DNA of 64,000 nt. Origin: Bradyrhizobium sp. ORS 278 (lineage in GTDB: Bacteria > Pseudomonadota > Alphaproteobacteria > Rhizobiales > Xanthobacteraceae). The notes below the pieces were generated by a model. It did not search any database. It worked only from the letters and a program-made list of their open reading frames with translations, and had not been told where the DNA came from. Made by a program: the position numbers and the translations under genes. The DNA lies in the NCBI RefSeq assembly GCF_000026145.1, contig NC_009445.1, positions 4,092,001-4,156,000 on the forward strand, written 5' to 3'. This document shows positions 1 to 64,000 of the stretch, piece after piece. The stretch's first letter is position 1. Each line of letters starts with the position of its first letter.

Positions 1-358
1 TACCGGCGAAGTTGGCGCCGAGCGACGTGTCGCGCGACAGGGTCCAGGTGGTGTTGCGGGACAGCACGTCCACCTCGCCAGACTGCAGTGCAGTAAAGCG
101 GTCCTTGGCCGACAGCGGAACATACTTGACCTTGGTCGGGTCGTTGAAGATCGCAGCGGCGATGGCGCGGCAGACGTCGACGTCGAGCCCGGTCCAGTTG
201 CCCTTGTCGTCCGGATTCGAGAAACCGGGCAGGCCCTGACTGACGCCGCAGGCGAGCATGCCGCGATCCTTCACGGTCTTGAGCGTTTCGGCCTGGGCGC
301 CGACGCTCGCCAGCACAGGGGCGAGAGCAAGAGTGAGAGCCAGAGTGACGCGTTTCAT
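1..358 (-). CDS. aapJ: General L-amino acid ABC transporter, periplasmic binding protein (5' part)
   Basis: Partial gene running off the left edge; the first 119 codons are present. The ATG at 358 begins a typical Sec signal peptide (MKRVTLALTLALAPVLASVGAQA), after which the mature sequence reads LKTVKDRGMLACGVSQGLPGFS, then DDKGNWTGLDVDVCRAIAAA and FTALQSGEVDVLSRNTTWTL. These are hallmark stretches of AapJ/BztA, which captures a broad range of L-amino acids in the periplasm and hands them to the AapQMP permease-ATPase complex. In this family aapQ, aapM and aapP normally follow aapJ, so they would lie left of the window. The conserved blocks make the family call firm; the symbol is by family resemblance. 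Confidence 0.88.
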   Translation of the reverse strand, partial: MKRVTLALTLALAPVLASVGAQAETLKTVKDRGMLACGVSQGLPGFSNPDDKGNWTGLDVDVCRAIAAAIFNDPTKVKYVPLSAKDRFTALQSGEVDVLSRNTTWTLSRDTSLGANFAG

Positions 359-583
359 AAATACAGCCTTTCGCGGTCGTCCTTGGGGAGCGATGAAATC
401 TCAGCGCGTGGTTGGGGCCGACCTGAAACCGCCTTTGCAAACGCCATACCAAGAATATGACGTGCGCCATGCACAGCGACGCCGTGCATGCATCAAGGAA
501 GCGGACATCGCGGCAGGCCCCTCAACGTGCAGCGATCGAATTCCGCCGGCATCACAGAACGACTGGCGTTCCGGGTCAAGGGG

Positions 584-613
584 TTGACGGCCCTGTTCTG
601 CATTCTGTTATTA
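584..613 (+). promoter_or_regulatory. Candidate sigma-70 promoter for the cystathionine beta-lyase gene
   Basis: In the 317-base gap between the divergent aapJ and metC starts, TTGACG at 584-589 is followed after 18 bases by TTATTA at 608-613. The distance to the metC ATG is about 60 bases. The match is moderate and was found by eye; nothing else in the gap looks like a gene. Confidence 0.3.
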
Positions 614-675
614 ACGACCGTAGTCCTGCCCGATTTGCGCTATCCCGGCGGCAATACAAGAGAAAAGACACACTG

Positions 676-1869
676 ATGGCATCCTCGAACGACCCCGCTT
701 CGGCGGTGCGACAAAACGTCGAAACACGGCTGGTCACGGTGGGACGGGACACCAAGGCGCAGCACGGATTCGTGAATCCGCCGGTCGTGCATGGCTCGAC
801 CGTGCTGTATCCCACCGCGGAGGATCTGCATGCACACCGCGGCGAATTCCAGTATGGCCGCCACGGCACACCGACGACGAAAGCGCTGCAGCAGGCCTTG
901 ATGGCCCTCGAAGGTCCGCAATGCGCAGGCGTCGGAATCGCGCCGTCCGGTCTCGGAGCCATCTCCACGACCCTGCTGTCGGTGCTGAAGGCCGGGGACC
1001 ATGTTCTGGTCTGCGACAGCATTTATCGTCCCACCCGAAATTTCTGCAACGGTATGCTGGCGCGCTACGGCGTCGAAACGACCTATTTCGATCCATTGAT
1101 CGGCACAGGAATTGAGCAACTGCTCAAACCGAATACACGCGCGGTGGTTGTCGAGGCGCCCGGCTCGCAGTCCTTCGAAATGCCGGACATTCCGGCGATT
1201 GCAGCGGTGGCGCATGCGCATGGCGCGCTGGTCATCGACGACAACACCTGGGCCACGCCGCTGTACCACCGCTCCCTCGACCAGGGCGTCGACATCAGCA
1301 TGCAGGCGGCCACCAAATATATCGGCGGCCACTCCGACATCATGTTCGGCACGATTTCGGCCAACGCGAAGGCGTGGCCGCTGATCTCCGAAGGCATCCG
1401 CCTGCTTGGCGTCTGCGCCGGCCCCGACGACGTGTTCCTCGCCCTGCGCGGCGTGCGGACGCTCGGCGTGCGGCTCGCGCAGCATCATCGCTCGGGACTG
1501 GAGATGGCGCGTTGGCTCGCGGCGCGCCCCGAGGTGATCGAGGTGCTGCATCCCGCGCTCGAGAGCCATCCGGGCCACGCGATCTGGAAGCGCGACTTCA
1601 CCGGCGCCTCCGGTCTGTTCAGCATCGTGCTGCAACCAAAGCCGCAAGCCGCCGTCGACGCCATGCTCGACACGCTGACCTTGTTCGGCATGGGTTATTC
1701 CTGGGGCGGCTTCGAGAGTCTCGCGATCCCGTTCGACTGCTCGAGCTATCGCACCGCAACCTCATGGGCGCCCGGCGGACCCACGCTGCGGCTGCACATC
1801 GGGCTGGAGAACACCGAGGATCTCAAGGCCGATCTCGACCGCGGCTTCGCGGCCTTCAACGCCGCGTAA
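676..1869 (+). CDS. metC: Cystathionine beta-lyase (PLP-dependent Cys/Met metabolism enzyme)
   Basis: A 397-residue protein of the Cys/Met-metabolism PLP family (fold type I). It would cleave cystathionine to homocysteine, pyruvate and ammonia in methionine biosynthesis. Visible family features are YGRHGTPTT near the N-terminus, the PLP-contacting segment VIDDNTWATPLYHRSLDQG, and KYIGGHSDIMFG, whose lysine should form the Schiff base. The C-terminal GYSWGGFESLAIP and LRLHIGLEN stretches match the MetC subgroup rather than gamma-synthases. The ATG at 676 was chosen because the long upstream extension (from 457) is low-quality sequence and the family starts near here. Length is normal for MetC. 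It stands alone, divergent from aapJ. Confidence 0.87.
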   Translation: MASSNDPASAVRQNVETRLVTVGRDTKAQHGFVNPPVVHGSTVLYPTAEDLHAHRGEFQYGRHGTPTTKALQQALMALEGPQCAGVGIAPSGLGAISTTLLSVLKAGDHVLVCDSIYRPTRNFCNGMLARYGVETTYFDPLIGTGIEQLLKPNTRAVVVEAPGSQSFEMPDIPAIAAVAHAHGALVIDDNTWATPLYHRSLDQGVDISMQAATKYIGGHSDIMFGTISANAKAWPLISEGIRLLGVCAGPDDVFLALRGVRTLGVRLAQHHRSGLEMARWLAARPEVIEVLHPALESHPGHAIWKRDFTGASGLFSIVLQPKPQAAVDAMLDTLTLFGMGYSWGGFESLAIPFDCSSYRTATSWAPGGPTLRLHIGLENTEDLKADLDRGFAAFNAA

Positions 1870-1989
1870 GTCGGCTTCGCCGGCGGCGAAACGCCCGGCG
1901 ATCAGGCAGCCGGGGCCGACAAAATAGCGTTGATCCCCGGCGGATTGGGCGTAGCCTTCGCGGCAGGGCTACGGACACGAACGGGAATC

Positions 1990-3687
1990 ATGGTTCTGCT
2001 CGATCTGATGGGCGGCGTCGCGTTGCTGCTGTGGGGCCTTCACATGGTCCACAGCGGCATTCTGCGCGCGTTTGGACCGGATCTTCGGCTGTTGCTGTCG
2101 CGCGCGCTGCGCAATCGCTTCAGCGCGCTGCTCGCCGGAGTGGGCCTCACGGCCCTGCTCCAGAGCAGCACGGCGACCGCGCTCATCACCACATCCTTCG
2201 CCGCCGAAGGCCTCGTCGGCCTGATCCCGGCGCTCGCGATCATGCTCGGCGCCAATATCGGCACCACGCTGATCGTTCAGGTGCTGTCGTTCAACGTCGC
2301 CGCTGTCGCGCCGGTGCTGTTCGTGCTCGGGCTGGTGGCGTTCCGCAGCGGACCGCGATCTCGGATCAAGGACCTTGGGCGCGTGTGCATCGGCCTCGGC
2401 CTGATGCTGCTGTCGCTGCATATCCTGATCGACACGCTGGCGCCCGCGGAACAGGCGCCGGCCATGCGCGTCTTCATGCAGGCCATCACAGCGGACGTGA
2501 CACTGTGCGTGATCTTCGGCGCCGTCGTCACCTGGATCGTGCATTCCAGCGTCGCCAGCGTGCTGCTGGTGATGTCGCTCGCCTATGCGCATTTCATCAC
2601 CGCCGATGCGGCGCTCGCGCTGGTGCTCGGAGCCAATCTCGGCAGTGCCGTGAATCCCGTGTTCGAAGGGGCGAAGCGTGACAATCCGGCGAGCTATCGT
2701 CTGCCGGTCGGCAACCTTCTCAACCGCATCATCGGCATTGCCCTGATCGTGCCCTTCCTGCATCCGCTCGCCGCGCAGCTGCAGCTGTGGCAGCCGGATC
2801 TGTCGAAGCTGACGGCCCAGTTCCACATGGCCTTCAATCTCGGCACAGCGGCGGCGTTCATCGGCCTGCTCGGCGGGATGGAGAAGATTCTCGTACGGCT
2901 GTTTCCGGACCGCCCGGCCGAGGTCGATCCGGCAAAGCCGCGCTATCTCGATGAAGCCGCGCTGGAGACTCCGTCGCTCGCCCTCGCCGATGCCGCGCGC
3001 GAAGCGCTGCGCATGGGCGACCTGGTCGAGACCATGCTGCGCAACGTGATGACGGCGATGATGACCAACGATCGCGGTCTGGTCGATCAGGTCTCGCGCA
3101 CCGACAACATCGTCGACCGGCTCGACGAGGCGATCAAGCTCTACATCACCAAGCTCACCCGCGGCAGCCTCGACGAGCGCGAGGGCAAGCGCGCGATGGA
3201 AATCATCTCCTTCGCGATCAACCTCGAGCATATCGGCGACATCATCGACAAGAACCTGAGCGAGCTCGCCACCAAGAAGATCAAGCGGCGCTTCCAGTTC
3301 TCGATCGAAGGCGCCGACGAGCTGCAGTCGTTCCACCGCCAGATCATGGAATCGCTGCGCATTGCCTTCGGTATCTTCATGTCGGGCGACGCGCAGCGGG
3401 CGCATCGCCTGCTCGACCAGAAGGCCGAGCTCCGCAATGCCGAGCTCGCCGCCACCGAGCGGCACCTGGAGCGCCTGCGCGAAGGCCGTTCCGAGACGCT
3501 GGAAACCACGTCGCTGCATCTCGACGTGCTGCGCGATCTCCGGCGCATCCACTCGCACATCTGCTCGGTCGCTTATCCGGTGCTTGATGCGGCGGGTGAA
3601 GTGGCGACGCGCCGGAGTGACGTGGCGGACGGCGTGGCACCCATCAGCCCCCTGTCCCCATCGCAAGCCCAGCCGCTGCCGCGCTGA
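1990..3687 (+). CDS. Na+/phosphate cotransporter family protein with PhoU-like C-terminal domain
   Basis: A 565-residue inner-membrane protein. The N-terminal half carries the duplicated Na/Pi-cotransporter repeat with QSSTATALITTSFA and the partner IVHSSVASVLLVMSLAY, the two QSS/HSS motifs that line the transport site, plus LGANIGTT and LGANLGSAVNP. The C-terminal third (about residue 340 onward) is a helical PhoU-like domain. This two-part layout is that of bacterial NptA/YjbB-type proteins, which move phosphate with sodium and often act in export or homeostasis. The ATG at 1990 sits just before the first hydrophobic helix. The gene is followed by a palindromic repeat that may end transcription. 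Confidence 0.88.
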   Translation: MVLLDLMGGVALLLWGLHMVHSGILRAFGPDLRLLLSRALRNRFSALLAGVGLTALLQSSTATALITTSFAAEGLVGLIPALAIMLGANIGTTLIVQVLSFNVAAVAPVLFVLGLVAFRSGPRSRIKDLGRVCIGLGLMLLSLHILIDTLAPAEQAPAMRVFMQAITADVTLCVIFGAVVTWIVHSSVASVLLVMSLAYAHFITADAALALVLGANLGSAVNPVFEGAKRDNPASYRLPVGNLLNRIIGIALIVPFLHPLAAQLQLWQPDLSKLTAQFHMAFNLGTAAAFIGLLGGMEKILVRLFPDRPAEVDPAKPRYLDEAALETPSLALADAAREALRMGDLVETMLRNVMTAMMTNDRGLVDQVSRTDNIVDRLDEAIKLYITKLTRGSLDEREGKRAMEIISFAINLEHIGDIIDKNLSELATKKIKRRFQFSIEGADELQSFHRQIMESLRIAFGIFMSGDAQRAHRLLDQKAELRNAELAATERHLERLREGRSETLETTSLHLDVLRDLRRIHSHICSVAYPVLDAAGEVATRRSDVADGVAPISPLSPSQAQPLPR

Positions 3688-3718
3688 GCGCCTTGCGGGC
3701 TGCGAATTAGTTCGCTCC

Positions 3719-3800
3719 GTCATGGCCGGGCTTGTCCTGGCATCCACGTTGTCCGGCATGCTCGGCTCGACGTGGATGCCCGGGACAAGCCCGGGCAGAA
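3719..3800. repeat. Interspersed palindromic repeat (copy 1)
   Basis: An imperfect palindrome of about 80 bases: the left arm GGCCGGGCTTGTCCTGGCATCC pairs with the right arm GGATGCCCGGGACAAGCCCGGGC. It lies between the convergent Na/Pi transporter and LAB_N genes, where its hairpin could end transcription from both sides. A closely related copy lies at 9754-9841. The family resembles the short palindromic repeats scattered in Bradyrhizobium intergenic DNA. Confidence 0.75.
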
Positions 3801-3907
3801 CTGAGTAACTCACCGGCAGGATCGTTCGCCGCGATAGTTCCAGACTTCCATATGCGATCGCCCTGCCTGCGCCAGGGCGCAGCCGGCAGGCCCACGTCGC
3901 CGCCCGC

Positions 3908-4249
3908 TCAATTGCTCAGCGTCTGCGATTCCCGTTGGCGGTTCTTGAAGATCAGCATCACGTTGCGGACGTAGATGACGTTCGACAGCAGCTGGCCGAA
4001 GATGATCACCGGCTCGCGCTTCACGAGACCGTAGATCAGCGTCATCAGGCCGCCGCCGATCGAGAAGAACCAGAAGGCGAGCGGCACGACGCTCTTGCCG
4101 GCGCGCTCGCTGGCGATCCACTGCACCAGGAAGCGCGCGGCGAAGGCGAGCTGCGCGGCGAGGCCGAACACCAGCCAGAAATCGAACTTGGCGATGAAGA
4201 TGTCGTAGAGATAGTTGCTGAACGCCTGCCCGAATTGAATCAGCATCAT
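3908..4249 (-). CDS. Small membrane protein with lipid A biosynthesis N-terminal (LAB_N) domain
   Basis: A 113-residue protein with three or more hydrophobic segments and the LAB_N signatures FLVQWIASERAGKSVVPLAFW and FSIGGGLMTLIYGLVKREPVII. The domain takes its name from lipid A biosynthesis but its biochemistry is unclear; stand-alone versions sit beside polyprenyl-phosphate glycosyltransferases. The ATG at 4249 overlaps the TGA of the upstream glycosyltransferase (ATGA), which implies translational coupling. A second ATG follows directly at 4246. It is the last gene of the envelope-glycolipid cluster read leftward. Confidence 0.82.
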   Translation of the reverse strand: MMLIQFGQAFSNYLYDIFIAKFDFWLVFGLAAQLAFAARFLVQWIASERAGKSVVPLAFWFFSIGGGLMTLIYGLVKREPVIIFGQLLSNVIYVRNVMLIFKNRQRESQTLSN

Positions 4250-4983
4250 GTCACCTCGATCGCGACCGGCGTCGGCTTCTTGCGGCGGATCAGCCACCAC
4301 ACGCCGGCGAGATCCATGATCCCGATCCACAGCCGGTCGAAGAAGCCGTAATTCGACACGCCCGAATGCCGCGGACGATCGATCACGTCGATATAGGCGA
4401 TGTCATAGCCCTCGCGCCGCACCAGCGCCGGCAGGAAGCGGTGCAGACCATCGAAATACGGCATCATCAGGAACACATCGCGGCGCACCGCCTTGAGGCC
4501 GCAGCCGGTGTCGCGCGTGCCGTCATGCAGCACCGCGTTGCGGATCTTGTTGGCAAGCCGCGACTGTAGCTTCTTGAAACCGGTGTCCTTGCGGCCGACG
4601 CGCTGGCCCGCAACGAGGCCGACACCCGCGCCGCCCTTTTCGAGCGCGGCAATCAGGTCGGGCAGAAACGCGGGATTGTTCTGGCCATCGCCATCCAGCG
4701 TGGCGACGATGGCGCCATGGGCGGCGCGGATGCCGCTTCGGACCGCGGCGGATTGACCCGTCGATTTCTCATGCCGCAGGACGCGCAGGTTCGGCCGCCG
4801 CGCCATCTCCTCGGCGAGCCGTTGCGCGGTGTCGTCGGTCGAGCCGTCATTGACGTAGATGATCTCGTAAGCCCACAGGCCGTCGAGCGCAGCCGCGATC
4901 TCGGTAATCAGCGGCGTGATGTTGCCGGCCTCGTTGCGCACGGGAACGACGATGGAGACGGCAACGGGGGTTTCGGTCGACAA
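4246..4983 (-). CDS. Family 2 glycosyltransferase, dolichyl/undecaprenyl-phosphate sugar synthase type
   Basis: A cytosolic GT-A enzyme expected to load a nucleotide sugar onto polyprenyl phosphate for use on the periplasmic side. It shows SIVVPVRNEAGNI (nucleotide binding), VNDGSTDDT, TLDGDGQNNPAF with the metal-binding DxD-like motif, and a C-terminal hydrophobic stretch. No in-frame ATG lies between the upstream PAP2 stop (5078) and the first conserved beta strand, so I use the TTG at 4983 (MSTETPVAVS, 245 residues). No strong ribosome binding site precedes it, and this start is uncertain. Downstream it overlaps the LAB_N gene by four bases. The adjacent ArnT-like enzyme is the natural user of its product. 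Confidence 0.82.
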   Translation of the reverse strand: MSTETPVAVSIVVPVRNEAGNITPLITEIAAALDGLWAYEIIYVNDGSTDDTAQRLAEEMARRPNLRVLRHEKSTGQSAAVRSGIRAAHGAIVATLDGDGQNNPAFLPDLIAALEKGGAGVGLVAGQRVGRKDTGFKKLQSRLANKIRNAVLHDGTRDTGCGLKAVRRDVFLMMPYFDGLHRFLPALVRREGYDIAYIDVIDRPRHSGVSNYGFFDRLWIGIMDLAGVWWLIRRKKPTPVAIEVT

Positions 4984-5077
4984 GATGGGGACTCGTGATG
5001 ACGTGATCGGACCGGTTCCTGCCCGGCGCTGCGGCGGCGGGGGCTTATTATGGGGCTTGGGCCCCGCTCGCAACCCC

Positions 5078-5869
5078 CTAGCGCGGTACGATCCGACCGT
5101 CCTTGGACAGACGGAAACCGAGCCGGCGTGCCGCGAACCAGTAGCGGACCAGCATGGCGCCGGCGAGTCCGACGACGGCGCCGCCGACAACGTCGCTCGG
5201 ATGATGGGCCAGCAGCACCAGCCGGCTCAGGGCGATGATGACGGCGTAGACGAACATCGGAATTCGCAGCCGCGGCCAGACCGCGCCGACGGCGAACGCC
5301 AGCGCGAAGGCGGTCACGGCGTGGGCCGAGGGCATGCTGAAATAGGCTGGCGTGCCGTTGAAGGGATCGAAGTTGAAGGCGTTCGCCTTGCCGCCCACGA
5401 ACGGTCGACCGCGTCCGATGATGTATTTCAGCGCCTGCGCGGCGAGCACCGAGGTCAGCACCGCGAAGAAGAGATACTGCACATGGGTCGCGAAGTTCAG
5501 CAGCCGGCTGCGCGTGGCCTCGGGCCATAAAGGCGCGATCAGGATCGTCACCACGACGCCAGCGGCCAGCAGCGCCAGCACATATTCATCCTGGCCGAAC
5601 TCGGTGACGATGCGCCATGGCCACAGGCTTGGGGTGCCGCGCGCGGGCATCAGGCCGATCTCGTAGACGTCGAAGGCGACCATCAGCACCAGGATCGTGC
5701 CAAGGCCGATGGCGCCGAGCAGCAGGAACTGGCGCAGGACATTTGGCCGGCTCGCGGCGTCAGGCGCCGCCTGCGGACGGCGCACAAGACGGCCCAGGGA
5801 GAATTTTCCGACCAGCGCGAGCTGCGCGAAATAGCCTGACGACCGCGAAGAACTGTCGGGCGCAGACAT
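5078..5869 (-). CDS. PAP2-family membrane phosphatase (possible lipid A phosphatase)
   Basis: A 263-residue polytopic protein with all three PAP2 active-site motifs in order: KYIIGRGRP (148-156), PSAH (180-183) and SRxxxxxHHPSD (215-226), with H183 and H222 or H223 as likely catalytic histidines. The family removes phosphate from lipid substrates on the outer face of the inner membrane (LpxE/LpxF, PgpB, undecaprenyl pyrophosphatase). Its position between a polyprenyl-phosphate sugar synthase and an ArnT-like transferase favours lipid A or another envelope lipid, but the substrate cannot be read from sequence. It follows the ArnT-like gene with no gap (5870/5869). Confidence 0.83.
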   Translation of the reverse strand: MSAPDSSSRSSGYFAQLALVGKFSLGRLVRRPQAAPDAASRPNVLRQFLLLGAIGLGTILVLMVAFDVYEIGLMPARGTPSLWPWRIVTEFGQDEYVLALLAAGVVVTILIAPLWPEATRSRLLNFATHVQYLFFAVLTSVLAAQALKYIIGRGRPFVGGKANAFNFDPFNGTPAYFSMPSAHAVTAFALAFAVGAVWPRLRIPMFVYAVIIALSRLVLLAHHPSDVVGGAVVGLAGAMLVRYWFAARRLGFRLSKDGRIVPR

Positions 5870-7612
5870 CTACTCGGTCCCTTCCGAGCGATAGATCGCA
5901 ATCGAGACCGGGCGGCCCTGGGAGATATTGTAGCCGTCGATGCGGCGGGCGACGTTGTAGCGCAGCCCGATCGCCTCGGCGCGCTGCACGAAGGCGCGCT
6001 CGGTACGCTGCTCGACCAGCGCGAAGCGGCAGGTGCCCTGGCTGAGGAAGTCGGCGGCTCCCGAGCCGTCCGTCAGTTGCGTCGACGTGCCCGTCATGAA
6101 CACCAGGCTGGGCTCGTGGAAGCCGGCGGCTGCCGCCTTCGGCCCGACGCAGACGACATTGCGCAGCGCGCGGGCAATCTCGGCGCTGGGGAACAGCGGC
6201 GTCAGCGCCGGCAGGACCGCGCCATAAACGACGAACGCGAGAAACATCGCAGCGACGGCGGCATTCAGCAGCGAGCGCTCGGCGCGGCCATCGTCATAAA
6301 GCCACCAGGCGAACAGGCCGAAGATGAGCGATACAGCGACGAACGGCCAGGCCAGGAACACCGGCTGGTGCGTCACGATGATGGCGCCGATTACCGCGAC
6401 CACCGAGGTGATGGCCGGAATGGCGAACCACCAGGCTGCCCCCCTCCGCAGCCAGGAGCGCGACAGCACGCGTCGCTCGAGCGCGCCCACCGTGAGGATC
6501 GCAATCGCCGGATACAGCGGCAGCACGTAATGTGGCAGCTTGGTCAGCACCGCCTCGAACACGATCCAGGACGGCAGCAGCCACGCCAGCAGGAATTGCG
6601 CTCCCGGCTCGCGCCGCGCACGCCACACGGCCGGCGCGGCCATCGCAGCGAGCGGGGCACCGGGCCAGAACGTGATGAAGAGCAGCAGCAAATAGAGACC
6701 CGGCGGCGCCCCATGGGATTCCTGGGCGCTGATTTTGCTCAGCATGTCGCCGCCGACCGAGTCGGTGAAGAAGGTATCGCCGGCGCGCAGGAAGATCAGC
6801 ACGAACCAGGGCAGCACCAGCACCAGCATCCACATCAGGCCCCAGACGGGCCGCAGGCGCCACAACCAGCCGGCGCCGCGATCCATGATCGCGAGCGCGA
6901 TGATCGTGAGCCCGGCGAACATCAGGATCAGCGGGCCCTTGATCAGGATGCCGGCGGCGAGCGCGGTCCAGAAGATCGCGGGCGGCCCCCATGGCGGATG
7001 CTCGGGGTCCTCGCCGCGCTGCCAGGACAAATAGATACGCGCCAGCGCGCCCATCGCGGCGACAACGGTGAACAGCAGCATCGCATCGGTCTTGGCGAGC
7101 CGCGCCTCGACGCCGAGCAGCACCGAGCAGCACATCAGGAGCGCCGCGAACACCGCGCCGCGCCGCGTGACGAAGGCGAGCGCCGTCCAGTATGTCAGCA
7201 GGACTGCGCCGATGGCGCCGATCAGAGAGGGAATGCGATAGACCCAGATGCGCAATTGCGCGCGCGGCAATCCGATGGCCGAGGCGGTCTCAACGGCAGC
7301 CGACTGCAGCCAGTAGATGCCGACCGGCTTCTTGTAACGCACGTCGTCCTGGAACCGGATGTCGACGTAATCGCCGCTCTCGACCATCTGCTTGGTCGCC
7401 TGCGCGAAACGCGCCTCGTCGCGATCGACCGGCGGAATCGTGAAAAAGCCGGGCAGGAACAGCAGCAAGCCGCAGACGAGCAGGAACGCGACCGCCCTGG
7501 CATGGCTCACGGTGACGGCATCGATCATCCGCACCAGCCGATTGCCCGGATTCACCAGGTTCTTCGGCTCGCGCGGCTCTCCAAAACGGGGGCGGGCATA
7601 GGTCTCGACCAT
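5870..7612 (-). CDS. ArnT-like GT-C glycosyltransferase (PMT family)
   Basis: A 580-residue integral membrane protein with about a dozen hydrophobic segments. The first periplasmic loop holds PPVDRDEARFAQATKQM and then RYKKPVGIYWLQ, the catalytic DE and lipid-carrier motifs of the ArnT/PMT branch (ArnT, RgtA-D). Such enzymes take a sugar from polyprenyl phosphate and place it on lipid A or a glycan. An upstream TTG at 7648 is open, but the ATG at 7612 (MVETYARP) is preferred. The gene leads a four-gene set with PAP2, GT2 and LAB_N proteins. Confidence 0.84.
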   Translation of the reverse strand: MVETYARPRFGEPREPKNLVNPGNRLVRMIDAVTVSHARAVAFLLVCGLLLFLPGFFTIPPVDRDEARFAQATKQMVESGDYVDIRFQDDVRYKKPVGIYWLQSAAVETASAIGLPRAQLRIWVYRIPSLIGAIGAVLLTYWTALAFVTRRGAVFAALLMCCSVLLGVEARLAKTDAMLLFTVVAAMGALARIYLSWQRGEDPEHPPWGPPAIFWTALAAGILIKGPLILMFAGLTIIALAIMDRGAGWLWRLRPVWGLMWMLVLVLPWFVLIFLRAGDTFFTDSVGGDMLSKISAQESHGAPPGLYLLLLFITFWPGAPLAAMAAPAVWRARREPGAQFLLAWLLPSWIVFEAVLTKLPHYVLPLYPAIAILTVGALERRVLSRSWLRRGAAWWFAIPAITSVVAVIGAIIVTHQPVFLAWPFVAVSLIFGLFAWWLYDDGRAERSLLNAAVAAMFLAFVVYGAVLPALTPLFPSAEIARALRNVVCVGPKAAAAGFHEPSLVFMTGTSTQLTDGSGAADFLSQGTCRFALVEQRTERAFVQRAEAIGLRYNVARRIDGYNISQGRPVSIAIYRSEGTE

Positions 7613-7663
7613 GGGGTTCCGAATACGCTGAAACCACCATGCCGACAACCGCTTAGCGAACGG

Positions 7664-9805
7664 TCACTGGATTCTGACCACAACTGTGTCCGCAGCGCCC
7701 GTGGCGTCGATCACGGTGAGGCGCGCAAAGCCCGGCCCGGGCGGATCGATCAGGCGCTGGCGCCGGCTGTCGATCTCGCCGACCCGCAGGCCGTTGACCA
7801 TCATCGTCAGCGGCAGCACGCCGCCCGAGACTTTCACCGGCATCACCGACGCTTCAGGGCCGGCCGAGCGGTCGACATCGATGCGCGAGCCGTTCAGCGG
7901 AAACTGGATGTGCGGCGCCTGCTCCGCGCCGCTGCGCACGAGTTCGCCGATCGGGCGGAACCGGCGCAGCGGCAACGGCAACTTCGAATTGCTGGCGACC
8001 AGCGCACCCTTGGGCGGCTTGGGCAAGGCGACCGGCAGCTTGCCTGAGCGCGCGAAGGCATCGAACAGGATCGGCGCCGCGGCGACGCGACCGATCAGTC
8101 CGGGCACTGGCGCGCCGTCGGGACGGCCGACCCAGACGCCGATCGTGACGCGGCCGTCGAAGCCGACCGACCAAGCGTCGCGATAGCCATAGCTTGTGCC
8201 GGTCTTGAACGCGATGCGGTTGCGCGCAGCGTTCTCCGGCGGCGGCGTGCCGAGCAGCACGTTGCCCACCTGCCACGCGGCGGCCGGATCCATCAGCCGC
8301 ATCGGCTCGCGCGCATCGTCCTTCTCATCAGCCGTCATGATCTCGCGCAGCGGCTTGGTCGTGCCGAGCCGCGGGAACCCCGCATAGAGCTGCGCGAGAT
8401 CCTGCAGGCTCACGCCGACGCCGCCAAGACCCATGGCGAGACCCGGTGCCTCGTCCTTCGGCAACACGAGATTGCCGCCGGCCTGCTTCAGCCGCGACGA
8501 CAGCCGGCTGGCGCCGACGCGATCGAGCAGCACGATCGCGGGGACGTTCAGGGACAGCTGCAGCGCCTTGCGCACGGGCACGGTGCCCTGGAACGTCATG
8601 TCGAAATTCTCGGGCGCATAGGAACCGAAGCGCACCGGACGGTCCTCGATCAGGCTCTCCGGATGCACGAAACCATCCTCGAAGGCGAGCCCATAGATGA
8701 AGGGCTTGAGCGTCGAGCCCGGCGAACGCACCGCGCGGGTCATGTCGACCTGCCCCGCCCGCTTTTCATCGAAGTAGTCCGCGGAGCCGACATGGGCGAG
8801 CACATCGCCGCTGTCATTATCGATGACGATGATGCCGACCGAGACGTTCGGCCCCAGCGCCACCGCGCGATCGCGCGCCAGCGGCTCCAGCACCTTCTGC
8901 AAGGTCGAATCGAGCGTCAGGCGGATGATCGGCTGGTCCTTCACGAGCGCCATGGCCTGGTCGGCGGCATGCGGCGCCAGGATGGGCATTGGATTGCGGA
9001 AGGCCGGTACAGGCTGCGCCTTGGCCTGCGCGGCCTCCTCGGCGGAGATCACGTTCTCCGAGACCATGCGGTCGAGCACGCGATCGCGCCCGCGCCGCGC
9101 GGCCTCGAGATGGCGGTCGAGCCGGCGCGTCTCCGGCGACTGCGGCAGCGCCACCAGCAGCGCGGCTTCCGCCAGCGACAGCCGCTTCGGCTCCTTGCCG
9201 AAATAGGCGATGGAGGCGGCGCGGATGCCTTCGAGATTGCCGCCGTAAGGCGCGAGCGTCAGATAGAGATCGAGAATCTCGTCCTTGCTGAGCTTCCGCT
9301 CGAGCTCGAGCGCGCGCACGATCTGCCTCAGCTTGGCATGCAGCGATCGCTGACGCCTGGGCTCGAGCAGCCGCGCCAGCTGCATCGTGATGGTCGAGCC
9401 GCCCGAGACGATGTGGCCGTTCGAGCCGAACTGGATCGCGGCGCGCGCCAGCGCCCGCGGGTCGACGCCGTGATGGTCGGAGAAGCGCTGGTCCTCGTAG
9501 GCGAACAGCAGCTTCAGATAGGTCGGATCGACGTCCTTCCTCGCACTGACCGGCAGCCGCCACCGCCCATCCGCCATCGCATAGGCGCGCAGCAGCTTGC
9601 CGTGGCGGTCGACCACGGTGGTCGACAGCGCCTTGGCCTCTTGGAGCGGCAGCGGGCCGAGGGAGACGGTGTAGGTCGTGAGGGCAACGGCCGCCAACGC
9701 GACAACCGAGAGCGCAGCTGCAAGCAGCCGTTTGACGCCCCGCCCTCTCCTCCCGTCATGGCCGGGCTTGTCCCGGCCATCCACGTCGTTCGGCGTATGC
9801 GACAT
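7664..9805 (-). CDS. pbpC: Penicillin-binding protein 1C, bifunctional transglycosylase/transpeptidase
   Basis: A PbpC with an N-terminal membrane anchor (LLAAALSVVALAAVALTTYTV), a family 51 transglycosylase domain (YEDQRFSDHHGVDPRAL, GGSTITMQLARLL), a transpeptidase domain (SPGSTLKPFIYG with the SxxK serine; KTGTSYGYRDAW) and the C-terminal PbpC-specific beta domain. It polymerises or repairs peptidoglycan in the periplasm. It lies directly downstream of the alpha-2-macroglobulin gene, the classic pbpC pairing. The start is odd: upstream of the anchor the frame runs into an interspersed repeat (9754-9841). In-frame ATGs exist at 9805 (used) and 9868, both without a good ribosome binding site. 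A strong GGAGG at 9749-9753 faces a GTC at 9736 where a start would be expected. Confidence 0.88.
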   Translation of the reverse strand: MSHTPNDVDGRDKPGHDGRRGRGVKRLLAAALSVVALAAVALTTYTVSLGPLPLQEAKALSTTVVDRHGKLLRAYAMADGRWRLPVSARKDVDPTYLKLLFAYEDQRFSDHHGVDPRALARAAIQFGSNGHIVSGGSTITMQLARLLEPRRQRSLHAKLRQIVRALELERKLSKDEILDLYLTLAPYGGNLEGIRAASIAYFGKEPKRLSLAEAALLVALPQSPETRRLDRHLEAARRGRDRVLDRMVSENVISAEEAAQAKAQPVPAFRNPMPILAPHAADQAMALVKDQPIIRLTLDSTLQKVLEPLARDRAVALGPNVSVGIIVIDNDSGDVLAHVGSADYFDEKRAGQVDMTRAVRSPGSTLKPFIYGLAFEDGFVHPESLIEDRPVRFGSYAPENFDMTFQGTVPVRKALQLSLNVPAIVLLDRVGASRLSSRLKQAGGNLVLPKDEAPGLAMGLGGVGVSLQDLAQLYAGFPRLGTTKPLREIMTADEKDDAREPMRLMDPAAAWQVGNVLLGTPPPENAARNRIAFKTGTSYGYRDAWSVGFDGRVTIGVWVGRPDGAPVPGLIGRVAAAPILFDAFARSGKLPVALPKPPKGALVASNSKLPLPLRRFRPIGELVRSGAEQAPHIQFPLNGSRIDVDRSAGPEASVMPVKVSGGVLPLTMMVNGLRVGEIDSRRQRLIDPPGPGFARLTVIDATGAADTVVVRIQ

Positions 9806-9841
9806 CCGACGTGGATGCCCGGGACAAGCCCGGGCATGACG
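9754..9841. repeat. Interspersed palindromic repeat (copy 2)
   Basis: A near-perfect palindrome: CGTCATGGCCGGGCTTGTCC at the left end mirrors GGACAAGCCCGGGCATGACG at the right end, around a centre at about 9797. It belongs to the same family as the copy at 3719-3800. It is wedged between the alpha-2-macroglobulin stop (9932) and the pbpC membrane anchor, and part of it is open in the pbpC frame. Confidence 0.82.
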
Positions 9842-9931
9842 GCTGAGTGTGTGGCTCCGGCGTGCCATCCAATTGCGATGAGGGAGTGTGCGGCTCCGTC
9901 ATCAGTCCATCACCGCTCGTTCCACCCTCGC

Positions 9932-12900
9932 TCATTTCGCTGCGCGGACCTCCACGGCGCCTGTCCCGGTCCGACCATAGCGCGAGGGATTGTACATGTC
10001 CTCGACATAGGCCTGCGGCAGCACGTATTTGCCCGGCGACACCGCGCGCACGACATAGGCCACCGTGAACACCGCCTTGGAATTCGCGGCGCGGTCGAGG
10101 GCTGCCGTGAAGCGGTCGTCGCGGAACTCGGTATTGACGGGTTCCTGGCCGTCCTCGATCCAGTCGAGCGTGCCGGTGTCGCCCGACGACACAAGATGCG
10201 GATTGTCGATCTCGAGCCCCGCCGGCAGATAGTCCGACACCATGATGTGCCCGTATTCCGGCTTGGCCTCGGTGACCTTCAGCACAACGGCGAAACGGTC
10301 GTTCTGCTTCACAGTCTTGATGTCGGCCGGCTTGCCGTCGAGCGTGTAGTAGCCGCGCTCGATCTTGAAGCCGTTCGACGCCGCCGGCTCCGGCGTCAGC
10401 GGCGAGCCTGACACCGAGACCACCGCCTGCACCGGCGCCTCGCCGGTGTTGGTGATCTTCAGCGGCTGGCCCGACAGCTCCGCCGCCTTGTAGCTGCGGT
10501 ACATCGCCTGCTTCACCGCCTGGCCGTTGACATCGAGCGTCAGCGTCTCCTTGGCAAGCGCGCGCGCCGCCAGCACCATCCACGCATTCTCCTGCGTCGA
10601 GGTGTACGGCGTCAGCCCGCGCGCGGCCTCGACGCGGGCCACCGCCTGCGTGAGCGTCGCGCGCGGCGCGTTGCCCTCGCCCGCCAGTGACACCAGCGCG
10701 GCGGCGTCGCGCAGGTCCGAGCCGTAGTCGGTGCGGCCGAACACCAGCACCGGCTTTGGCGCGAGGCTGTCGGCGGCGGCACCATAGACCCGCTCGGCGC
10801 GGGCGCGGTCGCCGACCAGCGCGAGCGCCGCGGCGAGCTGCGCCTTGGCAATTGGAGTTGCCAGATTGCCGAGCTTGGTGTCGGCGAGATAGCGCAGGTC
10901 GCCGATCGGCGCCGCGCCATTGCGCGCCAGCACGTAGAGGCCGTAGGCGAGGTCGCGGCCGCCGGTCTTCTCCGGCTCCTCGGCATTGACCACCGAGTTC
11001 CTGACGCGGTCGAGCGCGCTCTTGAACAGCACGTCCGGCACCGCAAAGCCCTTTTCGCGGGCGCGGGTCAGGAAGTCCGTGACATAGGCATCCAGCCAGG
11101 GATCGTCGCCGCCCGCCGACCACAGGCCGAACGAGCCATTGGATCCCTGACGAGCAAGGAGCCGATCGATGGAATCGCGGATCCGCTGGTCGACCTCGGT
11201 GTCCATGGCTAGATGCGCGCCGGCCGCGAGCTCGTTGACATAGAGCAGCGGCATCGCCCGGCTGGTGATCTGCTCGGAGCAGCCATGCGGATAGCGGTCG
11301 AGCGCCTTCAGGATGGTCGCCGCGTCGAGCGCGGTCGACAGCCCCGCCGACAGCGACACCGTGCCGGTGCCCGCCACGAGATCGCTGAACATGTCCGACG
11401 TCAGCGTCAGGCTCTCGCCCTTGGCCAAGGTCCTGATCGAACGCCGCGCCAGCACTTGCGTCGCGGGCTTGACGTCCAGCTGATAGTGCCGCGCCAGCGC
11501 CAGCCCGTTCGGGCCCTTGATGTCGACGTCGAGCTGGGCCGCGCCGGTGCCCGAGGCGTCCAGCGGCAAGGTCGACGACCCCCGCTGCTTGGCCGCGAGC
11601 TTGATCGTCACATTAGCATTGCCCGAGACCTTTACCGGCCCGCTCGCCTTGACGGCCACGACGTAGTCGCCCGGCGCGCCCTCGACATTGTCGACGTCGA
11701 ACGACAGCGTGCCGCGATCGCCGCTCAGCAAGAAGCGCGGCAAGGTCGCCGTCAGCACCACGGGATCGCGCACGGTGACGTCGATGGTGGCGCGGCCGAC
11801 CTTGGTCGCGCTCCAGGCCACCGCCATGACGCGCGCCGTGCCGGCGAACTCCGGAATGTCGAACGACACCTCCGCGTTGCCGTCAGGGCCGACCGTGACG
11901 AGCCCCGAATACAGCGCCAGCGGCTTTTGCGTCGGCGGCGAGCCCTGCAGCTCGGCGCCGCCGCCGTCACCGCCGGAGCGGATCTGGCCGCGCGTGCCCT
12001 GCATGCCGTCGATCAGCTGCCCATAGAGATCGCGGATCTCGGCCGAGAGCTGGCGCTGGCCGAGATAGTAGTCGTCCGGCGCCGGCGGCTTGTAGTTGGT
12101 GAGGTTGAGAATGCCGACGTCGACCGCCGCGATCACGATCTTGGCGTCCTCGCCGGGATTGAGCCCGCCGATCTTGACCGGGATCTTCAAGCTGGAGCCC
12201 GGCCGCACCAGCGCCGGCGGCGTCAGCGCGACATTGAGCGTGCGCGCCTGCTTGTCGATGCCGAACCAGGCAACGCCGAGCGCGCGGCCCGGCATGCGCT
12301 GCGCGGCCGCATCGAGCGGACGCCGGAGCGTCGTCACCACGTAAGCCCCCGTGCCCCAGTCCTTGCCGACGGGAAGCTTGACCTGGTTGGTGCCTTCCTT
12401 GACCTCGGTGGTCTGCGTCGTCAGCAGCCGGTCGCCGAGCACGTTGACCGTGAGCTTGCCGGCGGTGCGCGCATTCACCGTGACGACCATCGTGTCGCCC
12501 GACTGGTATTGCGGCTTGTCGAGCGAGGTCTCGAGGAGATCCGGCGTATCGGCGCTGCCGTCGGTGTACCAGCCGACATCGAACTGCAGCGACGTCACCG
12601 GCCCATCGGCCTCGGCCGACTTGACGTCGAGCCGGTAGCGCCCGGCCTCCGGCTGAAAGCTCAGCCGCGCCGGCTTATTCGCCGATATCGTGATGTCGCC
12701 ATCGCCGACGCGTGTCGTCGACTTGACCGGCTCGTACTCCCAATAGGCGTTCTGCCTGTACCATTGATAGCGCGACTCGATCTTCAGCAGCTCGTAGCGC
12801 AAGCCGTTGCGCGCCAGCGTCTTGCCGTCAGGCGAGACGAACACGACGTCGAACTCGGCCTTGTCGCCCTCGCCGACGCTCTTGCCGGAGAATGACGGCT

Positions 12901-15163
12901 TGATGCCGATCTGCGCCGCCTTCGGCGCCACCGGCAAGGTCAGCTTGCGCTCGACGGCGCGGCCGCCGGTCTCGGCCATTCGCACGAAGATCTGCGCCTC
13001 CTGCGGCCGGCTCGACGACGGCGGCTTCGGCAGGCTGACCGGGAAGGTCGCCGCGCCCTTGTCGTCGGTCTCGGGCAGACCCTCGATCGGCGTGCGCTCG
13101 TTGGAGGCGCTCTCCTCGTCGGCGACGCCGAACTGATAGCCCGGGAAACCTGGCCGCTCGGATGCCGTGGTCACCAGCAGGTCGCCCTCGAGCTGGAGGC
13201 CTGATGCCGGCGCGCCGTAGAGGAAATGGCCGTCGACCTTGATATCCGCCGGAGCATCAGGCTTGATCTGCTTGTCCTTGGACGCGAGATCGAATTCCAG
13301 CCGCTCGGGCACGTAGTCCTCGACCAGGAAAGTGGTCTCGCCGACCGCCGCGCCTTTGGGATCGGTGAAGGCGCGCACGCGATAGGTCCCGGTCGGAACC
13401 GCCGCGTTCAGCGCCACGCTCAACGAGCGGCCACCGGCGCCCTGGTCGGGCAGCACGGCGCGGCGGAACTCGACGCCGTCGGGACGCTCGACCACCAAGG
13501 TCAGCGGCGTGCCGGTCATCGCGTTGCCCCGGGCGTCGCGCAGCAAGGCGGTGAGGTAGACGGTCTCGTTGGAGCGGTACACGCCGCGCTCGGAATAGAC
13601 GAAGGCATCCGGTCCCGCCGGCGCCTCGCGCCCGGCGACGCCGCGATCCGACAGGTCGAACGCCGATGTCTTCAGGCTGAGGAAGGCGTAGTCCGCCTTC
13701 TCGCCCGACACCGTCAGCATCGCCGGCGACAACCCGCCCTCTCCCTTCGCCAGCCCCGTCTCGAAAAGCACATGGCCGGCCTCGTCGGTCTTGCGCGTCG
13801 CCAGGATCTCGTTGTTGCGCGCCACCAGCCGGACCTCGGCCCACGCCACCGGATCGGTCGAGGCCAGCGAGTTGACGAACACGTGGATGCCGTCATTGCC
13901 GGAGAACGCGGCGACGCCGAGATCGGAGACGATGAACCATTGCGTGGCGAGCTGGCCGCCGCTGTCCTCGTCGTTGCCGCTGGTCGGGCCCTTCGGCGCC
14001 GCGGTCATGACATAGACGCCCGGCTGCATGTCGCTGAGCGCCTGGTCGACCGGGAAGGCGGTGGTGACGTCCTGGTTGAGCGTCATGGCGGTCGAGAGCT
14101 CGCCGTTCCACACCTTCATGCCGCGCTCATTGCCGAGGTCACCGAGCTGATAGCTCGACAGCGGCTTCTGGAAGTCGCTGTCGATGACGGTGTTGATCAG
14201 ATTACGGTCGCCGATCCGGAACACGTTGATGTTGACCGCAGGCGTATTCACGCTGACCAGCGGAATGCCCTTCTGCCCCGTCCGCGGCAGCACATAGGCC
14301 TTGCCGGTGAAACGCACGAACGGCTTGCGGTCGCGGACATAGATGTTGAACTCGGCCGATTTCGGCAGACTCTCCTTGACGCCCGAGGGCAGCCCGGCGC
14401 GCAGATTGATGTTGTAGCGCTCGCCATGCCTGAGGCCCTCGACGCAGAGCTGCTTGTCCTCCGAGGTCAGCGCCGGCTTGTCATTGCCGGCCTGCGCCAC
14501 GAACGGCGAGAAATCGGTGCGCTTGGCGAGGTCCTCGGAAAACTGGAAGCAGGCGCGCGGGCTCGCCGAGTCCGAATCCACGGTGTAGTCGAGCAGCTTG
14601 AAGCCGTGCTCATCGCGCATCCGCTCATATTGTCCACGGACATCCGCGACCTCGCGCAGTTCCAGCGACATCCGCAGCGTATCCAGCGCCGGCCGCCAGA
14701 GCTTGCGCTCGGCCATGGACTTGCCGAGCACGGCGAGCGCATCGGCCTCCTCGCCGGCATTGCCGGCGCGCTGATAGGCGATGTAGGCCGCGGTCGAAGC
14801 CCGCTCCAGCAGGAACGTTTTCTCCGATGCATTGGCGGGCCAGATCTGGGTCAGCACCGTCCGCGCCAGACGCAGCCAGTTGCCGGAATCCTCCGGCGCC
14901 ACGGTTGCGATCTGCCCGAGGATCTGCAGGCCGGTGCGCAGATCGTTGCGCCGCAGCGCCGCGTCGGCATCGGTGCGCAAGGTCGCGAGCGGCTTGTTCA
15001 CCGTCCCCGCCTCGCTCTTGATCTGCGCCTCCAGCTTGATCGCGGCATCCGCGAGGTCATCGCGCTTGAACGCCTTGTCGGCGGCCAGAGCCGCGGAGCC
15101 GGCCGAGACGAGGCCAAGCGCCATGACGGCGCAGACGGCGGCGGCGCGAACCAGACCGATCAT
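9932..15163 (-). CDS. Bacterial alpha-2-macroglobulin (large protease-trapping periplasmic protein)
   Basis: A 1743-residue secreted protein in the size range of YfhM/MagD-like macroglobulins. The N-terminal signal peptide ends in AALA-AD; there is no lipobox cysteine, so the protein should be soluble or tethered in another way, unlike the lipoprotein ECAM of E. coli. MG-type beta domains include FVYSERGVYRSNETVYLTAL, the extended MG2 strand seen across the family. The thioester motif PHGCSEQ is present, with Cys1295 and the Gln three residues on, so covalent trapping should be possible. Just after it come the alpha/alpha thioester-domain helices. The start at 15163 has AAGGAG seven bases upstream. 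pbpC follows 127 bases downstream, fitting the idea that the pair repairs the wall and blocks host or competitor proteases. Confidence 0.92.
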   Translation of the reverse strand: MIGLVRAAAVCAVMALGLVSAGSAALAADKAFKRDDLADAAIKLEAQIKSEAGTVNKPLATLRTDADAALRRNDLRTGLQILGQIATVAPEDSGNWLRLARTVLTQIWPANASEKTFLLERASTAAYIAYQRAGNAGEEADALAVLGKSMAERKLWRPALDTLRMSLELREVADVRGQYERMRDEHGFKLLDYTVDSDSASPRACFQFSEDLAKRTDFSPFVAQAGNDKPALTSEDKQLCVEGLRHGERYNINLRAGLPSGVKESLPKSAEFNIYVRDRKPFVRFTGKAYVLPRTGQKGIPLVSVNTPAVNINVFRIGDRNLINTVIDSDFQKPLSSYQLGDLGNERGMKVWNGELSTAMTLNQDVTTAFPVDQALSDMQPGVYVMTAAPKGPTSGNDEDSGGQLATQWFIVSDLGVAAFSGNDGIHVFVNSLASTDPVAWAEVRLVARNNEILATRKTDEAGHVLFETGLAKGEGGLSPAMLTVSGEKADYAFLSLKTSAFDLSDRGVAGREAPAGPDAFVYSERGVYRSNETVYLTALLRDARGNAMTGTPLTLVVERPDGVEFRRAVLPDQGAGGRSLSVALNAAVPTGTYRVRAFTDPKGAAVGETTFLVEDYVPERLEFDLASKDKQIKPDAPADIKVDGHFLYGAPASGLQLEGDLLVTTASERPGFPGYQFGVADEESASNERTPIEGLPETDDKGAATFPVSLPKPPSSSRPQEAQIFVRMAETGGRAVERKLTLPVAPKAAQIGIKPSFSGKSVGEGDKAEFDVVFVSPDGKTLARNGLRYELLKIESRYQWYRQNAYWEYEPVKSTTRVGDGDITISANKPARLSFQPEAGRYRLDVKSAEADGPVTSLQFDVGWYTDGSADTPDLLETSLDKPQYQSGDTMVVTVNARTAGKLTVNVLGDRLLTTQTTEVKEGTNQVKLPVGKDWGTGAYVVTTLRRPLDAAAQRMPGRALGVAWFGIDKQARTLNVALTPPALVRPGSSLKIPVKIGGLNPGEDAKIVIAAVDVGILNLTNYKPPAPDDYYLGQRQLSAEIRDLYGQLIDGMQGTRGQIRSGGDGGGAELQGSPPTQKPLALYSGLVTVGPDGNAEVSFDIPEFAGTARVMAVAWSATKVGRATIDVTVRDPVVLTATLPRFLLSGDRGTLSFDVDNVEGAPGDYVVAVKASGPVKVSGNANVTIKLAAKQRGSSTLPLDASGTGAAQLDVDIKGPNGLALARHYQLDVKPATQVLARRSIRTLAKGESLTLTSDMFSDLVAGTGTVSLSAGLSTALDAATILKALDRYPHGCSEQITSRAMPLLYVNELAAGAHLAMDTEVDQRIRDSIDRLLARQGSNGSFGLWSAGGDDPWLDAYVTDFLTRAREKGFAVPDVLFKSALDRVRNSVVNAEEPEKTGGRDLAYGLYVLARNGAAPIGDLRYLADTKLGNLATPIAKAQLAAALALVGDRARAERVYGAAADSLAPKPVLVFGRTDYGSDLRDAAALVSLAGEGNAPRATLTQAVARVEAARGLTPYTSTQENAWMVLAARALAKETLTLDVNGQAVKQAMYRSYKAAELSGQPLKITNTGEAPVQAVVSVSGSPLTPEPAASNGFKIERGYYTLDGKPADIKTVKQNDRFAVVLKVTEAKPEYGHIMVSDYLPAGLEIDNPHLVSSGDTGTLDWIEDGQEPVNTEFRDDRFTAALDRAANSKAVFTVAYVVRAVSPGKYVLPQAYVEDMYNPSRYGRTGTGAVEVRAAK

Positions 15164-15503
15164 GGGACAGCTCCTTGGACGGTTCTCGATATGAATTTGG
15201 AAACGATCTCGGGGACGGATCGCCCGGCGGGGACGCCCGTGTTTGGCCGATTCGTGGTCAGAATGGACGCGAAATGGTGACGGACTGATGGCGATGGTTG
15301 TGGCGACCAGAATAGCGGGTCGCGGCCGTCGGCGGCCGGGCGCGGCCGTAAAATTCTGTTCATCAACCGCAATTCACAGCCCATGGCAACCCGGCAAGGC
15401 CCGCGGCCGCCGTTCATCCGGCGCCACCGATGCGGAAAACGGCGCAAAAGCCCTCCCCCGCCTCCGCTTGGTCGCAGCGCCCGTGGATCCGGTTCGCTCA
15501 CTC
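15164..15503. other. Non-coding gap upstream of the macroglobulin gene
   Basis: I see no convincing gene here. The frames open on the plus strand are shadows of the macroglobulin gene. The stretch presumably holds the promoter of the pbpC/macroglobulin operon on the minus strand, but no clear boxes could be picked out. Confidence 0.4.
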
Positions 15504-15532
15504 TTGGCGAAACCAAAGATTTTTCATATGAC
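15504..15532 (+). promoter_or_regulatory. Candidate sigma-70 promoter for tRNA-Arg
   Basis: TTGGCG (15504-15509), 17 bases, then TATGAC (15527-15532), lying in a short AT-rich patch about 150 bases before the tRNA. Each box matches the consensus at four of six positions and the spacing is optimal. The leader between it and the tRNA contains the 15-bp tandem repeat. Confidence 0.4.
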
Positions 15533-15602
15533 CCGTGCTAAGGATTCCGCGCCGGCCGGCCCCGCCCGCCGGCGCCGATCCCGTGAACCGGCCGCCATGC
15601 GT

Positions 15603-15677
15603 GTTCACGTCGTGTTGGTTCACATCGTGTCCGTTCGCGTCGCGTCCGTTCACGTGTTCGCCGTTCGCCTCGCGACG
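15603..15677. repeat. 15-bp degenerate tandem repeat, five units, abutting tRNA-Arg
   Basis: Five consecutive 15-base units, each starting with GTTC: GTTCACGTCGTGTTG (15603), GTTCACATCGTGTCC (15618), GTTCGCGTCGCGTCC (15633), GTTCACGTGTTCGCC (15648) and GTTCGCCTCGCGACG (15663). The last unit ends two bases before the tRNA. On the minus strand it reads as a five-residue peptide repeat, but no supported gene covers it. Confidence 0.75.
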
Positions 15678-15679
15678 AC

Positions 15680-15756
15680 GGTCCCATAGCTCAACTGGAT
15701 AGAGTAGCGGATTTCTACTCCGCGGGTTGCAGGTTCGAGTCCTGCTGGGATCGCCA
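15680..15756 (+). tRNA. tRNA-Arg (anticodon TCT)
   Basis: A full cloverleaf can be folded by eye. The acceptor stem GGTCCCA (15680-15686) pairs with TGGGATC, followed by discriminator G and an encoded CCA (15754-15756). The D arm is GCTC/GAGT, the anticodon stem GCGGA/TCCGC encloses loop TTTCTAC with anticodon TCT, and the T arm is GCAGG-TTCGAGT-CCTGC. It decodes AGA. The 3' CCA borders the accessory segment to the right, so this is a plausible integration site, though I could not find a repeated 3' end inside the window. Confidence 0.95.
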
Positions 15757-15779
15757 CGTCCTTGTCTAGCCACGGCTCA

Positions 15780-16049
15780 TTAATTGATACGGCTCTGGGT
15801 GAGCCGCTCTGTAAGACCAGTGTCATCACGGCCGCTCGCACGCAAACGCCTCACGCGCACCACCGCGGCGCTGATCTGCTCAGCCGCAATCCGGTCGAGC
15901 GGTGGTGTCGGTGCACGTCCCAAGGACGCGAGCAGATCAGCCTCGACGTGCTGGCGCGCTGCTTCCGTTTCAGCGACGATTTCCTTCATTCGGCGGCGGC
16001 CGCGGGAGCGTTCGGCAACGGTTAGCCGATGGCGGCTTGATGCTGTCAT
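15780..16049 (-). CDS. Small hypothetical protein next to tRNA-Arg
   Basis: An 89-residue basic, mostly helical protein (MTASSRHRLTVAERSRGRR..., then MKEIVAETEAARQHVEADL). The composition is balanced and protein-like, but I recognise no family. The ATG at 16049 is preferred over a GTG at 16058; the ribosome binding site is weak. It ends 24 bases from the tRNA, transcribed toward it. Confidence 0.42.
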   Translation of the reverse strand: MTASSRHRLTVAERSRGRRRMKEIVAETEAARQHVEADLLASLGRAPTPPLDRIAAEQISAAVVRVRRLRASGRDDTGLTERLTQSRIN

Positions 16050-16237
16050 GGCTACCACGAGACATTACATTTTGTTCTTTTTTTGTTCTCATGCAACAGC
16101 CCTTCCGCAAGTATCTGAATTGCGTACCAATTTGGCGCGAGCGGCTGAGATCGCCCTGGTAATCAGGCCATGTCCGAGATAGGCGGCACCAACGGGCACG
16201 TGGTATGCTCGCCCGGGACCAGTTTGGAGATGATCGA

Positions 16238-16498
16238 ATGCACTACGGATCAAGGCTCTTCGCAGGTGCTGCAATCGCGGCTGGAGGTCTCGTAATCTGC
16301 GGCTCGATGCTGCACCACAGCGAGGCGCGAGACTGCGATACTCGGATCGAACTCTGTCCGGTATCGGACGCCGCCTACCTGCCGGACGAGCCGGCGCCAG
16401 AGCATGCACCTCAACGCTTGATCAGGGCGCAGGCGGTGGCATCGGTCTCAACGGCTTCGCTCGACTGGAAGGCGCCGTTCAGGACCATCATGACCTAA
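16238..16498 (+). CDS. Small predicted secreted protein
   Basis: An 86-residue product beginning MHYGSRLFAGAAIAAGGLVIC, a short charged end followed by a hydrophobic stretch that looks like a signal peptide or anchor. A cysteine-containing segment (DCDTRIELCPVSD) and a Pro/Glu-rich part follow. GGAG lies eight bases before the ATG at 16238, which decides the start over the upstream ATG at 16205. Family unknown. Confidence 0.5.
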   Translation: MHYGSRLFAGAAIAAGGLVICGSMLHHSEARDCDTRIELCPVSDAAYLPDEPAPEHAPQRLIRAQAVASVSTASLDWKAPFRTIMT

Positions 16499-16741
16499 CG
16501 CTGCGCCTCAAGCAAAGCTCGCGCTGACGAGCCACTCGCGCTTGCTTTGCGACGCTCGCGAAGTAGTTTGCACTGAAGCAAGCGGGTGCGAACGCACGAC
16601 AGCGTCACCGACAGCGTTGTTGCCGGGCTGCATCGGTTCTTCGGTCTCGTATTTCATCGGCCTTGCGATGACCCCGCGGTCATGCACAATGACCTCGACG
16701 CCGGCGGGTGGAAGCCGTCGGCGCCAAGGCCAGACATCAGG

Positions 16742-16882
16742 TCAAATCAGACTGATGCTGGGTCTTGCCTTGATCAGGTAGACGATGATCGCGATTACGA
16801 TCACCACGGCGGCACCGGTACCGGGTAAACCGGTGCCGGTGATGTCGATGGGTCCGACGTTAAGTCCGATAGTTGATTCCAT
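16742..16882 (-). CDS. 46-residue single-pass membrane peptide
   Basis: A short frame starting at ATG 16882 with GGAGAG four to five bases upstream. The product begins MESTIGLNVGPIDITGTG, then has a hydrophobic helix (AAVVIVIAIIVYLI) and a short basic tail. A good ribosome binding site, a membrane segment and a clean stop suggest a real small protein. No family recognised. A second minute gene of similar kind lies upstream at 17305-17448 on the same strand. Confidence 0.58.
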   Translation of the reverse strand: MESTIGLNVGPIDITGTGLPGTGAAVVIVIAIIVYLIKARPSISLI

Positions 16883-17304
16883 CAGTCTCTCCGTTACGAT
16901 AGTGCGCGGGCGATGTGCCGCGCACGCCTAAGATGGCCGATTTTCTTCCCCGTCCGCAACGCAAAGTGCCTGCAGAGAAGTCCTATCAACGTGCACTTTG
17001 CTCAATAGATCGGCAGAAGCGCGCCAATCCCTTCCATTTGTACCCTATTGTCTCTGCTTTGCTACATCCGCAATACCCCGGCACCGTAGCCTCCCCGCAC
17101 CGCACAACATGCTGTGAAGGCTACTAATTAGGTCGCGATGATTCGAAGTATCGGCGACCCAAGTGAACCGCGGGGTGAACGCTGTTCGGTGGAGCGGCCC
17201 GGCAAAATAGAATTGCTACGACTCTGGTCAGATTCAGTCTGCTTATCTCGGACCGGCTGCACGATCTCGATTTGCTCATCGGTGATGGTGTTGAAGGTCG
17301 AAAT
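16883..17304. other. Gap between two small minus-strand genes
   Basis: About 420 bases with no gene I can support. A plus-strand frame at 16915-17127 lacks a ribosome binding site and has unlikely composition. The stretch may hold the promoter or leader of the 46-residue membrane peptide. Confidence 0.35.
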
Positions 17305-17448
17305 TTATGGGGACGAATTGGCCGAGGCCGAGGCCGCAGCGGATACGGACAACTCGATAGAGCCCGGAAACACAGGGTGGATACCGGGGCCGAAAACTAG
17401 GGCGCCAGCAATGATCGTGATGATAATGGTTTTGGTGGCGCGGATCAT
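17305..17448 (-). CDS. 47-residue predicted secreted peptide
   Basis: The ATG at 17448 is preceded at eight bases by AAGGA. The peptide opens MIRATKTIIITIIAGALVFG, a classic short signal or anchor sequence, and ends in an Ala/Ser-rich tail. It stops at TAA 17305-17307. The arrangement (strong ribosome binding site, hydrophobic N-terminus, AT-rich flanks) supports coding. Function unknown. Confidence 0.55.
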   Translation of the reverse strand: MIRATKTIIITIIAGALVFGPGIHPVFPGSIELSVSAAASASANSSP

Positions 17449-17645
17449 CTAAAAATTCCTTTTGTTGTTATTGGTATTTGTTATTTATGCGTCGGCATCT
17501 GCCAGATTGCCCGCCCGAAGCAAGAATTTTTGCTTGCCGCGCTGCTTGCTGCCGGACGCTCGGGCAGGCAGACCCGGTGCATGGAACGACCGATATTACG
17601 GAGCTTCCGCAGTGCCCTGATTGCCGGCCTCCTCCCTCAAGCGGC

Positions 17646-18316
17646 TCACGAAGCCAGCATCGACGCGATCGCAGAGGCGCTGTAAGGCCTACCCTTCGGC
17701 GTCGTAGGACCCTGCTCGGCGAGTTCGGCAGAGATTTCGCGCAACGACAGCCGCGGACGGCGCTGAACCAATTCACGTGCCATCGCCACGGCCTCAGGGC
17801 GGCTCTCTGAGAGACTTTTGCGGCCCTCGACCTTCCTGCCCGTCGTGCGGCGTTTGCGCTCCCGTGCGCCTCGCAGCTTCGCCACGGTCATAGCCCTGTC
17901 GAATTGTGCGACGGCGCCAAGGATCTGGCGCACCAGAACGGCAGTTGGCGTGTCGTCGAAGGAGTCCGGCTTGTCAGCGGCGATTAGGGTGATGCCGTCG
18001 GCATGCAAGCGACGAAGCCCGGTTTCCTGCACGATGAGATCACGGGCAAACCAGTTTGCGGTCTCGACGATGATCGTTCGGACACCTTGCCGGCGATCTG
18101 CTCCAGCGCCGCGGCAAAGCCCGGACGCTCATCGATGGCATCGGCACCAGCAACAGCAGGATCGTCGAACCAGGCCACGATCTGAAGGCCGGCCTTGTTC
18201 GCATAGGCCTGGATCGCCTTGCGCTGACGGATGACCGAGTCCTTCCCCTCCCCGACGTTCGCCGCGCTGCTCGTGCGCGTGTAGCCGATCGCTGGTTTTC
18301 GCTTTATCTGTACCAA
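17646..18316 (-). pseudogene. Serine recombinase/resolvase, frameshifted
   Basis: The N-terminal part (from a TTG at 18316, with AGAGGA just upstream) reads IGYTRTSSAANVGEGKDSVIRQRKAI, with the YxRxS catalytic-serine motif of resolvases. The frame is lost near 18085-18092 within GKVSERSS. The next frame over continues the protein as VRTIIVETANWFARDLIVQETG, then GAVAQFDRAMTVAKLRGARERKRR and the C-terminal helix-turn-helix LSLREISAELAEQG. Restoring one base would give a normal 220-residue enzyme of site-specific DNA inversion or resolution. It is either a true pseudogene or a sequencing error. It lies in the accessory segment beside tRNA-Arg. Confidence 0.82.
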
Positions 18317-18588
18317 TTTCCTCTGAAATCAGTACAAACTGAGGCTAATGCCATGGAAACGCGGGGAAACGGCACGGCCTCCAGCTCAATTCACAGGTGT
18401 GCGATCGTGCGGGAGTTCCGCTTTCGTTGAGACCGGGACCCGGTTCAGCTATACTGCGACTCGAGCGGCGGACGGCTTCCGTAACGATCATCCTGGTGCC
18501 CGCGCTGGGCACCCGTGTCGACATCGTCGGCGCAGGGACGGCCCCACTTTGAATGATCGCGCGAGATCGCGATCAGGGAATCCGTCCC

Positions 18589-18750
18589 ATGCGCGTTACC
18601 TATCTCGACGGCATTGCCGCGATCGCCGCGGCCGTCCACGACTGGCCCTCGCTGGTCTCAGCCATCGTTCTGGTGCTGCTCTTGCCGGCAGCTTCGCTTC
18701 TTCGAAGAAATAATCGCGGACGCATGTGCGTGAGAGCGGCGGACTCATGA
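18589..18750 (+). CDS. Possible small membrane protein
   Basis: A 53-residue frame beginning MRVTYLDGIAAIAAAVHDW with one hydrophobic helix (LVSAIVLVLLLPAASLL) and a basic end. The ribosome binding site is poor and the family unknown, so it is listed only as a possibility. The 270 bases to its left, after the recombinase, hold nothing I can support. Confidence 0.27.
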   Translation: MRVTYLDGIAAIAAAVHDWPSLVSAIVLVLLLPAASLLRRNNRGRMCVRAADS

Positions 18751-18776
18751 CCTGCCGCCCTCCGCTGCGGCATCGC

Positions 18777-18965
18777 CTACTGCACCCGCCTAAGACTGCA
18801 CCGCTTTTGCCAGACCCGGGCCGGCTTCGGATACGGCACCTCCCCTGCCCCTTGGCAACGAGGACAAGGCCTATACGGCGGCAGCGGCGCGCCTAGCCGG
18901 ACAGGCGTCATTGTGACCTCTTGGCCCGTACAGTTACAGGCCGGACATTGCATCGTGTTGATCAT
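18777..18965 (-). CDS. Small zinc-ribbon protein with DnaJ-like CxxC repeats
   Basis: A 62-residue protein with two cysteine pairs: CPACNCTGQEV near residue 6 and CPRCQGAGEVPYP near residue 37. These have the CxxCxGxG spacing of the DnaJ zinc-finger repeat and should bind one zinc ion. GGAG lies seven bases upstream of the ATG at 18965, which sets the start. A role in protein or nucleic-acid contact is possible but not shown. Confidence 0.62.
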   Translation of the reverse strand: MINTMQCPACNCTGQEVTMTPVRLGAPLPPYRPCPRCQGAGEVPYPKPARVWQKRCSLRRVQ

Positions 18966-19058
18966 TGCTTTGCTCCGAATCAGGGAGTGATTGCCTGTGC
19001 CGGAGTCAAGCAGTTGCCGATAACTCTGCAACGCACCGAGCTGCGTCTGTGGAAAGGC

Positions 19059-19973
19059 TCACTTCAGCCCGTAGTACTTCAGAGCCGCCTCTTTGAGCAG
19101 ATCGGTAGCCACTGCCGAGCCGATCTTCCAAGCTCCCGACGCGACCTTCGGCGCATTCTTCTTCAGCCAAGCCAGGGCCTTCGGACCTAAAGGCTTGTCC
19201 GCGCTCTGAGGGTTTTCCTCAGCAACTATGTCCGTGATCTCTTTGGCTGCGTCCGCCGGCAATCCAGCTTTAGCAAGCTCACTCACCATCGAGACAGCAT
19301 CACCCGCGACTATCGCGAGGCTTACTTGAGCGCCCTCGGTGGCTGTTACATGCGTCACGTTACCGTAGACCGTCTGATTGAAGATCTGAGTGACCGTCGC
19401 CGCGCTGTCGGCTGGCTGGCCTACCACCTGATGCAAGGTGACCTCGACAGCTGCCGGCACGCGCTTTTCGAGCTCTATGGTGAGCTCAAGTATCCTTGCC
19501 CTAACGGTCTGCACGATCTCTCGCAAGGCAACCTGCGATATTTCGGCAGTGATTTCGTTACAAGCGTAGTCTTCATAAACCTTGCCTTGCAGCAACAGGA
19601 TCAGATTGGACGCATTGACCCCTATCCCGCTCTCGCGGGAAGCCATCTCCTGCACGGTCGCAATGCTTTCCCTGATCTTACTCTCGGCCGAGCCTTTTCC
19701 AGCGTGCATTTCCACTAAATACGTCGGAATAGGCGCGTTTCGGATGCCAGAACCAAAAGGACCGGACCAACTGCCGGAGAACGACAGCGGCACTACTCGA
19801 TAACTAGGAACTGTCACGGCCTCCTTCGAATATCCCTCAGCTTCAAACCTAACCCAATCCTCAAGCGGCTCACTGCCGAGGCGGGACGCCAAAAACCGCA
19901 ATTTGAGAAGTATTGTGCCGAGGTCTGGATTTTCCTGAAGGATCGCCGCCTGGATTTCGCGAAGTATGCTCAT
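19059..19973 (-). CDS. AbiTii-domain protein (candidate abortive-infection/defence protein)
   Basis: A 304-residue protein whose N-terminal half has the AbiTii pattern: SILREIQAAILQ, then TILLKLRFLASRLGSEPLEDWV, then EAEGY and VPSYRVVPLSFSGSWSGPFG. The middle (residues about 85-175) is helical, and the C-terminal part contains IFNQTVYGNVTHVTATEG and ends in a lysine/alanine helix. AbiTii domains are named for abortive-infection systems and occur in mobile regions; the biochemical activity is unknown. The ATG at 19973 has GGAG about eight bases upstream. Base composition is lower in GC than the flanking core genes, and the gene lies in the segment with a broken recombinase, consistent with horizontal transfer. 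Confidence 0.72.
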   Translation of the reverse strand: MSILREIQAAILQENPDLGTILLKLRFLASRLGSEPLEDWVRFEAEGYSKEAVTVPSYRVVPLSFSGSWSGPFGSGIRNAPIPTYLVEMHAGKGSAESKIRESIATVQEMASRESGIGVNASNLILLLQGKVYEDYACNEITAEISQVALREIVQTVRARILELTIELEKRVPAAVEVTLHQVVGQPADSAATVTQIFNQTVYGNVTHVTATEGAQVSLAIVAGDAVSMVSELAKAGLPADAAKEITDIVAEENPQSADKPLGPKALAWLKKNAPKVASGAWKIGSAVATDLLKEAALKYYGLK

Positions 19974-20011
19974 CTGGCAAGCTCCGGCCGTGCGGCTAAA
20001 CTATGCTGGGG

Positions 20012-20200
20012 CTAGGCGGCATCAAGTCCAAAGGCCGCCCGGTGACTTTGCGTAGCCGCTATGTTCTCGCGGACAACTTCCATTTGATGCCTCATGCGAG
20101 GAGTCGGAATCGACGCGCCCTCAAGGCGCGCCAACACAGCTCTACGGCTTTCGAGGTATTCGCGAGTCGAAATGTCGACGTTGGCCAAGATCGTATCCAC
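20012..20200 (-). CDS. Possible small protein upstream of the AbiTii gene
   Basis: A 62-residue frame from a GTG at 20200, charged and helical (STREYLESRRAVLARLEGA), ending 38 bases before the AbiTii start on the same strand. The composition is protein-like but the ribosome binding site is weak. If real it could be co-transcribed with the AbiTii gene. Confidence 0.33.
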   Translation of the reverse strand: MDTILANVDISTREYLESRRAVLARLEGASIPTPRMRHQMEVVRENIAATQSHRAAFGLDAA

Positions 20201-20380
20201 GGGTCACTTCAACCGATTCGCTAGGATGAACCAAGATAGCCGCACCAATCCGCGGATGCAAAACGCGCCGGAAAGGTAATCGACCGGGACATCGCTCCTG
20301 GGACATCCGGGACAAATGGGACATTTGTTCCGAAAGAAGAGTGGCTCCGCCTGTCTGCGCGAAGCATTGCCCTTTCCACC

Positions 20381-20815
20381 TTAGCGAATCGGCGGGAGTT
20401 GAATATGAGGCATCGGCCCTGGCGGAGTTGGGATCGGGAACGGAAGGTTCGGACCAGCACCACCGCCCGCGCCCGGACCCGGCATCGAGGGAGTGAAATT
20501 GGGAAAGGGCAGCTGAGTAGGTACGGGCGGTTGAGGCAGATTGGGCATCTTTCCTATGATTGCCTTGGCTAGATCCAAAGAGCTGTTGAGCGGCCCAAGC
20601 AAAGCATTAGCCGTTCGAGCCAGACCGTCAGCCGTCCTCTCGAGACTCTTCGCTGTACCTTCAAGGTCATGCGATGTCTCTTTAGCATCCTTGACAACTT
20701 TGACCCAGGCCTCTGGAGGAGCTGGGAAGAGGTCGAGCTTGATTGTGGTCCAGCCAGCTAAAATCACAGCAAAAAAGAATAGGAATGTTTTCAGGAAAAA
20801 CCGGATCAATTCCAT
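20381..20815 (-). CDS. Membrane-anchored protein with proline-rich tail
   Basis: A 144-residue protein. An N-terminal hydrophobic helix (FFLKTFLFFFAVILAGWTTI) is followed by a helical region with a heptad-like LEGTAKSLERTADGLARTANALL stretch, and a C-terminal third very rich in Pro and Gly (PTQLPFPNFTPSMPGPG). AGAGGA sits about seven bases before the ATG at 20815. No family recognised; the topology suggests an inner-membrane anchor with a periplasmic coiled coil. Confidence 0.62.
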   Translation of the reverse strand: MELIRFFLKTFLFFFAVILAGWTTIKLDLFPAPPEAWVKVVKDAKETSHDLEGTAKSLERTADGLARTANALLGPLNSSLDLAKAIIGKMPNLPQPPVPTQLPFPNFTPSMPGPGAGGGAGPNLPFPIPTPPGPMPHIQLPPIR

Positions 20816-21047
20816 TTTCCGATCCTCTCGCCGAGCGTACGCGGTGGAAACCTCTGCTTGCGTCGAACTACAAGCGCAAGTTTAGCGTCCCGCTCCTAAG
20901 TCGGCGAGACCTCAGTACCGCCATTTCCTCTGAAACGTTCGAGAAAATTGGGGACAGTGTCCGAAGGATTGCAAGCCTTGGCCCGCCAACCGCCCAGTCG
21001 GGACCTCCCTCCGGCGCTTGGTGCGCCTCGGGTGTCCCGCCCTCCGA

Positions 21048-21503
21048 TCATTCCGCTGCTGAAACGGTACGGCCGGACAGGTCCAACATCATCCATACTG
21101 GCAGGAGCTTCATGCTTATGCCGTTGACGGTGCTGATCGCCTTCCGAACCGGCTCATGCGGTGCGCTAAAATCCGTCACGCTCACTATATGGATTAGGTG
21201 ACGTAACGCATTTTTGCGTAACCGAAGAGCGTACATTCTAGCAGCGGCTTGAGCATTGCTGCGAGCCTGCTTCTCCTCGGGCGATAGGTTCAAACTGGGA
21301 CGGCCGCGCCTTTTGCCTGAGCTGCGAGTCGCGCGGTATTTGCGCGAACTTGCCGCGCCCTTCACCCGCTTCGCTGCAAGGCGGATCTCATAATCCGGAT
21401 CGTCCTCTGCACCGCGATAGCGGAATCCGAGCTTCGAACGCTCCCGCACTCCGATCTCCAGCGTGATGTCGCTTTGGTCGGCTGACCATCGCTTGTTCGA
21501 CAC
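21048..21503 (-). CDS. Hypothetical basic protein of the accessory segment
   Basis: A 151-residue protein from a GTG at 21503 preceded closely by TGAGGT. The first part (residues 1-45) looks like a small beta domain, and the centre is strongly basic (ASSRKYRATRSSGKRRGRPSLNLSPEEKQAR), a pattern common in DNA-binding proteins such as AT-hook-like GRP segments. No family assigned. Confidence 0.5.
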   Translation of the reverse strand: MSNKRWSADQSDITLEIGVRERSKLGFRYRGAEDDPDYEIRLAAKRVKGAASSRKYRATRSSGKRRGRPSLNLSPEEKQARSNAQAAARMYALRLRKNALRHLIHIVSVTDFSAPHEPVRKAISTVNGISMKLLPVWMMLDLSGRTVSAAE

Positions 21504-21721
21504 CTCAGACCTAACAACATCGACCCACGCTAACGAAGGGTGAAGGCGGCCGGACCCGCTGCCTTAGCTCTCCCGGCCATACCATTCTTGTACCGGGTCG
21601 CCCAAGACGCCCCACCTTGCCATGGTTGCGCCATGGTGCCGCCGCGCGCCACGTTCATGTCTGAATATGTCCACGAACGATGAGATGAGCATGCAGCCGC
21701 CTCGCGCCGTCGTGGAACGAC

Positions 21722-22486
21722 ATGGCAAATGCGATTTCAGGAGCAATCTTGTTCAACCATGAAGCATCCCGGTCTGTGGTCCGGCTCCTGCGGTCGCGGC
21801 TGCGCGACCACCGCACCGAGCTGGCGGAGCTGCGTCGCCACATCCGGCCGGGCGACATCGTCTGCGACGTCGGCGCCAACAAAGGCAGCTTTCTGTATTG
21901 GCTGGCGCGGTGGTCGGCGCCCGGGCGGGTCATCGCGTTCGAGCCGCAGCCCGATCTGGCTGCGGGTCTGACGCGGATGTGCAGCCAGTTCGCGCTCGAC
22001 AACGTGGTGATCGAGCCGCGTGCCGCCTATTCCTGCACCAGCCGCAAGACCTTGTTCGTGCCTGATGGTCATCAGCCCGGCGCGTCGCTGCTGCGACCCG
22101 CCGAGCGGTCGAGGACGATCACGGTGCAGACCGTCGCGCTGGACGATTATCTGCCGGCGACCGGGCAGGTGTCGGCGATGAAGATCGACGTCGAGGGGGC
22201 CGAGCTCGACGTGCTGCGCGGCGCCGAGCGGACGCTGGAGCGGTTCCGGCCGCTGATCGTCGTGGAATGCGACCGCCGCCTGGCGACGCTGGAGCGGATG
22301 AAGCAGACCTTCGCGCTTCTGCTCGGCCTCGGCTATCGCGGCGAGTTTTTGTCTCGGGGCCGGCTGCTGCCGCTGTCGGCTTTCGATCCCGAGATCCACC
22401 AGCGCGCCGACGGCGATTGGTTCTGGAAGCGCAAGGATTATTGCAACAACTTCCTGTTCCGGAGCCCGGAGCCGCGGGCGTCGTGA
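21722..22486 (+). CDS. FkbM-family methyltransferase
   Basis: A 254-residue SAM-dependent methyltransferase. Motif I is IVCDVGANKGSFLYWLAR, the acidic ribose-binding segment is VIAFEPQPDLA, and the FkbM hallmark MKIDVEGAELDVLRGA is intact near residue 160, followed by LIVVECD. Family members methylate sugars or small-molecule hydroxyls, often in surface polysaccharide or natural-product pathways; the substrate here is unknown. It stands alone. The family call is firm. Confidence 0.87.
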   Translation: MANAISGAILFNHEASRSVVRLLRSRLRDHRTELAELRRHIRPGDIVCDVGANKGSFLYWLARWSAPGRVIAFEPQPDLAAGLTRMCSQFALDNVVIEPRAAYSCTSRKTLFVPDGHQPGASLLRPAERSRTITVQTVALDDYLPATGQVSAMKIDVEGAELDVLRGAERTLERFRPLIVVECDRRLATLERMKQTFALLLGLGYRGEFLSRGRLLPLSAFDPEIHQRADGDWFWKRKDYCNNFLFRSPEPRAS

Positions 22487-22704
22487 CGCCGGCGGATGCG
22501 TCGGGCCGTTGCGATCATCTGCCGTAACGGGAGACGAAACCGGCCGGCGACGTCCATGCGCGACAACGTTGGCGGACGGTCGGCACCTTCCAGAACGAAA
22601 CGCTTCGGCCCACCGGCTGAAACCATTTCCCTCCCGCGACGAAAACGTCCTGAAACAGACCAGCGGCATCCTCAGCCCATCACATTGACCGCTGGGAGTT
22701 GGCC

Positions 22705-22800
22705 ATGACCGCGCTGCTGACCTTCATCTTCGAATCCTATTGCATGAGCTGCCGGGCAATGTTTCCCGAGCTCGAGGCCGGTCGTCCGGCCGCCGAGTGA
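22705..22800 (+). CDS. 31-residue peptide with CxxC motif
   Basis: A very short frame with GGGAG six bases before the ATG. The product begins MTALLTFIFESYCMSCRAMF, a hydrophobic start with a CMSC pair, and ends in a charged tail. The ribosome binding site is good, but the size makes the call tentative. Confidence 0.45.
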   Translation: MTALLTFIFESYCMSCRAMFPELEAGRPAAE

Positions 22801-22860
22801 TCCTGCCGCAGCGCGGCCGAGGCCGCCGCGCTCCTCGCAACCAGGGACCCGCCCTGCCCC

Positions 22861-22885
22861 GTTAAGCTTTCCTCTTCAGCTTAAC
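22861..22885. terminator. Perfect 8-bp inverted repeat (hairpin)
   Basis: GTTAAGCT (22861-22868) and AGCTTAAC (22878-22885) are exact reverse complements separated by nine bases. The hairpin lies between two small plus-strand genes. There is no T-run after it, so it may be an attenuator or protein site rather than a rho-independent terminator. Confidence 0.5.
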
Positions 22886-22949
22886 GACGGCTTGCAATTG
22901 ACGCCCGCGCCTTCATTCGCCACCTCAGTGCGCGATGGAGTTTTTTGAA

Positions 22950-23111
22950 ATGTTCGAATTGGCTTTATTGACCGCGGTCGTTTTCATCGCCGCGATTGCT
23001 CTCGGGACCATCTATCAGCGGCGGCAGGACGTGCTGTATGGACCCTACATCAGCGATCCCGCGTGGGGCCCGGTGCTGAACGAGGACGGCGTCGAGACGT
23101 CGTCAACCTGA
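22950..23111 (+). CDS. 53-residue single-pass membrane protein
   Basis: GGAG lies nine bases before the ATG at 22950; an in-frame ATG at 22935 is also possible. The product begins MFELALLTAVVFIAAIALGTI, one membrane helix, followed by a soluble tail (YQRRQDVLYGPYISDPAWGP). Small proteins of this shape are common in rhizobia. No function known. Confidence 0.6.
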   Translation: MFELALLTAVVFIAAIALGTIYQRRQDVLYGPYISDPAWGPVLNEDGVETSST

Positions 23112-23160
23112 GATCCGGCTCCGACGGCTGCCTCATGCCGTCACGGGGCTTAGACCGCCG

Positions 23161-23373
23161 TCACAGGCTCACATGGCCGCCGGAATCGCTGAGCAGTGCA
23201 TCCAGCCGGTCCGGGCTGACGTGCTGGCCGCTCGGCGTCTCGATGCTGACGGAGTCGGCGCCCAGGCGCAGATAGGTGTTGGCGGTCAGCAACGCGTCCT
23301 GCGCGCTGCGGCACCTGATGGTGGCGATCGCGCTGACGCTTTCGGCCCGGACGGTGAACGACGCGGCAGTCAT
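23161..23373 (-). CDS. Small hypothetical protein
   Basis: A 70-residue protein (MTAASFTVRAESVSAIATIRC..., then ANTYLRLGADSVSIETPSGQ) with a plausible beta-alpha-beta pattern and balanced composition. I do not recognise a named family. It stands between a small membrane protein and a secreted protein gene on opposite strands. Confidence 0.58.
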   Translation of the reverse strand: MTAASFTVRAESVSAIATIRCRSAQDALLTANTYLRLGADSVSIETPSGQHVSPDRLDALLSDSGGHVSL

Positions 23374-23614
23374 GAAGACGAGCCCGTTTGCAAAGCGGCG
23401 GCTGAAGGGAGCCGGAGCTTATGCAAGGGGACGCGCTGATCTCATTGAGCTGGATCAAACGGCCCGGCACGGCTATCGCCGATGGACTCCGTCATGCCCG
23501 GGCCAGGACGACGTAGACACAGACGAGCGCCAGACTGCGATGCAATAGCCGCTTGGCACCGCGGGGATTGGCCGCCGGGTGGCTGATCGCGCACCCGCTG
23601 CCGCCCCGCCCGGA

Positions 23615-24088
23615 TCAGCTCCGGTTCAGCGACAGGCTGATGCGGGTGACGAGGCCATCCCAGTCGCGTTCCCAGGCCCTGGGATAGTTGATCAGCACGC
23701 AGTGCACGTAGCCGCCGCCGAAATTGCAGCGGTTGTACCAGACATAGTCGCCCTTGTAGCTCGACACCGCGAAGAACCGCGAGGTGACGCGCTTGTACTG
23801 GATGTTCGGCGGCGGGTTCTTCCTGGCGAGGAACGTGGCCGGCGACTCTCCGGCCTCGTTGGGCGCCGACTGCACCGTGAGATTGGCGCGGCCGTCGACG
23901 GTCTGGAAGCGCTGGCCATAGCCGTCCGGACGTCCCGCCGTCTCGCTGAACAGCGAGGCGGGAATGTCGACGGAGGTCCCGGTCTCCGGAATGCGGTAGG
24001 TCGTCCAGCGCACCGGCTCCGCTTGCACGGCTGCGGCGCAACACATGGCGCCGGCGAGCACGGCAAGGGCCTTGATGATCGAGGTCAT
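23615..24088 (-). CDS. Secreted hypothetical protein
   Basis: A 157-residue protein with a Sec signal peptide (MTSIIKALAVLAGAMCCAAAVQA) and a mature domain beginning EPVRWTTYRIPETGTSVDIPASLF. It contains two cysteines in a short stretch (YNRCNFGGGYVHCVLINYP), likely a periplasmic disulfide. The pattern is that of small periplasmic proteins of unknown function in Bradyrhizobiaceae. A degenerate half-copy of the interspersed palindromic repeat lies just beyond its 3' end at about 23488-23515. Confidence 0.66.
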   Translation of the reverse strand: MTSIIKALAVLAGAMCCAAAVQAEPVRWTTYRIPETGTSVDIPASLFSETAGRPDGYGQRFQTVDGRANLTVQSAPNEAGESPATFLARKNPPPNIQYKRVTSRFFAVSSYKGDYVWYNRCNFGGGYVHCVLINYPRAWERDWDGLVTRISLSLNRS

Positions 24089-25550
24089 GTCTGTCGTTCC
24101 AAACGGCTTGCGAGGGCAATCAGGCTAGCCAGGCTTCGCGGCCCTGCGAAGGCATGGCGCAGTGTCGCCGCACGAAACGCGCGGCCTCGCCGAAGGTTCA
24201 AGGCGCCGCCCGCGCTGCGCCATGTGGGCTCAACACGGGGGCGCATATCGCGTCACCGTTGCCGTTGTCCACGCCTGCCGAGGCTATGCCGCAAGTGGGC
24301 GACTCACTCTCTTGATGCTCGCCTGCGGCAACCATGACGCGGTTCGTCACGCGCGAAACCCGTGTGCGCGTCGACGGTGTTTTCGCGAATGCGCGCAACA
24401 TGATTTGGCCTGTCCAGTCATCCGGCGAAAAATAAATTCCTTTCTCTTTTTCGGAAATTATGGTCATAATGCGTCGTCCCGCCCCGCAGCAGAGGGGCGC
24501 ATCGCGATCGTCACGAGCGCTGGGTGCGGGACATGGTGGGCGCGGCGGGTTGCAGCATGCTGGTCATGCGGACGAACGACCCGGCGCGCACGGTCAAGTC
24601 GCGCGGTCCTGATCTCCCGACGCTGAGATCAAGGTCGAGAGCTCGACGAGCGCTCCGACCGATGGTGGCCAGAAAGCCGGCGCACCAGGGAGAACGCGAA
24701 GCAGCCGTTCCAACCAGCATGCAGGGGATGCCGGGTCGAACCGGCTGCGCCTGTGGTGACTGCCGCCTGCTTATCTTGTTGCAGGCGGGCCATGGGTGAG
24801 GCCTTCACCCGGCATTCCCTGCCCCTCGTATCCGAGCGAGGGCGACGCTGTCATCAGCACTCGGGCATAGCGTGCCGCGGGAACGCCGACGACTGTCCTT
24901 GTTCTGACGTGCCGGCCGATCGTGCCGTGCCTCGGCCGTAGCTGGGCTCATCATGCGACGCGTGCGGGATGCAACCTGGAGGATTATGCGGCTGTTGTTT
25001 GATAACCACATCCACGCGGAGATTTCCGCAACCGGCTTCCGTCGCCGTCAATCCCATGATACCAATCATTCTAATGATACCGGCGACCTTGTGGCCAACC
25101 GGCCACAGACATTAACGCCTCGCCACAAGTTGGCCGACGTCGCGGCGAACTGGCTGTATACTTCGAGTTGCTTTTGCAACCGGGCCGGCCTGTCGAAGCG
25201 GACCGTGCTCACGACGACTGGGCCTGCAGCGCTCGACGTCGCGAAATGCTTTCATGCTCGAATTAAGCCTAATATTACGAGGATCATCTTGGCGGTGAGC
25301 TCGTAACTTCAATCAGCAGCCGAGACGTGCAACAATACTTCGCACAACTGATATCAACCTCAGATTTAATTTACTCATCATTTACTTTCCTTATCTTCGC
25401 CCCAAAAACTGCACGATGCTGGGTTCCTCTTTCACAATTAGAACTCCTCTGGGGAGACTTGAAAACGACATCCCCGGAACGGGCTCTAACAACGTCAAGT
25501 ATATTTTCGTCTCTCACTCTCCGTCTTCGTTTCGCGTACAGAGGTCCAAA
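24089..25550. other. 1.46-kb stretch without a supported gene
   Basis: Several short frames are open on both strands, but none combines a ribosome binding site with protein-like composition. The right third (about 25240-25540) is clearly AT-richer than the surroundings and probably carries the promoter and leader of the small gene at 25551. The rest may be decayed DNA or an unrecognised RNA gene. Confidence 0.4.
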
Positions 25551-25706
25551 ATGACAACGCTCACCAAGGCTCTCCCGACCCATATCGAGGAGACCCGCTT
25601 CGACTCCGAGAAGCTCCGGACCGTTCTGATGCTGGCCGGCGCCACGGCGTTCGGCTTCATCCTTCATGCCACTTACGGTCTCGATCTCAGCTACGCCTTC
25701 TTTTGA
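25551..25706 (+). CDS. 51-residue small membrane protein
   Basis: AGAGG sits six bases before the ATG at 25551. The peptide has a charged start (MTTLTKALPTHIEETRFDSE) and a hydrophobic C-terminal helix (VLMLAGATAFGFILHATYG). The start with the ribosome binding site is preferred over an in-frame upstream start at 25416. An AT-rich promoter-like region precedes it. Function unknown. Confidence 0.6.
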   Translation: MTTLTKALPTHIEETRFDSEKLRTVLMLAGATAFGFILHATYGLDLSYAFF

Positions 25707-25992
25707 TTGAACCCGCCTGCCGATGCAGGGCGGCAGGCTGTTCATTGCCGGACGCGCTCGTCGTCCTCCCGGCTCGCGGGGATCATTGTCATCACCCCGC
25801 GCGTCGCCTCTCTCTGAAGCGCCGTGCGTGTCACGCAACGGGTCTGGCAGCCGCCCCTGCTTGGGCTCGCAAGTCTAAATTACATAGGCCGGACGCGCGG
25901 CTCCCACAATTTCGCCGCGACCACGCGACACGCTTGGGGTGTCGAGACGTCCGGACGTCGAGACGTGCGGTAGCTTGAGGACGAGTAGCGTC

Positions 25993-26268
25993 ATGCGTTC
26001 GCCAGTGTATGATCTCTATCAGATGAAGCAGGACCGTCTGCCGAAGGGAGCCCGTTCGGCATGGCTGAGGACGCGGCCGAACGAGCCGCCGCCCGCGGCC
26101 GACGACTGGGTCTTCGTCGGCAAGGAACGCCATCCGAGCCGGTGGACCATCGCCGAGATGAACGAGAAAGGCATCTGCTATCGGGAGATCCCGATCTGGC
26201 TGTCGAGCCGCCGCAGCATGACGGCCGCGGCATCGACCGACAACGCGGTGCAGACGCCGGCGGCCTGA
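25993..26268 (+). CDS. Small hypothetical protein
   Basis: A 91-residue protein (MRSPVYDLYQMKQDRLPKGA..., DDWVFVGKERHPSRWTIAEM). The even mix of charged, aromatic and small residues is protein-like. No known family. It is convergent with the PRC-barrel gene. Confidence 0.48.
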   Translation: MRSPVYDLYQMKQDRLPKGARSAWLRTRPNEPPPAADDWVFVGKERHPSRWTIAEMNEKGICYREIPIWLSSRRSMTAAASTDNAVQTPAA

Positions 26269-26307
26269 CGGCCATGGATCGTTGGCGCGAGACCGGTCGG
26301 CCGCGCG

Positions 26308-26688
26308 TCAGGACAGCTGGACTCCATAGTAGTCGTCAACCTTGCGACCGGTCGCGAGATCGCCCCAGTCCCATTCGCGCTCGTCGGAATATTTCGGGGC
26401 GCCGCGCAGCTGGTCCTGGGTCACGGCGGTGACATAGCCGCCGAGCTGCGTGTCGTATTTCAGCGACGGCCAGGGCAACGGATAGTGGTCGTTGCCGAGG
26501 CCAAGGAAGCCGCCGAAGGCAAGCACGGCGTAGGAGACGCGGCCGCTCAGCTTGTCGATCATCACGCGCTCGATCGTGCCGATCCTGTCGCCGTCGGCAC
26601 CATAGACCGCCGTGCCCTCGACCTTGTCGCTGCCGATCAGATTGCCATATTCGCTCTGTTCGAGCATCGCCGTATCCGTGATGGCCAT
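26308..26688 (-). CDS. PRC-barrel domain protein
   Basis: A 126-residue protein. The PRC-barrel core starts at about residue 16 (NLIGSDKVEGTAVYGADGDRIG, then IERVMIDKLSGRVSYAVLAFGG) and is followed by PLPWPSLKYDTQLGGYV. This small beta-barrel occurs in photosynthetic reaction-centre H subunits and in RimM, but stand-alone versions in Bradyrhizobium are abundant stress-associated proteins of unknown partner. It lies in a run of small stress-type genes. Confidence 0.85.
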   Translation of the reverse strand: MAITDTAMLEQSEYGNLIGSDKVEGTAVYGADGDRIGTIERVMIDKLSGRVSYAVLAFGGFLGLGNDHYPLPWPSLKYDTQLGGYVTAVTQDQLRGAPKYSDEREWDWGDLATGRKVDDYYGVQLS

Positions 26689-26715
26689 TTCAACTCTCCC
26701 TTGTTTGTCGCGACT

Positions 26716-26871
26716 TCATGTCTTCTCCGCAGGCGTCTCCGGATGCCGCGTGGCCTCATGCGACGGCGACGTGGTGGCCGTCGTCTGGTGCGCCCGCTGC
26801 GCGCGTTCCTTGTCAGCCGGCTGTTCCTCGCCGCGCTCGGTTCTCACGATACCCTGGCTCTCACGATCCAT
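26716..26871 (-). CDS. 51-residue hydrophilic small protein
   Basis: The ATG at 26871 has AAGGAG seven bases upstream, a near-ideal site. The product (MDRESQGIVRTERGEEQPAD...) is highly charged with no hydrophobic segment, so it is probably disordered in the cytoplasm. It lies between the PRC-barrel and DUF6894 genes on the same strand, suggesting one transcript of all three. Confidence 0.58.
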   Translation of the reverse strand: MDRESQGIVRTERGEEQPADKERAQRAHQTTATTSPSHEATRHPETPAEKT

Positions 26872-26892
26872 CGGACGCTCCTTCGGTTGATC

Positions 26893-27111
26893 TCAATGCA
26901 GCAGGTCGAGCGGCACGCGACAGATCTCGTCGCCTTCTTCGTTGGTCACCAGGACCGCATAGTCCTGATGCCGCAGCTCGGGATGGTCCATGATCAGCTG
27001 ACGTGCGATCACGTCGGCCGAGTCCATCGCCTCGACGTCGCCCGGAAGCTCGACGTAGCGCTCGCCCGCCAGCGTCTCGCTGTTCGTCAAATCAAAGTGA
27101 TAAAACGGCAT
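26893..27111 (-). CDS. DUF6894 family protein
   Basis: A 72-residue protein beginning MPFYHFDLTNSETLAGERYVEL, with LPGDVEAMDSADVIARQLIMDHPEL in the middle. This is the typical DUF6894 layout (short MPxYxFD opening, an E-x-L-x-D helix) widespread in Bradyrhizobium and Methylobacterium. Function unknown. It is the first gene of a probable three-gene unit and has an EcfG-like promoter about 90 bases upstream. Confidence 0.82.
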   Translation of the reverse strand: MPFYHFDLTNSETLAGERYVELPGDVEAMDSADVIARQLIMDHPELRHQDYAVLVTNEEGDEICRVPLDLLH

Positions 27112-27196
27112 CTGTCCTGTCTCAGCTCTGCTCCGCCCGTCACCAGGGCGGCTTCACGCCGCTGCGCGGCGCAAGCGGCCGTCGCATGATGAAGAC

Positions 27197-27221
27197 GACG
27201 CATGCCCGTAGCTTTCGTTCC
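27197..27221 (-). promoter_or_regulatory. EcfG-type general-stress promoter candidate for the DUF6894 unit
   Basis: Read on the minus strand: GGAAC (27221-27217), 16 bases, then CGTC (27200-27197), one mismatch from the alphaproteobacterial EcfG consensus GGAAC-N16-CGTT. It lies about 90 bases upstream of the DUF6894 start. Confidence 0.42.
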
Positions 27222-27355
27222 CCACGGCGGGCCCATGAGCCAAACCGCCGCAACGACTTGGCGCCGAGGAGGTCGAGAAAGTCCGAATTCGCGTAATGCT
27301 GACGAAACGTTCACAGCGGTGGCTGGTTGGTTGCGACCCTCACAGGAGATACCGC

Positions 27356-28369
27356 ATGGCCGACGACCACAACGCTTCGATCTCCCGCCGCCGAATGGTC
27401 GGAGGCACGGCGACACTCGCAGCGGCATCCCTCACCTCGGTTGCAGCGAAAGGACGTGACGCCATGGCCGCAGCTTCCACGACGCCGGAACAGCTGGTCG
27501 ACCCCACTCAGAAATATCCGAAACCGCCGTTCGAGCAGCAATCGCAACCCTGGCCGGGCCTGGCCGGCAAGATGTCGCCCCGGCCCGATCATGGCGAGAC
27601 CAGCTACAAGGGCTCCGGACGCCTCGCGGGGCGAAAGGCGCTGATCACCGGCGGCGATTCCGGCATGGGTCGCGCCGCCGCGATCGCCTACGCCCGCGAG
27701 GGCGCCGACGTCGCGATCAACTATTATCCGACCGAAGAGCCTGACGCGCAGGAGGTGATCGCGCTGATCAAGGACGAAGGACGCAGGGGGATCGCCATTC
27801 CCGGCGACCTGCGCGACGAGCGCTTCTGCCAGCAGCTGGTACAGCAGGCGCTCGAGGCGCTCGGAGGCCTCGACATCATCGTCAATAATGCAGGACGCCA
27901 GCAGGCTCGCCAGTCGATCCTCGACGTGTCGTCCGAGGATTTCGATGCGACGATGAAGACAAACATCTACGCGCCGTTCTGGATCATCAAGGCTGCCCTG
28001 CCCCATCTCAAGCCCGGCTCGGCCATCATCGGCACCTCGTCCGAGCAGGCCTATGACCCGTCACCCGATCTCTACGACTACGCGCAGACGAAAGCCGCGA
28101 CGATGAACTATGTCAAGTCGCTGGCCAAGCAGCTCGGTCCGAAGGGCATCCGCGTCAACGCTGTCGCGCCCGGTCCGATCTGGACGCCGCTGCAGGTGTC
28201 GGGCGGAGCCACGATGGAGAAGCTGCAGAAATTCGGCGGTCAGACGCCGCTCGGTCGTCCCGGACAGCCGGCTGAGCTTGCGTCGATCTATGTCCAGTTG
28301 GCCGCAGCGGATGCAAGCTATGCCAATGGCCAGGTCTACGGCGCGGCAGGAGGGTCCGGGCAGCCATGA
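27356..28369 (+). CDS. SDR-family oxidoreductase with Tat-like N-terminus
   Basis: A 337-residue short-chain dehydrogenase of the YghA-like group. It has the NAD(P)-binding motif ALITGGDSGMGRAAAIAYA, the NNAGRQ structural motif, and the catalytic Ser in IIGTSSEQAY with YAQTK as the Tyr-x-x-x-Lys pair. The N-terminus has SRRRMVGGTATLAAASLTSVA, a twin-arginine-like signal followed by a hydrophobic run, uncommon for an SDR and suggesting possible export. The ATG at 27356 is set by AGGAG seven bases upstream. Substrate unknown; such SDRs are often stress-induced aldehyde or alcohol reductases. Confidence 0.84.
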   Translation: MADDHNASISRRRMVGGTATLAAASLTSVAAKGRDAMAAASTTPEQLVDPTQKYPKPPFEQQSQPWPGLAGKMSPRPDHGETSYKGSGRLAGRKALITGGDSGMGRAAAIAYAREGADVAINYYPTEEPDAQEVIALIKDEGRRGIAIPGDLRDERFCQQLVQQALEALGGLDIIVNNAGRQQARQSILDVSSEDFDATMKTNIYAPFWIIKAALPHLKPGSAIIGTSSEQAYDPSPDLYDYAQTKAATMNYVKSLAKQLGPKGIRVNAVAPGPIWTPLQVSGGATMEKLQKFGGQTPLGRPGQPAELASIYVQLAAADASYANGQVYGAAGGSGQP

Positions 28370-28382
28370 CCGGTCGCGCGAA

Positions 28383-28514
28383 CTAGATGTGCGTCACGGG
28401 TTGCGGCAAAGCGTAAGCCTCGGTGTGAACCTGGCGGATGGTGGTGAAAGCCGCCGCCGCCGAGGCAACGCTGAATGCGGTCAGCAGCGCAAGCATTATA
28501 GTACGAGGAGTCAT
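28383..28514 (-). CDS. 43-residue predicted secreted peptide
   Basis: The ATG at 28514 has GGAGG seven bases upstream. MTPRTIMLALLTAFSVASAAAA is a clear signal peptide with an Ala-rich cleavage region, leaving a mature part of only about 20 residues (FTTIRQVHTEAYALPQP). The gene is convergent with the SDR. Unknown function. Confidence 0.62.
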   Translation of the reverse strand: MTPRTIMLALLTAFSVASAAAAFTTIRQVHTEAYALPQPVTHI

Positions 28515-28537
28515 CGCGCGTCCTCCCTGGTCGACGC

Positions 28538-28732
28538 TTAGTCCTGAGACAAACTTGCTTTCCGACCCGACAGCGGCGTCATCTCGCCATCGAGCCAGTC
28601 TTGTTCGAGCGCCAGCGCACGCCAGCCCTGAGCCATGCGCGTGTAGCGGCGACTTGCCGGATCACTCTCGGCTCGCTCTGCGAGTTGGAGGCAATTGTCG
28701 GCGTGTTCTCTGAAGATGTCTGACTGTTTCAT
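28538..28732 (-). CDS. Small hypothetical protein (MKQSDIF-type)
   Basis: A 64-residue helical protein (MKQSDIFREHADNCLQLAE, then TRMAQGWRALALEQDWLDGE). The pattern of a DNCxxLAE helix and a second helix with WRxLAxEQ is one I have seen in many Bradyrhizobium hypothetical proteins, though it has no assigned role. The ribosome binding site is weak. The 447 bases to its right, up to the HAMP kinase start, hold no other gene I can support. Confidence 0.6.
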   Translation of the reverse strand: MKQSDIFREHADNCLQLAERAESDPASRRYTRMAQGWRALALEQDWLDGEMTPLSGRKASLSQD

Positions 28733-29014
28733 GGAGATGAGTTGGGAGCCACTCCAAGCACCCGCAACCGGGTTACGCGATATTAATGTCCCCTCCATTT
28801 GCACGACCACACCGCATGGCGCAGGCAGCGAGCAGCCGGAACTGGTCGCATCAGCATGCCCAGGCGGCTGCTCAGCGTAGCTCTGGTCTTGCCGGGCTGG
28901 AACTCTGATAGCCGTTGTTGCTTCGAGCATTCCTCCATGGCGCGAGCGTATAGCTGTCAGCTTGACCCTTGAGTTCCACGCCTCATGCACCCAACGACAA
29001 CGCAAAACTCATTT

Positions 29015-29039
29015 GGAACGAAAACGGGCGAGTGGAGTT
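29015..29039 (+). promoter_or_regulatory. Possible EcfG-like promoter for the HAMP kinase
   Basis: GGAAC at 29015-29019, 16 bases, then AGTT at 29036-29039: three of four -10 bases match. It lies about 140 bases before the kinase start. Weak on its own; listed because other EcfG-like sites occur nearby. Confidence 0.25.
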
Positions 29040-29179
29040 GAGCCGCTTGTGCCAGTTCCATGCGGTTCCATTCGCTTTGAGATCGTGCACACGGCTTGAT
29101 TTGATAGGTTGCCACAGCTTCTATGCCGCGACCTTTTGAGACTCGGATTCTTGTAGTCGTCCTGACTCGGGGGAACTTG

Positions 29180-32100
29180 ATGAGCGATCTCGACACTGCA
29201 AAGAGCCCGCTGCCGATGCAGCAGGGCTCCCACCGTCACGGCAATGGCGCGGGAGCGGTGGACGCCAGCCAGGACCTGCTTCGTGCTCTTCAGGCGATGC
29301 GCTCTGGCGACTTCTCCGTCCGCATGAGCGGCGACTACCTGGGCATCGACGGGAAGATTGCCGATACCTTCAACGAGATCATCGCCGCCAATCAGCGCAT
29401 GGCTCAGCAGTTGGAGCGCGTCGGGCAGGTCGTCGGTCGCGAAGGCAAGACGCGGCAGCGTGTCAGGTTCGGCATTGCCAGTGGCTCCTGGGCGGACATG
29501 GAAGGTTCCATCAATACGTTGATCGATGACCTGCTGTGGCCGACGCGGGAGGTCACCCGGGCCGTGGCTGCGGTGGCGCAAGGCGACCTCCTGCAGACCG
29601 TCAAGCTCGACGTCGACGGCCGGCCGCTGGGTGGTGAATTCCTGCAGTCAGCCACGATCGTCAACACGATGATCAAGCAGCTCAGCGTGTTCACCTCAGA
29701 AGTGACGCGGGTCGCGCGCGAGGTCGGCACCGAGGGCAAACTCGGTGGTCAGGCTCAGGTGCCCGAAGTGACCGGCGTCTGGAAAGACCTGACCGAGAGC
29801 GTCAACTCCATGGCCAACAATCTGACTGGCCAGGTTCGCAACATCGCTGAGGTGACCATCGCTGTCGCCAATGGCGACCTGTCCAAGAAGATCACCGTGG
29901 ACGTCCGCGGCGAGATCCTGCAGCTGAAGGAAGCCATCAATACGATGGTCGATCAGTTGCGTTCTTTCGCCTCCGAGGTAACGCGCGTCGCGCGCGAGGT
30001 CGGCACGGACGGCAAGCTCGGTGGCCAGGCCATCGTCCCGGGCGTCGCCGGCACCTGGAAGGACCTGACGGACTCCGTCAACGCCATGTGCGGCAACCTC
30101 ACCGCACAAGTCCGTAACATCGCTAACGTAACCACCGCCGTCGCGCGTGGCGACCTGTCGCGCAAGATCACGGTCGACGTGCGCGGCGAGATTCTCGAGT
30201 TGAAGGACACCATCAATACGATGGTGGACCAGCTCAATGCCTTCGCCTCCGAGGTGACGCGCGTCGCCCGCGAGGTCGGCACCGAGGGCAAGCTCGGCGG
30301 TCAGGCGCAGGTGCCCGGTGTGGCCGGCACGTGGAAGGACTTGACTGACAACGTCAACTTCATGGCGTCCAACCTGACAGCACAGGTCCGCAACATCGCC
30401 GATGTCGCGACCGCAATCGCGAGCGGCGACCTCTCGAAGAAGATCACCGTGAACGTCTCCGGCGAAATCCTTCAACTCAAGGAGACGCTGAACACGATGG
30501 TCGATCAGCTCAACGCCTTCGCCGGCGAGGTGACGCGCGTGGCGCGCGAGGTCGGCACCGACGGCCGGCTCGGCGGTCAGGCCAACGTGCTCGGCGTCGC
30601 CGGCACCTGGAAGGATCTCACTGAGAGCGTCAACTCGATGGCCTCGAACCTGACGGCACAGGTCCGCAACATCGCGGAGGTGACGACGGCGGTCGCCAAT
30701 GGCGACCTGTCGAAGAAAATCACGGTGGACGTGCGCGGCGAGATCCTGGAGCTGAAAGACACCATCAACACGATGGTCGATCAGCTCAACGCCTTCGCCG
30801 GCGAGGTCACACGCGTCGCGCGCGAGGTCGGCACCGAGGGTAAGCTTGGCGGCCAGGCGATGGTCCGCGGCGTCGCCGGCACGTGGAAGGATCTCACCGA
30901 CAGTGTCAACTCGATGGCCTCGAACCTCACGGGCCAGGTACGCAATATCGCCGAAGTGGCGACGGCCGTGGCCAAGGGCGACCTGTCGAAGAAGATCACC
31001 GTGAACGTGTCGGGTGAGATCCTGCAGCTGAAGGAAACCTTGAACACGATGGTCGATCAGCTCAACGCCTTCGCCGGAGAGGTCACGCGCGTCGCGCGCG
31101 AGGTCGGCACCGACGGCAAGCTCGGCGGCCAGGCCGAGGTGCCCGGTGTCGCCGGCACGTGGAAGGACCTGACCGACAGCGTGAACTCGATGGCCGGCAA
31201 TCTCACGGCCCAGGTGCGCAACATCGCCGAGGTCGCGACCGCCATCGCCGGCGGCGATCTGTCGCGCAAGATCACCGTCGACGTACGCGGCGAAATCCTG
31301 AGCCTGAAGGAAACGCTGAACACGATGGTCGACCAGCTCAACCGCTTCGCGGGCGAGGTGACGCGCGTCGCGCGCGAGGTCGGCACCGAGGGGCGGCTTG
31401 GCGGACAGGCAAACGTGCCTGGCGTCGCCGGCACGTGGAAGGATCTCACCGACAGCGTCAACTCGATGGCCGGCAATCTGACTGCGCAGGTCCGCAACAT
31501 CGCCGAGGTGACGACGGCCGTGGCGCGCGGCGACCTGTCGCGCAAGATCACGGTCGACGTGAAGGGCGAGATTCTGGAACTCAAGAACACCATCAACACC
31601 ATGGTCGATCAGCTCAATGCCTTCGCCTCAGAGGTGACGCGTGTCGCGCGCGAGGTTGGAACCGAAGGCAAGCTCGGCGGCCAGGCCGAAGTGCCGGAAG
31701 TCGCGGGCACCTGGAAGGACCTCACCGACAGCGTCAACTTCATGGCCTCGAACCTGACGGCACAGGTGCGCAACATCGCCGAGGTGGCGACAGCGATCGC
31801 CGGCGGCGATCTGTCGAAGAAAATCACGGTCGACGTGCGCGGCGAGATCCTGCTGCTCAAGGACACCTTGAACACGATGGTCGAGCAGCTGCGCTCGTTT
31901 GCGGCCGAGGTGACCCGCGTCGCGCGCGAGGTCGGAACCGAAGGCCGCCTCGGCGGCCAGGCCGTGGTGCCCGGAGTCGGAGGCACATGGAAGGACCTCA
32001 CCGACAACGTCAACCTGCTCGCGGCCAACCTGACCACGCAGGTCCGCAACATCGCCGAAGTCACGACGGCCGTCGCGCGCGGCGACCTCTCGCGCAAGAT

Positions 32101-35100
32101 CACGGTCGACGTGAAGGGCGAGATCCTCGAGCTGAAGAACACCATCAACACGATGGTCGATCAGCTCAACGCCTTCGCAGGCGAGGTCACGCGCGTCGCG
32201 CGCGAGGTCGGCACCGAGGGCAAGCTCGGTGGCCAGGCGCAAGTGCCCGGCGTCGCCGGTACCTGGAAGGACCTCACCGACACCGTGAACTTCATGGCGG
32301 CCAACCTGACCGAGCAGGTCCGCGGCATCGTCAAGGTCGTGACGGCCGTGGCGAATGGCGACCTCAAGCAGAACCTCACCGTGAAGTCGAAGGGTGAGGT
32401 TGCCGCGCTCGCCGAAACCATCAACAACATGACCGAGACGCTCGCGACCTTCGCGGATCAGGTCACCAGCGTTGCGCGCGAGGTCGGCGTTGAAGGCCGT
32501 TTGGGCGGCCAAGCCAACGTGCCCGGCGCGGCCGGCACCTGGAAGGACCTGACCGGCAACGTCAACCTGCTGGCGGCCAACCTGACCTCGCAGGTGCGCG
32601 CGATCGCCGAGGTGGCGACCGCCGTGACCAAGGGCGACCTCACCCGCACCATTCAGGTCGATGCGCGCGGCGAGGTGGCCGAGCTCAAAGACAACATCAA
32701 CACGATGATTACCAATCTGAGGCTGACGACCGACCTCAACACCGAGCAGGACTGGCTCAAGACGAACCTCGCCAAGTTCACCAACATGCTGCAGGGTCAG
32801 CGCGACCTCACCACTGTGGGTCGGCTGCTGCTGACCGAGCTGACGCCGCTGGTGAACGCGCATCGCGGCGTGATCTACCAGGTCGAAACCGAGTATACCC
32901 CGCAACTGCGCCTGCTCGCCTCCTACGCCAATGACGGCGTCTATCCGCATCGCCAGCTCGTCCAGTTCGGCGAGGGACTGATCGGCCAGTGCGCCATCGA
33001 CAAGCGGCAGCGGCTGATCGCCGAAATCCCGGCCGATGTCATTCCGGTAGGCTCCGCCCTGCTCCGCGCCGTTCCGAAAAACCTCGTGGTGCTGCCGGTG
33101 CTGTTCGAAAATCAGGTCAAGGCCGTGATCGAGCTGGCGTCGCTGAGCCCGTTCACGACGTCGCAGATGACCTTCCTCGAGCAGCTGACGGACTCCATCG
33201 GCATCGTTCTCAACTCGATCGAGGCCACGATGCAGACCGAAGGCCTGCTGAAGCAGTCGCAGCAGCTCGCCGCGGAGCTGCAGGCGCAGCAGCGCGAGCT
33301 GCAGCAGACCAACGAGCAGCTCGAGCAGAAAGCGCAGCAACTCGCGGAGCGCAACGTCGAGGTCGAGCGCAAGAACCAGGAGATCGAGCAGGCTCGCCGC
33401 GCGCTCGAGGAGAAGGCAACCGAGCTCGCGCTGACCTCGAAGTACAAGTCCGAATTCCTCGCCAACATGTCGCACGAGCTGCGCACGCCGTTGAACAGCA
33501 TCCTGATCCTCGGTCAGCAGTTGACCGAAAATCCGGACGGCAATCTCACCGTCAAGCAGGTCGAGTTCGCTCGTACCATCCATGGCGCCGGCACGGACCT
33601 GCTCAACCTCATCAGCGACATTCTTGATCTCTCCAAGATCGAATCCGGCACCGTTACGGTCGATGCGGAGGAGATCCTGACCGCCAACCTGCTGGAAACC
33701 GTTGGACGTCCGTTCCGGCATGAGGCGGAGAATCGCCTGCTCTCCTTCAACATCGACGTCGATCCGAACCTTGCCCGCAGCATCGTCACGGACTCCAAGC
33801 GATTGCAGCAGGTTCTGAAGAACCTGCTTTCGAACGCCTTCAAGTTCACCGCCGACGGCGGGGTCCGCTTGAAAGTATCAGCCGCGCTCGGTGGCTGGAG
33901 CGCCGATCACCCGGTGCTCAACAGCACGCCGGCCGTGATTGCCTTCGAAGTCACCGACACCGGCATCGGCATCCCGCAAGACAAGCAGAAGCTGATCTTC
34001 GAGGCCTTTCAGCAGGCTGATGCCGGCACCAGCCGCAAATATGGCGGCACCGGTCTTGGCCTGGCGATCAGCCGCGAGCTCGCCAACCTCTTGGGCGGCG
34101 AGATCCACCTGCGCAGCGCGCCCGGCAAGGGCAGCACCTTCACGCTGTATCTGCCGCTGAAATATTCCGGACCTGCCACGGCGCCGCGCGTCAGCCCGCC
34201 CGCTTCCGCCTCTTACCTCCAAACTCCCGCTCTGCAGCAGATCACGGCGCCAGAGCGCGTGATGGAACCGCTCCCGGACGACCGGCTCGATCTCGCGCCC
34301 GGAGACACCATTCTTCTTGTCGTCGAGGATGATCCTCATTACGCCCGCGTCCTGATCGATCTTGCGCGCGACAAGGGGTTCAAGGTTCTGATCGCAAGCC
34401 GGGGCGCCGAGGCGCTCGAGCTTGCCAAGCAGTATCAGCCTGCGGCGATCTCCCTCGACGTGTTCTTGCCGGACATGCTCGGCTGGACCGTTCTTAGTCA
34501 GCTGAAGCACAACCCGCTGACCCGGCACATCCCTGTGCAGATCATCACGCTCGACGAGGACCGCCAGCACGCGCTGGCACGCGGCGCGTTCTCCTTCGTC
34601 AGCAAGCCGACCACCACCGAAGGCGTCAGTGCGGCGCTGACGCAGATCAAGGAGTATGCCAAGCCCAGACGCAAGCGGTTGCTGATCGTGGAGGATAACG
34701 ACGCCGAGCGGATGAGCATTCGCCAACTGCTTGAGCACGACGACATCGAGATCGTCGGAGCGGACACGGGTGCGGCCGCGCTCGATACGCTCCGCAGTGG
34801 TCCCTGTGACTGTGTCGTCCTCGATCTTCGGCTGCCCGACATGAGCGGCTTCGACGTGCTCGAGCAGTTGCGCACCGACGAGACACTGGCCGGCGTTCCG
34901 GTGGTGGTCTTCACCGGCCGGGAACTGTCGGCCGAGGAAGATGCCGAGCTGCACACCATGGCGCGCAGCATCGTGGTCAAGGGCGTCGAATCGCCCGAGC
35001 GTCTGCTCGATGAGACATCGCTGTTCCTGCACCGCGTCATCACGGAACTGCCGATCGAGAAGCAGCGCATGCTGGAAAAGCTGAACAGCTCCGACGAGGA

Positions 35101-35476
35101 CCTCATCGGCAAGACCGTGCTGCTGGTCGACGACGACGCACGCAACATCTTCGCGCTGTCGAGCGTGCTGGAACGACGTGGCATGAAGGTGCTGACGGCA
35201 ACGACCGGAAGCGAGGCCATCGACCTCGTGCAGGGAAACCCGGAGATTGCGATCGTGCTGATGGACATCATGATGCCCCAGATGGATGGCTATCAGACGA
35301 TCGGCGTCATCAGGCAGTCCCCGATCTTCGCCCGCCTCCCCATCATCGCGTTGACCGCGAAGGCCATGAAGGGAGACCGCGAAAAGTGTCTCGAGGCCGG
35401 CGCCTCCGACTATCTGGCCAAACCCGTCAACACCGAGCAGCTGCTTCTTGCCATCCGCATGTGGCTGCACCGCTGA
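29180..35476 (+). CDS. Giant cytosolic hybrid histidine kinase with tandem HAMP repeats, GAF and three receiver domains
   Basis: A 2098-residue protein with no membrane segment. Domains: a divergent HAMP-like region (about 30-170); eleven tandem 92-residue HAMP units (173-1184), each containing [17 protein letters not shown] and later [15 protein letters not shown]; a GAF domain (about 1210-1365); a Gln/Glu-rich coiled coil; HisKA with [11 protein letters not shown] and phospho-acceptor His1432; HATPase_c with GTGLGLAIS; and three receiver domains with Asp1760, Asp1882 and Asp2029. The layout is that of fungal group III (NIK1-type) osmosensing kinases and their bacterial relatives, where poly-HAMP arrays transmit signals without a membrane sensor. 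The ATG at 29180 follows GGGGGAA. The next gene, a REC-PAS-HWE kinase, starts 13 bases after the stop. Confidence 0.93.
29696..32731 (+). repeat. Eleven in-frame tandem 276-bp repeats coding HAMP units
   Basis: Exact period of 276 bases (92 codons) from 29696 to 32731, eleven units. The first nine are very similar at the DNA level; the last two diverge ([15 protein letters not shown] and [15 protein letters not shown] replace the standard block). Units differ mainly at one loop: DVRGEI, NVSGEI or DVKGEI. This is a recombination-prone coding repeat in which copy number could vary between strains. Confidence 0.95.
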
Positions 35477-35489
35477 ACGGCTGATCACC

Positions 35490-36983
35490 ATGGAACATCC
35501 CAAGGTCAACATTCTCCTGGTCGACGACCAGCCCGCAAAGCTGCTCGCCTATGAAGTCATCCTGAAGGAGCTCGGAGAGAACCTCGTCGTCGCCACCTCG
35601 GGACGCGAAGCGCTCGAGATCCTGCTCAAGAACGAGATCGCCGTCATCCTGGTGGACGTCTGCATGCCGGAGCTCGACGGCTTCGAGCTGGCGCAGATGA
35701 TCCGGGAGCATCCGCGCTTCCAGAAGATCGCAATCATCTTCATCTCCGCGGTTCAGGTCAGCGATTTCGACCGGCTGCGCGGCTATGAGATGGGGGCCGT
35801 CGACTACGTGCCCGTGCCTGTCGTGCCCGAAGTGCTGCGGGCGAAGATCAAGGTCTTTGCCGAGCTCTATCGCAAGACCCGCGAGCTGGAGCATCTCAAC
35901 CTCGAGCTGGAGAATCGCGTGCGCGCGCGCACTGCCGAGCTGGAGAAGTCCACGGCTCAGCTGCTCGAAAGCGAGCAGCGCCGCAGCATGGCGATCGCCG
36001 CCGGCCGGATGGGCTCCTGGGATTGGGACGGCGTAAATGGCGATTGGATGTGGGACGAGGGCCAGTACCGGATCTTCGGCGTGACGCCGCAGAGCTTCGA
36101 GCTCAACAGCGTGAACATCATGGGCCTGCTGCATCCGGAGGACGCCGAGCGTGCGCGGCAGGTCGTCGCTGAATTCAGCCGGGGCGCGACATCGTACGAG
36201 GCCGAATTCCGGATCCTCAGGCCCAGCGGAGAGGAGCGATGGTGCGTCGGAACGGCGGCTGCCACGACGGACAAGGCCGGCCGCGTGATCCGCGTCAGCG
36301 GAGTCACCGTCGACATCACCGAGCGCAAGCGCGCCGAGGAGCGCCAGAACCTGTTGACGCGCGAAGTCGACCACCGCGCCAAGAATGCGCTCACGCTGGC
36401 GCAATCGATCGTGAGGCTGACCAAGGCCGATAGCGTGCGGACCTATGTCAGCGCGGTCGAGGGCCGCATCAGCGCGCTCGCGCGGGTTCACACCATTCTG
36501 TCGCTGTCGAGCTGGCAGGGCGCGGAGATCGGCCGGCTGGTGTCCGAGGAGCTGGCGCCCTATGCCACCGGCGGACAGGTCGCCTTCAGTGGCGCCGAAT
36601 TGCAACTCGAACCTGCGACGGCACAGACGCTTGCACTGGCGCTGCACGAGCTGGTGACCAACTCCGCCAAATACGGTGCGCTTTCGGTCCGCTCCGGCCA
36701 GCTGTCGGTGAAATGGACCATCGAAGAGGATCGCCTCGACCTTGTATGGATCGAGACCGGCGGACCGCTGGTTCACGTGCCGACGTCTCGCGGGTTCGGC
36801 ACCCGCAGCCTGATGGCCAGCGTCGAGAGCCAGCTCGGCGGCCGCGCGCTGTTTGATTGGCGTCCGGAAGGATTGATCTGCCGCCTTATCGTTCCGCTTC
36901 GCCCCGGCGCATCTCCGCCGGAGATGACCAGCGCTTTCGTGAAGGCCACGCCTGACCAGAACCGTCGGCGCGCTGCGAGTTGA
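35490..36983 (+). CDS. Response regulator-PAS-HWE histidine kinase
   Basis: A 497-residue protein. The receiver domain (about 5-125) carries the phosphorylatable Asp56 (ILVDVCMPELDG). A coiled coil follows (about 135-170), then a PAS domain (about 175-290) and an HWE-type kinase core with EVDHRAKNALTLAQS (His295), ALHELVTNSAKYGAL as the N box, and WIETGGP. HWE kinases usually lack a standard F box and drive partner receivers, including stress-response regulators in alphaproteobacteria. It begins 13 bases after the giant HAMP kinase stop, so the two are one transcript and probably one phosphorelay. The ATG at 35490 directly precedes the receiver. Confidence 0.9.
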   Translation: MEHPKVNILLVDDQPAKLLAYEVILKELGENLVVATSGREALEILLKNEIAVILVDVCMPELDGFELAQMIREHPRFQKIAIIFISAVQVSDFDRLRGYEMGAVDYVPVPVVPEVLRAKIKVFAELYRKTRELEHLNLELENRVRARTAELEKSTAQLLESEQRRSMAIAAGRMGSWDWDGVNGDWMWDEGQYRIFGVTPQSFELNSVNIMGLLHPEDAERARQVVAEFSRGATSYEAEFRILRPSGEERWCVGTAAATTDKAGRVIRVSGVTVDITERKRAEERQNLLTREVDHRAKNALTLAQSIVRLTKADSVRTYVSAVEGRISALARVHTILSLSSWQGAEIGRLVSEELAPYATGGQVAFSGAELQLEPATAQTLALALHELVTNSAKYGALSVRSGQLSVKWTIEEDRLDLVWIETGGPLVHVPTSRGFGTRSLMASVESQLGGRALFDWRPEGLICRLIVPLRPGASPPEMTSAFVKATPDQNRRRAAS

Positions 36984-36995
36984 CCCCGCCGCCGC

Positions 36996-39281
36996 CTAGC
37001 CCGCCGCGTCCCGCCTGATCCTGACCGGAACTGATTTGGCCGCTGGCACCTTGCTGCCCTCGGCGTAGTGCCATAGCGGAATCAGTCCGTTGCACTCCGG
37101 ATAGTAGGCGGCAACGCTGTAGCGCGGAATGTCGAACGCGACCACCTGGAGGCCGCCGAGCGACCGCTCCACACCGTCGTCGGCCACGGTCGAAAGGCGG
37201 ATCATGTCGCCTTGCGCCAAGCCGAGCTCGCCGATGTCTTGCACGTTCATGAACACAACCATACGGCCGCCGCTGACACCGCGAAAGCGGTCGTCCTCAT
37301 TGTAGATCGTGGTGTTGAACTGCCCGTCGGCACGCAAGGTCATCAACTGGAACACGCCGTTGCCCTGCTCAGGCGGATTCAAGGCAGCCTTTGGCACCGT
37401 GAAGTTCGCCTTGCCGGTCTTTGTCTTCCACTTGCGCTCACGTGCGCCGAGTGGACGTGGAAAGCCGCCAGGCTCGAAGAGCCGTACATTGAAGTCCTTG
37501 AATTGATCCGGATAGGTCTGCTCGATTGCATCCCTGATCAGCGCGTAGTCGCCAACCCATCTGTCCCAGTCCACGTTCGGATTGGGGGCCAGGGTTGCCT
37601 TGGCCAGTCCTGCGACGATGGCAGGCTCGGACAACAATCCTTCGGCGACCGGCTGGCGCTGGCCGCGCGAGCCGTGAATGCAGGTCGTGGAATCTTCCAT
37701 CGCCACGGCCTGCGGCCCGCTCGCCTGCCGATCGATCTCGATCCGGCCGAGGCACGGCAGCAGATAGGTGTGCTCGCCGGGGACGAGATGCGTGCGGTTG
37801 AGTTTGGTTGCGATCTGGACCGACAAGCGGAGCCTCGACCAGGCAGGCTCCATCAGCGAGGTCTCCGGCACCGCGCGCAGGAAATTTCCTCCAAGACCGA
37901 CGAAGCCCTTCACGTCGCCTTTGATGATCGCCTCGCAGGCGTCGACCGTGCTGAGACCATCCCAGCGCGGCGGCTCGAAATTGTAGAGCTCGGCCAGCCG
38001 GTCGAGCGGCACCAGCTTGGTCTTCTCGGAAATCCCGACCGTGCGCTGCCCCTGCACGTTGGAATGCCCGCGGACCGGCGAGATGCCGGCCCCAGGCCTG
38101 CCGATATTACCGCGCAGCAGCAGGAGATTCACGATCATCTTCGCAGTCTCGACGCCGTGGCGATGCTGCGTGATCCCCATGCCGTAATTGGCGATCACCG
38201 CATGCGCGGACGCGTAGACCTTGGCAGCTTCGAGAATATCAGTCCGGCCAAGCCCGGAGGCGTGTTCGATGTCGTGCCAAGCCGCCTGCCGGCAGTAGCT
38301 CGCGAAGTCATCGAAGCCGGACGTGTGCTGTTCGATGAAGGCAACGTCGAGAACCCGCGGCCCCTTCGTAGCGATCGCAGCGTCATCGGCCTCGATGACC
38401 GCCTTGCACAGCCCGAGCAGCGCCGCGCCGTCGCCGCCGACCCTGAGCTGATGGTATTGCGTGCTGATGCGCGTGCCGCCGGTCAGCACCATCTGGATCG
38501 GATTTTGCGGATTTGTGAACCGCTCCAAGCCACGCTCACGCAGCGGATTGAACGTGATGATGGGGACACCACGTTGCGCCGCCCGCTGCAGCGGATGCAG
38601 CATGCGAGGCGAGTTGGTCGTGGTGTTCTGACCAAAGAAGAGGATGCAGTCGGCCTTGTCGTAATCGTCCAGCAGCACGGTGCCCACAGGGACGCCGATC
38701 ACCTCCGGAAGGGCGACCGAGGTCGATTCATGGCACATGTTGGAGCTGTCGGGGAAATTGTTGGTGCCATACATTCGGCCGAACAGCTGGTACATGTAGC
38801 TCGTCTCGAGCGAGGCGCGACCCGACGTGTACATCACCACCTTGCGAGGATCGAGCGCCTTCAACTCAGCTCCGATCGCGCCGAACGCCTCGTCCCAGCC
38901 CACCGGAAGGTAGCGATCGCTCGCGGCATCGTAGCGCATCGGATGGGTCAGCCGGCCCTGCTCCTCGAGCTGATGGTCCGACCACGTTCGCAGCTCGGTC
39001 AGGGTATGCCGGGCGAAAAACTCGGGCCCGACGGTCTTGCCGGTGATTTCCCAGGCGGTGGCTTTCGCGCCGTTCTCACAGAATTCGAACGGATGCGGTT
39101 GTGCCGGCTTCGCCCATGAGCAGCTCACGCACATGAAGCCGCCAGGCTTGTTCTGCTTCAAGAGGATTTCGCTGCCAAGCAGCGTGACTTCCTCCTGAGT
39201 GAGGATACTCGCGACGGCGCGCACCGATCCCCAGCCGCCGGCAGGTGCGTTGTAGTCCTGAATCTTCGCCTTTTCACTCAC
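36996..39281 (-). CDS. FdhF/YdeP-family molybdopterin oxidoreductase
   Basis: A 761-residue cytoplasmic protein of the formate-dehydrogenase-like family (E. coli YdeP group, linked to acid resistance). The N-terminus has only a CVSCSW cysteine pair instead of a full 4Fe-4S set. The molybdopterin region includes MYTSGRASLETSYMYQLF, NMCHESTSVALPEVIG and FGQNTTTNSPRMLHPLQ; the C-terminal dinucleotide-binding domain ends with YYPECNGLIPLWHYAEGSK. No formate dehydrogenase partner subunits are adjacent, so the electron partner and substrate are unknown. The gene is convergent with the HWE kinase (12-base gap). Confidence 0.86.
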   Translation of the reverse strand: MSEKAKIQDYNAPAGGWGSVRAVASILTQEEVTLLGSEILLKQNKPGGFMCVSCSWAKPAQPHPFEFCENGAKATAWEITGKTVGPEFFARHTLTELRTWSDHQLEEQGRLTHPMRYDAASDRYLPVGWDEAFGAIGAELKALDPRKVVMYTSGRASLETSYMYQLFGRMYGTNNFPDSSNMCHESTSVALPEVIGVPVGTVLLDDYDKADCILFFGQNTTTNSPRMLHPLQRAAQRGVPIITFNPLRERGLERFTNPQNPIQMVLTGGTRISTQYHQLRVGGDGAALLGLCKAVIEADDAAIATKGPRVLDVAFIEQHTSGFDDFASYCRQAAWHDIEHASGLGRTDILEAAKVYASAHAVIANYGMGITQHRHGVETAKMIVNLLLLRGNIGRPGAGISPVRGHSNVQGQRTVGISEKTKLVPLDRLAELYNFEPPRWDGLSTVDACEAIIKGDVKGFVGLGGNFLRAVPETSLMEPAWSRLRLSVQIATKLNRTHLVPGEHTYLLPCLGRIEIDRQASGPQAVAMEDSTTCIHGSRGQRQPVAEGLLSEPAIVAGLAKATLAPNPNVDWDRWVGDYALIRDAIEQTYPDQFKDFNVRLFEPGGFPRPLGARERKWKTKTGKANFTVPKAALNPPEQGNGVFQLMTLRADGQFNTTIYNEDDRFRGVSGGRMVVFMNVQDIGELGLAQGDMIRLSTVADDGVERSLGGLQVVAFDIPRYSVAAYYPECNGLIPLWHYAEGSKVPAAKSVPVRIRRDAAG

Positions 39282-39311
39282 GATCCATCTCCGCGGCCTG
39301 AAAGCCCGGCC

Positions 39312-39336
39312 AACCCGTGACCGAGATGCAAGTTCC
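39312..39336 (-). promoter_or_regulatory. Possible EcfG-like promoter for the YdeP-like gene
   Basis: On the minus strand GGAAC (39336-39332), 16 bases, GGTT (39315-39312): three of four -10 bases match. It sits about 30 bases upstream of the start at 39281. The rest of the 285-base gap to 39566 holds nothing recognisable. Confidence 0.33.
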
Positions 39337-39566
39337 GACCCTCACGGGAGATTGCGCAGTGGCCGCAAGGAAGCGGCAGAGAGCAGGATCATCGGCAAAT
39401 TAGGAACGACGAGCCGTGGCGAGCGTCTTTTATCTGTCTCCGGCGGCGTTCCCCCATCTCGCTGGAGACACTCCGTGTGGACTGCGGCCCAGCGTTCGAC
39501 CCCTCGGGCGCTGGGCCTGTCCTTGGACGAGGCCAGGCAGGCTCCGGCCTCGTCCAAGACATCGCC

Positions 39567-40127
39567 TTAAGCGGCGCTCCGTTGCAGATGCCGGCCTTCC
39601 TTCACCTCTTCGATGATCTTGGCACTGAACGCTTCGAGATCGCCGGGATTGCGCGACGTGATGACGCCTTGGTCGACGACGACTTCCGCGTCCTGCCACT
39701 GGGCGCCGGCATTGGCGACGTCCGTCTTGATGGATTTATAGGACGTCATTTTACGCCCCTTCGCGATGCCGGTCTCAATCAGCAGCCACGGCGCATGGCA
39801 GACCGCAGCCACGATCTTCTTGGCATTGAAGATGTCCTTGATGAACTGCAGCGCCTTCGGCTCGAGGCGCAGCAGATCCGGATTGATCTGGCCGCCCGGG
39901 AGCACGATGGCGTCATAATCGGACGCTTGCGCCTGGTCGAGCGTCTTGTCGACCTTGACCGGCCTGCCCCAGTCCTTCTGGTCCCATCCTTTGATCTCGC
40001 CCGGCGCAAGCGAAACGATCTCCACCGTCGCTCCAGCCTGCGACAGGCGATCGCGCGGCACTTCCAACTCGGATTGCTCGAAACCGTTGGTCGCGAGGAT
40101 CGCAATCCTTTTTCCCTTGATGTCCAT
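39567..40127 (-). CDS. DJ-1/PfpI-family protein (type 1 glutamine amidotransferase-like)
   Basis: A 186-residue protein of the YhbO/PfpI stress group. It opens with KRIAILATNGFEQSELEVPRD (with the conserved Glu), followed by DAIVLPGGQINPD and the nucleophilic elbow VAAVCHAPWLLIE, then SYKSIKTDVANAGA. Members are stress-induced proteins proposed to be proteases, glyoxalases or deglycases; the true activity is debated. The ATG at 40127 matches the family start. Confidence 0.88.
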   Translation of the reverse strand: MDIKGKRIAILATNGFEQSELEVPRDRLSQAGATVEIVSLAPGEIKGWDQKDWGRPVKVDKTLDQAQASDYDAIVLPGGQINPDLLRLEPKALQFIKDIFNAKKIVAAVCHAPWLLIETGIAKGRKMTSYKSIKTDVANAGAQWQDAEVVVDQGVITSRNPGDLEAFSAKIIEEVKEGRHLQRSAA

Positions 40128-40163
40128 GACAGATGCTCTCGTTTTGGGTCGATGACGGCGGGC

Positions 40164-40189
40164 AACATTGCGCATGCGCCCATCGTTCC
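40164..40189 (-). promoter_or_regulatory. EcfG-like promoter candidate for the PfpI gene
   Basis: Minus strand GGAAC (40189-40185), 17 bases, TGTT (40167-40164). One mismatch in the -10 box. It lies 37 bases before the PfpI start and faces away from the perfect site at 40247 that serves the divergent gene. Confidence 0.35.
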
Positions 40190-40246
40190 GCAGCGATCGA
40201 TGGCCGATTGTCACAACTGGTCGATCGACCGAGTCGGACTGCAGAT

Positions 40247-40271
40247 GGAACCCCAGCGCTCCGATCCCGTT
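40247..40271 (+). promoter_or_regulatory. Perfect EcfG (general stress response) promoter
   Basis: GGAAC at 40247-40251, exactly 16 bases, CGTT at 40268-40271: a full match to the EcfG consensus of alphaproteobacteria. It lies 75 bases upstream of the GTG of the small gene at 40347. Confidence 0.6.
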
Positions 40272-40346
40272 TTCCCGTCGCGAGCAGCTTCTGGTGCCCG
40301 ACCGAGGACAAGCCGGGCGTGCTCTGTTGACGATCTGGAGTGTTCC

Positions 40347-40640
40347 GTGCCCTACGCTCTGTTTGAGAATGACGAAAGGCTGACGCGTCCGTTTCGAACC
40401 GAACGGGAGGTGTGGGAGGCTGCCGAGCAGGCCGATCTGGTCACCCTCGATACCCACGGCGAGAAGGTGCTCGACAACAATTTTGAGATCAAGCCGTGCG
40501 AAGCCACGGCCGACGAACTCGCGGCCGCTGGGCCGGATATCGTGTTGCCGGCTGCGAGAGACGATGCCGCAGGCGGGACAAGCCCGTTGCGAACGACGTC
40601 GCAGGCCACTCCCAAGAAAACCACGCCCTCTTCGAGCTAA
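40347..40640 (+). CDS. Small stress-type hypothetical protein
   Basis: A 97-residue protein from a GTG with GGAG seven bases upstream (VPYALFENDERLTRPFRTER...). A helical charged region (EVWEAAEQADLVTLD) is followed by KVLDNNFEIKPCEATADELA and a low-complexity Ser/Thr/Pro tail. No named family. The perfect EcfG promoter upstream suggests it belongs to the general stress regulon. Confidence 0.65.
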   Translation: MPYALFENDERLTRPFRTEREVWEAAEQADLVTLDTHGEKVLDNNFEIKPCEATADELAAAGPDIVLPAARDDAAGGTSPLRTTSQATPKKTTPSSS

Positions 40641-40757
40641 TCAGATGATCACCATCCGTCGTGGCGGTGAGAGTTGCGAACCGACACCTGACGTAGAACA
40701 TATAATGAACCAATAGCCGTCCGCCGGGTTGTTCTCGGCACGTGAACGGAGACTTCC

Positions 40758-40949
40758 ATGACCGAAAAACTCGAGAAGGATCCCAGAGACTGGGCTTCAG
40801 GCGACGACCCGATGACGGATGCGCAAGCGTCATATTTGAAGACCCTGAGCGAGCAGGCCGGGCGACCAGATCCGACGACGGACGTGCGGACCAAGGCCGA
40901 AGCATCCGTACTGATCGATGAGTTCAGACGCGCCGCCGGGCTGAACTAA
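40758..40949 (+). CDS. DUF3072 family protein
   Basis: A 63-residue protein with the DUF3072 core: WASGDDPMTDAQASYLKTLSEQAG, then LIDEFRRAAG. The domain resembles the short helical modules that precede or mimic SAP-like folds. Function unknown; common in rhizobia and actinobacteria. It follows the stress-type gene on the same strand after 117 bases. Confidence 0.82.
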   Translation: MTEKLEKDPRDWASGDDPMTDAQASYLKTLSEQAGRPDPTTDVRTKAEASVLIDEFRRAAGLN

Positions 40950-41061
40950 GGGAAAGCTATCGGTCGTTGACCGGTATCCGAATCCTGCCATGTCGAAGAC
41001 GGGCGTGTCGCGAATCAAGAGCCGCTCGGTTAATCTTTGCGCCCTTTCTAGGGAGTGCAGG

Positions 41062-41349
41062 ATGGTTGCGGATAGTGACAGCAGGGTTGCCTGGCATCGC
41101 GCTCAGCTGAAGAAGAACCGCGCAGCATTGAAGCAGATCGAGACGGCGCGGTTCACGGTCGGCGAGAGCGCGGATTGCAGGTCGATCGAGCGGACCAAGC
41201 GACAGGTCGCTGAACTTCAGCTCAAGATCCGGGAGTCGGAACAGGTGATCGGGCAGCACGACAAACAGGTACGACGTCCGCTCGCCACCGACTTGCGCAG
41301 CCTCTCAAACGTCGCCTGGCGCAACTGGACCGGCAACGGCCCGCGCTGA
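41062..41349 (+). CDS. Small coiled-coil hypothetical protein
   Basis: A 95-residue helical protein (SRVAWHRAQLKKNRAALKQIE, then TKRQVAELQLKIRESEQVIGQHD), largely a predicted coiled coil. GGGAG lies about six bases before the ATG at 41062. No family assigned. Confidence 0.55.
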   Translation: MVADSDSRVAWHRAQLKKNRAALKQIETARFTVGESADCRSIERTKRQVAELQLKIRESEQVIGQHDKQVRRPLATDLRSLSNVAWRNWTGNGPR

Positions 41350-41391
41350 CGAATGTGACCGGATTCTGATCGACCGATCGATCCATACGCA

Positions 41392-42882
41392 CTACTTGCT
41401 TGGCGCCGGCGCGCGCGGACTCGATGCATCCGCCGCGACAGTCCCGTCCTCCCGCGGCATCCACCGCCCCAGGCGCTCGTCGCTCCTGCGCAGGGCTTCC
41501 AGATCGATGCGTCCGTCCACCAACGCCCTTTTGGCGCAAGCCAACACACGATGGATTTGCGTGCCGTCATAAGCCACCAGCAGGATGTCGGCACCGCCGC
41601 TGAGGGACTCGACCACGGCCTCGCAGAGGTTCCGGCCGTAGATCGCGCCCATCACGAGATCGTCGGTGATGATGATGCCCTGGTAGTTCCAGCGCCCGCG
41701 GATCAGGCCGTCGAGCACGGCCTTCGAATGCGACGCCGGGCGCTCGCGATCGATCGCATCGACCACCACGTGCCCCACCATCATCGCTGCATCCGACTTG
41801 TCGAGCACACCGCGGAACGCCAGCCAATCCGACTGTTCCAGAATTTCCGCTGAGGTATCGAGCTCGGCAGAGAAATGATGCGTGTCGGCCGCAACGCGCC
41901 CGAGACCGGGGAAGTGCTTGACGGCGGCACGGACGCCGCTCGCTTCGAGTCCGCGGACATAACCGAGCGCAATGTCCGCCACGACGGCCGGATCGCTGGA
42001 GATCGCCCGGCGATTGATCAACGTATGGAAATCAAACCTGTTGTGTGTCCAGCGCGGGCGGAGATCGACGACCGGCGCCAAGTTGAGGGTGATGCCGGCG
42101 GCTGCCAAGGACCGACCCTGGCTCTTCCCCATCTCGAACGCCTCTTGCATGCGCCGCGCTGACGGCAGATCGGCCAGCGTCGCAAGGCCGGGCATGTTCG
42201 GCACGGCCGGCGACAAATGCGCAACCGAGCCCCCCTCCTGGTCGGCCGAGACCAGCAAGGGCGGCAGGCCGGCGCTGATCCGCTCGGCCTGTAGCCGCGC
42301 AATGTCGGCCTGCAGCTGGGCCGCCGTTCGCCCTCGCACATTGTGGTGGGTCACATAGACGCCGACGATCAAACCCTGCCGCGCGAGCGCAGCAGCGTCC
42401 TCCAACGACGTATAGCCGACCATGAAGTGCCGCCCGAGCAATTGCGCGACGTCGGGAGCCGTTCGGAACGTTTCATACTTCCGCCAGGCGAACATGAACT
42501 GCGTCGACGTCAGCGCGATCAGCGGGATGCACCAGGCGAGGACAAGCATCTTCCCGGGGAGACCGTGCCGCCATCGCCCGCCGAGCAGGAGCAGAAGCGG
42601 AGCGGCCAGAGCGATGATCAACAAGGCGGCGTGACCACCCCCGCGCAGGCGAACGAGATACGGCTCGTTGCTGTTGACCGTGATGACGATGAAGAGCAGA
42701 GCAAGAATCCAGAGGACGACCGTCCTGATACGCCCGAGCATGTGTGCAGCCGATGAGTCCGGAGGAAACAACGGCCTCTGCGTAACAATGCCGATCCGCC
42801 TGCGCCAGCGGCGGGCTCGCGCCTGCACGAATTCTGCAAACAAATCCTGAAATGCTGCAGGGCTGGTGGGCAGCGGCTGCAC
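41392..42882 (-). CDS. Membrane-anchored glycoside hydrolase family 3 (NagZ-like) protein
   Basis: A 496-residue protein if read from the GTG at 42882, or 449 residues from the ATG at 42741 just before the first membrane helix; the start is unsure. Two or three N-terminal hydrophobic helices precede the GH3 barrel: LLVSADQEGGSVAHLSP, the NagZ histidine motif KHFPGLGRVAADTHH, and the nucleophile region GIIITDDLVMGAI. NagZ is a beta-N-acetylhexosaminidase of cell-wall recycling; standard NagZ is a soluble cytosolic enzyme of about 340 residues, so the membrane-anchored form differs. It is divergent from a CreBC-like operon. Confidence 0.83.
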   Translation of the reverse strand: MQPLPTSPAAFQDLFAEFVQARARRWRRRIGIVTQRPLFPPDSSAAHMLGRIRTVVLWILALLFIVITVNSNEPYLVRLRGGGHAALLIIALAAPLLLLLGGRWRHGLPGKMLVLAWCIPLIALTSTQFMFAWRKYETFRTAPDVAQLLGRHFMVGYTSLEDAAALARQGLIVGVYVTHHNVRGRTAAQLQADIARLQAERISAGLPPLLVSADQEGGSVAHLSPAVPNMPGLATLADLPSARRMQEAFEMGKSQGRSLAAAGITLNLAPVVDLRPRWTHNRFDFHTLINRRAISSDPAVVADIALGYVRGLEASGVRAAVKHFPGLGRVAADTHHFSAELDTSAEILEQSDWLAFRGVLDKSDAAMMVGHVVVDAIDRERPASHSKAVLDGLIRGRWNYQGIIITDDLVMGAIYGRNLCEAVVESLSGGADILLVAYDGTQIHRVLACAKRALVDGRIDLEALRRSDERLGRWMPREDGTVAADASSPRAPAPSK

Positions 42883-42949
42883 GTGGCCGCGCCATGGTGG
42901 TCATCGGCCGGCACGTGCCGGCCGCTTCGCTGCCACAAGGGACCACCGC

Positions 42950-44431
42950 ATGACTGCCTCCGCCGAGCTGACGGCCGCTCCAGCCGCATCTGATTCCAGA
43001 TGGTTTAAATTCGCGATCGCTGTCGGCCTCGTCGGACTGGCCGACGCGTTGCTCTACAACGGCCGCCCCATCGGTCTGGCCTTGCCGCTGTTCCTCGGCG
43101 TCCTCGCCGCGACGAGCATCTTCGTCAATGTCGTCATGACGTCGCGCGCCCGGCTGATCGGAGCTGGCGTCCTTGTCGTCGCAGGCCTCGCGCCTGTCAT
43201 CGAGGATCTCAGCCTGCTGTCGTTTGCCGTCATGCTTGTGATGATCCTTTCGGCCGTTGCGTTCGCAACCGACTCATATGCGCGCGGATTTTGGCTGCCG
43301 CTGAGCGCGGCTCGGCAGTTGCTCCTGTTTGGACCATTCCGGCTCGTCCCGGACATGATCATGATACTGCGCGAGCACTCGCTGACGCGCGCACTGCTGA
43401 TATGGGGCCTCCCGCTAACATTCGGCGCCGTGTTTGCGGCGTTGTTCGCCGCAGCGAACCCGGTCATCGCGCAGTGGCTCGCGATCCTCAGCGCCGATGA
43501 CTCGGCATCGGAGCTGACAATGATGCGCGCGATCTTCTGGCTCTTGGCGCTGACCATGATATGGCCCTTCGTTCACCTGCGCTGGCGCCAGCGCATCGAG
43601 CCTCCGCAACCGGCGGTCGAACCCTCGCCCGGTCAGCCGCTATCCCTGCTCGCGATCGTGCTCGGACCTGCGACCGTGATCCGATCGTTGGTGCTGTTCA
43701 ACTTGCTGTTTGCGCTTCAGACCGTGCTCGACGGCGCGTATTTGTGGGGACATGCGGCGCTTCCGGGCGGCGTGACGTACGCGACCTATGCGCACCGGGG
43801 AGCCTACCTCCTGATCGTCACAGCCCTGCTCGCTGCCGCTTTCGTCATCGTTGCAAGTCGCAGCGAAAACATCGAAAGCGGATCGCCGCTCGTCCGCCCG
43901 CTGATCTATCTTTGGCTGGCGCAGAACGTGATGCTGGTCCTCTCCTCGATCCAGCGGCTGCACATGTATGTGGAGACCTATGCTCTGACTTACTGGCGGG
44001 TCGCGGCTCTGGTCTGGATGGTCCTTGTTGCCATCGGGCTCGTGCTCATCGTGTTCAGGATCGTGCTCGCCAAGCCGGTGTCATGGCTGATCCGCATGAA
44101 CCTGCTGATGCTGTCGGTGACACTTTACGCTTGTACGTTCGTCAATCTCGACGCCGCGATTGCCGACTACAACGTCGCCCATAGCCGCGAGGCAGGCCGG
44201 AGCGGACCGTCGATCGACAGCGATTACCTGGTCTGGCTTGGGCCACAGGCGCTGCCGGCGCTCGATCGGGCAATGCGGTTGATCCCCACGGATCGGCGGC
44301 TGGGGAGCAGCCGTGACCTTCTCCTGCGACAACAGGACATTCAGATGGAAGCCTGGCGCTCATGGAGCTTTCGTGGCTGGCGCTTGCAGCGCTATCTCGA
44401 TACACATCCTCTGTCGTCGAACCCCAGCTGA
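42950..44431 (+). CDS. DUF4173-type polytopic membrane protein
   Basis: A 493-residue protein with about ten to twelve hydrophobic segments (LPLFLGVLAATSIFVNVVM, ILSAVAFATDSYARGFW, YAHRGAYLLIVTALLAAAFV) and the DUF4173 pattern IQRLHMYVETYALTYWR near the C-terminus. The role is unknown, but it overlaps the downstream response regulator by one base (TGATG), so the three genes form one translationally coupled unit, with this protein possibly a signal input or output of the two-component system. AAGGGA lies eight bases before the start. Confidence 0.82.
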   Translation: MTASAELTAAPAASDSRWFKFAIAVGLVGLADALLYNGRPIGLALPLFLGVLAATSIFVNVVMTSRARLIGAGVLVVAGLAPVIEDLSLLSFAVMLVMILSAVAFATDSYARGFWLPLSAARQLLLFGPFRLVPDMIMILREHSLTRALLIWGLPLTFGAVFAALFAAANPVIAQWLAILSADDSASELTMMRAIFWLLALTMIWPFVHLRWRQRIEPPQPAVEPSPGQPLSLLAIVLGPATVIRSLVLFNLLFALQTVLDGAYLWGHAALPGGVTYATYAHRGAYLLIVTALLAAAFVIVASRSENIESGSPLVRPLIYLWLAQNVMLVLSSIQRLHMYVETYALTYWRVAALVWMVLVAIGLVLIVFRIVLAKPVSWLIRMNLLMLSVTLYACTFVNLDAAIADYNVAHSREAGRSGPSIDSDYLVWLGPQALPALDRAMRLIPTDRRLGSSRDLLLRQQDIQMEAWRSWSFRGWRLQRYLDTHPLSSNPS

Positions 44432-45150
44432 TGTCTCGCCGCGGAGCCCAAATCGTGTCCCCCCGAATCCTCATTGTCGACGACGACCCGCATATCCGGG
44501 AGGTGGTGCGCGTCGCCTTGAGCAAGGCCGGCATGGCCGTGACGGAGGCCGCCGACGGACGGGCCGCGTTGGCCAGGTTCGCCGACGATCGGCCAGACCT
44601 GATCGTGCTGGACGTCGGCATGCCCGAGTTCGATGGGCTCGAAGTCTGCCGGCGCATCCGCAGGACGTCGCAGGTGCCGATCCTGTTTTTGTCGGCGCGT
44701 GACGAGGAGATCGACCGCATCCTCGGTCTGGAGATCGGCGGTGACGACTACGTCACCAAGCCGTTCAGTCCCCGAGAGCTCGTTGCCCGCGTCAACGTCA
44801 TTCTACGCCGTGTCGCAACGGGCCATCGCTCCGACGAGGCGGAGGAGCTGGTTCACGGCCGGCTTCGGCTCGATCCGCAGCAGCATCTGGCGCGGTTCGG
44901 CGACACGCCGCTCACGCTCACCGCGCTGGAGTTCAGCATCGTTCGCACGCTGCTGACGCGCCCCGCCGTCGTGTTCAGCCGCGAGCAGATCATGAGCGCC
45001 GCTTATCAGCTCAATATCCAGGTCTCCGACCGGACCATCGACAGCCACATCCGCAACATCCGCGCCAAGCTCGCGACGGCCGGCTGCGACGACGCGATCG
45101 AGACCGTGCATGGCGTCGGCTTCCGGCTGGGGCGCTGCGGCGCGCCATGA
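44431..45150 (+). CDS. OmpR-family response regulator, CreB-like
   Basis: A 239-residue regulator. The receiver domain begins PRILIVDDDPHIREVV with phospho-Asp61 (IVLDVGMPEFDG) and Lys at DDYVTKPFSP. A winged-helix DNA-binding domain (about 140-237) ends with TIDSHIRNIRAKL and ETVHGVGFRLG. The ATG at 44431 overlaps the DUF4173 stop; a GTG at 44455 is an alternative. Its four-base overlap with the sensor downstream marks a matched pair. Sequence and order recall CreB of the CreBC system. Confidence 0.88.
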   Translation: MSRRGAQIVSPRILIVDDDPHIREVVRVALSKAGMAVTEAADGRAALARFADDRPDLIVLDVGMPEFDGLEVCRRIRRTSQVPILFLSARDEEIDRILGLEIGGDDYVTKPFSPRELVARVNVILRRVATGHRSDEAEELVHGRLRLDPQQHLARFGDTPLTLTALEFSIVRTLLTRPAVVFSREQIMSAAYQLNIQVSDRTIDSHIRNIRAKLATAGCDDAIETVHGVGFRLGRCGAP

Positions 45151-46745
45151 TCGCACCCAAGCCGAAGAAGAAATGGCGGCCTTCGCTCGGACAGATCGTG
45201 TTCGGCGTGCTGGCGCTCGTCGCCACCCTGCCGCTGGTCGGGCTTTTCTTCTTCCGCATCTACGACAATCAGCTGATCCGCCAGACCCAGGCCGAGCTGA
45301 TCGCGCAGAGCCGCGTGCTGGCCGCCGTCTATGCCGAGGAGGTCACCGCACGGCTCGCCGCCGGAATTCCGCTGGGAGCCGAGATCCCACCGGACGCCCG
45401 CCCGGACAGCTCCGACGAAGTGACGCCGATCCGTCCGCTGCTCGACCTGCTGGCCAATGATCTCTTCGTTCGCCGTCCCGACGCTCGCGATGCGGCCCAG
45501 CCCGCCGACCCTGCTTATGTCGCGATCGGCGCCCGGCTGACCCCGGTGATCCGCGAAACCCAAAAGGTGACGCTGGCCGGCTTCCGCGTGCTCGATCCGC
45601 AGGGCGTCGTGATCGCCGGACGCGACGAGATGGGTAAATCGCTGGCGCATATCGAGGAGGTCGCGGCCGCGTTGAAAGGAAAATACAGCGCCGCGCTGCG
45701 CATCCGCATTCCGGACAAGGCGCCACCGCCGATCTACTCGTTCAGCCGCGGCGTCGGCGTCCATGTGTTCTCCGCAATGCCGGTGATCGTCAACGACCAC
45801 GTCGCCGGCGTGATCTATACGTCGCGGACGCCGCGCAACATCTTCGAGCACCTTTATGTCGAGCGCGGCAAGTTCATCGCGGCCGCATCCGCCATCATTC
45901 TCACGACGCTGCTGGTCGGCCTCATCGTGGCGCGCACGATCACCAGGCCGATGCGCGAGCTGGTCGACCGCGCCGGACAGATCGGCCGCAACGATCCCGC
46001 GGGCTTCCGGCCGCTCGCCCATTACGGCACGCGCGACTTTGCCGAACTGGCAGAGCACTTCTTCGCCATGGCCGAGCAGCTCGCGCAGCGCTCCAGCTAT
46101 GTCAGGAACTTCTCCGCCCATCTGACCCATGAGCTGAAATCGCCGCTGACCTCGATCAAGGGCGCCGCGGAGCTGCTCATGGATTCTCTCCACGCCACGT
46201 CGGGGCAGTTGACGCGCGCCGAGCAGGAACGGTTTCTCGGAAACATTCTCGGCGACGCGGATCGTCTCGAGCGGATGGCGCAACGCCTGCGTGAGCTGGC
46301 GCGCGCCGAAGCCCTGCAGCAGAGCGAGACCAGCAGTCCGGCCGATGTGATCCCCGCGCTGCGCGAGCGATTTCCGGCGATCCAGATCGAGCTGCGCGGC
46401 GACCTGAACCACCGCGTCATTCTGTCCGGCGAGACGCTCCTGATCGTGCTCACGCATCTTGCCGACAACGCCATGCGCCACGGGGCGCGCACGATCTGGC
46501 TGGAGGCGGCCAACCGCAGCAATCAACTGGCCCTGAGCGTCAGCAATGACGGCCATCCGATCTCGCCGGAGAACCGCGCGCGGATCTTCGATGCCTTCTT
46601 CACCACGCGCCGCGACAGCGGCGGCACCGGGATGGGGCTTTCGATCGTGCGCGCCGTCATGACAAGCCATGGCGGAGCCATCGACCTCCTGCCCGATGCG
46701 CCGGAGGTCAGCTTCGAGCTGCGGCTGCCGGCCGCTGAACGCTGA
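45147..46745 (+). CDS. Sensor histidine kinase, CreC-like
   Basis: A 532-residue inner-membrane sensor. One helix (FGVLALVATLPLVGLFFF) at residues about 19-37, a periplasmic domain to about 245, a second helix (AAASAIILTTLLVGLIVA), HAMP (PMRELVDRAGQIGR), HisKA with LTHELKSPLTSIKG (His328), and an HATPase with DNAMRHGARTIW and GGTGMGLSIV. The ATG overlaps the regulator stop (ATGA). The periplasmic part contains a PAS-like segment (FRVLDPQGVVIAGRDEMGK), the CreC layout. Signal unknown; CreC in enterics and pseudomonads responds to carbon state and PBP inhibition. Confidence 0.88.
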   Translation: MIAPKPKKKWRPSLGQIVFGVLALVATLPLVGLFFFRIYDNQLIRQTQAELIAQSRVLAAVYAEEVTARLAAGIPLGAEIPPDARPDSSDEVTPIRPLLDLLANDLFVRRPDARDAAQPADPAYVAIGARLTPVIRETQKVTLAGFRVLDPQGVVIAGRDEMGKSLAHIEEVAAALKGKYSAALRIRIPDKAPPPIYSFSRGVGVHVFSAMPVIVNDHVAGVIYTSRTPRNIFEHLYVERGKFIAAASAIILTTLLVGLIVARTITRPMRELVDRAGQIGRNDPAGFRPLAHYGTRDFAELAEHFFAMAEQLAQRSSYVRNFSAHLTHELKSPLTSIKGAAELLMDSLHATSGQLTRAEQERFLGNILGDADRLERMAQRLRELARAEALQQSETSSPADVIPALRERFPAIQIELRGDLNHRVILSGETLLIVLTHLADNAMRHGARTIWLEAANRSNQLALSVSNDGHPISPENRARIFDAFFTTRRDSGGTGMGLSIVRAVMTSHGGAIDLLPDAPEVSFELRLPAAER

Positions 46746-47093
46746 ACGCTGGATCAAATATACCTCAAATAGAATCTGGAGCGGCGAATTCAGCCAAAGT
46801 TGCAGATCGCGCGACGTCCGGCTGTGGATGCCGCGACATGCCGCCGCAAGGGCCTAGCCCAGGCCGCTGCCCCGGGCGCGGCGATCATCTGCTCCGCGAC
46901 CCTGCCACCGTTAAAGCGCGCATTCCGGCGATCGTTCGTGTACAAGCAATCTTGTCCCGGCTGCCCCCGGTGTCGGCTGCGGCAGCCCGGACGTCCGGCG
47001 CGCAATCGGGAATGACTCGACGGCTCGATCCGCGTAAGCTTGACGCCCATTGCACCATCGGCCGGCTGTTGCCTCGGCCTTCGGGAGACCTTG
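46746..47093. other. Gap upstream of the peptide transporter operon
   Basis: About 350 bases with no gene I can support; it presumably carries the promoter of the ABC operon. I could not place convincing -35/-10 boxes. Confidence 0.35.
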
Positions 47094-48710
47094 ATGAATT
47101 CCAGCCGTTTCGAGATCACGCGCCGCACCGCCCTTCTGACCTCGGCCGCGATCGCCGCCAATGTCGCCAATCCGCTGCGCGCTTTCGCGCAAGAGACGCC
47201 GCGCAAGGGCGGCGTGTTCAATGTGCATTACGGCGCCGAGCAGCGGCAGCTGAATCCGAGCCTGCAGGCCTCGACCGGCGTCTACATCATCGGCGGCAAG
47301 ATCCAGGAGAACCTCGTCGACCTCGATGCCCAGGGACAGCCGGTCGGCGTACTCGCCGAGAGCTGGGAGGCGACGCCCGACGGCAAGACCGTCACCTTCA
47401 AGCTGCGCAAGGGGATCAGCTGGCACGACGGCAAGCCGTTCACGTCCGAAGACGTCGCCTTCACTGCCATGAACATGTGGAAGAAGATCCTGAACTATGG
47501 ATCGACGCTGCAGCTGTTCCTCACGGCGGTCGATACGCCGGATCCGCAGACCGCGATCTTCCGCTACGAACGCCCGATGCCGCTCAACCTGCTGCTGCGT
47601 GCTTTGCCCGATCTCGGCTACGTCTCGGCCAAGCACATCTACGAGTCCGGGGACATCAGGCAGAATCCGGCCAATCTCGCACCGGTCGGCACCGGTCCCT
47701 TCAAGTTCGTCAAGTACGAGCGCGGGCAATACATCATCGCCGAGCGCAACGCCGACTACTGGCGTCCGAACGCGCCATATCTCGATCGCATCGTCTGGAA
47801 GGTGATCACCGACCGTGCGGCCGCGGCCGCCCAGATGGAGGCCGGTGAGCTGCACTACAGCCCGTTCTCCGGACTGACCATCTCCGACATGGCGCGTCTC
47901 GGCAAGGACAAGCGCTTCATCGTCTCGACCAAGGGCAATGAAGGCAACGCGCGCACCAATACGCTGGAATTCAACGTCCGCCGCAAGGAGCTGTCGGACG
48001 TGAAGGTCCGGCGCGCCATCGCGCATGCGATCAACGTGCCGTTCTTCATCGAGAATTTCCTCGGTGACTTCGCCAAGCTCGGCACCGGGCCGATCCCGTC
48101 GACGTCGACCGACTTCTATCCCGGCGCCAACACGCCGCAATATCCCTACGATAAGGCCAAGGCCGCCGCGCTGCTCGACGAGGCCGGCTACAAGCCGGGT
48201 GCCGGCGGCGCGCGCTTCTCGCTGAAGCTCCTGCCCGCGCCATGGGGCGAGGACATCTCGCTGTGGTCGACCTTCATCCAGCAGTCGCTCGGAGAGGTCG
48301 GCATTGCGGTCGAGATCGTGCGCAACGATGGCGGCGGCTTCCTGAAGCAGGTCTATGACGAGCACGCCTTCGATCTCGCCACCGGCTGGCACCAGTACCG
48401 CAACGATCCTGCGGTCTCGACGACCGTGTGGTACCGCTCCGGCCAGCCGAAGGGCGCGCCGTGGACCAACCAATGGGGCTGGGACGACGCCAAGATCGAC
48501 AAGATCATCGATGATGCCGCGACCGAGGTCGATCCGGCCAAGCGCAAGGCGCTTTATGCCGACTTCGTCCGCGAGGCCAATACCGAGCTGCCGGTATGGA
48601 TGCCGATCGAGCAGATCTTCGTCACCGTGATCACCGCGAAGGCGCGCAACCATTCCAACACGCCGCGCTGGGGATCGTCGAGCTGGCACGATCTCTGGCT
48701 GTCCGCCTGA
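47094..48710 (+). CDS. Peptide/opine-type ABC transporter substrate-binding protein (family 5)
   Basis: A 538-residue periplasmic binding protein. The N-terminus FEITRRTALLTSAAIAANVA is a twin-arginine-like signal ending before QETPRKGG. Family-5 hallmarks include GVLAESWEATPDGKTVTFKLRKG, ISWHDGKPFTSEDVAFT and VKVRRAIAHAINVPFFIENF. It delivers peptides or related solutes to the two permeases that follow. GGGAG sits seven bases before the ATG at 47094. First gene of the four-gene operon. Confidence 0.88.
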   Translation: MNSSRFEITRRTALLTSAAIAANVANPLRAFAQETPRKGGVFNVHYGAEQRQLNPSLQASTGVYIIGGKIQENLVDLDAQGQPVGVLAESWEATPDGKTVTFKLRKGISWHDGKPFTSEDVAFTAMNMWKKILNYGSTLQLFLTAVDTPDPQTAIFRYERPMPLNLLLRALPDLGYVSAKHIYESGDIRQNPANLAPVGTGPFKFVKYERGQYIIAERNADYWRPNAPYLDRIVWKVITDRAAAAAQMEAGELHYSPFSGLTISDMARLGKDKRFIVSTKGNEGNARTNTLEFNVRRKELSDVKVRRAIAHAINVPFFIENFLGDFAKLGTGPIPSTSTDFYPGANTPQYPYDKAKAAALLDEAGYKPGAGGARFSLKLLPAPWGEDISLWSTFIQQSLGEVGIAVEIVRNDGGGFLKQVYDEHAFDLATGWHQYRNDPAVSTTVWYRSGQPKGAPWTNQWGWDDAKIDKIIDDAATEVDPAKRKALYADFVREANTELPVWMPIEQIFVTVITAKARNHSNTPRWGSSSWHDLWLSA

Positions 48711-48734
48711 GCCGAACGCCGTCAGGATGAGGCC

Positions 48735-49712
48735 ATGCGCATCTTGAGCCTTGCGGGGCGGCGGCTCGCCGCCTCGATTCCTACCCTGTTCCTGATCCTG
48801 ATCGGCGTGTTTCTGCTGCTGCAGCTCGCACCGGGCGATACTGTCGACGCGATGATGGCGCAGATGGGCGGCGGCGATGCGGCGACCGCGCGCGAACTGC
48901 GCCGCTTCTATGGGCTCGACCTTTCGGTCCCGATGCAGCTCGCCAACTATCTCTGGCGCCTGGTGCGGCTCGACCTTGGCTTCTCCGCGATCTACGGCAA
49001 GCCGGTCGCGACCGTCATCCTGGAGCGGCTGCCGCCGACCTTGCTGCTGATGACGTCGGCGCTGTCATTCGCGTTCTTCTTCGGCCTCGTCTTCGGCGTC
49101 ATCGCCGCGCGCGGCGTCAACCGCTGGCCGGACACGCTGATCTCGACGGTCGGATTGATCTTCTACGCCACGCCGTCGTTCTGGTTCGGACTGATGGCGA
49201 TCGTCGTCTTCTCGATCTATCTGCAATGGCTGCCGGCCGGCGGCTTCGAGGACGTCGGCACCGTCGGCCGCGGCGTGTGGCGCATGCTCGACATTGCGAG
49301 CCATCTGGTGCTGCCGTCGCTGACGCTGGGTTTGATCTTCCTTGCGATCTATCTGCGCATCATGCGCGCATCGATGCTCGAGGTCCTGAACCTCGACTTC
49401 GTCCGCACGGCGCGCGCCAAGGGCCTGGACGAGACCCGCATCATCACCCGCCACGTGCTGCGTAACGCGCTGCTGCCGATGGTGACGCTGATCGGCCTGC
49501 AGGCCGGCACCATGCTCGGCGGCTCCGTCGTGGTCGAGACCGTGTTTTCGCTGCCCGGGCTCGGGCGCCTCGCCTACGAGTCCGTGATCCAGCGCGACCT
49601 CAACACGCTGCTCGGCATCGTCTTCGTCTCGGCGCTTCTGGTGATCGCGGTCAATTTCGTCACGGACCTGCTCTACGCGCGGCTCGATCCGCGCATCGCG
49701 GCGGAGAGCTAG
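48735..49712 (+). CDS. Peptide ABC transporter permease (DppB-type)
   Basis: A 325-residue inner-membrane permease with six helices. It shows TLFLILIGVFLLLQLAPGD at the first helix, the DppB periplasmic loop with RRFYGLDLSVPMQL, and the EAA loop EVLNLDFVRTARAKGLDE that docks the ATPase. It follows the binding protein by 24 bases. Confidence 0.9.
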   Translation: MRILSLAGRRLAASIPTLFLILIGVFLLLQLAPGDTVDAMMAQMGGGDAATARELRRFYGLDLSVPMQLANYLWRLVRLDLGFSAIYGKPVATVILERLPPTLLLMTSALSFAFFFGLVFGVIAARGVNRWPDTLISTVGLIFYATPSFWFGLMAIVVFSIYLQWLPAGGFEDVGTVGRGVWRMLDIASHLVLPSLTLGLIFLAIYLRIMRASMLEVLNLDFVRTARAKGLDETRIITRHVLRNALLPMVTLIGLQAGTMLGGSVVVETVFSLPGLGRLAYESVIQRDLNTLLGIVFVSALLVIAVNFVTDLLYARLDPRIAAES

Positions 49713-49713
49713 C

Positions 49714-50544
49714 ATGGATGCGGTGAAGCGCTATTTCCGCAGCCCCGCCGCGGTGCTCGGCCTCGTGCTGCTGCTGATCGTCATCGGCATGGCGCTCAGC
49801 GCGGGCTATTTCTATCCGCGCGACCCGCTTGCGCTGGCCGGCCGTCCGCTGGTCTGGCCGTTCGCCAATCCGCGGTTCCTGCTCGGCACCGACAATTCGG
49901 GCCGCGACATTGCCGCCCAGATCTTTCACGGCGCCCGCATCTCGCTCCTGATCGGCGGCGTGGCCACGCTGATCGCGGTGACGATCGGCGTCTTGGTCGG
50001 GGCGCTCGCGGGCTATTACGGCGGCTGGATCGACAACATCCTGATGCGCATCACCGAGGCGTTTCAGACCTTGCCGAACTTCGTGCTGCTGCTGGTGCTG
50101 GTCGCCGTGTTCGGCTCGACCTTGACGACGGTGACGATCGCCGTCGGCATCGTGTCCTGGCCGGCGCCGGCGCGGCTGACGCGGGCGGAGTTCCTGTCGC
50201 TGCGCAGCCGCGAATTCGTCCAGGCCGGCCGCACGCTCGGCATGCGCGATGCGCAACTGATCCTGCGCGAGATCCTGCCCAATGCCTTGCCGCCCGTCAT
50301 CGTCTATGCGGGTGTGGTGATGGCGGTCGCGATCCTGTTGGAAAGCGCGCTCGCCTTCCTGCGGCTGTCCGATGCCAACGTCGCCTCCTGGGGCAACCTG
50401 ATCGGTCTCGGGCGCGACGTGCTGCGGGTCCAATGGTACGTCTCGGCCATTCCCGGCGTCGCCATCCTGGTCACCGTACTCGCGGTGTCGCTGGTCGGCC
50501 AGGGCCTCAACGATGCGCTGAACCCGCGGCTGAAGCAGCGATGA
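49714..50544 (+). CDS. Peptide ABC transporter permease (DppC-type)
   Basis: A 276-residue permease, partner of the DppB-type subunit. It carries [24 protein letters not shown], typical of DppC/OppC, and the EAA motif [20 protein letters not shown]. It starts one base after the upstream stop and overlaps the ATPase start by four bases (ATGA). Confidence 0.9.
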
Positions 50545-52175
50545 GTTCGCCCGATCCCATTCTCACCGTCGACCGTCTGAGCGTCCGCCTGCCCAAGGGC
50601 GCGGACCGCGTCCATGCGATCTCCGAGGTCTCGCTGTCGATTGCCGAAAACGAGATCGTCTGCATCGTCGGTGAATCCGGCTCCGGCAAGTCGATGATGG
50701 CGAACGCCATCATGCGGCTGCTGCCCGACGGCGTGACCACCGACGGCGGACGCCTGCTGTTCGCCGGCCGCGACCTGTGCACCGCCTCCGCCGCCGACAT
50801 GCGCGGCATTCGCGGCGCCGAGATCGCAATGGTGTTCCAGGAGCCGATGACAGCGCTCAACCCGCTGCGGACGATCGGCGATCAGATCGGCGAGATGCTG
50901 GAGATCCACACCGGGCTGGCCAAGGCCGAGATCAGATCGCGCGTCGCATCGCTCCTGTCGGACGTCAACATTCCCGATCCGTCGCGCGCGGCCAAGGCCT
51001 ATCCGCACGAGCTCTCCGGCGGCCAGCGCCAGCGCGCGATGATCGCCATGGCGCTCGCGCTCGATCCGAAGCTGTTGATCGCGGACGAGCCGACCACGGC
51101 GCTCGACGTGACCACGCAGGCGCAGATCCTCAAGCTGATCCGCGAGTTGCAGCAGCGGCGCGGGACTGCGGTGCTGTTCATCACTCACGATTTCGGTGTC
51201 GTGGCCGAGATGGCCGACCGCGTCGTTGTGATGCAGCACGGTGTCGTTGTCGAGCACGGCCCGGCACGCGACGTGCTGCGCAACCCGCAGCACCCGTATA
51301 CGCGGCAACTGATCGCTGCTGTCCCTCCCGTCGCAGCGCCGCCTCCCCGGCAACTATCCGGCGAGACCATCCTCGCGCTGTCCGGCGTGACCAAGACCTA
51401 CCGCACCGGGGGTTTCCTCGGTCGCGGCGAGCGCGTCACTCACGCCGTCAAGGATGTCTCGCTGACGCTGCCCAAGGGCGCGACGCTCGGCATCGTCGGC
51501 GAATCCGGCTCCGGCAAGTCGACGCTCGCCCGCTGCATCATCCGCCTGCTCGATCCCGATGCCGGATCGATCGTGCTCGAAGGCCAGGACTGGGCGCGTC
51601 TGTCGCGCAGCGAGATCCGCGGCCGTACCCAACAGATGCAGATGGTGTTCCAGGACCCGTTCGCCTCGCTCAATCCTCGCCGCAAGGCCGTCGAGCTCGT
51701 CGCGCAGGGGCCGATCGTCCACGGCACGCCGCGCGATCAGGCGCTCGCCGAGGCCCGTGAGCTGTTCGGCCTGGTGGGCCTCGATCCCGCCGCCGCCGAG
51801 CGCTTCCCGCACGAATTCTCCGGGGGTCAGCGCCAGCGCATTGGCCTTGCGCGCGCACTCGCGCTGAAACCTACGGTGCTGGTCGCGGACGAGCCGGTCT
51901 CGGCGCTCGACGTCTCCGTGCAGGCGCAGGTTCTACGCCTGCTCACCGACCTGCGCGCCCGGCTAGGCCTGTCCATCATCTTCATCACCCATGACCTGCG
52001 TGTGGCCGCGCAGATCTGCGATCTCGTCGCCGTGATGAAGGACGGCGCTGTCGTGGAGCACGGCGCGACGAGCGACGTGTTCGGCAGCCCCAGGCATTCC
52101 TACACGCAGGCCCTGCTCGCGGCCATTCCGGGCGGCGACTTCGCCCGGACCTCCATCGCTGAGGCCAAAGGCTGA
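50541..52175 (+). CDS. Peptide ABC transporter ATPase, DppD-DppF fusion
   Basis: A 544-residue protein with two complete ABC domains in tandem. The first has Walker [15 protein letters not shown], signature [15 protein letters not shown] and Walker [14 protein letters not shown]. The second has [29 protein letters not shown] and [13 protein letters not shown]. One chain thus supplies both ATPase sites that usually come from DppD and DppF. The ATG overlaps the permease stop. The convergent FAD gene ends four bases beyond its stop. Confidence 0.92.
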
Positions 52176-52178
52176 CGA

Positions 52179-53489
52179 CTAGGCGATCTCGCGCGCATCG
52201 CGATAGCGATACAGCAGCAGCATCAGCGGCGCGAACGGCCGCAGCAGCGCGTGCGCGGGGATCGTGACCGGCTCGGTGAACGGCAGCGCCAGCTCGTCAG
52301 CCGGCACACCCTGCACGGCCTTCGCGAGTTCTGCGCCGAGCGGGATCGTCAGCGCGACCGCGCGCCCGTTGCATCCGGTCCAGCCATAGGCATCCGGACC
52401 GAGCCGATGAATGCGTGGCATGTAGTCCGTGGTCATGCCGACATAGCCGTTCCAGACATAGTCGAACTTGACGTCACCGATCTGCGGCCACAACCGCTGC
52501 AGGCGTTCGGAGACGCGCGCCTTCAGCCGCTCGGCCTTGTTGCCGGGACCGATCACGGCGCCGCCGGTCACCAGCCGGTTGCGCGCGTCATAGCGTGCGA
52601 AATACAGCTCGCCATGGGTGTCCGACATCGCCTGGCGCGACGGGATGATGGTCTTGCGCACATTGTCCGACAGCGGCTGCGTCGCCATCTGCCACGACAA
52701 TACCGGCATCACCTCATGCGCGATGTCGGGGGCGAGCGCCTTGGAGAACTCGCCGCTATAGGCATTGCTCGCCAGCACCAACGCACGCGCCGACAGCTCC
52801 CCTCGTGCGGTGCGGACGACCCAGCGATCGCCACGCCTCGCGTAGTCGATCACCGGAGAGCGCGCATAGATCCGGCCGCCCAGAGCGAGCACGGTGCGCG
52901 CAAGCCCGCGCGCCAGCGCCAGCGGATTGATGTGCCCGCCGGTCTTGTTCCAGAAACCGCCGTGCCAGGCGTCGGAGCCGAGCATGTCGCGCGCCTGATC
53001 GCGCGACAACAGCTCGACCGGAGCGCCGAACTTCGACCACTGCCTGACCCGGCGCTCGGCGATCTTGATACGCCCGGGCGTATGGACCGGCTGCACCCAA
53101 CCAGCCTGCTCGTGTTCGGCCTCGATGCTGTAGCGCCTCACGGTGTCGAACAGCGTTTGCGCACTGTCGCGCAGCATGGCGACGAAGCGCTCGCCGGCCG
53201 CGCCATGGCGGGCAACGAGATCCTCGGGATCGGGGCGCGACAGCGTCGGGATCACCTGACCGTTGTTGCGGCCCGAGGCGCCCCAGCCCGGCTCCATCGC
53301 CTCGACGATCGCCACATCGATCCCAGCCTCGCGCAAATTAAGCGCCGTCGACAGGCCCGTGAAGCCGCCCCCGATGATGACGACATCCGCCTGCCGGCTG
53401 CCCTGCAGCTCCGGCAACGCCGGTCCGGGTGGGGTCTGGGCCGCCCACAGGGACGGAGGCCATTGAACGTGATCGGTGGTCGTGCTCAT
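52179..53489 (-). CDS. FAD-dependent amine/amino-acid oxidoreductase (DAO family)
   Basis: A 436-residue flavoprotein with the N-terminal dinucleotide fold ADVVIIGGGFTGLSTALNLREAG and EAMEPGWGASGRNNGQV, as in PuuB-like gamma-glutamylputrescine oxidases and other DAO enzymes. C-terminal features are NGYVGMTTDYMPRIHRLG and GCNGRAVALTIPLG. It would oxidise a C-N bond of an amine or amino acid. The ATG at 53489 fits the family start; the region upstream to 53615 is poor sequence. Its closeness to the peptide importer may reflect use of an imported nitrogen compound. Confidence 0.85.
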   Translation of the reverse strand: MSTTTDHVQWPPSLWAAQTPPGPALPELQGSRQADVVIIGGGFTGLSTALNLREAGIDVAIVEAMEPGWGASGRNNGQVIPTLSRPDPEDLVARHGAAGERFVAMLRDSAQTLFDTVRRYSIEAEHEQAGWVQPVHTPGRIKIAERRVRQWSKFGAPVELLSRDQARDMLGSDAWHGGFWNKTGGHINPLALARGLARTVLALGGRIYARSPVIDYARRGDRWVVRTARGELSARALVLASNAYSGEFSKALAPDIAHEVMPVLSWQMATQPLSDNVRKTIIPSRQAMSDTHGELYFARYDARNRLVTGGAVIGPGNKAERLKARVSERLQRLWPQIGDVKFDYVWNGYVGMTTDYMPRIHRLGPDAYGWTGCNGRAVALTIPLGAELAKAVQGVPADELALPFTEPVTIPAHALLRPFAPLMLLLYRYRDAREIA

Positions 53490-53638
53490 CGCGGCAGCTC
53501 GTTTCTGCTGATCGATCGCCCTCACGGAGATCGATCTTGCCTTGCATCCCTCGCCCGGCCACGCCGGTTGCGGCGCATGGGTCGATTGGGCATAGTTCGG
53601 CCGCCAATATGCCAAGTTCGCTGCAAGGAGACAAACGC

Positions 53639-54496
53639 GTGGCCCTCAAGAATGTCATCGGTATCGATCACGCCGTGGTCGTGGTGAAGGAGCTCGACGC
53701 GGCCGCCGAGACCTGGAAGCGGCTCGGCTTCACGCTGTCGCCGCGCGGCACGCACAGCGCCAAGATGGGATCGGGCAATTACACCATCATGCTCGATCCG
53801 GACTACATCGAGCTGCTCGGCATTCTCGCCGAGACGGACCACAATGTCCCGACCCGCAACTTCCTCGCCCAGCGCGGCGAAGGCATCGAGCGCATCGCGT
53901 TCACGGCGATCGATTCCGCCGCAGGTGCCGAGGAGATTCGCGCGAAGGGATTCGAGCCGATCGGACCGATCGACTTCGAGCGCCCGGTACCGTTGCCGGA
54001 CGGCACGCTGTCAGCGGCAAAATTCCGTGTGTTCCAATGGCCCGTCGTGGAGGCGCCCGGCGGATTGCGCATCTTTGCCTGCCAGCACAAGACGCGTGAG
54101 ACGGTCTGGATCCCGGAACTGATGAGCCACGCCAACGCGGCAAAGCAATTGAAACAGGCGCTGATCGTCACGCCGGATACGGCCAAGGATGCGGCGCATC
54201 TGTCGCGCCTGATCGATCGCGAGGGACTTCGCGAAGCCGATGGCGCAGTGGCGGTCGCATCCGGCGGCGACCGCGCCGATTTCGTCTTCCTGACCCGGGA
54301 TCAACTGGCCGCGCGCTATCCCGGCGTTTCACTTGCCGGTCTGCCAGAGCGCGGTGGCGCCGGCCTCGTGCTGGCCTCACATGATCTGGCCAAGACCGAA
54401 AAGGCTTTGGATAGAGCGGCTGTGCGCAGCGGATCGAGCCTCGTCGTGCCGCCGGCCTCGGCCACGGGCAACCTGCTCGCCTTCGTCGCCGGTTAG
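53639..54496 (+). CDS. Glyoxalase-like VOC-family protein
   Basis: A 285-residue protein beginning with GIDHAVVVVKELDAAAETWKRLGF, the VOC metal-site histidine strand, followed by SGNYTIMLDPDYIELLGI and a second half (LRIFACQHKTRETVW). This is the two-module glyoxalase-like layout (PF13468 type). Substrate unknown. The GTG at 53639 has AAGGAG eight bases upstream and is preferred over the ATG at 53609. Confidence 0.82.
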   Translation: MALKNVIGIDHAVVVVKELDAAAETWKRLGFTLSPRGTHSAKMGSGNYTIMLDPDYIELLGILAETDHNVPTRNFLAQRGEGIERIAFTAIDSAAGAEEIRAKGFEPIGPIDFERPVPLPDGTLSAAKFRVFQWPVVEAPGGLRIFACQHKTRETVWIPELMSHANAAKQLKQALIVTPDTAKDAAHLSRLIDREGLREADGAVAVASGGDRADFVFLTRDQLAARYPGVSLAGLPERGGAGLVLASHDLAKTEKALDRAAVRSGSSLVVPPASATGNLLAFVAG

Positions 54497-54509
54497 CCGG
54501 GAAGTTGTT

Positions 54510-54532
54510 GCGGCCGCGAGCTCCGCGGCCGC
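54510..54532. terminator. GC-rich hairpin between convergent genes
   Basis: GCGGCCGCG and CGCGGCCGC form a perfect 9-bp stem with a five-base loop. It lies between the VOC stop (54496) and the reductase stop (54540), where a bidirectional terminator is expected; a short T-containing stretch (GTTCTCATTCT) follows on the plus side. Confidence 0.6.
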
Positions 54533-54539
54533 GGCGTTC

Positions 54540-55577
54540 TCATTCTGCCGGCTGGAACATCGCCGGACGACCGCGCTGGCTGTCGAGCCAGCCTGCGAGC
54601 CGATCCATCAAGCCGCCGCCGCTCGACTCCGACGGCTGGGCCGACGAGACGAACGGATCGCAATGGCACTTCGCGCCAGCCGAGCGCGCCATCTTCGCCA
54701 CCGCTTCAGTCATCGCCGGCGCACCGCAGGTGTAGACCACGTCGTTCGGCGTAAGCTCGGGCATGTGCTCGGTCGGACGGCCGCTGCGAATCGCCGGCGA
54801 GACGTTCTGCGGCTCCGACACGATCGGGATGATCTTCACATTCGGGAAGCGCGCCAGGCGGCAAAGCGCCTGGTGCATGTAGAACGATTGCAGCGTCCGC
54901 GACACGACGATGAAGACGATCTCGCGCTTCGGATTTTCGGTGATCGCGGCGACCGCGATCGCCCACATCGGCGCAAAGCCCGTGCCGCTCGCGACCAGGA
55001 TGATTCGGCCGCGATGCTTCTGCCGGAAGAAGGCGGTGCCGAGCGGCGCGGTCAGCTTGACACGGTGGCCGACCTGAATGTCCCGGCCGAGCGCCGACGA
55101 CACCAGGCCGTCCTTGAGGATGCGGATGTGGAGATAGAGAAGATGGCTGTCGGGCGCGCCAACCATCGGATAGGTCGGGCTGTAGCAGCGCGTCGGAAAA
55201 CCGCGATACTGCACCTTCGCATACTGGCCGGGGAAGAAGCGCAGCGGCTTCGGCATCTCGATCGTGACCCCGACCACGTCGGGCGCCAGACGAACGAGAT
55301 CACCGACCTCGCAGTTCATCGTCACCGTCTCCGGCACCGGCTCGGTGATGATCTTCAGATCCGACACCACGCGCGCCTGGCAGGCATGTGCCATGTCGCC
55401 TTCCATGCCGCCGAACAGCTTGCCGTCGACAACCGTCACCTTGCAGGAGCCACAAATACCACTGCGGCAGTCATGGGGCAGATCCACGCCACTGTTGATG
55501 GCGCCGTCGAGCAGGATATCGCCCACATTCGCGTAGAACGTTTCCCTGTTGTACTGGATTTTGCAAATCTTACCCAT
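54540..55577 (-). CDS. 2Fe-2S ferredoxin / FAD / NAD(P) oxidoreductase
   Basis: A 345-residue reductase of the phenol-hydroxylase/CDP-6-deoxy reductase type. The N-terminal ferredoxin has CRSGICGSCKV plus a later HACQARV cysteine (the Cx4Cx2C...C plant-type set). The FAD domain has the RCYSPTYP motif and the NAD domain has LVASGTGFAPMWAIAV and VYTCGAPAM. It moves electrons between NAD(P)H and a partner through FAD and 2Fe-2S. The ATG at 55577 overlaps the upstream stop (TGATG) and has GAGG seven bases before it, so it is coupled to the cytochrome gene. Confidence 0.9.
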   Translation of the reverse strand: MGKICKIQYNRETFYANVGDILLDGAINSGVDLPHDCRSGICGSCKVTVVDGKLFGGMEGDMAHACQARVVSDLKIITEPVPETVTMNCEVGDLVRLAPDVVGVTIEMPKPLRFFPGQYAKVQYRGFPTRCYSPTYPMVGAPDSHLLYLHIRILKDGLVSSALGRDIQVGHRVKLTAPLGTAFFRQKHRGRIILVASGTGFAPMWAIAVAAITENPKREIVFIVVSRTLQSFYMHQALCRLARFPNVKIIPIVSEPQNVSPAIRSGRPTEHMPELTPNDVVYTCGAPAMTEAVAKMARSAGAKCHCDPFVSSAQPSESSGGGLMDRLAGWLDSQRGRPAMFQPAE

Positions 55578-57508
55578 CACTGCACCTCAAGTCGCATCGG
55601 CCGGATCTGCCTCGTATGTCGGATCTGGGTGTGGTCGAACGCCGCGACTCGCATGAAGACACCGTTCTTGATCGGTACGTCGTACTTGCTTTTCGTGTCC
55701 AATTTGCGGGCAATTTCGAGCGTCCAGTGGCCCGCCGCCCAACGCGCCGCACAGCGAATGTCGGCGCGGTCGCCGGTGAACTCGCCGCTGATCAAGACTC
55801 CGGGCACGACCGTGCCGATCGGCGTCTGCGCATCCGCCTCCGCGGAGTAGGGCACGGATTCCGCTTCCGTCATGAACCAGCGCGCCCCCTCGCTCTCGCC
55901 GATGTTCGGATCGAGATTGATCTCGCCCATCGCCGCCGTCATCGCAGCGACGTCCTTCGGCAGGCGCTTCGGTCTCACGCCCCGATTGCCCAGCCTGGCG
56001 GCCTCCCTGTCGATCACGAAGTTGTCCGTGTAGTTGGCAGTTCCCGGATCCGGCGCAAACCCTCCCTTGTAGGGCGTCAGTCCTTTCACCTGATCCGGCG
56101 TCGGTTCGGCAGGAGGCCCGAAATGATCGTCGTCCATCCAGCCCGTCGGACCGCCGCTCGTGGCCTTCCACAGCCATGCATCGGCGTAGAGATTCGGCGC
56201 CGGCGTGTAGTGAATGCCGCGGCCCGACAGCGTCGCCGGCTTGTCCGGCATCGGCTGCGAGCTCATGTGGAACGTACGGTCCGCCGCCAAGGTGATCGGC
56301 AGGGTGGTGAACAGCAGCGAGAACTTGTCCTCGTTGAAGTCGTTCTCATCGCCCTTGTCGAAGCCGTTCTGCAGCAGATGCCAGCCGTCAGCCTTCTTGA
56401 TCAGCGGCAATTGCTTCAGCGAGCGCGTCGGATCCTCCCAGATGACGAGGAAGTACACCCACGTGCCGTCATGCGCCGCCTTGATCCACACCTTCGACTC
56501 GCCGGTGCCGTCGAAATTGTCGCCCTGGTTGGTCGTCACCATGTGCGGCTGGATGTTGCGCCAGACGCGATCGGACGAATCACCGTCGAGGGTCGGAGCA
56601 TCTGACGTGGCAATCCGATACACCGTCACCGTATCCTCGGCGTAGTAGTCGGCCGCGAACATCGCGGAACCGATCACGATGGCTGCGGCCGTCGCGACCA
56701 TGAACGGATTGGCCTGGAACGTCGGGTTGCGGCGACGGGAATTGCCCTTCGCGGGCGCCGGGGGACGCATGCGGCCTGCCGGCATGCGTGGCTCGGGACG
56801 TCCCCGCATCGGCTCCTCCATGCGCCGCGGCGCCGGCATCGGCTCACGCACCGCCTGACGTGCGGCGGCAGGCGCAGGCTTTTTGGGCGGGGCTTCGGCC
56901 TCCTCGAGCTTCTCGGACTGCTCGACGAGCATGGTGAGAAGTTCGACCGGATCGAGCTTCGGCGGCGGCGGCGGCAGGGGTGCGGGACGGAACACGCGAT
57001 ACAACTGCATCTTTCCACCGATGCTGAAATGAACCAGGACGTGGAGCACGACGAAGACAGGGATGACCCACGTGGCGTACCAATGGATCATCATCGTCGA
57101 GTAGCCGGAGGCAACGCCGAAGAACAGCAGGCCGCCCGTGATGATCAGCGTGCCCATCGCGATGAAGAGCACCCAATGCAGCATGACGCTGATCGAGCCG
57201 AGCCGCGCCGGTCGGCGGCCGAGCAGCCCCTTGAAGCGCATCTTGTCGATGGCGACGCGGCGGCCAAGCCCCGACTTTGCGATGTAGATCATGTAGGCGA
57301 CCGCGACGCTCGCGAGCACGACGCCTGCGGGCATGTGCCATGTCCAGGTGCGATGCCGCGGCAGCATCCAATCGAGATTGTTGGCGATCCAAGCGTGGCC
57401 CGGCGCTTCCGTCGCCATGCGCAGCCCCGTGAGGAACGCGATGACGGTTGCGCCGACCAGCGTCCAATGGAGCAGGATCGTGCCGTAGTCGGTCTTTCGA
57501 ATTTTCAT
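55577..57508 (-). CDS. Cytochrome b561-type membrane domain fused to an ethylbenzene-dehydrogenase-like haem domain
   Basis: A 643-residue protein. Residues about 1-195 form a four-helix b-type cytochrome (DYGTILLHWTLVGATVIAF, HMPAGVVLASVAVAYM, VMLHWVLFIAMGTLI, MIHWYATWVIPVFVVLHVLVHF) with paired histidines for two b haems. A Pro/Arg-rich linker (about 200-300) leads to another helix (ATAAAIVIGSAMFAADYYA) and then a large domain of the EB_dh (ethylbenzene dehydrogenase gamma) type with APTLDGDSSDRVW and KVWIKAAHDGTWVYFLVIWEDPT. That domain binds haem in related periplasmic proteins. GGAGG lies before the ATG at 57508. With the coupled ferredoxin reductase downstream it looks like a transmembrane electron carrier. 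Confidence 0.86.
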   Translation of the reverse strand: MKIRKTDYGTILLHWTLVGATVIAFLTGLRMATEAPGHAWIANNLDWMLPRHRTWTWHMPAGVVLASVAVAYMIYIAKSGLGRRVAIDKMRFKGLLGRRPARLGSISVMLHWVLFIAMGTLIITGGLLFFGVASGYSTMMIHWYATWVIPVFVVLHVLVHFSIGGKMQLYRVFRPAPLPPPPPKLDPVELLTMLVEQSEKLEEAEAPPKKPAPAAARQAVREPMPAPRRMEEPMRGRPEPRMPAGRMRPPAPAKGNSRRRNPTFQANPFMVATAAAIVIGSAMFAADYYAEDTVTVYRIATSDAPTLDGDSSDRVWRNIQPHMVTTNQGDNFDGTGESKVWIKAAHDGTWVYFLVIWEDPTRSLKQLPLIKKADGWHLLQNGFDKGDENDFNEDKFSLLFTTLPITLAADRTFHMSSQPMPDKPATLSGRGIHYTPAPNLYADAWLWKATSGGPTGWMDDDHFGPPAEPTPDQVKGLTPYKGGFAPDPGTANYTDNFVIDREAARLGNRGVRPKRLPKDVAAMTAAMGEINLDPNIGESEGARWFMTEAESVPYSAEADAQTPIGTVVPGVLISGEFTGDRADIRCAARWAAGHWTLEIARKLDTKSKYDVPIKNGVFMRVAAFDHTQIRHTRQIRPMRLEVQ

Positions 57509-58450
57509 GCGTGCGCCTCCCGCCTTGCGCACACGCAATCGGCGCGACGCACCGCTGAACCGGTGATCGACTCTTGTTTCAGCGGCCCGAGCCCGTTTCG
57601 GCTCGTCGAACACGCACCCCTGAACTGCGCCCCCCGCTCTGAATGCATTCCTGCATCACGCGCCCCGATGATGGTGATGTCGTCCAACAACTCTTCGTCC
57701 CCCGGATACTCTCAAGCGGCAACTTTTAGTCTGCCTTCGGCGTCGACCGCGCCGTCCTCCATTCCGATCGTTGCCACGCTACGATTGAACGCGACCCCTT
57801 GGATCACGCCTGCAATTGGTCAGTCGTTGCTGTCCGGGCCGGTGACGGGTTGCCCGGATCGCATGAAAACTGACCGCTCTTTCCTCCTCTGATTTGTTTC
57901 ATCATCGCTGTCAGAGCGAGCACGCGGCACAGCGGCGAAGCGCCACTACCGCGAAACCACCGTGACGCTGTCGGCCACTCATTGTGCCCGCGTTGCGAGA
58001 GTGCGTGCGCAAAGCTGGGTGTCCATGTGTTGCCGCCGTCGCCATGGTCGCTCTCCGCACCGCCGTCGAATACCGCACGCTCGTGATGACAACGCCTGTG
58101 CGTTGCACCGCAGGAAGATTTATTCGCCTTCGTGGCGTCATTCGGCCCGGACCACGGCCAATGAGCGCAGAACCAAGGTGATAGGCGGACGAATGTGTGA
58201 CGCGCGTTGTGCGCCAGAGCCCTCATCGCGCCGCAACCATCGAAGATCACAAATGGATTTCGAACTACGCCGACAGTGACGGCGTGTGCCGCATTTTCCA
58301 GCAACCAGTCTCGCGCTCTGCGGCCTCCCGGAGATTTTCTCCCGCAGCGTGTGACAGAAAGGGCCGCGTGTCTCATTGTTGCCGGAAAATCGTCGGCATC
58401 GACTGTCAAGAGCGCTGATTGAAGCACTAGCCCTTGGGAGACGCGCCTGG
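57509..58450. other. Long divergent intergenic region
   Basis: About 940 bases between the divergent cytochrome and secretion genes with no gene I can support. Short frames on both strands lack both good ribosome binding sites and protein-like composition. It should hold the promoters of both operons. Confidence 0.4.
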
Positions 58451-60316
58451 ATGAGTCTGGCTCAAGACCGGCCCCGAAACAAAGCCGCGGCTGCCTTAAC
58501 CGACCTTCTCTCGGGAAGCGACGATCCTGTCACGCGTGGATTGCGTCAAGCGGTCCGGCGCATGGCGGGGATCGGCGTATTCAGTGGCGTGATCAACATC
58601 CTGATGCTCTCGGGCTCGGTCTACATGATGCAGGTCAACGACCGCGTCGTTCCGAGCAAGAATCTGGCGACACTCATCGGCCTGTCGGTGATGATTCTCG
58701 CGGCCTACTTGATTCAGGGCTATTTCGACGCGCTACGCTCGCGAATGCTGTGCCGGGTCGCCACCGTTTTCGATGCCAGCTTGCAGGACGCGATCCATCA
58801 CGCTTTGGCCACACTTCCGCTGCGCGGCACCAAGCCGATGCTGATGCAGCAGCCACTGCGCGATCTCGATCAGTTGCGCGCCTTCATGTCGAGCATGGGC
58901 CCGACCGCCTTTCTCGACATGCCCTGGATTCCGATCTTCCTGATCGGGATGTTCCTGTTCCATCCGCTGATCGGCATCACGGCCATCATCGGCACCGCGG
59001 CCATCATCTCGATGACGCTGATCACCGACCGCCTGTCGAAACAGGCGAGCAAATCTGCCAGTGACACCAGCGCGGCCCGCCAGGTGCTCGCGGATGCCAC
59101 GCAGCGAAATGCGGAAGTGATTCGCGCGCTCGGCATGCTCGACCGCTTCTCGGCGCGCTGGAACGCGGTCAACGAGAAGTATCTGAAGGACAATATCCGC
59201 GCGAGCGACGTCTATTCCAACCTTGGCGCGGCGGCGAAAGTGCTGCGCTACATTCTGCAGTCCGGGATGCTGGGAATCGGCGCGGCGCTGGTCGTCTCCG
59301 AGCAAGCTTCGGGCGGCGTGATGATGGCCTCGTCGATCCTGATGGGGCGCGCGCTCGCCCCGATCGAGATCGCGCTGGGAAGCTGGAAGCAGTTGGTCGC
59401 CGCCCGCCAGGGCATTGCGCGTCTCCGCGATGTGTGCAGGGCGACCGCCAAGCCCGAAGCGCCTCCGGTCGCGCTGCCGCGTCCGTGCCGCGAGCTGTCG
59501 GTTCAGGAGCTCACGGTCGCGGCGCCCGGAACCGATCGTCCAATCGTTCACAACGTGTCGTTCTCGATCCAGGCCGGCACGGGTCTCGCGCTGCTCGGCG
59601 CCAGCGCATCCGGCAAGACCTCGCTTTCCAAGGCGTTGGTTGGCGTCTGGCCCGCCTTGAACGGCAGCGTCCGCCTCGATGGTGCTGCGCTCGACCAGTG
59701 GAGCAATGAGGAGCTCGGCCGCCATATCGGCTATCTGCCGCAGGACGTAGCGCTGTTCGACGGCAGCATCGCCGACAACATCTGCCGCTTCGACGAGAAT
59801 GCGACCTCCGATGCGATCCTCAAAGCGGCGCAGATCGCCGGCGTCCACGACATCATCCTGCGCCTGCCCGACGGTTATTCGACGCGAATCGGTCAGGGCG
59901 GCACGTCGCTGTCGGCTGGCCAGCGCCAGCGCGTCGGACTTGCACGCGCGGTGTATGGCGATCCGTTCCTGATCGTGCTCGACGAGCCGAATGCGAACCT
60001 GGACACCGACGGCGAGAACGCGCTCAGCCGCGCCATCCAGATCATGCGGCAGCAGAACCAGAGCATCGTCATCGTCATCTCGCATCGGCCGAGCGCGCTG
60101 AACGCATTGAACATGGCGCTGGTGCTCTATGAGGGCAAGGCGATCGCCTTCGGGCCGTGCCAGGAGATCTTCGCCCGCGTCGCCGGCGCCAAGCCACCCG
60201 CTGGCCCAGCCGTGACGCATGCCGCGGCCGCTGCGCCCCGGGTCGCCGCTCCGGCAGCGGCCCCAAATCCGAACGCCAGAATGCTTCGTCGCGCCGCCCC
60301 AGCAGAAAGCGCTTGA
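58451..60316 (+). CDS. Type I secretion system permease/ATPase
   Basis: A 621-residue PrtD/HlyB-type exporter. The membrane domain (about 40-320) includes SGVINILMLSGSVYMMQVNDRVVPS and the long helix FLIGMFLFHPLIGITAIIGTAA. The ABC domain has Walker A GASASGKTSL, signature LSAGQRQRVGLARAV and Walker B FLIVLDEPNANLD. The C-terminus is an Ala/Pro-rich tail. It powers one-step export of C-terminally targeted proteins through a HlyD adaptor and a TolC-like pore. GGGAG lies about ten bases before the ATG. The adaptor gene follows in three bases; the TolC component is not in the window. Confidence 0.92.
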   Translation: MSLAQDRPRNKAAAALTDLLSGSDDPVTRGLRQAVRRMAGIGVFSGVINILMLSGSVYMMQVNDRVVPSKNLATLIGLSVMILAAYLIQGYFDALRSRMLCRVATVFDASLQDAIHHALATLPLRGTKPMLMQQPLRDLDQLRAFMSSMGPTAFLDMPWIPIFLIGMFLFHPLIGITAIIGTAAIISMTLITDRLSKQASKSASDTSAARQVLADATQRNAEVIRALGMLDRFSARWNAVNEKYLKDNIRASDVYSNLGAAAKVLRYILQSGMLGIGAALVVSEQASGGVMMASSILMGRALAPIEIALGSWKQLVAARQGIARLRDVCRATAKPEAPPVALPRPCRELSVQELTVAAPGTDRPIVHNVSFSIQAGTGLALLGASASGKTSLSKALVGVWPALNGSVRLDGAALDQWSNEELGRHIGYLPQDVALFDGSIADNICRFDENATSDAILKAAQIAGVHDIILRLPDGYSTRIGQGGTSLSAGQRQRVGLARAVYGDPFLIVLDEPNANLDTDGENALSRAIQIMRQQNQSIVIVISHRPSALNALNMALVLYEGKAIAFGPCQEIFARVAGAKPPAGPAVTHAAAAAPRVAAPAAAPNPNARMLRRAAPAESA

Positions 60317-60319
60317 TCA

Positions 60320-62254
60320 ATGAAACACATCAACGACTTCAGGCCCTTCGATGACGACGACTATGTGCGACCGAAGACCCGTGCTGTCGGTCCCCAGGGC
60401 GATGCGCTGATACTCGAGTTGCAGCGATTGCAGGGCGCCTTCGACGAGGGCTCGGACGAGGACCCGCGGGCACGTCGTGGCGGCCGCGACGGCGGCAAGA
60501 AGCGGCGGCGTCCACCGCCGGCGCAGACGCGCGTCAAGCCGCGCAAGAAGAAGGGCAGCACCATGGGCCGCGCGCTCTCGCTGTTCGGACTCGGCGGCCA
60601 GGCTCAGCGGGAGCGTCATCGCGAGGGCATCCGCGAGATGGACTGGCAGAGGCCCGCGCCGGCGCGCGGACGCGAGCCGGAGCTGACACCGCCACCGCGC
60701 CATGCGCCTGCGCACATGCCGAACAACAACAATATGCCTGTGCTCGACGTCCGAGAGGCACGTCGCGACGCCGGCTTCGGTGACGCGCCGCGACTGGGGC
60801 AGCAGAACCTCCCTGCCCGCCTTGGTCAGGCGCCGGCCGTGCCGCAGACCGGCGTGCGCCGCCTCGTTGGAACCGCCAGCACCGCGTTGACGACCGGCAT
60901 GACGTTCATTGCGGCGCAGGGAACCGCGGCCGATCTCGACGATGATTCGGACGAGCAGCTCGTTCCGCGCGTCGGCCGGATGTTCGAAAACGAATTGCGT
61001 CTCGGCCTGCGCGTCCTGCTGGTCGCGGCCGTGTTCGGCGGCGGCTGGCTGACGCTGGTGCCGCTGGCCGGCGCAGTCGTCGTTCCCGGCAATCTCGTCG
61101 TGCAGTCCAACGTGAAGGCCATCCAGCATCCGACCGGCGGCATCATCGCCGAGATCAAGGTCGACAACGGCAAGCGCGTCGCCGCCGGCGACCTGCTCGT
61201 CCGGCTCGATGCGACGCAGAGCCAGGCGCAGCTGCAATCGATCACCAAGCAGCTCAACGAGCAGCGCGCCAAGATCGCGCGCCTGTCGGCTGAGCGCGAT
61301 GGTCTGGAGCAGCCGGAATACCCGGCCACGCTGACCTCACATACCGACGATCCGAACATTCGCGCCGTCATCGCATCGGAAAACGCGCTGTTCAAGGCCC
61401 GCGCGGTCACGCGCAAGAGCCAGAAGGAGCTGCTGCAGGGACGCATCGTCCAGCTCAACAACGAGATCAGCGGCATGGAGGCGCAGCTCGATTCGAAGAC
61501 CAAGCAGATCGACCTCATCAAGGGCGAGCTTGCCGGCGTGCAGGATCTCTACGACAAGCGCCTCGTCCCGCTGACCCGGCTCACAACGCTGCAGCGGGAA
61601 GCCGCGCGGATCGACGGCGAGCGCGGACAGCTGGTGTCGAGCGTCGCGGAAACGCGATCCAAGATCAGCGAGGCAGAGCTGCAGACGGTCAAGATCGATC
61701 AGGACTTCCGCAGCGAGGTCGTCAAGGACCTCAGCGAGTCGCAGGCCAAGGAAGGCGACCTGGTGGAAAAGGGCGTGGCCGCACGCGACCAGCTGGACCG
61801 CATCGAGATGCGCGCGCCGAATTCGGGCACCATCCACCAGCTCGCGGTTCACACCATCGGCGGCGTCATCAAGCCGGGCGAGACCATCATGGAGCTGGTG
61901 CCCGATTCGGACGAGCTGCAGGTCGAAGGGCACGTTCAGCCCAAGGACATCGATCACGTCCACACCGGACAGGACGCGATGGTGCACTTCAATGCCTTCA
62001 ACTCGCACACGACGCCGAAGTTGAGCGGCCAGGTCTCGTTCGTCTCGCCGGATATTACCAACGACCAGCGCACGGGCTCCACCTTCTACACGGTCAGGAT
62101 CACGCTGCCGGATGAGGAGCGGAAGCGGCTCGGCGACGTCAATCTGAAGCCGGGCATGCAGGCGGAGGTCTATGTCCAGACCGGCAGCCGGACGATGCTC
62201 AGCTACCTGATGAAGCCCGTTCTCGATCAGTGGCGCCGTGCCTTCGTGGAGTAA
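60320..62254 (+). CDS. HlyD-family periplasmic adaptor with long cytoplasmic extension
   Basis: A 644-residue adaptor. The first 220 residues are cytoplasmic, disordered, rich in Arg, Pro and Gln and very polar (RARRGGRDGGKKRRRPPPAQ, PELTPPPRHAPAHMPNNNN). A single membrane helix (about 227-250) leads to the lipoyl-like AIQHPTGGIIAEIKVDNGKRVAAGD, a coiled-coil hairpin (about 310-490), and the returning barrel with VQPKDIDHVHTGQDAMV and TFYTVRITLPDEE. The HlyD/PrtE part is of normal size; the extension is far longer than the usual 10-60 residues. It follows the ATPase by three bases. Confidence 0.9.
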   Translation: MKHINDFRPFDDDDYVRPKTRAVGPQGDALILELQRLQGAFDEGSDEDPRARRGGRDGGKKRRRPPPAQTRVKPRKKKGSTMGRALSLFGLGGQAQRERHREGIREMDWQRPAPARGREPELTPPPRHAPAHMPNNNNMPVLDVREARRDAGFGDAPRLGQQNLPARLGQAPAVPQTGVRRLVGTASTALTTGMTFIAAQGTAADLDDDSDEQLVPRVGRMFENELRLGLRVLLVAAVFGGGWLTLVPLAGAVVVPGNLVVQSNVKAIQHPTGGIIAEIKVDNGKRVAAGDLLVRLDATQSQAQLQSITKQLNEQRAKIARLSAERDGLEQPEYPATLTSHTDDPNIRAVIASENALFKARAVTRKSQKELLQGRIVQLNNEISGMEAQLDSKTKQIDLIKGELAGVQDLYDKRLVPLTRLTTLQREAARIDGERGQLVSSVAETRSKISEAELQTVKIDQDFRSEVVKDLSESQAKEGDLVEKGVAARDQLDRIEMRAPNSGTIHQLAVHTIGGVIKPGETIMELVPDSDELQVEGHVQPKDIDHVHTGQDAMVHFNAFNSHTTPKLSGQVSFVSPDITNDQRTGSTFYTVRITLPDEERKRLGDVNLKPGMQAEVYVQTGSRTMLSYLMKPVLDQWRRAFVE

Positions 62255-62315
62255 CAAGATCTGACATGTCACGGGCTGCGTCCGCAAGGGACGCAGACCG
62301 GCTCGGCCGATCAGC

Positions 62316-64000
62316 ATGACGATTGCAAATTTTCCCCGCGCCTCGGGCGCGACGATGGTGCCGCCAGTTGCGATCCCGCCAGCGGATGGCCGACAGATGG
62401 TCTCGGCCGGTACGGCGGAGCGGCTTGCGAAGCCGCGACTGCCGCCACCAGCGGCCGTTCCGACTCAGGAAGGCCCCCAGGGGCTTCGGTTCGATTTCAA
62501 CGACGGTTGCCGGGTGATGCTGCCCGACACCGGACAGGCGTGGCGCGTCCGGCTGAGCGATCTCGAGACCGCGAATGTCCTGTTCGACATCGAGCTTCGC
62601 TCGGGGCACGTCAACAGCAACAAACGATATTTCGTGCCCTTCAGGCTCGAGGTCTGGTCCGCGCAGACTCTGTTGCTGCGCCACGACTACGACGCCAGCG
62701 GGCGCGACATCCTGATCCAGTTTCCGATCGGCACCATCGGCGACATCATCGGCTGGCTCGGCTACGCGATGAAGTTCAAGGAGATGCACAAGTGCCGACT
62801 GACCTGCGCGCTGGGCGAGCCGCTGATCGCGCTGTTCCAGGCCGCCTATCCCGACGTCGCCTTCGTCACACACGATCAGATTCAGGCTGAGCGCTATTAC
62901 GCCACCTACTCCGTCGCCCTGTTCTTCGACGACGCCGCCCAGGTGTATCAGCCTTGCGACTTCCGGCAGGTCGGCCTGCATCGCACTGCAGCCCATATTC
63001 TCGGCGTCGATCCGGCGGAACGCCCGCCGCGCGTTGCGCTCGATGACAACAGCCGACCGATCGCGGAGCCGTATGTCTGCATCGCCGTGCAGGCCACGAC
63101 CCAATGCAAGCATTGGAACAATCCTGAAGGCTGGCACAGCCTCGTGGACTTCCTCAAGGCCACCGGCTATCGCGTGATCTGCATCGATCAGAAAGCGGAG
63201 AGCAGCCGCGGCGATTTCCGCACCCGGATTCCCGCTGACGCCGAGGACCAGACCGGCGAACGACCGCTGCGGGAGCGCGCGCGCTGGCTGCGGCACGCCG
63301 ACGTCTTCATCGGGCTGTCCTCGGGCCTGTCCTGGCTCGCCTGGGCCGTGGGCACGCCCGTGGTGCTGATCAGCGGCTTCACTGATCCGATCAACGAGTT
63401 TGCGACGCCTTACCGCGTTATCAATCGGCACGCCTGCAACAGCTGCTGGAATGATGCGCGTCACCGCTTCGACCACACCGACGCGCTGTGGTGTCCGCGT
63501 TGGAAGGACACGCCGCGGCAGTTCGAATGCACGCGCCTGATCAAGGCTAAGCAGGTCGAAGGCATGTTGCGCAGAGTGCCGGGCTTCGGGCAGGGATTGC
63601 TCCCCAAGCCGCCCGGGCCGCCGGCGGCGCAGCAGTTGACCCAGCCGACGAACGCTCCGCCGCTCGCCGCGGGTTTTCCGGGCGCAGCCGGCAAGGATCA
63701 GCCGATTGCACTCGCTGCCGTGCTGGCGCAGCCGCGCGGAGAGGTTCCGCATGGCGGCCTCGCTTCAGGCGTGACCGTGGCCGCCGGCATTTTGCTGGAT
63801 CAGGCCGCCGCACAGATTTCAGAAGGCGACCGCAACGCAAGGGCCAGCGATCTCCCCGGTGCCCTGCAGAACTACAAGCAGAGCATCGATATCGTCCGGC
63901 GGCTGACGCAGGCCGATCCGGACAATGCCGGCTTCCAGCGCAACCTGTCCGTCGCCTTGAACCGGATCGGCGCCGTGCTGTTCGTTCAGCGCAATCTCCA
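62316..64000 (+). CDS. Aah/TibC-type (BAHT) O-heptosyltransferase fused to TPR-like repeats (3' end missing)
   Basis: Runs off the right edge; 561 codons visible. After a Pro/Ala-rich lead (1-55) comes a beta domain (GLRFDFNDGCRVMLPDTGQ, RSGHVNSNKRYFVPFRLEVW), then a GT-B glycosyltransferase with ILIQFPIGTIGDIIGWLGYAM and YVCIAVQATTQCKHWNNPEGW. The four-cysteine iron-binding pattern of the BAHT family is present: C374-x2-C377-x15-C393-x11-C405. These enzymes add heptose to serines of autotransporter adhesin repeats in E. coli. From about residue 496 the chain continues as TPR-like helices (QAAAQISEGDRNARASDLPG, then ALQNYKQSIDIVRRLTQADP). No strong ribosome binding site precedes the ATG. It begins 61 bases after the HlyD gene, so export and glycosylation appear linked. 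Confidence 0.85.
   Translation, partial: MTIANFPRASGATMVPPVAIPPADGRQMVSAGTAERLAKPRLPPPAAVPTQEGPQGLRFDFNDGCRVMLPDTGQAWRVRLSDLETANVLFDIELRSGHVNSNKRYFVPFRLEVWSAQTLLLRHDYDASGRDILIQFPIGTIGDIIGWLGYAMKFKEMHKCRLTCALGEPLIALFQAAYPDVAFVTHDQIQAERYYATYSVALFFDDAAQVYQPCDFRQVGLHRTAAHILGVDPAERPPRVALDDNSRPIAEPYVCIAVQATTQCKHWNNPEGWHSLVDFLKATGYRVICIDQKAESSRGDFRTRIPADAEDQTGERPLRERARWLRHADVFIGLSSGLSWLAWAVGTPVVLISGFTDPINEFATPYRVINRHACNSCWNDARHRFDHTDALWCPRWKDTPRQFECTRLIKAKQVEGMLRRVPGFGQGLLPKPPGPPAAQQLTQPTNAPPLAAGFPGAAGKDQPIALAAVLAQPRGEVPHGGLASGVTVAAGILLDQAAAQISEGDRNARASDLPGALQNYKQSIDIVRRLTQADPDNAGFQRNLSVALNRIGAVLFVQRNL

Follow-up and report, generated by a model that had tools for sequence, protein, structure and literature searches.

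In the genome of Bradyrhizobium sp. ORS 278 we identified a locus where type I secretion system (T1SS) genes, a BAHT-family glycosyltransferase gene and the genes for two candidate substrates, here termed SubU-1 and SubU-2, stand side by side. On balance we lean towards reading this locus as a glycosylation-plus-export unit, in which BAHT heptosylation would be coupled to type I export and the acceptor would have been switched to SubU. The window, the whole stretch of 64,000 nucleotides that was analysed, ends within the glycosyltransferase gene, which extends 445 bases further, into a TPR domain. The features of the region are as follows.

54540..55580, minus strand: 2Fe-2S/FAD oxidoreductase (PF00111, PF00175 and PF00970 over cut-off), partner of the cytochrome b561 protein
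55577..57613, minus strand: cytochrome b561 / ethylbenzene-dehydrogenase-like haem protein (PF01292 and PF09459 over cut-off), divergent neighbour
58376..60316, plus strand: PrtD-type T1SS ABC exporter (TIGR01842, PF00664 and PF00005), 646 aa if started at the first TTG
60320..62254, plus strand: HlyD-family T1SS periplasmic adaptor, 644 aa (TIGR01843)
62316..64000, plus strand: BAHT-family heptosyltransferase, 709 aa (TIGR04414), open at the window end and stopping at 64445 (L007:5316-7445)
64983-68228 (extended window numbering), right of the BAHT gene: SubU-1, candidate substrate, 1081 aa, two units of ~505 aa
68789-70633 (extended window numbering), right of SubU-1: SubU-2, candidate substrate, 614 aa, one unit of ~505 aa
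70854-75092 (extended window numbering), 3' of the SubU genes: TPR-sulfotransferase, a downstream ORF assigned by Pfam

Profile matches over curated cut-offs confirm that an ABC exporter, an HlyD adaptor and an Aah/TibC-type glycosyltransferase follow one another on one strand, as the sequence-only reading had proposed. The exporter scores 671.6 bits against TIGR01842 (type_I_sec_PrtD, cut-off 510) and the adaptor 388.4 bits against TIGR01843 (cut-off 208.65) over residues 226-644, with an N-terminal extension of ~220 aa. The exporter gene is real; the start first given for it, 58451, is an in-frame ATG, and the first possible start is the TTG at 58376. Gaps of 3 nt (exporter to adaptor) and 61 nt (adaptor to glycosyltransferase) separate the three genes. 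Across the 7.46 Mb genome, 7 genes for HlyD score over the curated cut-off, which gives a random 20-kb stretch about a 2% chance of containing one. Matches over cut-off to the TolC-type channel profile TIGR01844 occur at 4058540 and 2865065, neither adjacent to the locus. To the left, relatives of the cytochrome b561 protein (PF01292 and PF09459) are also found at two SubU/T1SS loci without a BAHT (L125 and L111), and the domains of the oxidoreductase are repeated in a relative at L125.

The glycosyltransferase matches TIGR04414 (hepto_Aah_TibC) at 641 bits (cut-off 200), PF21129 (TibC_1st) at 95.9 bits and TibC itself (PDB 4rap) at 420.9 bits over residues 45-421. Residue positions of TibC, taken from an excerpt of PMC4358343, were mapped onto it through the TibC alignment. 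The iron-finger cysteines are all present (C374, C377, C393 and C405; TibC 339, 342, 358 and 370), which together with the profile matches bears out the Aah/TibC domain and four-cysteine pattern seen earlier. The catalytic base D110 of TibC corresponds to D143, the donor contacts T226, K230, R286 and W305 correspond to T261, K265, R321 and W340, and the TibC P300 position is Ser, as in AAH. ADP-heptose kinase (TIGR02198) is over cut-off in 249 of 265 genomes of the genus; in the genome studied here it matches at E 2.3e-113.

The enzyme carries a C-terminal TPR domain, mostly past the window end, whose helices have pLDDT values mostly of 80-97 in the predicted structure. Ten TPR-BAHTs group as one branch (100/100), and all ten keep the equivalents of D110, K230, R286 and W305 as well as the four cysteines. 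At the thumb tip the protein reads D300-F301, without the TibC-like pair of successive hydrophobic residues that forms the dodecamer contact. The first of these positions is P, D or A in 10/10 members of the clade versus hydrophobic in 90/90 others, in a loop alignment that may be shifted by one column; the two-hydrophobic tip is a trait of TibC that lies outside the curated TIGR04414 family definition. In TibC, F265D yields inactive dimers and V266D is also inactive (PMC4358343, in excerpt). Since Asp here takes the place of F265, the enzyme could be inactive or assemble otherwise.

A large repeat adhesin had been expected to the right of the window. Candidate substrates do lie there, directly downstream of the BAHT gene, and are of another kind: SubU-1 and SubU-2 give zero Pfam or NCBIfam matches over cut-off, and the structure model predicts a helical unit followed by a low-confidence tail. 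This tail is Gly/Thr-rich and, judging from the model, probably disordered. Searches of SubU found no GGxGxD motif, no match to the RTX, TIGR04415 or AIDA repeat profiles, and no signal-peptide-like stretch. The absent repeats and helical model do not support a large strand-loop-strand (SLS) or RTX repeat adhesin; the absence of the PF03797 barrel, and of strands of at least 3 residues in the modelled tail, speaks against a type V autotransporter. The two SubU genes begin 537 and 560 nt beyond the respective preceding gene, with a conserved upstream element of their own; thus, they need not share a transcript with the BAHT gene.

The order exporter, adaptor, BAHT, TPR and SubU occurs at 10/10 full-length TPR-BAHT loci in the genus, with the TPR encoded as a separate ORF at one of them (L064). 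No SubU match was found at the other 27 full-length BAHT loci of the genus. T1SS genes adjoin 31 of its 37 full-length BAHTs, so that co-location with type I secretion is conserved and the family is not tied here to type V systems alone. At 16 of 34 further SubU loci the neighbour is a closely related exporter, with both genes in 15 cases and a BAHT in none, and two of 14 genomes with a close SubU are without a BAHT (G150 and G205, the latter a fragmented assembly). Tails at BAHT loci contain 14-32% Ser+Thr (mean 23%, n=18 proteins), those of the three closest exporter-linked SubU without a BAHT (L106, L107 and L108) 19%, 26% and 26%, and those of four distant paralogues in TPR-BAHT genomes only 10-12%. 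Ser+Thr tail content does not set BAHT loci apart.

The same genome encodes a second BAHT, together with an SLS protein of 3212 aa and a HlyB-type T1SS, at 6.424-6.441 Mb. All 14 matches to the target repeat TIGR04415 in this genome fall in the ORF adjoining that other BAHT. The nine other genomes with a full-length TPR-BAHT have no TIGR04415 match, whereas all five control genomes carrying SLS-type BAHTs do. The PF03797 barrel is present in 0/10 chosen SLS proteins from T1SS-linked BAHT loci of the genus versus 10/10 from Burkholderiales.

Taken as a glycosylation-plus-export unit, the locus would work as follows. The exporter, the adaptor and a TolC-type channel encoded elsewhere would form a T1SS with SubU-1 and SubU-2 as cargo. 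In the cytoplasm, before export, the TPR-bearing BAHT would move heptose from ADP-heptose to Ser/Thr of SubU, perhaps on the flexible tail. The TPR-BAHTs may have arisen from alphaproteobacterial BAHTs already serving SLS proteins beside T1SS genes; in the clade a helical, flexibly tailed protein would have replaced the beta-helix as acceptor, and the enzyme would have acquired its TPR domain and given up the first of the two hydrophobic thumb-tip residues with which TibC builds its ring. The earlier proposal of a heptosylated substrate leaving by type I secretion is thus strengthened by the conserved linkage and the adjacent candidates, and loses the expected adhesin. More tentatively, and with rather less than even confidence, this branch may have left the dodecamer/beta-helix mode altogether: an OGT-like TPR arm would recruit the Thr/Gly-rich tails of SubU, a previously undescribed helical exoprotein family on this account, for glycosylation and passage to the T1SS, and the 3' TPR-sulfotransferase may add a second modification.

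The BAHT might instead modify another protein in trans, either an unlinked adhesin or orphan SubU paralogues, its T1SS adjacency being historical. We regard this as unlikely given the gene order retained at all ten loci and the lack of TIGR04415 matches in the nine other genomes, although TPR-BAHT genomes also encode six orphan SubU paralogues, with tails of 43% Ser+Thr and without a T1SS in view, an upstream element of their own precedes the SubU genes, and BAHT genes can stand unlinked from target genes (PMC8151025, in excerpt). Because the orphans are themselves SubU, modification in trans partly merges with the glycosylation-plus-export reading. It is improbable that SubU is T1SS cargo while the TPR-BAHT has decayed or become a cytoplasmic chaperone or targeting factor acting through its TPR domain. 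The altered thumb tip and the inactive TibC mutants would suit such a loss, and a chaperone role has been proposed for the unrelated NGT HMW1C (excerpt of PMC8151025), but catalytic residues and cysteines retained in 10/10 are unlike what a decayed enzyme would be expected to show. Transfer of a non-heptose sugar, or assembly of a longer glycan, seems very improbable: the residue check covered only donor contacts known from TibC, and Ser at the P300 position widens stereoselectivity (PMC4358343, in excerpt), but the enzyme retains the named ADP-heptose contacts and the genome has the ADP-heptose kinase.

The available parts of the literature present BAHTs as enzymes of type V systems (PMC4358343, PMC8151025, PMC8498110), with beta-helix autotransporters as acceptors in TibC/TibA and AAH/AIDA-I of E. 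coli (PMC4358343). The present enzyme shares family, catalytic residues and iron finger with TibC and AAH, and differs in its T1SS neighbours, helical candidate acceptor, TPR domain and altered thumb tip. The second BAHT locus likewise adjoins T1SS genes and has a candidate substrate without PF03797, but with an SLS acceptor, a HlyB-type ABC protein with a C39-like domain, and no TPR match. Like PrtD-type systems (TIGR01842/TIGR01843), the locus has an exporter and adaptor over cut-offs and a candidate cargo without a signal-peptide-like stretch; unlike them, this cargo lacks the RTX motif and is accompanied by genes for two enzymes from protein-modifying families. The raxX-raxSTAB locus of Xanthomonas (excerpt of PMC6637879) also joins a modifying enzyme, T1SS genes and a substrate gene, and in the present locus too a gene with a sulfotransferase domain lies 3' of SubU. 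The substrate there, RaxX, differs in being a short peptide with a double-glycine leader that is sulfated on Tyr, and the excerpt names no glycosyltransferase. Literature searches returned, among the matches listed, no publication joining a BAHT with type I secretion, in agreement with the pairing having been called undescribed, and none on the BAHT, SLS protein and HlyB-type T1SS arrangement.

If Bradyrhizobium BAHTs serve type I export, cytoplasmic O-heptosylation would not be bound to autotransporters. Two questions would follow: how a T1SS can let through a protein that is modified and possibly folded, and which features a BAHT recognizes in the absence of a beta-helix. A natural experiment is at hand in the related exporters and cargo, some accompanied by the enzyme and some not, and in one genome that holds both BAHT types. 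Carriers of the locus include BTAi1 and ORS 285, which are photosynthetic legume symbionts; thus, its product may matter for contact with plants or the environment.

The sequence-only reading described an exporter ATPase, an HlyD adaptor and an Aah/TibC-type glycosyltransferase following one another on the same strand, and profile matches bear this out. The three genes are contiguous; the window is bases 4092001-4156000 of a single-contig genome of 7,456,587 bases, and the third gene, which runs past its right end, is followed by genes for SubU, a candidate cargo family with a predicted helical fold (extended numbering runs on rightward past 64000):

58376-60316, plus strand: ABC exporter (TIGR01842, 671.6 bits)
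60320-62254, plus strand: HlyD adaptor (TIGR01843, 388.4 bits)
62316 to extended 64445, plus strand: Aah/TibC-family heptosyltransferase (BAHT), 709 aa (TIGR04414, 641 bits; PF21129, 95.9 bits)
64983-68228, extended: SubU-1, 1081 aa, two units of ~505 aa
68789-70633, extended: SubU-2, 614 aa, one unit
70854-75092, extended (L007:13854-18092): TPR-sulfotransferase protein, 1412 aa, TPR and two PF13469 sulfotransferase stretches forming two modules of TPR + sulfotransferase, the next gene 3' of SubU

The BAHT core, to about residue 421, aligns with Escherichia coli TibC at 420.9 bits. Beyond it come a linker modelled at low confidence and then a TPR domain (Pfam PF13424, just above cut-off) whose helices have a pLDDT mostly of 80-97 in the predicted model (overall mean 73.6). 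Close proteins carry the names Bradyrhizobium ORS 285, ORS 375, oligotrophicum S58 and ontarionense. TIGR04414 occurs in 37 of 265 genus genomes, and we mapped the loci of all 37 full-length matches (L007, L040-L075), partial matches being excluded. Ten of these (L007, L062, L064, L065, L067, L068, L070, L071, L072, L074) are of the TPR-bearing form (TPR-BAHT), encoded in L064 with the TPR as a separate ORF, and constitute a single branch with support of 100/100 in a 100-row BAHT tree. The gene order ABC-HlyD-BAHT-TPR-SubU is found in all ten, and the TPR-sulfotransferase gene in nine; the remaining stretch, L064, stops at a contig edge. The 27 other BAHTs have no match to the TPR region of the window's enzyme and no SubU neighbor within the mapped stretches.

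Linkage to type I secretion (T1SS) extends beyond this form. An ABC + HlyD pair lies within ~9.5 kb of BAHT at 30/37 genus loci, or 31 counting a second BAHT in the own genome, where seven HlyD genes above cut-off imply chance linkage of ~2% per 20 kb. Six genus loci are without the pair: L043, L057, L058 and L075 are cut by contig ends, and L045 and L051 have full flanks with no pair in view. The second locus of the own genome reads:

G000:C1:6424627-~6441224 (L228, L229), minus strand: ABC, HlyD, two unknown ORFs, strand-loop-strand (SLS) protein, BAHT

Its exporter is of the HlyB type (TIGR01846, 1037 bits; HlyD, TIGR01843, 380 bits). The gene for its 3212-aa SLS protein (TIGR04415, 172.9 bits; PF16168) runs directly into BAHT on the same strand, and the protein has no PF03797 autotransporter barrel. 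PF03797 was found in 0/10 chosen SLS proteins near T1SS (C-terminal 500 residues) and in 10/10 chosen Burkholderiales SLS proteins near BAHTs. Beside SLS-type BAHT loci we also observed FkbM-domain methyltransferases (L042:10811-11674, L045:8568-9365, L043:10783-11583; PF05050 above cut-off in all three), and a methylation step on the product of such loci is possible.

Among 80 named BAHT loci (the best 80 of 157, retrieved with patterns from the window's enzyme, which favors near relatives), 62 come from outside Bradyrhizobium, many of them short-flanked, and six of the 62 bear the pair (Xanthobacteraceae, Rhodospirillales, Enhydrobacter and three Reyranella). In the BAHT tree, a moderately supported branch of 52 rows (86/91) takes in 36 of the 37 rows linked to T1SS, along with 16 for which no T1SS is in view; outside it are L154 and the Burkholderiales rows.

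We searched 18 genomes for the SLS target repeat, TIGR04415. The own genome has 14 matches, all within the 3212-aa ORF adjoining the second BAHT, and the repeat was matched in 5/5 control genomes with SLS-type BAHTs. No match was found in the nine other genomes with a full-length TPR-BAHT, in G142 or G207 (BAHT fragments), or in G150 (SubU, without BAHT). Thus, these nine genomes encode a TPR-BAHT, yet the acceptor repeat for which the enzyme family is known is undetectable in them.

SubU gave nothing above cut-off in Pfam or NCBIfam, and lacks both a GGxGxD motif and a hydrophobic N-terminal signal (maximum 12-mer hydropathy 1.34 within the first 60 residues). Scoring of 7995 candidates yielded 393 homologues; the best 120 of these, where named, are for the most part annotated as "hypothetical protein" or as "trimeric autotransporter adhesin". 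A His-rich stretch and a terminal HMW-like motif form the C-terminus in most uncut homologues among the matches listed. An AlphaFold2 model of SubU-2 from a 55-row alignment (mean pLDDT 68.1, pTM 0.63) has helices across ~30-465, with no strand of at least three residues, and a block pLDDT mostly of 70-97 that falls locally to 40-50. The tail, residues 502-613, is below 50 and is read as disordered.

A 55-nt element lies 183-248 bases upstream of SubU genes in the TPR-BAHT clade (L007:7738-7792 and 11590-11644). We scanned 16 of the 18 clade SubU genes, two having failed the motif filter, and found at least 42/55 identity in 15 of 16 upstream regions (shuffle maximum 29); in the region without a match the SubU start is probably mis-called. 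With up to two mismatches, the 30-base core has exactly two sites in the own genome, before SubU-1 and SubU-2.

SubU also occurs without BAHT. It matches in 52/265 genus genomes, and 34 of 36 further stretches, selected from the BAHT and SubU genus lists, hold a SubU gene by our own HMM. Sixteen of the 34 adjoin a PrtD-type exporter scoring 954-1013 bits against the window's (236 bits in L108, which is cut by a contig end), with HlyD in 15 (L112, ABC only) and no BAHT in view at any of the 16. The other 18 have no such exporter: 13 lie on longer stretches (six orphan and four distant paralogues in TPR-BAHT genomes, three orphans elsewhere) and five are cut by contig ends, including L131, which starts with an HlyD fragment, and L136, which holds a TPR-BAHT piece. 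In G150 (L106) the order is ABC-HlyD-SubU-sulfotransferase, and BAHT is missing. Read plainly, SubU would be a long-standing cargo of this PrtD-type T1SS, with BAHT a later addition. BAHT is present in 12/14 genomes with close SubU versus 25/251 without (Fisher p 7e-10, which ignores shared ancestry).

In L106, L131 and L133 the TPR-sulfotransferase adjoins SubU, and no BAHT is in view. Exporter loci repeatedly carry genes for a cytochrome b561/ethylbenzene-dehydrogenase-like protein and for a 2Fe-2S/FAD reductase (by Pfam in L111 and L125, others by eye); the window has both at 54540-57613 (the former as a haem protein), and they occur alongside a His-rich exoprotein at SubU/T1SS loci.

In SubU tails, taken as the final 110 residues, Ser+Thr make up 23% on average at TPR-BAHT loci (range 14-32%; 18 proteins, nine loci, L064 being cut) and 13% at other loci (23 proteins). 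Exporter-linked SubU without BAHT have 14.5% (15/16 loci; L141 failed the C-terminus filter), and those nearest to the TPR-BAHT clade 19, 26 and 26% (L106, L107, L108). Within TPR-BAHT genomes, the value is 11% for distant paralogues (n = 4) and 43% for orphan paralogues, which show no T1SS nearby in the stretches viewed (n = 6; L126-L130, L135); orphans elsewhere have 10% (n = 3). The pattern tracks ancestry and is no test of BAHT; its sole use is that candidate Ser/Thr sites exist in the tails.

The enzyme itself was checked at residues numbered as in TibC (PMC4358343) and mapped via the window BAHT-TibC alignment. D110, T226, K230, R286, W305 and F368, and cysteines 339, 342, 358 and 370, are kept in 10/10 TPR-BAHTs. 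The P300 position is Ser, as in AAH, which takes both heptose epimers (PMC4358343). At the thumb tip, the F265 position carries P in four of the ten, D in three and A in three, and is hydrophobic in 90/90 other rows; F265D and V266D are described as giving inactive TibC dimers (PMC4358343). The V266 position is F, Y or I in this clade, so the thumb contact may be shifted yet still work, or, just as well, the ring may have been lost.

The BAHT enzyme family and the exporter family are already known. BAHT/TibC-like enzymes are treated as acting on type V autotransporters in PMC4358343, PMC8151025, PMC8498110 and PMC3125207, and BAHT joined with T1SS was not found in the literature searched, which was mostly outside subscription journals and for two listings covered 20 of 643 and 15 of 221 papers. 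Within this searchable literature we found no description of the BAHT-T1SS coupling, of the apparent acceptor switch or of the SubU family. Modification combined with T1SS has a precedent in the rax cluster (PMC6637879).

An HldE kinase domain (ADP-heptose supply) and two TolC-type channels are present in the own genome. In the cytoplasm, BAHT would transfer heptose from ADP-heptose to Ser/Thr of SubU. In OGT, a TPR arm holds substrates, and the TPR arm of BAHT may hold the flexible SubU tail. The modified SubU would then exit via ABC-HlyD and one of the two channels. The sulfotransferase may add sulfate.
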